Positions 1 through 28,383 of a stretch of 28,383 nt of DNA are shown here, in pieces. Made by a program: the position numbers and the translations under genes. Position 1 is the first letter of the stretch. Each line of letters begins with the position of its first letter. The notes below the pieces were generated by a model. That model worked only from the letters and a program-made list of their open reading frames with translations. It did no database searches and was not told where the DNA came from. The DNA is from a virus, in the IMG/VR virus record IMGVR_UViG_3300043119_000867, positions 1 to 28,383 of that record; one strand, given 5' to 3'.

Positions 1-90
1 GGGGTCCGAATGCTCGCAGCCAAAATGAGGGGGCGGGGTGCAGTTTTTTTCTGTCATTTGACATCGGGGCTGAGGGGTGAGGCACCGGAA

Positions 91-786
91 ATGACACAGG
101 CGCGCAAAAAAGCAGGGGAGGGGGGCGAGGTGGAACTGTTTCCCGCGGCGGTGCCGGGGAAGAGGAATTGGGAAGAGCTGGCGGCGATGTATGGGAAAAG
201 CGTCCGCACGCTGAAGCGTTATGACCAGGATGGCCGGGAGTCTGGAGATCCGCCTGTTTTGGAGGAGCCTGGGAAAATGCGGGAGTGGTGGCAGAAGCAC
301 ATGAAGCAGCAGGTGCCGCCGTGGTTGCTGAAGGCGGAAAAGAATTTTTCGGTGCCTGCGGAAGAAGAGGTGTTGGTCGATGTGCCGCCGGATGAGACGG
401 ATGAAGATCCGGAGGAGGTGGAAGTGCTGGCGGATGAGATGGGGCTGGAGAAGACTTTGGAACGGTTGGCGAAAATGGAAGTTCGGCTTTCCCGGTCGGC
501 TTACAAGCCGGGGCAGACGAAGGCGTGGCTGGATACGATTTCGCGGATGGGGACGGTGGCGGAAAAGCTGCGGGTGGAGGCGGAGCGGCTGGGGAAACTT
601 TTGCCGAAGGACAAGGTGGAGGAGGCGATCCATGCGTTCCATGGTCCGATTGAGCGGGAGATCCGGTTGCTTTATCGTTCGATGTGCACGGTGCTGGGGA
701 TTCAGCCGACGCCGGAAAATGAAGCAAAGTGGAATGAGGAAATCGACAGCCTCTTCCGGCTCTTCGGGGAGGAGGTGCTGCGGTGA
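91..786 (+). CDS. Terminase small subunit (Nu1-like)
   Basis: Probable DNA-recognition subunit of the packaging motor. An ATG at 91 gives 231 residues. An upstream in-frame ATG at 10 would add 27 residues that look non-coding, and a purine-rich GAGGGGTGAGG lies before 91, so I chose 91. Near residues 23-48 is a helix-turn-helix-like stretch (NWEELAAMYGKSVRTLKRYD) typical of Nu1-type small terminases. It is followed by an acidic segment and a charged helical region that could mediate oligomerisation and contact with the large subunit. The stop overlaps the GTG start of the large terminase (GTGA), which implies coupled translation. Function rests mainly on position before a clear GpA-type terminase plus the N-terminal HTH. 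The family-level match is my inference. Confidence 0.75.
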   Translation: MTQARKKAGEGGEVELFPAAVPGKRNWEELAAMYGKSVRTLKRYDQDGRESGDPPVLEEPGKMREWWQKHMKQQVPPWLLKAEKNFSVPAEEEVLVDVPPDETDEDPEEVEVLADEMGLEKTLERLAKMEVRLSRSAYKPGQTKAWLDTISRMGTVAEKLRVEAERLGKLLPKDKVEEAIHAFHGPIEREIRLLYRSMCTVLGIQPTPENEAKWNEEIDSLFRLFGEEVLR

Positions 787-2597
787 TTTACGATTCGCAG
801 GTTGTGACGGATTGGGTGAGCGGGGTTTTGCGCGGGATTTACCAGCCGGAGCCGAATGAGGAAATCTGGGAATGGGCGGAGCGGACGCTGAAGATTCCAT
901 CGACAGAAAACGAAGAGAAGGCGGGGATGTATTGGAGGCTTGAGGATTCACCCTACGTCAAGCCGTTCATGGCCTGGCTGAAGCGGCCGGGGAAGGGGGA
1001 GTTCTGGATCCGGAAATCTTCACAAGTCGGAATCACCATGGCGGTGCTGATCTGCATCTGCTGGATGATCGTTCACCGGCCGGGGAATGTGGCGTATGCC
1101 ATCGACTCGATCGATGAGGCGCGGAAAATTTCCCGCACCCGGCTTCAGCGATGGATCAACGACAACCGCCTGCTGGATTCGATCAATGAGGAGTCCGATG
1201 CGCTCAACAACCTGACTTATTACTTCCGGGGCATGACGGTATACATGCTCGGGGCCTTCTCGAAAGGGGGCTGGGCAAACAAGTCGATCGTGCTTTTCAT
1301 CCTGGACGAGCTCGACAAGCACCCGTTCATTGAGGGGGAAGGGACGACGACCGATCTGGCCCGTGAGCGGTGCAAGCGTCCGAAGAACGCAAAGATCATT
1401 GGATTTTCCACGCCTGGGGAAACGGGGCAGATCACGGCGGAGTGGAAATCCGGTACGCAGGAGGAGGTGCGTTTTCCGTTCCCGTGCTGCGGGCATGTCC
1501 AGGCGCTGAAGTGGGATAACTTCGTTTTCGGCACTAAGGAATTCAAGGATCTGGCAGGTGATTACGACCTTGAGGTGGTAAATCGCGATGCCTATTTCAA
1601 GTGTGAGCTGTGCGGGGGGCGGCTTGTGGAGCAGCAAAAGCGCAAGGCGATGCTGGATTGCGATAATTTCCCCACCAATCCGAAGGCGGTTCCGGCCAAG
1701 CGGTCGATGCACCTGTGGGATGCTTACTCGAATTTCGTCACGTTCGGGCAAATCGCGCTTCAGTGGATTCACTCGCAGGGCGATGTTACGAAGATCGAAC
1801 GCTTCATGCGCGGGGTGCGCGGGGAGGATTACGAAAAAGAAGGCCGGGCTCTGAAGCACCAGGACATTCTGGATTGCCGCGGTGCTTATGAGCGCGGGAC
1901 GGTGCCGTTCGTGCCGGTCGAGATTTATCAAGCGATCGACATCCAAGGCGATGTGCAAAAAGCGATCAAGCTGGCGGTGGATTCCAGGGGTTCGCTTTAC
2001 GTGGTGGACTGGTATGTTTCGCTTGTTCTGAGTGAAGCGGTGGAATGGGCGCTTGAACCGATCATCGGGCCAGACGGTGCGGAGTATTTCGTCACCGCCG
2101 GGTTGATTGACGAAGGCCATCGGAAGAAGGACGTTCGTGAAATCTGCTTCGACACGCTGGAAGACTTCGGCGCGCTCGGGCGGGTGGGATTTTTTCCGGT
2201 CAAGGGGGCTGCTTCCTCCCAAGTCCGCGAAACCATCGGCACTTCGCTTCAGTGGGTAGCCGGAGAAGATGAAATCTTGCTCTACCGAATCGCGGAAGAT
2301 CAGTTCAAGTGGCAGCTGCTCAAGTTGATCAACGACCACTGCAAGCACACACGGAAAAAATCCGGCGAATCTCCTCCACCTGGGCTGATCTGGTTCCCGG
2401 CGGATTGTGATGACGATGCGGATTTCGTGATGGAGCTTTGCAACGAGCGGCCAGTCATGAAGAAAAACGCATTCGGGCGGGAGAAATGGGAGTGGGAAAA
2501 GCTCGGGCCGAATGACTTCTGGGACTGCATCAAATACACCTTGGCCCTCTGGATGATCCGTCGCCCGGATCTGGTCAAAGCGGGACTCTGCCGGTGA
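783..2597 (+). CDS. terL: Terminase large subunit, GpA family
   Basis: ATPase-nuclease that cuts concatemeric phage DNA and pumps it into the prohead. The 604 residues compare with about 640 for lambda gpA. Visible motifs are a variant Walker A at 78-85 (KSSQVGIT, with the lysine at the front as in lambda KSARVGYS), a Walker B at 171-176 (LFILDE), and a motif III-like GFSTPGETG at 208-216. Two cysteine pairs typical of the GpA family lie at 235-236 (CCGH) and 274-277 (CELC). A nuclease-domain start around 385-390 (IDIQGD) resembles the first catalytic aspartate block. The start is GTG at 783, overlapping the small-terminase stop. The family assignment is confident. A cos-type packaging mode is plausible from GpA membership, but no cos site was identified. 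Confidence 0.95.
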   Translation: MIYDSQVVTDWVSGVLRGIYQPEPNEEIWEWAERTLKIPSTENEEKAGMYWRLEDSPYVKPFMAWLKRPGKGEFWIRKSSQVGITMAVLICICWMIVHRPGNVAYAIDSIDEARKISRTRLQRWINDNRLLDSINEESDALNNLTYYFRGMTVYMLGAFSKGGWANKSIVLFILDELDKHPFIEGEGTTTDLARERCKRPKNAKIIGFSTPGETGQITAEWKSGTQEEVRFPFPCCGHVQALKWDNFVFGTKEFKDLAGDYDLEVVNRDAYFKCELCGGRLVEQQKRKAMLDCDNFPTNPKAVPAKRSMHLWDAYSNFVTFGQIALQWIHSQGDVTKIERFMRGVRGEDYEKEGRALKHQDILDCRGAYERGTVPFVPVEIYQAIDIQGDVQKAIKLAVDSRGSLYVVDWYVSLVLSEAVEWALEPIIGPDGAEYFVTAGLIDEGHRKKDVREICFDTLEDFGALGRVGFFPVKGAASSQVRETIGTSLQWVAGEDEILLYRIAEDQFKWQLLKLINDHCKHTRKKSGESPPPGLIWFPADCDDDADFVMELCNERPVMKKNAFGREKWEWEKLGPNDFWDCIKYTLALWMIRRPDLVKAGLCR

Positions 2598-2622
2598 CTT
2601 TTGACATGCGCCATTTCTCTGA

Positions 2623-2925
2623 ATGGCGGACGAACGATTATTGGCACCCATCCGGCGCTTCTGGGACAAGGCAACTGTTGAGGCTGCTTATCAGAAGATC
2701 TTCGAGGCGTTTCATGGGCGGCTGGAATCCGTCACCGTCATCGTTGGCAAAAATTCCGAGTCAGAAGGTGCCCAAGCCCAAGTGGTGGTGAATTCCGAGG
2801 ACTATCTCAAGTGGATGGAGGCCTTGGAAGTCCGCCTTCAGGAATATCAGGAAACCGCCGCTGGCCAGGTGCCCATGTCTGACACCGAGCACGTCAACTT
2901 TCGCAACCGCTACACCCGTTCATGA
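2623..2925 (+). CDS. gpW-like head-tail joining protein (putative)
   Basis: A 100-residue protein between the large terminase and portal, exactly where lambda gpW sits. It is largely helical by composition. The N-terminus begins MADERLLAPIRRFWDKATVE, the middle carries a short beta-prone part (ESVTVIVGK), and the C-terminus is arginine-rich (NFRNRYTRS). Lambda gpW is 68 residues, so this one is longer. The assignment rests on position and size more than on a clear motif. The ATG at 2623 lies 16 nt after a TTGACA element. An alternative frame starting at 2594 is shorter and lacks protein-like character. Its stop overlaps the portal start (ATGA at 2922), so the two are probably translationally coupled. 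Confidence 0.55.
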   Translation: MADERLLAPIRRFWDKATVEAAYQKIFEAFHGRLESVTVIVGKNSESEGAQAQVVVNSEDYLKWMEALEVRLQEYQETAAGQVPMSDTEHVNFRNRYTRS

Positions 2926-4454
2926 TTAAAAAACGCCGCCGCCGGATGCAAGAGACATCCACTTTTCAACAAGCTCCAGCACCGAGCCAGCCCATTGCCT
3001 TGTTTTCCGGGTACGATGGTGCGAACTGGTCCGAGGCCCGCGGCGAAATGTGGTGGCCTACTCTCGATGCGCGCTACGAACTCGACTCCTTTTCCCGTGA
3101 GGAAATCCTCCGGCGCATTCACTGGCTGAAGGCGAATTTCGGTTTCATCCGTGGTTTGATTCGGAACTCTGCTGACTTGATCGGTTGGCAGACGCCTCAA
3201 GGGCAGAGTGATGATGAAATGTGGGATGACGAGGCAGAGGCCTATTTCCGCGATTGTTGCTACGAGGCCGCCGCGTTCGATGTGGCGGGCAAGTTCGACT
3301 TCGAGGACGCCCAGCCGATGCTCATGCGCGAATCGCTGACAAATGGCGACATGCTCACCGTGCTGACCAAGTGGAAAGACGGATCTCCCCGAGTGGCGTT
3401 CTACGCTACTAGCCAACTCCGCAATCCTCCTAACCCCGGCCCCTCATGGCGGGATGGCATTCAATTCACTTCCACCGGGCGACACATGGCCTATGGGGTC
3501 AAAGATTCCTCCACCGGGAAAGTCACGGTGATACCGGCCGGTTCTTGCATTTACTTCGGGGAGTTTGACACTCCCGGCGAGGATCGTCCTGTGCCACCGC
3601 TTGCCCACGGCGTCAATCATGCGCATGACATCACGGAGGTCTTTGCGTTCACCAAGCAAGGCATCAAGTCCGCTTCGCTGCTGGGTGCCGTCCGGGAAAA
3701 AACAGCGGGTGCCACTCCTCGCGCGAAACAAGGCCTTACCGGAGCCCCGCGCACTGTCACCGATGCTTCGGGAAATCGTTTCAAGGTGGCGGATGTTTGG
3801 AGCGGTGCGCAAATGCCCGAGCTCGATCCCGGCGAGAGCATCAAGCTCCTCCATGACGACCGCCCAAGTCAGAACGTCATGGATTTCGTGCGCACGCTGA
3901 TCCGGGACATTGCGATCGGCTGGGGGCTTCCTCCTGAAGTCGTTTGGGAAATGCTCCGCATGACGGGCCCAGGTGTTCGCTTTGTGATGGACGTGGCGGA
4001 CCGCTGGATCAAGTGCCGGCAGAAGCGTCACCGTATCTGGGTGAAAAGAGTCTGGCGCTACGTCATCGCGACGGGGATTCAAAATGGAGATCTGCGCCTG
4101 CCAGCGGTTTCTCCGAAGACTGGCCGCGAAAAGTGGTGGGCCGTCAGTTGCACCTCTCAGCGGAATCTCACCATCGATCGCGGGCAAGTTTCTCGCGCCA
4201 AGCTTGAAGAACTTTCCGCCGGAGTTTCCACGCTTTCCGACTGGGAGGAAATGGACGGTCGAGATTGGAAAGACCGGGGCAAGCAGCGGATTCGAGAAGT
4301 AGCCTGGCTCAAGGCTGAGTGTGAAGAAGCTGGCCTCACCTACGCCGAAGTTTTCCCGCCGCGCCAAGGTGCTGCCGCTCCTGTTGTTTCCGATGATGAA
4401 CCTCCCACCAAGGGAAAACCCGCTGAAAACGACACCGACGAAGACGAAGAATGA
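2922..4454 (+). CDS. Portal protein (lambda gpB-like)
   Basis: A dodecameric ring at the capsid vertex through which DNA enters, and the head-tail attachment point. The 510 residues compare with about 533 for lambda gpB. The N-terminus is very basic (IKKRRRRM), followed by a segment typical of this family, with SGYDGANWSEARGE at 29-42 and an arginine-rich IRGLIRNSADLIGW helix soon after. The central part (RTLIRDIAIGWGLPPEVVWEM) resembles the conserved wing/stem region of gpB-type portals. The C-terminus is strongly acidic (DNDTDEDEE-like), as is common for portals. It sits between gpW-like and S49 protease genes and shares 4-nt overlaps with both. Portal identity is strong from combined position, length and sequence style. 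Confidence 0.88.
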   Translation: MIKKRRRRMQETSTFQQAPAPSQPIALFSGYDGANWSEARGEMWWPTLDARYELDSFSREEILRRIHWLKANFGFIRGLIRNSADLIGWQTPQGQSDDEMWDDEAEAYFRDCCYEAAAFDVAGKFDFEDAQPMLMRESLTNGDMLTVLTKWKDGSPRVAFYATSQLRNPPNPGPSWRDGIQFTSTGRHMAYGVKDSSTGKVTVIPAGSCIYFGEFDTPGEDRPVPPLAHGVNHAHDITEVFAFTKQGIKSASLLGAVREKTAGATPRAKQGLTGAPRTVTDASGNRFKVADVWSGAQMPELDPGESIKLLHDDRPSQNVMDFVRTLIRDIAIGWGLPPEVVWEMLRMTGPGVRFVMDVADRWIKCRQKRHRIWVKRVWRYVIATGIQNGDLRLPAVSPKTGREKWWAVSCTSQRNLTIDRGQVSRAKLEELSAGVSTLSDWEEMDGRDWKDRGKQRIREVAWLKAECEEAGLTYAEVFPPRQGAAAPVVSDDEPPTKGKPAENDTDEDEE

Positions 4455-5311
4455 AATACCCGCGCATCGCTTCCCATCTCTACTCAGCGCCTTGGCAGAT
4501 TCTTCCCGCCAAGTTTCAGGAAATCACTGTTGCTTTTGAGTCGGCGCGCGGTGCCACCGGCTCCACGCCGGAAATGGCTGCTTCTGATCCGGTGGGGCCT
4601 ATCGGTTACGATTGGATTGAAGACAGGGTGAAGCTCCTGCACCCTCAAGTGGAAACCTTCGGCCCCGTTGCCCTTGCCCGCGTGCACGGTGTCACTGGCC
4701 GTCGCCTCTCACAGCTCGCCATGCAGTGCGGAGGTTTCGATACCGGCCTATTCGAGCAGCAGCTGGAAAACATCCGGGACGATGACAGCATCCGCACCCT
4801 CGTCATCGACTTCGATACCCCCGGTGGCATGGCGGCCGGCGGCATGGAGACTGCCCAAGCCATCCGAGCCGTGGCGGATTCCGGCAAGCGCGTCATCGGC
4901 TACGCCTCCGGCATGTGTTGCAGTGCGGGATACTTCCTCGCCTGTGCCTGCGATGAATTCCACGCCCACCCCGCCTCCATGGTCGGCAGCGTTTCCACGA
5001 TCTGGGCCATGGTCGATAGCTCCAAGGCATGGGAAAAGAACGGGCTGGAGCTCAAGCTCTTCGCAACCGGTATCTACAAAGCCACCGGCTACCCCGGCAA
5101 GGCCATGACTCCCGAGGAAGAGGCAAACTGCTGGAGCGTGGTCCGTCCGCTCGATGATGAATTCAAAGGCTTCGTCTCCTCCCGCCGTGGCCTGACTCCG
5201 GACCTCATGCAAGGGCAATGGTGGGATGCCAAGTTCGCCCCCGCGAACGTGGTCGATTCTACCTCTTTCCAGAAACTCTCCTCCGTTTTGGAAGCCGCCT
5301 TTCAACTTTGA
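4451..5311 (+). CDS. S49-family prohead protease (lambda gpC-like)
   Basis: A serine protease of the SppA/ClpP fold that matures the prohead. The 286 residues contain the family core: VIDFDTPGGMAAGG (118-131, oxyanion/substrate segment), then YASGMCCSAGYFLA (151-164) with the probable nucleophile Ser158, and FATGIYKATGYPGK (204-217) with the probable catalytic Lys210, giving a Ser-Lys dyad. The ATG at 4451 overlaps the portal stop. Lambda gpC is longer because it includes the nested scaffold (Nu3). Here the protein ends soon after the protease domain, so a nested scaffold is unlikely. A separate scaffold-like gene is found 5 kb downstream at 10421. The following gene begins only 6 nt after this stop. 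Confidence 0.92.
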   Translation: MKYPRIASHLYSAPWQILPAKFQEITVAFESARGATGSTPEMAASDPVGPIGYDWIEDRVKLLHPQVETFGPVALARVHGVTGRRLSQLAMQCGGFDTGLFEQQLENIRDDDSIRTLVIDFDTPGGMAAGGMETAQAIRAVADSGKRVIGYASGMCCSAGYFLACACDEFHAHPASMVGSVSTIWAMVDSSKAWEKNGLELKLFATGIYKATGYPGKAMTPEEEANCWSVVRPLDDEFKGFVSSRRGLTPDLMQGQWWDAKFAPANVVDSTSFQKLSSVLEAAFQL

Positions 5312-5317
5312 TTTTCC

Positions 5318-6385
5318 ATGAAACTTTACTTCGATCTCGACTCTCGGCAACTTGTGCACCCACCAGGCCAAGCAGGCATCTTACGTTCGGTTTCATTCAT
5401 CCGTGGCGACGTGGATCCTTTGGAACTGCATTTTCAAAGTGATGACACTGATGTTTCCGATGTAACCAACATCGTCGCAGTGATCAAGCAAGCACCAGGA
5501 GAAGTTTCGCCAGCGCTGGCGGTTTGCCAGGAGTGGGATGAAGTCGAAACGGCTTATGTTGGAGAATTCAATCTCAATGGTGAAGCTCTAAACACCCTGA
5601 TTGACGATAAAACTTCGATTTCCTTGCTTTTTGAAGTGACTTGTTTCCACGAAGGACTTGGGCCGATCACCAGCGCGGCGATCAAGTGCACCGTCAAAAA
5701 TGATCTCTGGCGTGATAACGATGAAACTCCAACTCCTTTGCCAGCGCCCATTGGAACGACTGCTCCCACTGAAGAAACTCTCGGCCCTCCATACATCCGA
5801 GTAAACGGAGGAAAAGCTTATATCTTGAGTGATGGAGAATGGAGCCAATGGCCGCTTCAAAACTTGGGCGACACATGGGATGGAACCATTCTAACCACCA
5901 TTCCAAGAGTGCTCTACGTGGTAAGTAGTGCCGGCACCGCTGAAGTCAACGGCACTTATGCCGTTTGGTATCAAGACACTATTGTTAGGGAATATCGCAA
6001 ATTCCCATTTGCCAGCGAGTTTCCCAAGATCACTCACGATCTCGACGGGGATGAAGCATTCATCCGAACCACCGGAGACGTTGACAGATACCAAGCAATG
6101 TCGGTCGATCTGCTCGAAGATGCGACATGGTTCACAGGCGGCCCGCTTTCCGGCGCCACCCCCGTGCCAACGATCGCGCTTGCTGGCGTCTCCCCTGAAG
6201 CCGTTGGGGAAACGGTCATTGTCAACCACACCGACGGCAGCAAAACCGAATGGGGCGCAGTCTCAAGAACCGAGTGGCTCCCCCGCACCGCAGGCATCAT
6301 CTACAACCGCACTGAATCCCAGTGGGAGCGCACGTTTATTTCCGCTGGAACCATCCAAACCGAAATCCTTCCGAACCAATCATGA
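5318..6385 (+). CDS. BppU-like baseplate/tail fibre protein (putative)
   Basis: A 355-residue protein whose first 125 residues read like the N-terminal domain of upper baseplate proteins (BppU): a short beta start, then SVSFIRGDVDPLELHF (25-40), and repeating beta strands including ISLLFEVTCF. This is followed by a proline/threonine-rich linker (TPTPLPAPIGTTAPTEET, about residues 137-154) and a beta-rich distal half. In known phages such a domain anchors receptor-binding proteins to the baseplate. Its stop overlaps the start of the SGNH-hydrolase fibre gene (ATGA at 6382), so the two may form one adsorption device. It lies unexpectedly inside the head module. The BppU resemblance is by eye, so other fibre-anchor folds are possible. 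Confidence 0.5.
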   Translation: MKLYFDLDSRQLVHPPGQAGILRSVSFIRGDVDPLELHFQSDDTDVSDVTNIVAVIKQAPGEVSPALAVCQEWDEVETAYVGEFNLNGEALNTLIDDKTSISLLFEVTCFHEGLGPITSAAIKCTVKNDLWRDNDETPTPLPAPIGTTAPTEETLGPPYIRVNGGKAYILSDGEWSQWPLQNLGDTWDGTILTTIPRVLYVVSSAGTAEVNGTYAVWYQDTIVREYRKFPFASEFPKITHDLDGDEAFIRTTGDVDRYQAMSVDLLEDATWFTGGPLSGATPVPTIALAGVSPEAVGETVIVNHTDGSKTEWGAVSRTEWLPRTAGIIYNRTESQWERTFISAGTIQTEILPNQS

Positions 6386-8565
6386 AATATCTAGTATTAC
6401 TCCTCGCTTTTGTCGCTTCTGTTTCTGCCGAAACCGGAACCGTGAATCCCACAGGCGGCGGGATCTCAAACCCAAGTTTTCGGAATGCGGTCTTGCCAGC
6501 CCAGTCCACGCACAGCGGCAAATTTCTAACCACGGATGGCACGAATTCTACTTGGGCGAATGTCACCAGCGACCTAACATCCGGCCCCGTCACATCCAGC
6601 GGCGGGGTTTCGGCCATTGCGGACGGGGCTTTGACAGTTGCTAAAACCAGCGGACTCGAAACGGCGTTAAATGCAAAATCGCCGCTCGATGTTCAAGCCA
6701 CGAGCGATGCTATCAATTCCCAGCCATGGTGCATGGCTAAAATTAGCGCGTGGAATTCGTCATCTTCGGTGCCGCTCAGGGGGATGTTGATTGGAGATTC
6801 GCTTTCGGATACGGGTGGTAATTTTGGGCTGGGGCCATTTATGGCGTCTGCCGGGGTGATCGGGCTTCAGACGTTTAACACTTCGGGAACTGTGACGAAC
6901 CACACTTTGCCAAACAGTGGCCGCCCGGATATCTGGATAAACGGGAGAGGAACGACGTTCGCGATTGGGTCTTCGGCGGAATTCACGTTGGTGGGGGCTG
7001 CGAACGGCAATGTTCGGGGAGATCGGGCGTGCATCGGTTACATCGCGGGGCCGGGGAAAGGGGCGTTTGATTTGCAGTATCAGGCAAATGGCGCAGGTGC
7101 GTGGACTACTTTGGCAAACATTAATACGGCGAACGCTTCTACCATCGGAGTATGGGCAACGTATAACTTGCCGCTTACAAATTTTCCGTTTTACCGACTG
7201 CGAGTGACGAATGTGACGACCGGGATCGTGGAGCTTGCACCGCTTACTGGCATTTACAACTCGACGGGTGGAGGGGTGATTTTGATGCCTTGCGGGATGT
7301 CTTCCGGGCTGGATTTGGCAACTCATGTGGCATCGACGCCGGATGCGGTTTTCACGCCGCTTTGGACGGGGCTTTCGCCTGATTACGTGGTGTCCATCTG
7401 GGCTGATGCTGGTTCTGAATGGGAGTCAGGCGGGGCCTTCCGAACGTTTTACGCTCGTGCGAATGCGGCAAAGTCGCAGACGGACTGGATTCAGATTTCT
7501 CGCAATCCGAGCTATGAGGCGTATCTCTCGGGATACCCATCGTGGGTGACGGCTACGGCCTATACGGCGGGACAATTTGTGCTGCATGAGGTATCGGGGG
7601 GCGTTTTCAAAAATTACCAGTGTTTGGTAAATCACACGTCCGGGGTTTCGACGGTGCCAGGCACGGGTGCTTCATGGGCTACGGTGTGGTCGGAATACTA
7701 TTCACCATCAGCGGAGGTGGCATCTGTGGCGGTGGCAAATGCTCAGGCGGCAGCGCAACGCGCATGGGCGCTTTCCACACGGCACACTTTTCTAAATGGC
7801 CATGAGATCCATGGTGGAAGTTACAGCGTGGCAAATGGTAGAGGACTGATGAACGACTTGGTCCACCTTTCCCCGGCTGGAGCCACGCACAGAAACGCAA
7901 CGCTCTGGCCTAAGCTTCCGCTCGGTCAGACATTCCTCGGCGGTGGTCTAAAAACCGGCCAGAATGTTAACGTGATGGGGCAAAACCTTTCGGCTTCGAA
8001 CATGTTTACCCAGCCGATTTCATTTTCTCAACCTATCGAGATGATCGGAACGGGGGGGGAATACAGGTTGGCGGACCAAGCGGCTCCACTGGACGGGGCG
8101 CGGATTGGTCGTGTTTTCAACACCTCCAGAGGGCTTAATTTTTTAATGGGGACCACACCTTTGCTGACCCTGAGCGGGGCAATTGATGGGACGGCGGGGA
8201 TGTATCCCGGCTTCAATAATCTGCCTTTGGGGTCGAACTTGCTTCGATACTCCGCGACGTTGTCCGGGCTGAATACCGGCATTACTACCAAGACTTCCGC
8301 TTACACGGCAACTTCGTCTGATCACACCATTCTTGGTGATGCTACGAGCGGGGCTTTCGACATCACGCTGCCAGCCGCCGCATCACACCCTGGCCGCATC
8401 TACAACATCAAAAAAACCGACGCTTCTGGTAATGCAGTGTCGATCAACCCGAACGGGTCGGAATTGATTGATGGATCAAGCACAAGCCTTGCGATCGGCA
8501 CTCAATGGGCTGGCAAAACCATTCAGTCCAACGGGACGAGCTGGTTCGTCATCGGTTCATTCTAA
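6382..8565 (+). CDS. Secreted-type SGNH (GDSL) hydrolase with CBM-like insert and fibre C-terminus
   Basis: The start at 6382 overlaps the previous stop and gives 727 residues beginning with a Sec-type signal peptide (MKYLVLLLAFVASVSA, likely cut before Glu17). An SGNH esterase core follows: MLIGDSLSDTG at 135-145 with nucleophile Ser140, and NDLVHLSPAG at 491-500 supplying Asp492 and His495. Between them are a beta-rich insert (about 190-300) and, at about 386-440, a CBM5/12-like chitin-binding module (WVTATAYTAGQFV, YQCLVNHTS, W at 432). The C-terminal 75 residues (GDATSGAFDITLPAAA, then SINPNGSELIDG) match a common fibre tip domain. The likely role is binding and deacetylating a surface glycan during adsorption, or acting on the envelope. 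A signal peptide on a fibre-like protein is unusual. Confidence 0.8.
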   Translation: MKYLVLLLAFVASVSAETGTVNPTGGGISNPSFRNAVLPAQSTHSGKFLTTDGTNSTWANVTSDLTSGPVTSSGGVSAIADGALTVAKTSGLETALNAKSPLDVQATSDAINSQPWCMAKISAWNSSSSVPLRGMLIGDSLSDTGGNFGLGPFMASAGVIGLQTFNTSGTVTNHTLPNSGRPDIWINGRGTTFAIGSSAEFTLVGAANGNVRGDRACIGYIAGPGKGAFDLQYQANGAGAWTTLANINTANASTIGVWATYNLPLTNFPFYRLRVTNVTTGIVELAPLTGIYNSTGGGVILMPCGMSSGLDLATHVASTPDAVFTPLWTGLSPDYVVSIWADAGSEWESGGAFRTFYARANAAKSQTDWIQISRNPSYEAYLSGYPSWVTATAYTAGQFVLHEVSGGVFKNYQCLVNHTSGVSTVPGTGASWATVWSEYYSPSAEVASVAVANAQAAAQRAWALSTRHTFLNGHEIHGGSYSVANGRGLMNDLVHLSPAGATHRNATLWPKLPLGQTFLGGGLKTGQNVNVMGQNLSASNMFTQPISFSQPIEMIGTGGEYRLADQAAPLDGARIGRVFNTSRGLNFLMGTTPLLTLSGAIDGTAGMYPGFNNLPLGSNLLRYSATLSGLNTGITTKTSAYTATSSDHTILGDATSGAFDITLPAAASHPGRIYNIKKTDASGNAVSINPNGSELIDGSSTSLAIGTQWAGKTIQSNGTSWFVIGSF

Positions 8566-8594
8566 ACCTTTATGTGATATCCACCCACACCCGC

Positions 8595-9005
8595 ATGAAC
8601 GACTTCCAGGAAAAAATCGCATTTGGCCTAGCTGCTGCAACATCCACCATGTTCTCAACTCTGGGAGCGATGTTTACAACAGGTGAAACGCGCTGGGTTT
8701 ACGTCACGTTTGCCGTCAGCACTTTGACCAGCGGATTTCTCAGTCTCATGTGCCGCAAGCCCGAGCAAACCATCCAGCTTACAATCGGCAGATTCGGGTT
8801 TGCCATCCTCGGCGGTATCCTTTTAACAAAGCCAGCAATTCACCACTTCGGGTATTCTCAACTTGCCGAAACCGACATCATCGCGCTCGCCGGATTGTCG
8901 GCGGTTTGTTGCATCGTGACGTTCACCGTGGGAGTCAGCTTGCTATTCCTGCTTGAGAAATCCGCCCCGCAAATTGCTGAAAAGTGGTTTAAGAAATTCG
9001 AATGA
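8595..9005 (+). CDS. Putative holin (multi-pass membrane protein)
   Basis: A 136-residue protein with three to four hydrophobic segments: about 10-28 (FGLAAATSTMFSTLGAMF), 32-51 (WVYVTFAVSTLTSGFLSLM), 64-83 (GFAILGGILLTKPAI) and 94-120 (IIALAGLSAVCCIVTFTVGVSLLFLL). It ends in a short lysine-rich tail (EKWFKKFE), as holins do. The ATG at 8595 starts just before the first membrane segment. An in-frame earlier start at 8505 would add residues lying inside the preceding gene and is less likely. The stop overlaps the next start (ATGA at 9002). It is followed by other lysis-type genes, which supports a holin role. No family-specific motif was recognised. Confidence 0.6.
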   Translation: MNDFQEKIAFGLAAATSTMFSTLGAMFTTGETRWVYVTFAVSTLTSGFLSLMCRKPEQTIQLTIGRFGFAILGGILLTKPAIHHFGYSQLAETDIIALAGLSAVCCIVTFTVGVSLLFLLEKSAPQIAEKWFKKFE

Positions 9006-9691
9006 ACTGCCCTGAAATCAGAATCGGATGTGGTGCCATCGAGACGGATCAGTGGCCACTGGTTCTTATCTCGAATTTTGAGTTTGAATTAGACCGTGAT
9101 TTTGGCGGCACGTATCACTTCTACTCCGGCAACAATCTGCTAGGCATTTTGTCAGGATCAAAGCTTGAGATTCTGAGGGGTTACGCTGGCGATGGTTACT
9201 CTCCCGTGATCCGTCTTTTCGTTTGCTGGATTCGCCTCACACCTACCCCGAAATGCGGGTTTGCCCCTGCGGTCATCCATGACTTTACTCGCCAATTCCT
9301 CAACACTCCCGGATGCCCATGGGATCGCAAGCAGACGGATGACTGGTTCTATAATTGCTTGAGGCGTGGGGGCGAGCCTCTCACAGGAATTTTCCACCGC
9401 GCCGTGGCTGGTCCACTTGGCACTGCTTATATCTACCTGACCAGAAAAACAGATCCAAATCTCCGCATCGTAAAAATATCATTAAAACCATCAAATTCGC
9501 AATCGCATTCGCCGTGGCGTTCATCGTCGCCAACTGCCTATCGTGCGCCCCCAAGGCGTTTCCCGTGGGCTCACCGACCCCGCTTGACACTCCCGCCGTC
9601 AACGACGGTACTCCCACCATCCGCCAAGGTCATCTTCGCGCCATCACTGGTAACGCCGGATACCGATGATCCCGCCGCCGATGGAACCTGA
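9002..9691 (+). CDS. DUF1353-like lysis-module protein with overprinted C-terminal tail
   Basis: The first 160 residues resemble DUF1353 proteins, small phage proteins of unknown function often beside holins. The features are GYAGDGYSPVIR (60-71), then PAVIHDFTRQFL (89-100) with the characteristic HDF, a DRKQTDDWFYNCLRRGG block, and FHRAVAGPLGTAYIYL. From about residue 160 onward the sequence becomes serine/proline/arginine-rich and unlike a folded domain. That stretch overlaps a different frame encoding a lipoprotein-like peptide (9481-9669), so the tail may be a by-product of overprinting, or a frameshift may occur near the A-run at 9472-9476. Start ATG overlaps the holin stop. Confidence 0.55.
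   Translation: MNCPEIRIGCGAIETDQWPLVLISNFEFELDRDFGGTYHFYSGNNLLGILSGSKLEILRGYAGDGYSPVIRLFVCWIRLTPTPKCGFAPAVIHDFTRQFLNTPGCPWDRKQTDDWFYNCLRRGGEPLTGIFHRAVAGPLGTAYIYLTRKTDPNLRIVKISLKPSNSQSHSPWRSSSPTAYRAPPRRFPWAHRPRLTLPPSTTVLPPSAKVIFAPSLVTPDTDDPAADGT
9481..9669 (+). CDS. Embedded lipoprotein-like (Rz1/o-spanin-like) frame
   Basis: In the frame one nucleotide back from the DUF1353-like gene, about 62 residues read IIKTIKFAIAFAVAFIVANC, then LSCAPKAFPVGSPTPLDTP and a short polar end. This is a basic start, a hydrophobic core and cysteines followed by a proline-rich segment, the shape of Rz1-type outer-membrane spanins, although neither cysteine sits in an ideal lipobox. No ATG/GTG/TTG lies just before it. 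ATT at 9481 or ATC at 9478 would be needed, or a -1 frameshift from the DUF1353-like frame near A-run 9472-9476. Its stop overlaps the ATG of the next small gene (ATGA at 9666), which supports real translation of this frame. The boundaries are uncertain. Confidence 0.35.
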   Translation: MKTIKFAIAFAVAFIVANCLSCAPKAFPVGSPTPLDTPAVNDGTPTIRQGHLRAITGNAGYR

Positions 9692-9785
9692 TGTGGATAC
9701 TCCACCGCCGTGGTGGAGTGGGCCTTTGATTACTCTTGGGTTCGTGATCGCGCTGATCATGGCCATCTACTTTGCAACTTTTTAA
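9666..9785 (+). CDS. 39-residue proline-rich single-pass membrane peptide
   Basis: A small gene with ATG at 9666 and TAA at 9783-9785. The 39 residues start MIPPPMEPDVDTPPPWW and continue into one strong membrane segment (LITLGFVIALIMAIYFATF) that reaches the C-terminus. The ATG overlaps the stop of the embedded lipoprotein-like frame. It lies between putative holin/spanin-type genes and the putative endolysin, so a lysis accessory role (antiholin or spanin partner) is possible. I recognise no family. Chance occurrence is less likely given the compact packing, the 4-nt overlap and only 9 nt to the next start. Confidence 0.45.
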   Translation: MIPPPMEPDVDTPPPWWSGPLITLGFVIALIMAIYFATF

Positions 9786-9794
9786 ATCATTCCA

Positions 9795-10382
9795 ATGAGC
9801 ATTCCCATTCCTGCATCCAAGCCCAAGGCCTCGCTTTCTCTCGTTATGCAAAAAGCGCGGGAGAGATGGGAAAAGTGTAATCCGGGGTTTGGGTTGCCGG
9901 AGTTCTTTGTGCTTGCGGTCCGCGGCTATTACTCTGCCACGATCGCGCCTGCTGGAAACAATATCTCTGCGTATGACGATGCGTTTTTCATCGTGTCGCC
10001 GCTGGGTTTCACGGCATGGAATGGCAACACCGATCCGAGCCGCTATGGCTGGAATCCAAATGCTGATAAGTTCATGGCGCGCCTGGCACCTGGATGTTGG
10101 AAGTTTGGGAAAGTGCTTCATCGGAAAAAGTATCAGGCATTCGGCCAGGTGCGGCCGGTGACGGTGGAGCGCATTCGGAAGGATGGCAGCATTGCAATCA
10201 CGGAAACCGGCAGCTTCGGGATTCATGATCATTGCGGCGGAAATAACGGCACATCGTCTGAAGGTTGCACCACTCACCCGATCCCGCAGTGGGAACCGTA
10301 TCGGCGGGAGTTAAACCGAATCATCGACCAGATGGGCGTGAAAATCTATGATTTCATTTTGATCGACGGGCCGATCAACTGA
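9795..10382 (+). CDS. Putative endolysin with L,D-transpeptidase-like H...SxGC signature
   Basis: A 195-residue protein. Residues 138-162 include TGSFGIHDHCGG, then NGTSSEGCTTHPIPQW, so His144/His146 are followed 12-14 residues later by Cys158 in an S-x-G-C context. This pattern recalls both the YkuD L,D-transpeptidase motif and a group of phage proteins with (I)H-x-GG...SS-x-GCQT. Earlier blocks (YYSATIAPAGNN, AYDDAFFIVSP, FTAWNGNTDPSRYGWN) look like a beta-rich substrate cradle. Placed directly after holin-like and spanin-like genes, it is the best candidate for the peptidoglycan-cleaving lysis enzyme. No classical lysozyme or amidase motif is visible. There is no signal peptide, so export would depend on the holin. 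Confidence 0.5.
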   Translation: MSIPIPASKPKASLSLVMQKARERWEKCNPGFGLPEFFVLAVRGYYSATIAPAGNNISAYDDAFFIVSPLGFTAWNGNTDPSRYGWNPNADKFMARLAPGCWKFGKVLHRKKYQAFGQVRPVTVERIRKDGSIAITETGSFGIHDHCGGNNGTSSEGCTTHPIPQWEPYRRELNRIIDQMGVKIYDFILIDGPIN

Positions 10383-10420
10383 GTTGGAAGCTGTATTTTT
10401 TGACATCCGCGCATCTACGT

Positions 10421-11014
10421 ATGCGCAACAATCCTTTCAACCGCCTTCTCCGCGCCGAAGCTCAGGAATTGGGCGACGGTGGCGGAGCCGCCCCGTCCGC
10501 CGCTGTGATTCCTGCTGCGGAAACTCCCACACCCGCACCGCTTGCCGCTGTGCCAGATGCACCAGCCGCTGCTGCTGCGCCCGCCCGTGAGCCGTCCCGC
10601 TTGGAGAAAATCTCTGCTGCCATTCGTGGCAAGGCGGAGATCCTGGCCGAGTCCAATGGTTTCCGCGCTCAAGTCGAGCAACTGACTGGCCAGCTTGGTC
10701 AACGCGATGCTACCATTGCGACTTTGCAAGCCCGCGTCACGGCGCTGGAAACCGAAAACGCCAATCTTCAGGCTGACTTCAACAGCATCGATGCCGCGCT
10801 GAAAACCACTGAGGCCAAGGTCGTCAGTATCGATGCCTCCGCCGCAAAACAAGTTGCCGCCATGGGCTTCGAATCTGCCGATTTGCCCGCTACGGAAAAA
10901 CAAGGCGAAACCATTGAAGCTATGGAAGCCCGTTTGGGTGCCGAGAAAGATCCCGTGAAAATCGTGGAGCTCGCCCGCCAGATCGACACCCTCAAAGCCC
11001 AAAAAAACAGCTGA
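10421..11014 (+). CDS. Scaffolding-like coiled-coil protein
   Basis: A 197-residue protein immediately upstream of the major capsid gene, the usual place for a scaffold. The N-terminus (MRNNPFNRLLRAEAQELGDG) is followed by an alanine/proline-rich linker (about 25-62). A long heptad-like coiled coil then runs to the end, including VEQLTGQLGQRDATIATLQ, ARVTALETENANLQADFNS and MEARLGAEKDPVKIVELARQ. The composition is acidic with few aromatics. The ATG at 10421 is preferred over an in-frame TTG at 10400, because that TTG is part of the recurrent TTGACA element. Scaffold function is inferred from position and coiled coil. A head decoration or minor structural role is an alternative. Confidence 0.6.
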   Translation: MRNNPFNRLLRAEAQELGDGGGAAPSAAVIPAAETPTPAPLAAVPDAPAAAAAPAREPSRLEKISAAIRGKAEILAESNGFRAQVEQLTGQLGQRDATIATLQARVTALETENANLQADFNSIDAALKTTEAKVVSIDASAAKQVAAMGFESADLPATEKQGETIEAMEARLGAEKDPVKIVELARQIDTLKAQKNS

Positions 11015-11070
11015 GTTTTGACACCCAGTCAAGTTTGAAAATCACCATCTAACTTCTATCCCGAAACATC

Positions 11071-12270
11071 ATGGCCACTCGCACTGTAAATCGTATCCTT
11101 GCCGACATCATCGGCGCATTCAAGACTCGCGTTCCGGCCTTGCAGGCCATGGGCGGGAACTTTTCCGGGGAGCCGCTCTATCTGGGGCAGCAGTCCATTG
11201 CTCACGTTGAAAGTCTGCCTACCATCGCGGATTACGATGCCACCACCGGCTATGCCAATGGCGCGACTGAAGCGGCGGACTTGCTGACCGATGTGCCAAT
11301 CATCATCGATGGTCACAAGCATGTTCCTGTGAAGCTTACTCATCTTCGCAACATCGCGGATGAGAAGAAGTATATCAGCACCGTCGGCAACCAGTCGTAT
11401 GTGCTGGGCAAGGCAATTGTGGATTCGGTTCTCAACAAAGTTCACGCTGGCAACATTTCCACTCAAAAAGCAGTCGCCTCTGCTAGCATCGATTACGATT
11501 ATCTTCTTGAGATCTGCGGAACGATGAACACCAACAAAGCCGCCACCACTGGCCGCCGTGGCATCGTTTCCACCGCAGTCATGAACACTCTCTGCGGTGA
11601 TACCCGTATCGCCTCCGGTGACTACCATGGCCAGCGTGTGGGCGGAAGCGCACTGCGTTCCTTGACCAACATCGCGGGCTTCGAGTCTATTGAAGAGTAT
11701 CCTGAGCTGCCAGCCAACAACGCCGCCACGCAAGATTTCGTCCGCTCCAGCGGCAATATCCTTACGGCAGCGGCCCATGGCTTCGTCACTGGCCAAAAAG
11801 TGCGAGTCACCACGACTGCCGCAGATCTTCCTGCTGGCTTGGCAGTGGATACCACCTACTACGTGATCAAGCTATCGGCTAACACCTTCAGCCTGGCCAC
11901 CACGGATGCCAATGCCACCGCAGGCACCGCCATCACCCTCAGTGATGCGGGCACCGGCACTCACTCCATCGTCGGCTTTGAAAACCTGACCGGTTTCTTC
12001 TTCGAGTCCCGCGCCTTTGCGCTCAAGACCGGTGTTCCAGGTCACTCGGATGATATCGCTGCTGAACTCGGCGTGCCGATCGTGATGCCAGGTCGCATGG
12101 CGCAAGATCCTGAAACCCAGCTCGCCATGATGCTCTTCATGTGGCAAGTCGCCGGGCGTGCGGACCTTCACAGCACCGTGGCTGCTCTTTGGGGTTCCTG
12201 TGTGGGCCGTCAAGCGGGTGCCCAGTATGCACTCACCGATCGCGCTGGCCTCCGCCTTGTTTCTGCTTGA
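11071..12270 (+). CDS. Major capsid protein with inserted beta domain
   Basis: A 399-residue protein whose position (after protease, portal and scaffold-like genes) and size fit the HK97-fold major capsid protein. The N-terminal half (ADIIGAFKTRVPALQ, then PVKLTHLRNIADEKKYIST) and the C-terminal part (SRAFALKTGVPGHSDDIAAE, MLFMWQVAGRADLHSTVAAL) look like the capsid core. Residues about 222-301 form a separable insert (AAAHGFVTGQKVRVTTTAADL, then TYYVIKLSANTFSLATTDAN). It is of a type repeated in many phage structural proteins and probably is a surface-exposed beta domain. The start ATG has no Shine-Dalgarno (CCCGAAACATC before it) and follows a 56-nt gap containing a TTGACA element at 11018. 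Confidence 0.82.
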   Translation: MATRTVNRILADIIGAFKTRVPALQAMGGNFSGEPLYLGQQSIAHVESLPTIADYDATTGYANGATEAADLLTDVPIIIDGHKHVPVKLTHLRNIADEKKYISTVGNQSYVLGKAIVDSVLNKVHAGNISTQKAVASASIDYDYLLEICGTMNTNKAATTGRRGIVSTAVMNTLCGDTRIASGDYHGQRVGGSALRSLTNIAGFESIEEYPELPANNAATQDFVRSSGNILTAAAHGFVTGQKVRVTTTAADLPAGLAVDTTYYVIKLSANTFSLATTDANATAGTAITLSDAGTGTHSIVGFENLTGFFFESRAFALKTGVPGHSDDIAAELGVPIVMPGRMAQDPETQLAMMLFMWQVAGRADLHSTVAALWGSCVGRQAGAQYALTDRAGLRLVSA

Positions 12271-12347
12271 TCCGTTCTGTCCCGAGTAATAACAGCCCCG
12301 CTGGCAGACCGGATATTGTCTGCCGCTAAATTTAACTTTTCCACCTT

Positions 12348-12674
12348 ATGTTTCACATCGTCATCGGCTTTGAAAGCCATCGCAAAGATTCCGCCAGTGA
12401 GCCTCTTTACACCGGGCACGATACGGCAGAAGTCGAAAAGGTTATCAATGCGAACCTGCCCCGTTTTGGAGTGGTTCGTGTCTATAAGAATCCTGTTTGG
12501 AGCAAGCGTTACAACAAAGGGGATATTCCTCTTGGAGTGGTAGCTCCTGCGCAGGAAGTGGCTTCAGCCGAGGAAACTCCTCCATCTGAGGAAGCTCCTC
12601 CGGTCGAAGAAGCTCCTCCAGCGGAGGAAGCTCCTCCAGCCGAAGAAGAGCCTTCTGGCCGCAAGAAGAAATAA
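12348..12674 (+). CDS. Small acidic head protein with six-residue EEAPPA repeats
   Basis: A 108-residue protein after the capsid gene. Residues 1-65 form a compact domain (MFHIVIGFESHRKDSASEPL, AEVEKVINANLPRFGVVRVY). The C-terminal third is a tandem of six-residue units (EETPPS, EEAPPV, EEAPPA, EEAPPA) closed by a basic GRKKK tail. The 18-bp DNA units run from 12570 to 12641. Its position matches lambda gpFI or decoration-type genes, but I do not recognise the fold. The start lacks a Shine-Dalgarno (TTTCCACCTT before ATG). A strong hairpin terminator follows 36 nt downstream, so this gene likely closes a transcription unit. Confidence 0.7.
   Translation: MFHIVIGFESHRKDSASEPLYTGHDTAEVEKVINANLPRFGVVRVYKNPVWSKRYNKGDIPLGVVAPAQEVASAEETPPSEEAPPVEEAPPAEEAPPAEEEPSGRKKK
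12570..12650 (+). repeat. Tandem 18-bp repeat (4 units plus a partial)
   Basis: Units start at 12570, 12588, 12606 and 12624 with the pattern GAGGAAGCTCCTCC plus a variable last codon. A partial unit sits at 12642. Synonymous differences (GAG/GAA, ACT/GCT) show some divergence. Unit number could vary by replication slippage without breaking the frame. Confidence 0.9.
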
Positions 12675-12709
12675 TCTCCCGTAGCTTGTTTGTGTATTAG
12701 TGTGTAGGA

Positions 12710-12740
12710 GCGGCCCGCTGAAAAGCGGGTCGCTTTTTTT
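12710..12740 (+). terminator. Rho-independent terminator after head module
   Basis: Stem GCGGCCCGCT (12710-12719) pairs with AGCGGGTCGC (12724-12733) with one G-T pair, closed by a GAAA tetraloop and followed by seven T (12734-12740). It separates the capsid region from the connector and tail genes. Confidence 0.9.
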
Positions 12741-12757
12741 GACTTGAGCCTTTAGGT

Positions 12758-13099
12758 ATGAACTCTGAAGCCCTGCGTGCCTTTGCTGCTCAATCCGCCG
12801 AAGCCGGGGAGGCGTTGTGGGAAGCTGCGATCCGGCTGGATGGCGGGGCTGCGATGGTGGCTTCCATCACTGATCCCCGCGGGATGCCATCGATGATTCC
12901 CGGTGGGGAGATCGACCAGGGCGAGCTGATGGTGCGGGTGCGGAAAACCATTTTGCCGGAGCGGCCCGAGCTTCAGAGAAAGCTGGAATGGAAGCGCCCG
13001 GCGGATACGGCGTGGCGTGCGACGGCGTGGCGGATTGCGGAGGTGACGGGAAATGAATGTGATGCTGTCTGGCTTCTCAAGTGCGAGCCTTGGAACTAA
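12758..13099 (+). CDS. Head-tail connector candidate
   Basis: A 113-residue protein, the first gene after the terminator, located where head completion or connector proteins are normally encoded. It begins with a helical alanine-rich segment (MNSEALRAFAAQSAEAGEAL) and has a middle of short strands (GAAMVASITDPRGMPSMIPG, ELMVRVRKTILPERPEL), then a tryptophan-containing C-terminal part (AWRIAEVTGNECDAVWLLKC). The sequence shape is similar to small phage proteins of the lambda gpFII/attachment type, but I cannot name a family. A weak TAGG lies before the ATG. The next probable start (13104) follows the stop by 4 nt. Confidence 0.5.
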   Translation: MNSEALRAFAAQSAEAGEALWEAAIRLDGGAAMVASITDPRGMPSMIPGGEIDQGELMVRVRKTILPERPELQRKLEWKRPADTAWRATAWRIAEVTGNECDAVWLLKCEPWN

Positions 13100-13103
13100 T
13101 CGA

Positions 13104-13937
13104 ATGAACACTAGCGCTAAAGTCAACGTGAGCGGCTTTCTTAAGAAAATCCGCGAATATCCCCAGCTGTTTGCGCGGGAGCAGGAAAGTGTGCTCAAGC
13201 AAGAAGCGCGGGCTCTGTGCGTGCGGTATGCGCAGTGTAGCTCGCCGGCGTATGGGCTATCGTTCGATGTGCCGCGTGCGGAAGGTATGAAGCGCAACGT
13301 GGTAAGCCAGGTGAACCGAGTCTTTCTCACCCGCGCACAAGGCGGGCGCGTCTATGAAGCGATCGAGCGGCGGAGTCCGCAGCTGGCAAAGGCTTACTGG
13401 AATGCGTGGAAGAGTAAAGACACCCGTGCCCAGACGCGCATCATGCGCGAGGCGGGCTTGCAGATTGGCGCGCTTGATCCTGGCACCCACAAGGCTGCCC
13501 GGACTGCCCAGAATGCCAACGTGCCGAAGAACTTCCAAGCCACGGAAATGGTATCTCAGACGCAGGTGCGCGCCTTTGCCCGGAAGCAGGCGGCCTTGGT
13601 GGGTTTCGCGCAGGCCGGATGGTATGCGGCAGCGCGTGGCCTGGGTGGACGGATCCGCAGGAATCTGATTTCGGCCACTGGCCAGCGCTCCACGGCAGAG
13701 GCATTTCCCCCTTACATCCGCAAGCTGGCGAACAAGCACAGCGGCATCGGAGGTGCCCGCGTCCTCAGCTCCGGCTCCACCAGTCGCGTGGAGATCTGGA
13801 CAGGTGTGCGCCATGCCCAGAATGCCCTGCCAGACCACCTTCGCGAGCTCGCCACCACCCATGCGCAGGAAAACATCGCCCGCGCTCTTATCGAGTCCCT
13901 CCGCTATCTTAACCGCAAAAAATTCAACGCCGCATGA
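13104..13937 (+). CDS. Tail completion / neck protein candidate (basic)
   Basis: A 277-residue basic protein between the connector and tail-terminator candidates. The ATG at 13104 follows the preceding stop. An earlier in-frame ATG at 13053 would overlap that gene by 47 nt and is less likely. The first third is helical with many charges (FLKKIREYPQLFAREQESVL) and contains YAQCSSPAYGL. The C-terminal part carries AFPPYIRKLANKHSGIGGAR and RALIESLRYLNRKK. Position and positive charge recall HK97 gp10-type or minor tail Z-like proteins, but it is larger than gp10. No firm family was recognised. The stop overlaps the next start (ATGA at 13934). Confidence 0.5.
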   Translation: MNTSAKVNVSGFLKKIREYPQLFAREQESVLKQEARALCVRYAQCSSPAYGLSFDVPRAEGMKRNVVSQVNRVFLTRAQGGRVYEAIERRSPQLAKAYWNAWKSKDTRAQTRIMREAGLQIGALDPGTHKAARTAQNANVPKNFQATEMVSQTQVRAFARKQAALVGFAQAGWYAAARGLGGRIRRNLISATGQRSTAEAFPPYIRKLANKHSGIGGARVLSSGSTSRVEIWTGVRHAQNALPDHLRELATTHAQENIARALIESLRYLNRKKFNAA

Positions 13938-14365
13938 ACGCCGTAGAGCACAGGCTTAACACAGCCGTCAAAGAGATCCTCACCACCTACCGCCCCGCGG
14001 GTGTTCCTGATTCCGTTTCGGTCCGCGTGGCGCAGGATACGGCCAAGATCGAAAAACCCTACATCGTGATTTCTTCGGAGAATGGCGAGTCTCCGCACCC
14101 GGCGATGCGCAAGCTGAATTTGATCTTCACCTCCACTCTGCGCACCGGTGAGGAAGAGACTGCCCCGGGTGAAGAAACTCACCAGCATTTCGTGAATGCC
14201 TTGGAAGCTCATGCCAGCGAGCTGGCGGCGGCGCTGCTGGAAGTGCAGCTGAAGCTGCGGCGTTTGGTCATGGGTGCCACCAGTGAGGAGATCGAAGACG
14301 GGCGCGCTACTGCCAGTGCCACGGTGTGGACGGTGTGGCTCCAGATCTTGCCAGCTGAGGATTGA
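13934..14365 (+). CDS. Tail terminator-like protein (gpU-like candidate)
   Basis: A 143-residue protein directly before the tail tube candidate, the usual place of the tail terminator. The fold pattern fits that family: an N-terminal helix (MNAVEHRLNTAVKEILTTY), a strand with a lysine-proline turn (KIEKPYIVISSENGESPHP), a strand (LNLIFTSTLRTGEE), a long helix (HFVNALEAHASELAAALLEV) and a C-terminal strand (TASATVWTVWLQIL). The alternating alpha/beta layout and size match gpU-like proteins that cap the tail tube. The start is in ATGA overlap with the preceding gene. No catalytic residues are expected. The assignment is by shape and position only. Confidence 0.55.
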   Translation: MNAVEHRLNTAVKEILTTYRPAGVPDSVSVRVAQDTAKIEKPYIVISSENGESPHPAMRKLNLIFTSTLRTGEEETAPGEETHQHFVNALEAHASELAAALLEVQLKLRRLVMGATSEEIEDGRATASATVWTVWLQILPAED

Positions 14366-14397
14366 GCGCTGGATTTTGACATCGGCGGAAGGTTGTC

Positions 14398-14799
14398 ATG
14401 CCAGTCGAAGCCATCATCAAACACGGGAACCTCCCCGGAACGGAAAGCCTAGTGGACGAGCCAGACATGCTGGTTCAAAGCCTCTCCATCAAAGCCGAGC
14501 GGGATTCAAAAATGTTCAAGGGTGCCAACAAGGCCACCCAAGGCGTTTTGGAAACTGATCCGAAGCTCACCTTCGAGTTCAAAGCCATCATTTCCGAGTT
14601 TGCGGGTTTGTCCGATCAGCATCCCGGGACCGCTGTGGCGGAACTTGCCAACTTCTCAGCGGCCATCCACGGGTTCGATCCCGAGGAAGGCACGATGATC
14701 TACAAAGATCCATCCCGTGATCTGGACAACGAAAATCCTGACATGGTGAATTTCAGCGTCCTTCATCTGCCCTTCGTCGAGCCAGCTGTGGCCCCCTAA
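14398..14799 (+). CDS. Major tail (tube) protein candidate
   Basis: A 133-residue protein between the tail-terminator-like gene and the chaperone region. The sequence starts MPVEAIIKHGNLPGTESLVD and continues with strands and loops (QSLSIKAERDSKMFKGANK, LTFEFKAIISEFAGL), then ends in beta-rich segments (MVNFSVLHLPF). Small beta-rich proteins here are usually tail tube subunits. Its own initiation region, with TTGACA at 14376-14381 and 16 nt to ATG, would fit strong separate expression. Known tube proteins are often 130-200 residues. The assignment is inferred from location and composition. Confidence 0.55.
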   Translation: MPVEAIIKHGNLPGTESLVDEPDMLVQSLSIKAERDSKMFKGANKATQGVLETDPKLTFEFKAIISEFAGLSDQHPGTAVAELANFSAAIHGFDPEEGTMIYKDPSRDLDNENPDMVNFSVLHLPFVEPAVAP

Positions 14800-14835
14800 C
14801 GGTTCTAACTGACAAACCCCGAGCGATTTTTTCCG

Positions 14836-15591
14836 ATGTCGGAACAATATACCCTTACCCGCGACACCAGGCTCGCAGCAGCCCTTGGCACTTTGGGCGT
14901 TCCCATCGAAATCCGGAAAAACCGGGATGCGCAAAGCGGCAAAGTCCTGTATATGTATCACCTTGGCTTGCGGTCCCTCTGCCGCCGCCACGATGCCCGC
15001 CAGCTCAAAACGCGCATTGGCAATGGACGGCTGGAGCGCGAAAACCCCACCCACGAAGTCCTCACCGCCCTGCGCGCCATGATCAACCGTGAGCGCCTGC
15101 TGGATTTCCAGAACAAGGGCGTTTTTATGCGGTTAGATTCCGTGCCGGGCACCAGCCTGTGGCAATACGTGCCAGGTGATACCGGGCTGCCTGGCAGGGC
15201 CGGATCCAAGGAGTTGATCGAAACCAGCGACATCAAGCTGGTGTGTGCCTTGGCCGTGGTGGGAGTGCCCTTGCTGGCGATGGATGGCGTGCGATCCGAT
15301 TTCCGTTACTTCCTCCCGCGTCATGGATTGCCCAAGCCCGATGGCAGTCCACCCGCCGACGCGCTGAAGCTCATGCAGGCTTGGCGGACATCACGCGATG
15401 CGATGCCGCCCGATTGCCCGTTCGCGCAAGCCATGTGGGGGCTTGTCAACCGTGAGCGGCTGGTCAACGCGCTCAATGCGGAAATCGAAACCATTCTCCT
15501 CCGGAAATACCGCAGCCAGAAAAGTGCTTTGGTTCGGGCAGATGCCACCGATGCGGCGTTCGACAAAGTGAAGGAGCATTTCGACCAGTAG
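14836..15591 (+). CDS. Unknown tail-module protein with an internal domain duplication
   Basis: A 251-residue protein of unknown function between the tail tube and chaperone genes. It contains two related halves. The first has TRDTRLAAALGTLGVPIEI (8-26), then YHLGL, and ends AMINRERLL (about 81-89). The second has TSDIKLVCALAVVGVPLLA (about 129-147), then FRYFLPRHGL, and ends WGLVNRERLVNALN. Shared features are the ALxxxGVP block, the Y/F-x-L-x-x-x-G-L segment and the xxxNRERL end. The protein may bind two equivalent partners, or be an accessory tail or DNA-end factor. No signal peptide or membrane segment is present. The start at 14836 has no Shine-Dalgarno. Confidence 0.65.
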   Translation: MSEQYTLTRDTRLAAALGTLGVPIEIRKNRDAQSGKVLYMYHLGLRSLCRRHDARQLKTRIGNGRLERENPTHEVLTALRAMINRERLLDFQNKGVFMRLDSVPGTSLWQYVPGDTGLPGRAGSKELIETSDIKLVCALAVVGVPLLAMDGVRSDFRYFLPRHGLPKPDGSPPADALKLMQAWRTSRDAMPPDCPFAQAMWGLVNRERLVNALNAEIETILLRKYRSQKSALVRADATDAAFDKVKEHFDQ

Positions 15592-15619
15592 TATTTCAAA
15601 TCATTCACAGAAAATCAAA

Positions 15620-16132
15620 ATGAAGGCAAAAAACTTAGTCCATCTCGACACCCCAGACGACGCTTTGCAAGACAGCGCGGCCGGTTCCAAGGCGCAGCCT
15701 CCCAAGCGGCAAAAAGACGTTCATGACTTCGCGCATGAGGAGCGGCGGCAAGAGGCCTTTGAATCCGAGTATTTTTGGCGTGAGCAAGCGCTGCATGGTT
15801 TTTCCGTTTCACGGGAAGGCTTGTTCGGGCAGCTGCGGCTGGCGATGGGTGCGCCTGCTCTGCGTTTGTGCCTGGCAGATCCGGATGCCTTTGCCGCCGA
15901 TGCCCAGCGCATTCTTTTCCTCTGCGCCCATCCGCCGGAAGTGTGGAACCGGCTCCGCGCGGACATGGCGACTTTGCAAAGTGCCGTGGATGCCTGGACG
16001 GATAAAAACATCAGCGTTTCCGAGAAGCTTTCATCCGAGACTCTGGCCATGCGGATCTGGTTGGCTGCTCAAGAAAACCGCCATGAGCCCGCTCCTACCT
16101 CCGCCCCTCACGGCGATGATTTGGGAAACTAG
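15620..16132 (+). CDS. Tail assembly chaperone G-like protein
   Basis: A 170-residue, helix-rich acidic/alanine protein located immediately before the tape measure region, where lambda gpG is encoded. It starts MKAKNLVHLDTPDDALQDSA and has a helical middle (FGQLRLAMGAPALRLC, DPDAFAADAQRILFLCAHPP). Its final codons TTG GGA AAC TAG contain a canonical slippery heptamer, followed by a second short frame at 16135. This reproduces the G/GT chaperone pair of lambda, in which G alone and a -1 frameshifted G-T fusion cooperate to load the tape measure protein with tube subunits. The assignment is strong from gene order plus the frameshift signal, since sequence alone would be weak. Confidence 0.8.
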   Translation: MKAKNLVHLDTPDDALQDSAAGSKAQPPKRQKDVHDFAHEERRQEAFESEYFWREQALHGFSVSREGLFGQLRLAMGAPALRLCLADPDAFAADAQRILFLCAHPPEVWNRLRADMATLQSAVDAWTDKNISVSEKLSSETLAMRIWLAAQENRHEPAPTSAPHGDDLGN

Positions 16133-16185
16133 CCATGCCAGTCTGGGAGGCCCAATATGTGTTGGTGATCGCTTCCAAGACTGGC
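16123..16185 (+). promoter_or_regulatory. Frameshift signal: slippery heptamer plus stem-loop
   Basis: GGGAAAC at 16123-16129 is read as xxG GGA AAC in the upstream frame, the X XXY YYZ form. After a 7-nt spacer (16130-16136, containing the TAG stop), GCCAGTCT (16137-16144) pairs perfectly with AGACTGGC (16178-16185). GGGAG (16145-16149) then pairs with CTTCC (16172-16176) across one bulged A. Together these give a 13-bp stem at typical frameshift spacing. Confidence 0.8.
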
Positions 16186-16371
16186 TGGACCGAGCGTTTC
16201 ATCCGGCACGAACTGCCGCTCTCCCGCGGCTATGCCTACTACCACGCCGCGCGCGTGCTGGAGGGCGAGCGGTGCCGCTGGCCGGGGGTAAAGTCCTCAG
16301 CTGCCAAGTGGGTGGACAGCGTGAAGCAATGGGCGCGGGGAATCATCGGTAACAAACGACACCACTCCTGA
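16135..16371 (+). CDS. Tail assembly chaperone T-like extension frame
   Basis: A 78-residue frame, MPVWEAQYVLVIASKTGWTE onward, ending with a basic KQWARGIIGNKRHHS. It lies one frame back from the upstream G-like gene and begins 2 nt after its stop. There is no Shine-Dalgarno before the ATG. It is more likely translated as the C-terminal part of a G-T fusion, through -1 slippage at 16123-16129, than as an independent protein. In lambda the T part contacts the tail tube protein while the G part contacts the tape measure protein. The next gene, the tape measure, starts 3 nt after the stop. Confidence 0.75.
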   Translation: MPVWEAQYVLVIASKTGWTERFIRHELPLSRGYAYYHAARVLEGERCRWPGVKSSAAKWVDSVKQWARGIIGNKRHHS

Positions 16372-16374
16372 ATC

Positions 16375-18702
16375 ATGGCGGAAGTCATTAAAACAATTCT
16401 CACCGCAGACTCCAGCGAACTCGCCGCCGAGTTCGCCAAGGCCTCTGCCGTCGCCCAGAAATACGCAAACGATCGTGCTGCGCAAGGTGGACGAGCTTTG
16501 GCTACGGCCCGGGCGGAAATCGAAGCCTTGCGCTTGGAGGCCGATGGATTTGGCAATCTTGCCGCCAGTATGAGGGCCAGCAACTCTTTGCGTGAGCAGG
16601 CTGTTCGTCTCGCCCAGCAAGCCGGAATCACCGAAGAAAAAGCAAATGCCATTCTTCGTGAAAAACAGCTGTTACAACAGAACATCGCCATCGCCGCTGA
16701 AAGACACGCCGCCGCCGAGGTCGCTGCTGCCCAGCGCTCTGCCCGGCTGAACGCTCCTGGGCGAAATGGTGTATCCCTTCCCGAACTGGCGCTCACCACG
16801 GCAAACTTGCAGGCCATGGAAAAGGGCGCTGCCCGTGCAAATGAGTTGCAACGGAAAATGGAAGGCCTGCGTGGTGGTGGTAGTGGAGCGGCAATGGGTT
16901 TGCTCGCTGTTTCTCAAGCCGCCGAAGATGCTCAGTATGGAATTCGGGGCGTAATCAATAATATTCCGCAGGCAATCATGGCCTTTGGAGGCTTCAGCGC
17001 CGCATCCATGTTTCTTGCTGGTGGTATCTCCATTGCCGCCGTTGCCGCCGTCGCCCTGTATGATCCGATGCGAAAACTGCTAGGATTCATGGATAAGGAG
17101 ATGAACAAGGCGACTTTGAAAAACTGGTCAGAGTCAGTCAAATCGACTGCTAAGGCCATTGCTCAACTTAGGCAAGAATCTGTCTTGGGGCAAAACATGC
17201 TTCGCTTTTCCGATGCTTTGAATGAAAATCTGCGCCAACGGCTTCAGTTAGAAAATGTTCTTTCCGGTTATCTCATTGATCAAGGTGCTGCTCAATCTCG
17301 ACAGCTTGACTATTCGGATCGCATTTATGAGGCCCAGCGCGCCTTGGCGGAGGCGAATGGAAAGTTTATGGCGGCACCTAGTTTGCAGCAGAAGCCCCAA
17401 GCTTTGGAATCAGAATTAGAAAACCGGAAGAAGATTCTTGAAGCTGCTTCAGCTGCTGAAGCAAGCCTTGCGGAGCGAGTAGCCAATGTCTCTGCCGAAA
17501 GTTCTGAAAAATCCATTGCGGCTTCTCAGAAGCTGCTCTTATTGCGTGAAAATCTTGTTACTGTTACTAAAAATCTCGAAGCTGGGCAAAAGGACTTAGA
17601 TGCTGCTCAGAAAAACAAATCCGGCTTTTTGGATACAACTGTGCGAGCAGGTGCTACTTTGATCTCAATGAATCCTATCTCTGGCATTGCTGGAGGGGGC
17701 GTTTACAGCCGCAAAAAAGAAGAAGAGATCGAAGCGGCAACTTTAAAAAACCTTCAAGGAAATCTAGACGCTAGAGAAAAAGTAAAAGTCAAGATTGAGC
17801 AGCAAATTGCGGCTTTGAACAAACAGCGTGAGATTGAATCTACGTCATCTTCCGAAGCCATTGCCGCCGCAAAAGCCAAACTTGATGCTAATCATAAATT
17901 GATGCAGAGTACGGCAGATCAAATCCGCCTGCTTGAAGAGCGTTACCCTATTGAAAAGCAGCTTGCGGATTTAGAAGAGCAGCGCATCAAAGCTTTGGCC
18001 GCAAGAGCTGCCCATGACTTTCAAACAGAACTTTCCATTCAAAACGCGCTGGCGGCAAACGACCAGGAGCGCGTCAAAAGCCTTCAGGAGCAACGTGACA
18101 TCGAAGCGGAAAAAGCATCGATCATGGCCAATCAGAGATCCTTGAGTGATGCTCAAGTTAAAGCCATGGCCAAGCAAATGGTGCAAGCCCGGGCTGCTGC
18201 TGCGGCGGCCAATCAAGAGGCCCAGCGCAATCAGTCCCGGACGGATGTGTTCGGTGATCTTGAGGCCATGAGAATGGAAGCCGCTGGCGACAAAAAAGGT
18301 GCGGACGAGCTTCGCGAGGATCTGCGCATCCGTGAAGAAGCTGTGGCCTTGGCCGAGCGTCTTGGCATCAGCGAAAACCAAGCCACTCTTGTGTTGCGTG
18401 AGCGTGCCAGGCTTCAGAAAGAAATCGATAAGCGGGACGCCGATCCTCAATTTCCCGAGCTCCGCCGGCGCGGAATCCGCAGGCTTGAAAACGGTGCCAA
18501 CGACATGAACGCAGGCAACAACCTGAACACCTGGAAATGGAACATGGCACCCGGGCTGAAATCTAACGAGATCGAACGCCGCAACGCCGCCCGCGCGAAT
18601 CGCCCGCTCAAGCCCTCCGATGACTCTGCAAAAGTGCTTCTCAAATCCGTGAACATCCAAGAGGAGATGCTCAAAATCTGGCAAAAAATCAACGTCGTCT
18701 AA
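16375..18702 (+). CDS. Tail tape measure protein
   Basis: A 775-residue, strongly helical, alanine/glutamate/lysine-rich protein following the G/GT chaperones, the diagnostic place for the tape measure. A hydrophobic stretch at about 196-232 (AIMAFGGFSAASMFLAGGIS, then IAAVAAVALYDP) is the type of membrane-active segment many tape measures use during DNA injection. Much of 250-640 is coiled coil. If extended as alpha-helix at 0.15 nm per residue it would set a tail of roughly 116 nm. A related motif occurs near both ends (about 46-102 and 628-688), each with REEAV-x-LA-x-x-x-GI and LRE. No peptidoglycan hydrolase domain was seen. The start lacks a Shine-Dalgarno. Confidence 0.88.
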   Translation: MAEVIKTILTADSSELAAEFAKASAVAQKYANDRAAQGGRALATARAEIEALRLEADGFGNLAASMRASNSLREQAVRLAQQAGITEEKANAILREKQLLQQNIAIAAERHAAAEVAAAQRSARLNAPGRNGVSLPELALTTANLQAMEKGAARANELQRKMEGLRGGGSGAAMGLLAVSQAAEDAQYGIRGVINNIPQAIMAFGGFSAASMFLAGGISIAAVAAVALYDPMRKLLGFMDKEMNKATLKNWSESVKSTAKAIAQLRQESVLGQNMLRFSDALNENLRQRLQLENVLSGYLIDQGAAQSRQLDYSDRIYEAQRALAEANGKFMAAPSLQQKPQALESELENRKKILEAASAAEASLAERVANVSAESSEKSIAASQKLLLLRENLVTVTKNLEAGQKDLDAAQKNKSGFLDTTVRAGATLISMNPISGIAGGGVYSRKKEEEIEAATLKNLQGNLDAREKVKVKIEQQIAALNKQREIESTSSSEAIAAAKAKLDANHKLMQSTADQIRLLEERYPIEKQLADLEEQRIKALAARAAHDFQTELSIQNALAANDQERVKSLQEQRDIEAEKASIMANQRSLSDAQVKAMAKQMVQARAAAAAANQEAQRNQSRTDVFGDLEAMRMEAAGDKKGADELREDLRIREEAVALAERLGISENQATLVLRERARLQKEIDKRDADPQFPELRRRGIRRLENGANDMNAGNNLNTWKWNMAPGLKSNEIERRNAARANRPLKPSDDSAKVLLKSVNIQEEMLKIWQKINVV

Positions 18703-18703
18703 C

Positions 18704-19462
18704 ATGGAAGCCGCAATCTTTCACGGCAGTTTGCCGTTCATGATGGAAAACATCAACGTCTCACGGGGAGGCCGTGGCGTTTTGGATTCCTTCCGGGCCC
18801 AGATCCTTTGCAGCGCGGATTGGGAAACCGATGCGCGAGCGCTCGGCTTCGAGATCGACAAAAGGCTCGGCAGCTATGCTTCGCTATGGGTAAAATCCAT
18901 GGTGCCAGATGAACAGGCAGAAGACGTGGTAAGCGTGCAAATCAGTGGCGAAGGCCTTGCGAATACAGGTGATCGTCGCCAGCGCACGATGAAAAGCGGC
19001 GAGCAACAAACCAGCGTGGGCCCACACGAAAAGGTGGTCATCGTCTGGAGCAAGGAAGAGCGCGGGGAGGATCCTGAAAGCGAAGAGCCATTGGATCGGG
19101 TGAAAAGCAGAAGGACGAAGTTAGACGCGGACGGCGAGCCAGTTCTCAAATCCATCGTGACGCCATCGGGCACCTTGAAGCAATGGGTGATTTCAGAAGC
19201 GGAAGTGGCTGTGATCGATACCTATTTCGTGACTTCAAAGCCTGCCATGAATGTGGTGGGGACTGTTTTCGCTCCCGTCAACGCTCCCACGGTTCCCCCG
19301 TATCAATGGGGAGGATACGGCGAGCAAAAACGCGGAAGGCATCCTAACGGCTGGGTTCTGGTGGATCGCGATGTGGAGGAAATCAGTTATTTCTCAGACA
19401 CCATCGGCTTGTGGAGAGTGGTCGATAACATGGTATTCCGTCACCCAGATTTCCCCGAGTAA
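18704..19462 (+). CDS. Distal tail/minor tail protein candidate
   Basis: A 252-residue protein just after the tape measure, the usual location of distal tail or minor tail proteins. It begins MEAAIFHGSLPFMMENINVS and has a charged beta-rich body (KVVIVWSKEERGEDPESEEP). A glycine-rich loop (PPYQWGGYGEQKRGRHPNG) precedes a C-terminal half (WVLVDRDVEEISYFSDTIGL, RVVDNMVFRHPDF). No recognised family motif, membrane segment or signal peptide is present. It begins 1 nt after the tape measure stop and is followed 3 nt later by a serine-rich tail gene. A tail-tip structural role is the best inference. Confidence 0.5.
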   Translation: MEAAIFHGSLPFMMENINVSRGGRGVLDSFRAQILCSADWETDARALGFEIDKRLGSYASLWVKSMVPDEQAEDVVSVQISGEGLANTGDRRQRTMKSGEQQTSVGPHEKVVIVWSKEERGEDPESEEPLDRVKSRRTKLDADGEPVLKSIVTPSGTLKQWVISEAEVAVIDTYFVTSKPAMNVVGTVFAPVNAPTVPPYQWGGYGEQKRGRHPNGWVLVDRDVEEISYFSDTIGLWRVVDNMVFRHPDFPE

Positions 19463-19465
19463 GCG

Positions 19466-20767
19466 ATGGATAAGAAGATCCCGAAAGCGGCTGGAAGCGG
19501 CCCTCTGCTCATCAAGCCAGCGTCATGGCAGGCGCTTCTGGATGCTGTCCAGGGGCTGGATATCATTCCTGATCCCAAGGATTTCAACGTCAGCAAGCGT
19601 GAGGGTAAAAAGTTCCTGAGTCTGCGGCCGCCAAATACTCCATCTCGCCCCGGGCCGCCATTGGTTCCGCCGTTCACGCTTTCCGCCAGTGCGACTGGTG
19701 CGCGGGTTTACAAAGGGGTGTTGGAATGGGCAGTGACCACTCTCAACTTCGAGCGGCTCCAGATCAAAGACGCGGACGGGGAATTGCTGGAAGAAGTGAA
19801 CAACTTCACCGGGCAAGATGAAATCACCGGTGTGGAGATGATGGAGCGCAATGGGGAATCCGGTTCTGAAGAAGCCGAGGATTCCTGGTGGGATCTGAGC
19901 TGGTGGGGTGACGTTTGGGCGAAGGTGGTTCTCGATCCTGAGTCGGGGCACCCGTTGAGCTGGGAACTGGTAGGGCCGGAAAAGCCGGAGATGCAATCCA
20001 TCGCGCAACTTTCTGAAGATCTCAGCCGTGGGTCGGGTGCTGGAAGTGACGGTGCCGAGGAAATCGGATTTTCTATTAGAATCGGAAGCGTTCCCGAAGA
20101 GGGGGCGATCATCCAGGACCGGACAGGAAACCTGCAATGGTTCTGTGCGTTTGTGCCGGAGAATCCCAGCTCCATGAGTTCTGAGGCGAGCAGCTCGGAA
20201 GAAAGTAGTTCTGAATCCAGTAGCTCGGAATCTAGCAGCTCGGAAGAAAGCAGCTCGGATGCAAGCAGCCAATCCAGCGGAGGTTCCAGTCAGTCCAGTG
20301 GTGGCTCAAGCGGTGCATCCAGTGGCGGCGGGGGATCATCCGCTGCCAGTGAATCTGAGAAAAGCTCCAATGCCATCGTGGAAGCCCCTTGGACGGAAGG
20401 GAAATTCGTTGCGTTGGCGACTTTGGAAAGCAACCAGGTGCTGTTTGAATTCATCGTTCGAGATATCAAACTGGCGGGCCCTAAGACTCGGGTGAAAATT
20501 GACCCTCGTTTCGTGTATGTCTGCGAGCCGAATTCCCTTTGTGTGGCAGCAGCCCCTTGTGGAGATGCGCCGTTTGCAGTGGGTGCCAAGGTCGAAAAAG
20601 GAGTGCTCACTCTCACTGCCCTGACCCGCGCTGATCGGCGTCCGAAGTTTGTCAACGTGCGACTCACTGGAATCCGCAAAGGCTTCCAGAACTGGGATAT
20701 GCCATCGCGGACAGCGAAACAGAAGAAACAATCCGAAGCGGCGCGCCGGCGCGAGTATGATCGATGA
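19466..20767 (+). CDS. Serine-rich tail-tip protein 1
   Basis: A 433-residue protein with two folded regions joined by a long low-complexity linker. The N-terminal part (1-234) contains beta-rich segments (GVLEWAVTTLNFERLQIKDA) and an acidic/tryptophan stretch (EDSWWDLSWWGDVWAKVVLD). Residues about 235-301 are nearly all Ser with Glu, then Gly (SSSEESSSESSSS, then SSGGSSQSSGG). The C-terminal domain (302-433) resumes with strands and a basic end. Such linkers are flexible, exposed and prone to O-glycosylation in other systems. The stop overlaps the next serine-rich gene (ATGA at 20764), which in turn overlaps a glycosyltransferase fusion. The role is unknown, most likely a tail-tip or adhesion structural protein. 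Confidence 0.65.
   Translation: MDKKIPKAAGSGPLLIKPASWQALLDAVQGLDIIPDPKDFNVSKREGKKFLSLRPPNTPSRPGPPLVPPFTLSASATGARVYKGVLEWAVTTLNFERLQIKDADGELLEEVNNFTGQDEITGVEMMERNGESGSEEAEDSWWDLSWWGDVWAKVVLDPESGHPLSWELVGPEKPEMQSIAQLSEDLSRGSGAGSDGAEEIGFSIRIGSVPEEGAIIQDRTGNLQWFCAFVPENPSSMSSEASSSEESSSESSSSESSSSEESSSDASSQSSGGSSQSSGGSSGASSGGGGSSAASESEKSSNAIVEAPWTEGKFVALATLESNQVLFEFIVRDIKLAGPKTRVKIDPRFVYVCEPNSLCVAAAPCGDAPFAVGAKVEKGVLTLTALTRADRRPKFVNVRLTGIRKGFQNWDMPSRTAKQKKQSEAARRREYDR
20168..20368 (+). repeat. Serine-codon low-complexity repeat
   Basis: This is the DNA of the Ser/Glu/Gly linker. It contains imperfect short repeats such as AGCAGCTCGGAAGAAAG at 20189-20205 and again at 20234-20250. Mixed AGC, AGT, TCC, TCG and TCT serine codons show the amino acid pattern is kept while DNA identity drifts, which suggests selection on the protein. 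Confidence 0.8.
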
Positions 20768-21345
20768 GCGAACTCGAAAAATCTTCAGGAAGCGTTTCCA
20801 GTGCCGAGAGTTCGGAAGGCTCATCGGCATCATCCGCATCAAGCTATTTTTCCTCGCTGAGTTCATCATCGTATGCGCCTGGCGATTCCAGTTCTGAAAG
20901 TTCCTATGATCCGCCGGTGCCTGTTTCCAGTTCTTCAAGCGCAAGTAGCAACGATGACTGCCCGGGTAATCTTTTCTCTTTGACGGTATCCTTGACGTGG
21001 GTGGGAGCATGGGACTGGGATCTTCACTTGAAGACTCCATCCGGTGCCCACATTTACTATGGTGCCTTGTCGGGAGATGGGTTCGAATTGAACCACGATG
21101 CCCACCCGTCTTGCGCGGATGATCCATTCCCTCCGGAAACCATCGAAGGGGTGGGTGCGTGCTACGGAGAGTATCTCGCTTACAAAAATCTTTTCTCGAA
21201 TTGTAACAGTCCGGGAGATGCTACGTTCACCGGTTCGATCACGGTGATGGCTCCGGACGGGCTGATGGTGGATGGCGTCTTCCGGGCCGCTGGAGCAGTG
21301 GTGGGAATCACCAACGACTTTCCATTTTTGATAGAAAGACCATGA
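20764..21345 (+). CDS. Serine-rich tail-tip protein 2 with DUF2135/YfaP-like domain
   Basis: A 193-residue protein. The first 62 residues are again serine-rich (SSGSVSSAESSEGSSASSAS and SSSSSASS). The domain at about 71-190 starts SLTVSLTWVGAWDWDLHLKT, continues PSGAHIYYG, and later has NHDAHPSCADDP and GEYLAYKNLF. The W-x-x-x-x-D-x-D-LH-x-x-x-PSG-x-x-IYYG pattern, with a D-x-D pair and a later NHDA, resembles DUF2135/YfaP-like beta-sandwich domains. These occur in surface and secreted proteins and may bind metal or glycan. Start and stop both use ATGA overlaps with neighbours, so the three genes form one coupled unit. It is probably exposed on the tail tip. Confidence 0.65.
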   Translation: MSELEKSSGSVSSAESSEGSSASSASSYFSSLSSSSYAPGDSSSESSYDPPVPVSSSSSASSNDDCPGNLFSLTVSLTWVGAWDWDLHLKTPSGAHIYYGALSGDGFELNHDAHPSCADDPFPPETIEGVGACYGEYLAYKNLFSNCNSPGDATFTGSITVMAPDGLMVDGVFRAAGAVVGITNDFPFLIERP

Positions 21346-23654
21346 ACGAATCCATGATAGACAACGGGCCGGAACTATGGCGTGAGCTTCACCACTTCCC
21401 GAGCACTTGGGATGGTGATCCGGTCAAGGCCGAGCAATTCCTATCAGGATTCTCCGCCCGCATCACTTGCTGTAAATGCCGGAAGTGCTGGGAAGACATG
21501 GTGATGAATCACCCGATGCCGCTGTCTTCAGAAGCGGTGTTCTGGTGGACGGTAAAACTTCACAACATGGTCAATTCGAAACTTGGCAAGCTTTTGTTCA
21601 CCTCCGAGCAGGCGCAGGCTCTTTACCCATCTCCACCGCCATCGGTTCCGATCTGTATTCCCATTCATCACAAAGGAGGGAAGTTCAAAGATAACACCGA
21701 GTTGCGATATACTTTGAGATCCATCGAAAAGCATTTTCAGGGAGCTTGCCAAGTGTGGCTGGTTTGTAAAAAGATGCCTGAAGGGTTTGAGGGCTGTCAT
21801 CATCTGTTCGATGGCGGCAAGGGGTTGAAAACCGCTCTGCGAATCACCTCAGAAAAACACCCCGATGGCTTCTTCTGGTGGTATGATGATTCGGTGTTGC
21901 TGCTTCCTCAGACCGTGGAGGATTTGAAAACCACGATTGCCAGTCGTCGGTGGTCAAACGCGCAGACGGGCTGGGCGCGGCAGTTGACGAAGATCAAAGA
22001 GCGGCTGGAAGCGGAAGGGTATGTGGCTCACGATTACTCCAGACCTCACGGACCTTACTGGTTCGACAAGGGAATGGTCGATGAGGGCTTCGCGGATTGG
22101 CCGAACATGGCCGCCAAGTTTCCATGGGAATCATGGATACTTTCCAAGCGCGATTGGCCACGCCGTCACGGCAACTACAAGCAGTATTATGGTGCTTTCA
22201 AATCACTTCCGGGAGATCGTGACGTGTTGCTGAATTTTTGTGATGGTGGGTTTACTCCGGAGTTGAAATCGCTGCTGGAAGAGTTTTACCCGAAGCGTTC
22301 GACATTCGAAACCGGAACTGCAATCCGTCCGAAGATCCAAGTTCACACCATCCGTTTCGGGGAGAAATGGTGGCTGCAACTTTGCTCTCCCACGCTGGAT
22401 TCATGGTGCAAGCGGCACGGCCATCCGCTCAAGATCTGGACGAGCGAAAATATCAATCCCGACTATCCGAACTCGAAATTCTGTCAGATCGATATGCTGC
22501 GCGATTTTGTGGAAAGCGGTGATGATTGGATGATCTATGTCGATGCCGATGTGTATGTGGATGAGTTGGCTCCAGCGCATCCAGTTCTTTCGCCCGGTTT
22601 CTGGATTCGGGAGGATCTGCCAGGAGCGGGGCCTAGAGATTTCGGAAGGTGGCTGCGTAAGCACAAGAAAAGTTCACCGGGCTGGGCCTATCGAAACGCG
22701 GGCGTGTGGATGTGTGATCGTAAATCAGCGCAAACGCTTTTGGAAACCATCAGCCCGCCTTATCTCGTCGGCTGCATGGAGCAGCATCAATGGAACTGGT
22801 GGCTTTCTCAGTCGGCGGCCAAGGGCTTGCATGTCGGTTTTCTTGATGGGGCGTGGAATTCATGGGCGTTTGAAAACAAGAAAGGGGCATTCTATCACAT
22901 CGCCGGAAAGAAGAAATCGCAGCGGGTGGAAATGTTTCGCGCCAATGGCCTGATCCCTCTGGATCCTCCTCTGCAAGCGGTGGCTGAGATTCCCCGAGTG
23001 TTCTACTTTGAGCCCTATCGTTTTGCGAAATGTGATTCGATGATGGCCATGGATGAGATGCACATTCAGCTTTTGTTTTTGGCGGCCACTCTTGAAACAA
23101 CTCGGGAAAAATCGAAAAGAGTGGCTGTGGAAATCGGCTCATACCGAGGGGCTTCCACGGCTGCATTGATCGAAGCACTCAACCAAGGATATTTCGGGCA
23201 TCTGCATGTGATCGAAATCAAGCCCACCGAGACACTTCGCAAAATTCTAGCGATGGCCAAGGATTCTTCCCGAGTCACTCTTCACACTCAGGCATCTTGG
23301 GATCTGGATATCACTGCTGCGGATTTCGTGTTCATCGATGGTGATCACAAATGGCCTGCGGTGGCGGATACCCTCCGGGCAATTACCTGGGGCGCTGAAG
23401 TGATCGCCATGCACGATAGTGAGTCATGGCCGCAAATCCCCGGCACTTGGGGGGCGAAGCTGGCGGCAAAGTGCCTGCGAGAGATGCCAGCAAGGACTGT
23501 GTTCGAAGATTGCCAACTTCGCGGAGGAATGCAGACGCAACGCGGCTTCATCGTTTCAGCGAGTTCGGAAATCAACGTCACTCCGCTTGAAGATTTTTTG
23601 AAGCTGGGATCTTCCTCTTCATCGCAAGCCTCTTTTGCAACACGCTTGCCGTAG
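21342..23654 (+). CDS. Four-part fusion: Erv/ALR-like domain, two glycosyltransferase-like domains, methyltransferase
   Basis: A 770-residue putative tail-glycan enzyme. Residues 12-83 resemble an Erv/ALR thiol oxidase fold: LWRELHHFPSTW, CKCRKC (CxxC at 46-49) and KLHNMVNSKLGK (72-83, the HN-x-VN-x-x-LGK signature). Residues about 102-320 look like a Stealth-type or related sugar-phosphate transferase (IPIHHKGG, LRYTLRSIEKHF, WYDDSVLLLPQ with Asp182/183). Residues about 330-540 contain a GT-A-like core (MIYVDADVYVDE, DxD at 401-403; FCQIDMLRDF; NAGVWMCDR). Residues about 550-745 are a class I methyltransferase of family-24 type (AVEIGSYRGASTAALIEAL; FVFIDGDHKW; VIAMHDS). It is coupled by ATGA overlap to the serine-rich tail genes. 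Its 3' end overlaps the convergent integrase by 77 nt. The domain calls are by eye. Confidence 0.72.
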   Translation: MNESMIDNGPELWRELHHFPSTWDGDPVKAEQFLSGFSARITCCKCRKCWEDMVMNHPMPLSSEAVFWWTVKLHNMVNSKLGKLLFTSEQAQALYPSPPPSVPICIPIHHKGGKFKDNTELRYTLRSIEKHFQGACQVWLVCKKMPEGFEGCHHLFDGGKGLKTALRITSEKHPDGFFWWYDDSVLLLPQTVEDLKTTIASRRWSNAQTGWARQLTKIKERLEAEGYVAHDYSRPHGPYWFDKGMVDEGFADWPNMAAKFPWESWILSKRDWPRRHGNYKQYYGAFKSLPGDRDVLLNFCDGGFTPELKSLLEEFYPKRSTFETGTAIRPKIQVHTIRFGEKWWLQLCSPTLDSWCKRHGHPLKIWTSENINPDYPNSKFCQIDMLRDFVESGDDWMIYVDADVYVDELAPAHPVLSPGFWIREDLPGAGPRDFGRWLRKHKKSSPGWAYRNAGVWMCDRKSAQTLLETISPPYLVGCMEQHQWNWWLSQSAAKGLHVGFLDGAWNSWAFENKKGAFYHIAGKKKSQRVEMFRANGLIPLDPPLQAVAEIPRVFYFEPYRFAKCDSMMAMDEMHIQLLFLAATLETTREKSKRVAVEIGSYRGASTAALIEALNQGYFGHLHVIEIKPTETLRKILAMAKDSSRVTLHTQASWDLDITAADFVFIDGDHKWPAVADTLRAITWGAEVIAMHDSESWPQIPGTWGAKLAAKCLREMPARTVFEDCQLRGGMQTQRGFIVSASSEINVTPLEDFLKLGSSSSSQASFATRLP

Positions 23655-24774
23655 CTCTTCCCGTTAGGAATCCCACCTCGGCATCGGGTGCCGTTCCTAA
23701 CATTGCCAATTCCTTCGCGCTCCAGGATCGTCCCGCAACCGCTTTCCAATCTCCGGGCACCGCGGCTTCCAGCGCTGTCATCCATTTCTGCCATTGCCCG
23801 GGCGGGATCGGGCGTTTGTAGCTCGCACGGATTTCCGATGGGGAATTTCCGCTTTCCTCCGCCACTCGGCCAATGTCGTGGATTTCCTGCAACCGGTAGG
23901 TGATCCGTGAGTGGCGCAAGACATCGATGGTCCATTTCAGCCCCAGCCTTCTGGCGATCTCAGAAACCTCATTCTGCGCCTTCAGGCGGCAAATGTGGCC
24001 CTGCTTCCCCGCCCGCTTGCGTGACGCGTCCCTGCAAGCCACCAGCAGCCGCATGACGTGATCCGGCACCGGGAGCCATCGCTCTGCCGCCACCTTCCGC
24101 GCCACCTCCGCGCGGACATGCAGCAAGCCTTGGGCTTCGTCCAGATCGCTCCACAAAAGCCGCTGGCACTCAAACGGCCGGCAGCCGAGCCAGCCTGCGA
24201 CGATGAGATAGGCCAGATGATGCGGGGCCTTTTCCGATACTGCCGCCAGCAATGCCCGCCCCGCTTCTGGCGTGAAAATTTCAGGGGCTTTCTTGTCAGG
24301 CTTTTTCCGAGTCACATTGGAGATCGGAGGAGGCGTGGCGCGTGGCCATCGGTGCCCGCGCACCGCCCAGTTGAAAAACAACGTCCAGTAAGAATGTCGG
24401 TTTGCCATCGTCCGCTTTCCCGCACTGCCCCGGGCAATGTGACTTTCCAGAAGTTCCGCCGTCACCTCCTCCAGCAACACCGCTCCATGTGCCCGGGCAA
24501 ACGCAGTTAGTTCCGATTTCGGCCCTCGAACCGTGATGGTCGGGTGCTTGCGCTCATACTCCTTCAGGAACTCAACCACGGCCTTTGCCATCGTCACCCG
24601 TTCCATTTCTGCCCCGCCCTGCGCCATGAACCACCGCGCCGCCTCTGCCAGCCGCCCGGCATCCTTGGACACCTTCAAAGCCGCCTCCAAGTGCGAGAGG
24701 AGCGCCGGAACATTCTCCGCGCTTCCTGCCAGCCTCCTGAGCCATTCCAGCTGCTCCTTCGCCGCCGGAGTCAC
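23578..24774 (-). CDS. int: Tyrosine recombinase integrase (core-binding and catalytic parts)
   Basis: Site-specific recombinase that would integrate the phage at a tmRNA/tRNA-type site. The 398-residue frame carries the catalytic residues: Arg199 in GCRPFE, Lys227 (ARKVA), His288 and Arg290 in DVLRHSRIT, Asn310 in the ESGNSPSEIR block (often His or Trp), and the nucleophile Tyr319 in ASYKRP. The core-binding domain lies around 60-140 (AKAVVEFLKEYE, SYWTLFFNWAVR). The frame begins at a GTG (24774), but a matching N-terminal arm-binding segment lies just upstream in a different frame, separated by a run of seven G on this strand. So the intact protein would be about 463 residues if one G were absent. 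Its 3' end overlaps the convergent tail glycosyltransferase gene. Confidence 0.9.
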   Translation of the reverse strand: MTPAAKEQLEWLRRLAGSAENVPALLSHLEAALKVSKDAGRLAEAARWFMAQGGAEMERVTMAKAVVEFLKEYERKHPTITVRGPKSELTAFARAHGAVLLEEVTAELLESHIARGSAGKRTMANRHSYWTLFFNWAVRGHRWPRATPPPISNVTRKKPDKKAPEIFTPEAGRALLAAVSEKAPHHLAYLIVAGWLGCRPFECQRLLWSDLDEAQGLLHVRAEVARKVAAERWLPVPDHVMRLLVACRDASRKRAGKQGHICRLKAQNEVSEIARRLGLKWTIDVLRHSRITYRLQEIHDIGRVAEESGNSPSEIRASYKRPIPPGQWQKWMTALEAAVPGDWKAVAGRSWSAKELAMLGTAPDAEVGFLTGRATASVLQKRLAMKRKIPASKNLQAE

Positions 24775-24781
24775 CCACTGC

Positions 24782-24967
24782 GCCCCCCCTTGCCGTGTCC
24801 AGCTCCCGAGCCTTTACCCTCGCCCATTTCTTGGCCTCTTCCAAGTCCAGTCGCGTCGTCGTTCGCCACTTCCCATCCTCACGCCACCTCAACGCGATCC
24901 GCCCGTCGCCCCGGCCATGGAGCACGATCGAAGTTCCCCCATAGCTCACTGTTTCCCGTGCCTCCAT
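24782..24967 (-). pseudogene. Integrase N-terminal arm-binding segment, out of frame
   Basis: About 62 residues starting MEARETVSYGGTSIVLHGRG and continuing ALRWREDGKWRTTTRLDLEE, AKKWARVKARELDTARGG. The strand-strand-helix shape is that of integrase arm-binding (AP2-like) domains. Its frame then loses sense (glycine/alanine/arginine-rich) after the G-run at 24783-24789, while the integrase body continues in the frame one base later. Removing one G joins both parts. This may be a sequencing error, an inactivating mutation or a slippage switch. The ATG at 24967 is preferred to a TTG at 24985. Confidence 0.65.
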
Positions 24968-25055
24968 GCCTGAGAAAAAACCCAAAAAACACCAAAAAAC
25001 AATACAGAAAAAAGAAAATAACGCAAAATTCCCGTTTTTGTTTTAATTGCAAGAG

Positions 25056-25087
25056 CGCCGAATCCTTGAATCTACAAGGATTCGGCG
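25056..25087. repeat. Perfect 13-bp inverted repeat between integrase and att core
   Basis: CGCCGAATCCTTG (25056-25068) and CAAGGATTCGGCG (25075-25087) are exact reverse complements with a 6-nt loop. The copies of TTGCAAGA on both outer sides are direct repeats. There is no T-run after either side. It could form a hairpin downstream of a restored tmRNA/tRNA end or be a recombinase-binding element. Confidence 0.85.
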
Positions 25088-25097
25088 TTGCAAGAAG

Positions 25098-25120
25098 TGG
25101 AGGCGAGGGGAGTCGAACCC
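25098..25120 (-). other. Probable attP core: tmRNA/tRNA 3'-end mimic
   Basis: Read on the minus strand, the 23 nt are GGGTTCGACTCCCCTCG followed by CCTCCA. These are a T-loop (TTCGACT), the 3' side of a T-stem (CCCCT) and the 3' acceptor strand with discriminator (CGCCTCCA). TTCGACTC together with CGCCTCCA is typical of ssrA (tmRNA) ends, with tRNA-Ser as an alternative. The 5' half of an RNA gene is absent and CTT replaces the final CCA, so this is a fragment. It sits just upstream of the integrase, as expected for attP. Confidence 0.68.
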
Positions 25121-25137
25121 TTTTTTGAGGTGTTGGG

Positions 25138-25232
25138 GATCAATGATTTGTGTGGGATTGATCGAATGACAACAGGTTGACAATACTTGAAGAGGTTGAA
25201 GATGAAGCTTGCGGATGTGTGTGGGGATTGAT
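25138..25232. repeat. Repeats beside the att core (possible integrase arm sites)
   Basis: TGTGTGGGATTGAT ends at 25162, and TGTGTGGGGATTGAT occurs again at 25218-25232. GATCAAT (25138-25144) and ATTGATC (25157-25163) form an inverted repeat. Repeated short sites beside an att core are typical of arm-type integrase sites, but this role is inferred. A TTGACA at 25177 has no convincing -10 partner. Confidence 0.4.
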
Positions 25233-25243
25233 AAAGCCGTGCC

Positions 25244-25531
25244 ATGGAAGATTTCTTTTTTTTGTTCGTGATAGTGGGAGCGGTTGTTTGCGGATTGGTG
25301 GGGGCCGTGATTGGCAATACTCGCAAGATGGCATGGCCCGGGTGGTGGTGTGGATTTTTGCTTGGGCCGATAGGTTGGATCATTGTGCTTTTGCTGCCGA
25401 AGTCCGCCCCGGCGGAAAAGGAAAGGACTCCAGGATCTCCCACCAAAAGAACGCGCACCGTGCCTGTGAAAGCGGATCCGTTTGAGGTTTGGGAAGCGAA
25501 ACAGCAAAAGCAAGAACTGGGAAAAGATTGA
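25244..25531 (+). CDS. Small membrane protein with two membrane segments
   Basis: A 95-residue protein. Two hydrophobic segments lie at about 4-24 (FFFLFVIVGAVVCGLVGAVIG) and 33-51 (WWCGFLLGPIGWIIVLLLP), followed by a charged tail (SAPAEKERTPGSPTKRTRTV, then DPFEVWEAKQQKQELGKD). The GNTRKMAWPGWWCGFLLGPIGW stretch resembles small two-pass membrane proteins found in many bacteria and prophages. It stands alone between the att region and a bidirectional terminator, and converges with the repressor gene. A lysogeny-expressed superinfection-exclusion role is possible but unproven. No Shine-Dalgarno is seen (GTGCC before the ATG). Confidence 0.6.
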   Translation: MEDFFFLFVIVGAVVCGLVGAVIGNTRKMAWPGWWCGFLLGPIGWIIVLLLPKSAPAEKERTPGSPTKRTRTVPVKADPFEVWEAKQQKQELGKD

Positions 25532-25541
25532 TGAAACAGAA

Positions 25542-25568
25542 AAGCACCGGGTTTTCCGGTGCTTTTTT
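25542..25568 (+). terminator. Hairpin terminator, possibly bidirectional
   Basis: Stem AAGCACCGG (25542-25550) pairs with CCGGTGCTT (25556-25564) around GTTTT, followed by a T-run to 25568. On the other strand the stem is followed by a shorter T-run (TTTT), so it may also end leftward repressor transcription. Confidence 0.85.
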
Positions 25569-25623
25569 ACAGCTGCCATGGCTTCCACCGATGGGGGCAG
25601 AGGCGGCATTTGAAAAGTGGCAG

Positions 25624-26124
25624 TCAGGCTTCTTCAGCAGTATCAGTCTTCTCGGGAAGGAACTTCTTGCGGCTATTACCCTTAGGGTAAGTTGTTGGTC
25701 CCTTCGAAACAGGGTGATCCGCATAGAGATCATCTGCAACCTTCTTATTAGAAACTGAATGATGAATCGAAATGATTTCTTCAATCGTTTCGGCATCGAT
25801 CTCTGCGGCTGCATTAAGCGTCTTTTTGGCCCATTCGCGAACAGTCACTTGCTGTTTCAATGCTGCGTTTTCGATGGTTTCATATTCCAAACTGTCGAAC
25901 TCCAGCACCAAGTTGTGAGGAGGAGCGGATTGTGCGGACGCTTCATCCTCCTCCATCAAAGACCGAATGGTGATCTGAGCGACGGCAGAAATCTGCTGTG
26001 GATTGTTTTCCCTTAACCAGTTAGAAACTGCTTGTTTGGAGACTCCGCATTTTTCGGAAAGCCAAGTTTGACTGCGGCGCTGCTCGATAAGCCATTGATT
26101 TACAGTGTCACGGTTGATTTCCAT
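25624..26124 (-). CDS. HTH phage repressor (CI-like candidate)
   Basis: A 166-residue leftward protein divergent from the early genes. It starts MEINRDTVNQWLIEQRRSQT with a helix-turn-helix continuing WLSEKCGVSKQAVSNWLREN (recognition helix around VSKQAVSNWL), then a helical part (ISAVAQITIRSLMEED). The C-terminal half has no S24 peptidase (LexA/CI) signature. Instead it carries an acidic segment (LEFDSLEYETIENAALKQQ, VTVREWAKKTLNAAAEI) and a lysine-rich end. Induction would therefore not follow classic RecA-driven self-cleavage. The ATG at 26124 lies just left of an AT-rich operator region with palindrome and repeats. Function as lysogeny repressor is inferred from the HTH, strand and position. 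Confidence 0.72.
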   Translation of the reverse strand: MEINRDTVNQWLIEQRRSQTWLSEKCGVSKQAVSNWLRENNPQQISAVAQITIRSLMEEDEASAQSAPPHNLVLEFDSLEYETIENAALKQQVTVREWAKKTLNAAAEIDAETIEEIISIHHSVSNKKVADDLYADHPVSKGPTTYPKGNSRKKFLPEKTDTAEEA

Positions 26125-26153
26125 GGCGTGATAATGGCACCTTATTGAAAAAA

Positions 26154-26192
26154 GTAAATAGAAAAGTAAATTTTCTATTGACTCGGGTAAAT
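26154..26192. promoter_or_regulatory. Divergent operator region
   Basis: ATAGAAAA (26158-26165) and TTTTCTAT (26171-26178) form a perfect 8-bp inverted repeat around GTAAA. GTAAAT also occurs three times (26154, 26166, 26187). The palindrome overlaps the probable -35 of the rightward early promoter, as expected for repressor binding. Confidence 0.65.
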
Positions 26193-26206
26193 AAGCCATG
26201 TATTCG
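26178..26206 (+). promoter_or_regulatory. Rightward early promoter (putative)
   Basis: TTGACT at 26178-26183 is followed after 17 nt by TATTCG at 26201-26206, a fair -35/-10 pair placed 26 nt before the first early start codon. It overlaps the palindrome and the third GTAAAT. A further weak inverted repeat TTCGT/ACGAA lies at 26203-26222. Confidence 0.5.
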
Positions 26207-26231
26207 TGAACATATCAACGAACGAAACGCC

Positions 26232-26402
26232 ATGCACTCCATCAGCCTAGAATACACCGATCTTAGCAGCGCAGCGCTGATCAAGATTTTTCAGCTTGCA
26301 GACATCCTCGTGGTGACTCCGAAAGAAGCCGCTAAAATTTATTTGGCCACCAAGGCTAAACAAGCAGCCAATCAGAATCCGAACCAAGGGAGGGCGGCAT
26401 GA
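26232..26402 (+). CDS. Small early protein, unknown
   Basis: A 56-residue protein, the first rightward gene after the operator, in the position of Cro in lambda. It begins MHSISLEYTDLSSAALIKIF and continues with a short helix (QLADILVVTPKEAAKIYLAT), then a glutamine/asparagine-rich end. The VVTPKEAAKIYLATKAK segment could be the second and third helices of a small DNA-binding fold, but no clear HTH is visible. ATG at 26232 follows CGAAACGCC. An earlier in-frame ATG at 26145 would lie across the operator. The stop overlaps the next gene (ATGA at 26399). Confidence 0.55.
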   Translation: MHSISLEYTDLSSAALIKIFQLADILVVTPKEAAKIYLATKAKQAANQNPNQGRAA

Positions 26403-26752
26403 CTTACTTTGTGTTTGCCGGCCCATGGGTCAAAATAGGTTTTACCTGCAACATTGAGAAGCGGGTTTCAACTATTCAGACCTATTGCCCTTACAAAATC
26501 GTTCACGTTATTGTCACTGATGAGATATTAGAAGTTGCTGCCAGGCGACGGGCTGAAAGTCTGACATTTTCAGAGAGCGAATGGTTTAAGCAAAATCCAG
26601 CACTGATTGAATGGATTAACAGTTTGACGGCATCCCGCTGGGCTTGTGAAGAGCGGACGAAGCTAAACCGTGAGATTATAGCGATCCGCTCCAAATATCG
26701 TCGTTTTGAAATCCGCAAGCAGGCAACTTCATTACAAGGGAGGTGCTCATGA
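26399..26752 (+). CDS. T5orf172/GIY-YIG-like protein
   Basis: A 117-residue early protein. YFVFAGPWVKIGFTCNIEKR (3-22) followed by VSTIQTYCPYKIVHVIVTDE, AARRRAESLTFSESEWF and the end of a helical segment matches the layout of T5orf172/MUG113 domains, a compact branch of the GIY-YIG nuclease superfamily. The features are an FVF start in place of YIY, V-KIG-x-T, a following Arg (Arg22), a Glu in the helix and a final EWF. The KIGFT block and the Arg are present, so nuclease activity is possible. A GGGAGGG ribosome site precedes the ATG, and the stop overlaps the next gene. Confidence 0.65.
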   Translation: MTYFVFAGPWVKIGFTCNIEKRVSTIQTYCPYKIVHVIVTDEILEVAARRRAESLTFSESEWFKQNPALIEWINSLTASRWACEERTKLNREIIAIRSKYRRFEIRKQATSLQGRCS

Positions 26753-27012
26753 AGACGGCACTGGTGCCAAGACTTCTGGTGGGCTCACCGAGTTTGGAGG
26801 ATGGCCATGCGGGGGCGCGGGATGCGCGGCTGCTGGCGCAGTATGACTACGACCAGGAGATCGGGGAGGTGCATGTGCAGTCGGGTAAGGGGACTCGGGA
26901 CTTGCTGAGGCGGGCGGGGTATCCACGAACCTTCGCCGGGGCTTTCTACTCGGTGAAGGTGCTGATGGATGACTTTAACCGGTTGCAGATTTCACCTCCT
27001 TCACGCTCATGA
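26749..27012 (+). CDS. Early protein of unknown function
   Basis: An 87-residue protein with ATG at 26749, just after a strong GGGAGG ribosome site (26738-26743). A GTG at 26743 lies inside that site, so it is unlikely to be the start. The sequence is MKTALVPRLLVGSPSLEDGH, then DARLLAQYDYDQEIGEVHVQ, RDLLRRAGYPRTFAGAFYSV and KVLMDDFNRLQISPP. No known motif was recognised. It has mixed alpha/beta composition with no membrane segment. It is chained by ATGA overlaps to the GIY-YIG-like gene before it and the HTH protein after it. Confidence 0.6.
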   Translation: MKTALVPRLLVGSPSLEDGHAGARDARLLAQYDYDQEIGEVHVQSGKGTRDLLRRAGYPRTFAGAFYSVKVLMDDFNRLQISPPSRS

Positions 27013-27275
27013 GCAAGTATCGGAAACGCAGTGAGCTGGCGCGCTTTCTGGCGGTGCCGCCGGAGGAGATCGACCGGATGATGGAGGAGGATGGCCTGCC
27101 TCACCGTCGCCTGCCAGGCAAGAACAAGCCCGCCATCCGGTTCCGGCTGCCATCGGTGTGGGAGTGGCTGAAGAAGTGGACGCCGCCGGGCGTGAAACTG
27201 GAGTCCTACGCGGAGTTTGAACGAGATTTTGAGGCTGCGCAGGGGAGAGAGCCAGCAGTGCCGATTTCTGAGTAA
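27009..27275 (+). CDS. Excisionase-like HTH DNA-binding protein
   Basis: An 88-residue protein starting MSKYRKRSELARFLAVPPEE and continuing IDRMMEEDGLPHRRLPGKNK, then AIRFRLPSVWEWLKKW. This is the layout of a MerR/Xis-type winged helix: a first helix-turn-helix (ELARFLAVPPEEIDRMMEE), a basic wing (PHRRLPGKNKPAIRF) and a closing W-x-W-L helix. Such proteins act as excisionases, small terminase-like DNA binders or regulators. Lying in the early operon and not beside the integrase, it could be the recombination directionality factor or a second regulator. The start overlaps the previous stop (ATGA at 27009). Confidence 0.65.
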   Translation: MSKYRKRSELARFLAVPPEEIDRMMEEDGLPHRRLPGKNKPAIRFRLPSVWEWLKKWTPPGVKLESYAEFERDFEAAQGREPAVPISE

Positions 27276-27304
27276 GAGGGAAAATTTTAATCTATCAAAA
27301 ACAC

Positions 27305-28060
27305 ATGAATACAAAACGGAAGCAAGAAGGGGAGGCGGTGTGGCCGTGCGTGATGATCGACATCGAGACGCTGGCGACTACGGATGACGCGGTGTTGCTG
27401 GAGATCGGGGCGGTGGTGTTCGACCGGGATCGGCGGCTGGTGGGTGAGGGTTTTTCGATGACTCTGGATTATCTTGGGCAGGGCGATCGCAAGACGGACA
27501 TGGAGACGGTGATGTGGTGGCTGGATCCGAAGCGGATTTCGCGTTTCCGGGAGATCACGGATGATCATGACCGGAAGCCGACTCTGTGGCATGGGCTGGC
27601 GGAGTTGAGTCGTTTCCTGAAAATGTATCTGGCACCGAGGGGGGAGGTGTGGACGAAGGGGAACTTCGATCTGAGGATTTTAGGCCATGCTTATGGCCAA
27701 GACCAGACGGAGTTGCCGTGGAAGTATTACCAGGCGAGGGAGCTGCGAACGGTGCTGAAGTGGCTGAATGTAATTCAGGCGGAGGATGTGCCGCACTCGG
27801 CTGTGGCGGATGCGCGCTTGCAGATTGAATTTTTGTTTGTGGCCGAGGAGATGAAGGCACGGGCCACGGAGCCGTGTTTCACCAGGGGCTGGGCCGCGTA
27901 TCGTGAGGAACTCGCAGAGACGCGCGCGGTGCTCCTGCCGGATTGGCGGGCTTTGCCTAGCGAGGTGCAAGAAGCCTGGTGCGTGGGTGTGCAAGCGTGC
28001 TTGGAGGGGGACGACAAAAGTGATGGAACCGGCGGAGACGGCACGAAAGATTATGTATAA
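27305..28060 (+). CDS. DnaQ-fold 3'-5' exonuclease (DEDDh type)
   Basis: A 251-residue protein with the three exonuclease blocks: MIDIETLA (17-24; Asp19, Glu21), WTKGNFDLRILGHAY (116-130; Asp122) and PHSAVADARLQ (163-173; His164, Asp169). The DEDDh arrangement and the text around it (EIGAVVFDRD, MWWLDPKR) resemble the Rv2179c-like/phage 3'-5' exonuclease family found in early operons, acting on DNA or RNA ends. A likely role is replication, recombination or RNA turnover. No Shine-Dalgarno is seen before this ATG (CTATCAAAAACAC), unlike the preceding early genes. The C-terminal 70 residues add a helical extension. Confidence 0.85.
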   Translation: MNTKRKQEGEAVWPCVMIDIETLATTDDAVLLEIGAVVFDRDRRLVGEGFSMTLDYLGQGDRKTDMETVMWWLDPKRISRFREITDDHDRKPTLWHGLAELSRFLKMYLAPRGEVWTKGNFDLRILGHAYGQDQTELPWKYYQARELRTVLKWLNVIQAEDVPHSAVADARLQIEFLFVAEEMKARATEPCFTRGWAAYREELAETRAVLLPDWRALPSEVQEAWCVGVQACLEGDDKSDGTGGDGTKDYV

Positions 28061-28343
28061 AAAGCAAGACCCCGCAGCGGCGGAAACCGCTAGAACAACG
28101 GACAGCCCGGCGGTTGATCCATTTACGACTTGTTCGCTTTTGCGGGCATGGAAGATCGAGCCATGTGGTCAAACCGGAATCGACACGCTCTACATGCTTG
28201 ATGATGGCCGATGGTCGGGAGTAATGGGACAGGTCGAATACGCGCTTGAACAACAAATGGAAAGCAATGACGGCGGCGGCAAGATGGAAAGGCCGTGGAA
28301 CGAAATCTCAGTGACGATCACGGGAGTGCTGCTCACGCCCTAA
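28053..28343 (+). CDS. Early protein of unknown function
   Basis: A 96-residue protein if started at ATG 28053 (MYKKQDPAAAETARTTDSPA), or 106 residues from ATG 28023. Neither start has ideal Shine-Dalgarno spacing. The body reads TTCSLLRAWKIEPCGQTGID, TLYMLDDGRWSGVMGQVEYA, then ends in a strand (NEISVTITGVLLTP). No known family was recognised. It overlaps the exonuclease 3' end, so the two are probably co-transcribed and coupled. Confidence 0.55.
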   Translation: MYKKQDPAAAETARTTDSPAVDPFTTCSLLRAWKIEPCGQTGIDTLYMLDDGRWSGVMGQVEYALEQQMESNDGGGKMERPWNEISVTITGVLLTP

Positions 28344-28365
28344 CAATGGGAGGAAATCTGCGACG

Positions 28366-28383
28366 ATGATTCCTGAAGCGAAC
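28366..28383 (+). CDS. Start of a further early gene (cut by window end)
   Basis: ATG at 28366 followed by five codons (MIPEAN) to the window end. A GGGAGGAAA purine site lies upstream at 28348-28356, matching the style of ribosome sites in this early operon. Identity is unknown. Confidence 0.4.

Follow-up and report, generated by a model that had tools for sequence, protein, structure and literature searches.

Bacteriophage lambda uses the slippery heptamer GGGAAAG at its G/T junction. The -1 G/GT frameshift of lambda and its relatives has been described earlier (Levin 1993; Xu, Hendrix, Duda 2004; reviewed in PMC5009743), and such frameshifts are widely conserved among long-tailed phages (PMC5009743). 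In E. coli, ribosomes shift far less readily on A_AAA_AAC than on A_AAA_AAG (PMC5009743), and in other phage sets the mean distance from the site to the stop is 26-36 nt (PMC10885494). By E. coli standards an AAC ending is uncommon, and a first-pass annotation of the DNA studied here had called it less usual, though there are predicted precedents at the same junction: 1) GGGAAAC in Caulobacter phage Colossus and AAAAAAC in Caulobacter phage phiCbK (PMC3556154); 2) GGGAAAC or AAAAAAC in the haloviruses HCTV-1 and HCTV-2 (PMC5009743); 3) GGGAAAC immediately before a TGA in gp18/gp19 of Burkholderia phage KL1 (PMC3483164). In light of these precedents, the AAC ending and the adjacent stop have each been seen before when taken singly.

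The window, by which we mean the whole stretch of DNA that was analyzed, comprises 28,383 nucleotides (positions 1 to 28,383 of the IMG/VR virus record IMGVR_UViG_3300043119_000867). Its matches to terminase, portal and, more weakly, the major head protein indicate that it belongs to a tailed phage. Comparative sequence evidence makes it very probable that a tail assembly chaperone gene in the window is divided into two halves by a programmed -1 ribosomal frameshift site, where ribosomes appear to make a little of a longer tail-building helper protein by slipping back one base before the stop. The site is another case within the known class of G/GT tail-chaperone frameshifts. What is uncommon in its T family is that an A_AAC site abutting the stop is nearly universal and that the covarying hairpin comes in two alternative forms. 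The relevant features are the following:

14398..14799, plus strand: 133-aa protein, a syntenic tail gene, probable tail tube by position only (58% identical to L007:2199-2600, same position)
14836..15591, plus strand: 251-aa protein just upstream of G, syntenic (44% identical to L007:2674-3435)
15620..16132, plus strand: ORF G, predicted pre-frameshift tail assembly chaperone, 170 aa, C-terminus ...HGDDLGN*; homologues aligned
16120..16132, plus strand: 13-nt region in which G and T are both open, bounded by TGA 16117-16119 and TAG 16130-16132
16123..16129, plus strand: slippery heptamer G_GGA_AAC, kept in all homologues as [GGG/CCC/AAA]AAA[C/G/A]
16130..16132, plus strand: 0-frame stop TAG, abutting the heptamer in 24/31 clusters, with TAG, TAA and TGA all in use
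16130..16136, plus strand: 7-nt spacer TAGCCAT, from sequence and fold
16137..16144, plus strand: 5' arm of the stem, GCCAGTCT, from fold and covariation
16178..16185, plus strand: 3' arm of the stem, AGACTGGC, the class I partner, from fold and covariation
16129..16371, plus strand: T domain as it would be read after the -1 shift, LA-MPVW..., 80 aa, from frame reading; ATG 16135 not conserved
16375..18702, plus strand: tape measure protein, 775 aa, matching L007 ORF 4227-6473 (34% over 124 aa, E 3e-12), in the same place right after T

Examination of the reading frames reveals that GGGAAAC (16123-16129) is read in the 0 frame as ttG GGA AAC TAG, in the X XXY YYZ phase, and that the TAG adjoins it without a gap and lies inside the spacer. 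ORF T, counted from its ATG, occupies 16135-16371 (78 aa) in the -1 frame relative to G, and this frame opens at 16120, right behind the TGA. Since it is open only from there, a -1 shift giving a fusion is confined to 16120-16132, an interval that includes the heptamer; the predicted product reads ...GDDLGN-LA-MPVWEAQY... across the joint. This layout agrees with what the first-pass annotation had claimed, namely an in-phase GGGAAAC before the stop, a 7-nt spacer with the stop inside it, and a -1 frame leading into the ORF at 16135 through a DDLGN-LA-MPVW joint. The heptamer alone is not rare, with nine occurrences of GGGAAAC in the window against 5.3 expected; an in-phase XXXYYYZ abutting the stop is seen at 5 of 446 other ORF ends (long ORFs of the same loci as the homologues).

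The arrangement is of the lambda type: the tape measure gene is preceded by two ORFs, the second of them in the -1 frame. The likeness to lambda extends to the overlap of the two ORFs just upstream of the tape measure gene, to a predicted -1 shift near the end of G on an X_XXY_YYZ site, and to T being without a start of its own in most relatives. In contrast to lambda, the site ends in AAC rather than AAG, the stop abuts the heptamer, and a strong covarying hairpin follows at 7 nt. In Colossus and phiCbK (PMC3556154) and in HCTV-1, -2 and -5 (PMC5009743) the same slip heptamers lie at a G/T junction ahead of the tape measure gene, a comparison that covers heptamer and position. The G/T proteins of Colossus, phiCbK and the HCTV viruses were not recovered as relatives of the window T family. 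KL1 (PMC3483164) likewise has a predicted GGGAAAC abutting the stop of G beside tail genes; it differs in that the stop is TGA, one gene separates the pair from the tape measure gene, and it is a single predicted case.

The gene order of the syntenic relative L007 (134-aa protein, 254-aa protein, G, T and tape measure) is that of the window. Its ORF 4227-6473 hits the PHROG family of tail length tape measure proteins (phrog_9483, E 2e-16), and strong profile matches among the queries from the G/T neighborhoods were obtained for this protein only. Against Pfam and PHROGs profiles the 133-aa and 251-aa proteins had no family match, and G and T had no informative match and no curated chaperone profile; the window G and T proteins are without detectable sequence similarity to described chaperones. 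AlphaFold2 models of G and T are helical, that of G having an all-helical core (mean pLDDT 78). Fold searches gave weak matches, including N15 GT in fifth place (E 0.75) and a tape measure chaperone of Burkholderia phage Mica (E 3.6); a Foldseek search of G against the PDB gave no match. Rfam and tRNA scans of the whole window returned nothing. Elsewhere, the structural module ends in a 770-aa ORF (21342-23654) that by eye resembles a sugar- or methyl-transferase type protein, and a 398-aa ORF on the minus strand (23578-24774) looks by eye like a tyrosine recombinase/integrase, which suggests a temperate phage.

Homologues of T were gathered from IMG/VR and GTDB genomes, giving 85 loci (80 viral and five contigs of Verrucomicrobiota MAGs) that were reduced to 31 T clusters of less than 80% identity. 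Relatives were recovered with T alone and with T alignments as queries; viral contigs searched with single sequences, of G or of the 251-aa protein ahead of it, gave no matches, nor did a first scan of genome contigs, and a wider T profile then yielded the five MAG contigs. From these contigs, two of which are Prosthecobacter, together with Akkermansia phage Moulinsart, the host is probably a member of Verrucomicrobiota. All five first-round relatives (T 62-66% identical) carry G GGA AAC TAG at the same position, and an in-phase XXXYYYZ lies inside the G/T overlap in 85/85 loci. Over the 31 clusters the heptamer is GGGAAAC in 13, CCCAAAC in 11, AAAAAAC in three, GGGAAAG in two, and GGGAAAA and CCCAAAA in one each, i.e. 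[GGG/CCC/AAA]AAAC in 27/31. The first triplet encodes Gly, Pro or Lys depending on the cluster and is always a homotriplet; that the residue varies while the homotriplet is kept suggests that slippage, and not the protein, is what is constrained. The stop is adjacent to the heptamer in 24 clusters, one codon further on in four and at 18-33 nt in three, and it is TAG in 16, TAA in 10 and TGA in five. A quick T tree with several open nodes requires at least six changes of the first triplet and at least 11 of the stop codon. The first-pass annotation had named conservation of heptamer and stem in relatives as a check, and a heptamer not conserved in close relatives as counting against its reading. 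The outcome is the opposite: an in-phase heptamer is seen in every locus, and the stem covaries (see below).

These data bear on two further ways of accounting for the frame change. If G and T were one gene split by an indel, whether through sequencing error or as a pseudogene, only the frame change itself would speak for it; the change falls at the identical place in 31 diverged clusters with differing stops, from many independent metagenomes and the sequenced Moulinsart, and we regard this reading as already refuted by conservation. Slippage of RNA polymerase on a run, instead of ribosomal frameshifting, would suit those relatives that have AAAAAA at the site; however, GGGAAAC and CCCAAAC hold runs of three only, and a selected base-paired hairpin lies downstream at the 7-nt spacing typical of ribosomal sites, leaving polymerase slippage next to no likelihood.

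The stop data are also relevant to a variant of the best explanation, compatible with the main reading, in which a stop waiting in the A site would let the E- and P-site tRNAs slip. The abutting stop of 24/31 clusters favors it, as this adjacency is kept though stop identity varies and is unlike the mean of 26-36 nt in other phage sets (PMC10885494). However, all three stops are used and no release factor is singled out, making dependence on a single release factor unlikely; moreover, in 7/31 clusters a heptamer of the same type is separated from the stop by 3-33 nt, and the codon geometry fits classical simultaneous slippage equally well. We consider this stop-dependent shift unlikely. If it were true, the stop would be part of the signal, and the ratio of gpG to gpGT, and hence tail assembly, would be set by the termination rate of the host. 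Separately, a host lacking queuosine in tRNA-Asn as the cause of a slippery AAC is unsupported as far as tested, with TGT (PF01702) present in 5/5 host MAGs. The same string GGGAAACTAGC is also present in L022 (8582-8600 of a 102,984-bp viral contig), where it lies between two G/T-like ORFs that appear not to be homologous to those of the window; this may be a case of convergence.

The start codons of T speak to the possibility that it is made separately, without a fusion, by termination and reinitiation at ATG 16135 with GGGA as a weak Shine-Dalgarno sequence. In the window the ATG does lie 2 nt past the stop with GGGA 8 nt upstream; across the family, however, ATG occupies that position in 2/31 clusters and any of ATG, GTG or TTG in 4/31, five of the 31 have no start codon ahead of the conserved TGW motif, and the site is kept elsewhere as CCCAAAC or AAAAAAC, which are not Shine-Dalgarno-like. 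With starts so few or absent, independent initiation cannot be the general route to T, and in the five start-less clusters T would hardly be reachable except from G. Reinitiation in place of a fusion is thus highly improbable.

Immediately beyond the spacer, the 8-bp stem GCCAGTCT/AGACTGGC (16137-16144 with 16178-16185) is perfect and begins 7 nt past the heptamer, within the 5-9 nt expected of -1 frameshift signals generally. For 16130-16190 the minimum free energy comes to -31.6 kcal/mol, shuffled sequences average -17.5 +/- 3.1 (z -4.56), and 0/200 shuffles were as good. The first-pass annotation had described this perfect stem as extended by 5 bp past a bulged A. The inner extension is real, but in the minimum free energy structure it consists of a G.A mismatch followed by 6 bp, and the bulged A with 5 bp is a neighboring register; the choice between the two is ambiguous.

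Comparison across the T clusters revealed two stem classes. In class I, that of the window clade, the arms are encoded by the T codons Pro-Val and Thr-Gly. Two of its variable pairs link third positions of codons in both arms, and one more links the final base of residue 1 with the third position of Gly; among all 153 third-position pairs these take the first three ranks. Over 13 sequences 94% of the class I cells are paired with 19 double changes, and in class II, that of a distant clade, 97.5% are paired with 16 double changes, percentages that lean upward within each set because membership was assigned by fold. The covariation score is 0.508 for class I (0.135 shuffled, at most 0.122 slid) and 0.445 for class II (0.183 shuffled, at most 0.101 slid), where the shuffles leave relatedness in and the slid versions, which retain it as well, score far lower. 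Class II has its 5' arm at the unchanged position and a nearer 3' arm at Leu-Ala codons; the switch of partner was noted in the L058-L113 homologues, 7-44 nt after the heptamer. Neither stem fits the other clade: class I gives 52% paired cells and no covariation in the distant clade, and class II gives 57% paired cells in that of the window. These are therefore two different hairpins. Together the alignments argue strongly for a hairpin conserved by compensatory change, mainly at third codon positions. L052, L056, L059 and L068, with their near relatives, keep the heptamer type and show no clear stem at the usual position; in some of this subgroup the stop comes one codon later or further.

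Akkermansia phage Moulinsart (ON453896.1; L028), listed in PMC10197239, provides a cultured relative. It was induced in a consortium whose Akkermansia strain is Akkermansia muciniphila YL44. It has a homologous T, the equivalent position carries A_AAA_AAC TAG GC, and a class I stem is present; the predicted fusion would have about 152+80 aa and a KN-LA-EPDG joint. It differs in that three genes separate T from the gene annotated as tape measure. Its G/T region (4525-5225) is annotated as two separate hypothetical proteins, WAK79076.1 and WAK79077.1, with no frameshift. The annotated start of T sits inside the T domain, and the frame runs back to the A AAA AAC TAG site.

The conserved heptamer, phase and stop, the covarying hairpin, the lost T starts and the tape-measure synteny support the tail chaperone G/GT reading of the first-pass annotation, and classical, hairpin-stimulated -1 slippage on GGA-AAC is the best reading of these sequences. 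Most ribosomes would read G_GGA_AAC and terminate at the adjoining UAG to give gpG. In a smaller number, which the hairpin beginning 7 nt downstream would detain at the heptamer, the ribosome would slip one base back, from GGA-AAC to GGG-AAA, both tRNAs presumably moving simultaneously, and would continue via CUA-GCC-AUG into T to give gpGT. If lambda is a guide, gpG and gpGT would coat the tape measure protein, with the T domain recruiting the tail tube subunit.

In the open-access literature, which gives weak evidence on such a point, we found no description of a whole family with an AAC site and stop adjacency as the rule, or of a switch of hairpin partner between clades. The present comparison extends the G/GT frameshift, by evidence beyond one motif sighting, to a largely uncultured phage group with links to Verrucomicrobiota, and identifies a cultured Akkermansia phage in which the signal had gone unannotated and is testable. 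It also brings to light a hairpin with a fixed 5' arm and a 3' partner that differs between two clades. Finally, a family with X_XXA_AAC and an abutting stop as the rule would be useful for understanding why AAC works and whether the stop takes part.

Follow-up and report, generated by a model that had tools for sequence, protein, structure and literature searches.

Two adjacent serine-rich proteins, A and B, followed directly by an enzyme fusion with glycosyltransferase (GT) parts, were analysed in a viral DNA stretch of 28,383 nucleotides (the window). We consider it likely that both belong to the phage tail and are built to carry sugars, which the neighbouring phage enzyme attaches. Such a presumed acceptor pair is marked, together with its enzyme, by the gene order of two dozen uncultivated phage contigs and of one Planctomycetota prophage; this is probably a real and widespread variant of virion self-glycosylation. 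New in this analysis are an Erv1/Alr domain in the fusion, the Stealth fold of its first GT part, and a motif common to A and B.

Results

The serine-rich pair and its surroundings

Protein A (433 aa, 19466..20767, + strand) is an open reading frame with a beta-rich N-terminal part, a Ser-rich linker and a C-terminal cap domain, and is the presumed glycan acceptor. The 67-residue Ser/Glu/Gly linker reported in the initial annotation was found at residues 234-300 (20165..20365, +); it holds 38 Ser, 9 Glu and 9 Gly, and the pLDDT is below 50 at residues 227-300. Serine codons in the 60 residues preceding the cap are 18 AGY and 16 TCN; with both codon families in use, the linker is no mere DNA microsatellite. 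The cap, which starts with KSSNAIV (20360..20764, +), was delimited by alignment and scans, and 24 of the 25 phage records contain it. In the predicted structure of A, whose mean pLDDT is only 59, beta-rich parts flank the disordered linker. Compared to the PDB, the model gave no significant match to a solved structure (best Foldseek E 0.18), and its best VIA-align score, with phage tailspike tips, was a Z of 6.7, below the trustworthy level. It does match BFVD entry A0A6J5NUE5 (E 9.8e-10), an uncharacterised phage protein. No PHROG family was found for the A proteins (22 members).

Protein B (193 aa, 20764..21345, +) is an open reading frame with a Ser-rich start and a C-terminal part containing 4 Cys. 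Its serine-rich start, to which a length of 56 residues had been given, was recovered as 32 Ser among the first 65 residues. Residues 72-127 match phrog_1735 (function unknown) with an E of 1.6e-4. The reading frames and coordinates initially reported were all found as described, as were the ATGA overlaps at the A/B and B/fusion joints (gap of −4 at each). The A and B proteins have in common a junction motif, GSxK[ST]xxxV, whose reduced form in the window, KSSGSV (20779..20796, +), was recognised by motif comparison; the pattern was drawn up with the sequences already in view, and the motif count covers ORFs of 60 aa and above.

Upstream of A lies a 775-aa protein (16375..18702, +), which from its size and place is the probable tape measure. 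It has no Pfam or PHROG match; the protein at the same place in relative L018 matches PhageMin_Tail (1.1e-45). Between it and A stands a 252-aa protein (18704..19462, +) with no Pfam or PHROG family match, and a gene of similar size is found there in L008-L011. An integrase gene (23581..24774, − strand; phrog_1 integrase, E 5.1e-21) is convergent with the fusion gene and overlaps its 3′ end. This gene order suggests that A and B belong to the virion.

The enzyme fusion

The third protein, of 770 aa (21342..23654, +; ORF, Pfam), had been described as a glycosyltransferase/methyltransferase fusion. Both activities are indeed predicted, but the description was incomplete, as it omitted an N-terminal Erv1/Alr domain and the first GT part has a Stealth fold.

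The N-terminus is an Erv1/Alr domain, a predicted thiol oxidase (residues 12-91, 21375..21614, +). It matches Pfam PF04777 (E 1.5e-7; 32.2 bits, for a cut-off of 27.6), and its best PDB match is 3gwl, an FAD-linked sulfhydryl oxidase (E 3.5e-6). A CxxC (C43-C46) and HNMVN (74-78) both align with 3gwl; we take CxxC and HNxVN to be the defining motifs of Erv1/Alr sulfhydryl oxidases. The structure was poorly predicted here (pLDDT 44-71 in blocks). A pattern scan of viral contigs for the domain returned nothing, the phages collection gave matches at E 9 only, and plasmids gave none; among the open-access literature matches listed, none reported an Erv1 domain in a tailed phage. The domain is present in 2 of the 25 records, and in G005 it is a separate gene; it was rejected as a general partner of the Ser-rich system. 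It may serve the Cys of B, of which the window B has 4 and the B protein of the G005 phage none.

About residues 100-325 (21639..22316, +) form a Stealth-fold, sugar-phosphate-transferase-like domain, recognised by fold comparison and a profile match. The model is good over residues 101-328 (pLDDT 70-96 in blocks), with Foldseek matches to CpsY (7.4e-8) and GNPTAB (1.7e-7). VIA-align gave a Z of 18.5 with GNPTAB (rmsd 4.4, 237 aligned) and 17.3 with CpsY, the next-best other GT folds reaching 12.4. We conclude that, in the predicted structure, the first GT part of the fusion has the Stealth (sugar-phosphate transferase) fold. The Pfam score for Stealth_CR2 is 15.4 bits in the window fusion, below the curated cut-off of 39.4, and the Stealth regions of relatives L017 and L031 also score below the curated cut-off (26.6 and 28.2 bits). 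Profile-profile comparison of A7, a profile of 8 sequences, with the L017/L031 proteins gave a probability of 99.0 and an E of 9.1e-18. At the CR2 position of A7, placed from alignments and CpsY numbering, an Asp-Asp is invariant (8/8), and the residue before it is Tyr (8/8). Asn322 and Asp324 are important in CpsY according to an excerpt of PMC10668966; the phage domain carries a Tyr in place of Asn322, and its chemistry may differ accordingly.

A second GT-like part, at about residues 330-560 (22329..23021, +), is proposed from a DxD motif, within VDADVY at 400, and from its alignment with the start of a 740-aa protein of relative L002; no Pfam match was found for these residues. It is followed by a methyltransferase domain (residues 596-681, 23127..23384, +; PF13578, E 3.6e-9). 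At E up to 0.1, Pfam detected in the whole fusion only Evr1_Alr, Methyltransf_24 and a weak Stealth_CR2, and no GT4-type domain. No transmembrane-like stretch was detected in the fusion (maximal KD19 1.07), nor in the 16 others of the 17 GT proteins examined, all of which are under 1.6. There is thus no gtr-type membrane set among them.

Relatives carrying the cap domain

Direct searches had a low yield. Viral contigs queried with the 770-aa fusion returned L002 and a weak, methyltransferase-only match, L003, and those queried with the 433-aa protein A returned nothing. Narrow contig scans yielded two contigs for alignments A1 and A4, one for A3 and seven for A6. The genome contigs gave no match with A4 and a single one with A6, L007, which was read as false, as neither a GT nor a Ser-rich pair lies at the match. 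The phages collection contained no match for the fusion, the window A, or the A proteins of L018 and L029. Among the open-access literature matches listed, none reported Ser-rich phage tail proteins beside GTs.

The cap-domain alignment A9 was scanned against IMG/VR and retrieved 23 contigs, making 24 loci with the window; a single short pattern was used, so that these are at least 23 and some members may be missed. Seven of the 24 loci were query seeds found through the enzyme, and the 17 new ones were counted apart. A Ser-rich stretch precedes the cap in 24/24 loci (17/17 without seeds), the best 25-residue window in the 80 residues before the cap containing 13 to 21 Ser in each of the 24 proteins. 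The letters of the linker vary between phages while its Ser content is constant. A Ser-rich B adjoins A in all 24 loci (23 by script, L017 added separately). Past B, each of the 23 testable loci has a GT gene (16/16 without seeds), L020 being left out as its contig ends 294 nt past A. The GT types are Stealth-type (9 loci, the calls for L017 and L031 resting on profile A7, at 5.1e-7 and 2.5e-14, and on sub-cut-off Pfam scores), GT25 (4), GT9 (8) and GT9 with a mannosyltransferase (2). These loci are not independent, as the 8 GT9 loci form one clade and two pairs are near-copies. The survey of relatives proposed in the initial annotation therefore favours co-occurrence of Ser-rich tail proteins with the enzyme. 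Translational coupling, also proposed there, holds in the window with its ATGA overlaps and is not general, the GT gene being on the opposite strand in 8/24 loci.

As a control, the neighbours were compared in 22 loci, excluding the near-copies L022 and L033 (L034 has no upstream protein, and L020 no downstream one). A GT family match at 1e-5 was found for 1 of 63 upstream proteins; among 76 downstream proteins, GT9 was found in 8, GT25 in 4, and others besides. Over the 25 records, all 10 GT9 matches and 4 of 5 GT25 matches fall at A/B. Serine richness is similarly localised, more so than chance would give. Of the 362 non-overlapping ORFs with 100 aa or more in the 24 loci, 41 reach 50% Ser or more in some 25-residue window; A and B account for 34 of these, and the other 7 are all the same additional gene, located past the GT gene in a single phage group. 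In the GT9 group, B proteins are only 39-75 aa long, are 54-83% Ser and contain the motif. Such proteins are little but Ser and motif, which leaves a carrier role as the obvious one.

The presence of three GT families at the same place implies at least two exchanges. On the cap-domain tree, the enzyme type changes at least 4 times, for a minimum of 3 with four types; its deep forks are weakly supported and long branches meet, and it is no proof of more than the minimum number of changes. The tree was built without L048 and without the G390 and G460 pieces. With the enzyme type swapped and the acceptor pair kept across phages, the chemistry appears to vary while the acceptor function stays.

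An enzyme independent of Ser-rich tail genes, named initially as an observation that would speak against the proposal, was seen in part in one relative. L009 keeps the enzyme, and has an Asp/Ser linker (10 Ser and 21 Asp in 52), while both the cap domain and B are missing; its gene in the A position does not significantly resemble the A gene product of L028 (E 0.094). Conversely, a prophage end found afterwards in the Planctomycetota genome G245 has the order A, B, GT25, recombinase. The cap domain was found in five Planctomycetota genomes (at most ten candidates being scored per genome), with collagen-like repeats in G291, G390, G450 and G460. In G390, GT2 and GT1 genes come after the cap behind a collagen-like linker. 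No GT family match was obtained among the neighbours scanned in G291, G450 and G460, the last of which is cut by the contig end, and in G291 a kinase gene adjoins the cap gene. Together with G245, the 23 testable loci support the initial suggestion of a phage that acts on the Ser-rich proteins of its own tail; glycosylation of A and B by the adjacent enzyme is what we infer from this arrangement of genes.

Discussion

Other explanations of the gene order

The targets of the enzymes might instead lie on the host surface, in capsule, LPS or other sugars, so as to exclude superinfection or alter receptors, the tail-gene neighbourhood reflecting a shared role in adsorption. The Pfam descriptions are indeed LPS biosynthesis for GT25 and heptosyltransferase for GT9, an integrase or recombinase adjoins the cassette in the window and in G245, and PMC10202952 names changed cell-wall glycosylation among the roles that phage GTs may have. 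We nevertheless find this unlikely: a transmembrane-like stretch is lacking in all the GT proteins examined, the Ser-rich pair of 24/24 loci is left unexplained, and so is a GT9-group B that is little but Ser and motif. It is still more improbable that the Ser-rich stretches are plain flexible spacers, next to a GT that hitchhikes or modifies DNA at a post-tail cargo site. This would predict mixed genes at that site, and not a GT in every testable locus against a single upstream protein in 63. Flexible linkers are common in fibre proteins, the L009 linker is acidic with the enzyme still there, and collagen-like repeats can stand in for the Ser stretch, all of which would suit spacers; DNA protection has also been proposed as a phage GT role (PMC10202952).

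Finally, the serines could be phosphorylated or otherwise modified by host enzymes, the phage GT being uninvolved. Acidic Ser/Glu or Ser/Asp linkers in the window, L017 and L009 would fit, as would the kinase gene of G291. However, in 6 of 23 loci no more than 2 of the 60 residues preceding the cap are acidic, and no kinase occurs among the 25 families listed, of 26, for the 76 downstream proteins, making this explanation highly improbable.

A possible mechanism

In the likely reading, A and B are proteins of the tail, probably of its fibre or tip. Once they are translated in the host cytosol, the phage enzyme would attach a sugar or a sugar phosphate to serines in the disordered stretches; this may then be extended by the second GT-like part and capped by the methyltransferase, and the Erv1/Alr domain may form disulfides in the tail proteins. 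The phage might benefit through receptor choice, by gaining protection against proteases, or by escaping surface defences.

A bolder version combines a modular glycan fibre, docking of B on the A cap, Stealth-type transfer of sugar-1-phosphate to serine and cytosolic Erv1/Alr oxidation; taken jointly, these are rather doubtful. A would provide a stalk and a cap, and B a clip-on, mucin-like chain, whose GSxK[ST]xxxV segment would copy the start of the A cap and dock onto the cap, so that more Ser-rich glycan chains are added. Stealth-type phages would begin with a direct transfer of sugar-1-phosphate to serine (phosphoglycosylation), and the Erv1/Alr domain would oxidise tail proteins in the host cytosol. 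We know of no description of phosphoglycosylation in phages.

The cap domain and GSxK[ST]xxxV could serve as a simple marker for finding sugar-coated phage tails, and the acceptor/enzyme pairs would offer a natural series for learning the role of the sugar. Disulfide chemistry brought by a tailed phage, as the Erv1/Alr fusion would imply, would be unusual.

Comparison with known systems

Serine-rich repeat proteins, secreted Gram-positive surface adhesins with an accessory Sec system, are glycosylated by a GT4-type initiating pair, GtfA/GtfB. The likeness, a Ser-rich low-complexity acceptor with adjacent GT genes, upholds the analogy drawn in the initial annotation, but it does not extend to the enzyme, since the window fusion has no GT4-type domain according to Pfam. 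The gtr seroconversion modules of temperate phages consist of a membrane flippase and a membrane GT, unlike the window enzyme and the 16 other GT proteins.

The fold of the first GT part is that of the Stealth proteins CpsY and GNPTAB, whose conserved regions align with Stealth-like phage proteins; GNPTAB acts on glycans of lysosomal enzymes. CpsY acts on glucan (PMC10668966, excerpt), and the phage domain differs from it by the Tyr at the place of Asn322 and by its location in a phage tail region. The Erv1/Alr domain, with its CxxC and HNxVN, resembles oxidases of large eukaryotic DNA viruses such as mimivirus R596 (PMC3509050), but is found here in a tailed phage and fused to glycosyltransferase modules.

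The closest known systems are those of Clostridioides difficile spores and of mycobacteriophage virions. In the spores, Thr residues in the collagen-like region of BclA3 receive O-GlcNAc from SgtA (PMC7157674, excerpt). There too, a GT gene directly adjoins that of a low-complexity protein, and collagen-like repeats occur in some of the A-cap proteins. BclA3/SgtA is however a spore-surface system, with no mention of a Ser-rich pair or swapped GT in that excerpt, and the window stalk is Ser/Glu/Gly, stalks being collagen-like only in the four genomes listed above.

In the portions of the literature consulted, reports of phage virion glycosylation concerned mycobacteriophages, in which phage-encoded GTs, and sugars on capsid and tail-tube proteins, have been reported (Freeman et al. 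2023, as cited in excerpts of PMC12363180 and PMC11256854); one related phage has GT genes near the genome 3′ end (same excerpts). The GTs studied here are likewise phage-encoded, as judged by fold in the window and by Pfam families in the relatives. The differences are that the presumed acceptors are Ser-rich proteins beside the GT, that the GT family differs between phages, and that the window enzyme is a multi-module fusion.

Gene order and Ser-rich proteins in the window

The window, a 28,383-base virus record, contains terminase, portal, head-protease and tail-chaperone genes, and also an integrase gene. Downstream of a 775-aa protein, whose size fits a tape measure, and one of 252 aa lie the presumed acceptors A (433 aa, 19466..20767 (+)) and B (193 aa, 20764..21345 (+)) and the 770-aa fusion enzyme (21342..23654 (+)). 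As the initial annotation had stated, A has a 67-residue Ser/Glu/Gly linker, B has a Ser-rich start, and both the A-B and B-fusion joints are ATGA overlaps. Ser accounts for 38 residues of the linker and for 32 of the first 65 residues of B. The later part of B (window:20959-21342) varies among phages, whereas the Ser-rich start is kept; it matches phrog_1735, of unknown function (E 1.6e-4). A 3′-5′ exonuclease-type gene, Rv2179c-like (E 1.4e-25), is found at window:27305-28060.

The fusion enzyme

The name glycosyltransferase/methyltransferase fusion turned out to be incomplete. Pfam found Methyltransf_24 at residues 596-681 (E 3.6e-9), and a glycosyltransferase (GT) part of Stealth fold is present, but the N-terminus also carries an Erv1/Alr domain (Evr1_Alr, residues 12-91, E 1.5e-7, above cut-off). 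Among PDB sequences, the fusion matched sulfhydryl oxidases, 3gwl being the best hit (E 3.5e-6), and showed a weak match to GNPTAB; A7, a profile of eight phage Stealth-type domains, recovered GNPTAB at E 0.00099. The best Foldseek matches of the AlphaFold model were CpsY (7.4e-8) and GNPTAB (1.7e-7), and VIA-align gave Z scores of 18.5 for GNPTAB and 17.3 for CpsY, the next folds reaching 12.4. Profile comparison with three Stealth-like domains from two phages (L017, L031) gave a probability of 99.0 and an E value of 9.1e-18. Because of these model, profile and profile-profile matches, residues 100-325 are assigned the Stealth fold. Two points count against full equivalence with Stealth enzymes: the fusion does not reach the Pfam Stealth cut-off, and the phage domain has a Tyr at the position of the residue reported as Asn322 in CpsY. 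Residues 330-560 resemble a further GT, judging from a DxD motif and alignment with a separate protein of contig L002; Pfam did not confirm a second GT there.

Erv1/Alr was found in only 2 of 25 records, and is therefore an extra rather than part of the core of the cassette. In a second phage of the group, L015:1453-1788 (record of L010, contig 9991-10272) is a separate Erv1/Alr gene of 112 aa (Pfam 5.6e-9), upstream of that phage's A-B-GT genes.

Co-occurrence of Ser-rich proteins and GT genes

A scan with the Stealth-type domain found seven contigs besides the window, and the order Ser-linker A, Ser-start B, enzyme was seen in the window and 6 of these 7. The modules after the Stealth-type domain differ (other GT families, methyltransferases, sulfotransferase, pyruvyl transferase). 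L009 is the exception: its gene at the position of A has a linker of Asp and Ser (21 Asp and 10 Ser among 52 residues), the missing B is replaced by a 211-aa gene with no Pfam match, and no cap domain was found in the record.

The converse survey used A9, an alignment that covers A's cap domain but neither the linker nor the enzyme, and whose seven seeds came from the enzyme-side loci. It yielded 23 contigs, 17 of them new. In each of the 24 loci, that of the window among them, the most Ser-rich 25-residue segment of the 80 residues preceding the cap held 13 to 21 Ser; B was Ser-rich in 23 loci by script, and in L017 by reading. A GT was found beyond B in 23/23 testable loci (16/16 without the seven seeds), these loci sharing ancestry and the Glyco_transf_9 (GT9) group being one clade. 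L020 was left out of this count, since its contig ends 294 bases after A. The gene beyond B was Stealth-type in 9 loci, strongly so in the window, L016, L028 and L035-L038, and more weakly in L017 and L031 (A7 profile 5.1e-7 and 2.5e-14; Pfam scores below its cut-off). It was Glyco_transf_25 (GT25) in 4 (L019, L021, L026, L034), GT9 on the opposite strand in 8 (L023, L024, L025, L027, L029, L030, L032, L033), and GT9 then Mannosyl_trans3 in 2 (L018, L022). Over whole records, 10/10 GT9 and 4/5 GT25 matches lay at A/B. The association behind the initial annotation, that of Ser-rich tail proteins with a GT gene, thus held from the acceptor side; from the enzyme side it did not in L009, which keeps the enzyme without cap or B.

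Members of the GT9 group carry a third gene directly beyond the GT9 gene, and its last part includes a long stretch rich in Ser (L023:9692-10459; L025:4612-5514; L027:9475-10236; L029:9664-10452; L030:3336-4130; L032:9703-10509; L033:7831-8637). The 1286-aa product of L031:9332-13192 combines a Stealth-like region with regions of IRX15/GXM type and a weakly matched one of capsule-synthesis type, and the following gene resembles a radical SAM protein.

As a control, proteins of at least 180 aa were scanned in 22 loci. Upstream, within about 5 kb of A, 63 proteins gave one GT family match at 1e-5 (Glyco_tranf_2_4). Among the 76 downstream proteins, the best 25 of 26 families included GT9 in 8, GT25 in 4, Methyltransf_24 in 4, Stealth_CR2 in 2 and several single GT families, a tally that excludes Stealth-type domains missed by Pfam. 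Ser-rich ORFs numbered 41 among 362 of at least 100 aa; 34 were A or B, and the remaining 7 were the third gene of the GT9 group. Both Ser codon families occurred in the linkers of 22/23 loci (tables read by eye, L017 left out); linker serines were all TCN in L035, and most of the GT9 group favours AGY.

A motif common to A and B

Among 425 ORFs with a length of 60 aa or more, the pattern [YHFLDS]G[SY]xK[ST]xxxV, composed after the sequences were known, matched 17, of which 6 are A and 11 B. In A it marks the linker/cap joint (SGSDKSTAIV). In B it lies either near the start (YGSAKSSSSV) or, for L017 and the majority of the GT9 group, at the end or close to it (HGSPKTSGSV), and mid-protein in L024 and L025; the window B retains KSSGSV alone, and the L035 B lacks the motif. 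A looser form, G[SY]xK[ST], was present in 21/23 B proteins (shuffled mean 1.2, maximum 5). On one reading, B would copy the start of A's cap and dock onto it.

Cap domains in bacterial genomes

A9 was also run on 392 genomes of the phylum of G025 (a Phycisphaerae bacterium, Planctomycetota) and on 397 genomes of the class of G245, two overlapping sets, and matched three genomes in the first and two more in the second. G245 holds a prophage end with A and its Ser linker, B starting MTDYGSAKSSSSVSES, a GT25 (E 2e-9) and a recombinase, beyond which genes read as host-like. Provided that this contig was binned correctly, one such phage would therefore have a host in the Planctomycetota. In G390, an A with collagen-like repeats lies downstream of genes resembling phage tail genes, among them a tape-measure-like gene with no Pfam match; on another contig, the cap's end is followed by GT2/methyltransferase, GT1 and GT2 genes. 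In G291, G450 and G460 the cap also comes with collagen-like repeats, and no GT family match was found among its scanned neighbours, the G460 contig ending there; a kinase gene lies near the cap in G291 and G450.

The collagen-like repeats preceding the cap in Planctomycetota genomes are of GPTGPTG or GPQG type (L045:8310-9455 (-); L048:5235-5975; L050:6140-8949; L051:1-538 (-)). The L050 region lies downstream of genes resembling phage tail genes, and the L045 gene beside host-type genes (poly-A polymerase head domain, kinase). L049:1-1362 (-), located beyond GT genes, has a very long Ser-rich start, and its end reads as what we take to be RHS/YD repeats.

Proposed working and known parallels

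In the window, as in some relatives, the A/B genes come after the tape-measure gene, and VIA-align with the model of A gave the cap a weak likeness to the tips of tailspikes, at a Z of 6.7 that is too low to be trusted. Together, this gene position and this likeness suggest a tail-tip location for A and B. The most likely reading of the gene arrangement is that A and B are modified by the adjoining enzyme. The phage would produce both proteins with their long Ser-rich stretches, plus an enzyme without membrane segments, which would modify these stretches before or during tail assembly; if the enzyme were swapped and the acceptors kept, the sugar would change. Virion glycosylation in mycobacteriophages, as described in PMC12363180 and PMC11256854, is a known parallel to this putative glycosylation cassette. 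Another is BclA3/SgtA where, according to PMC7157674, the GT gene sits immediately upstream of the acceptor gene.
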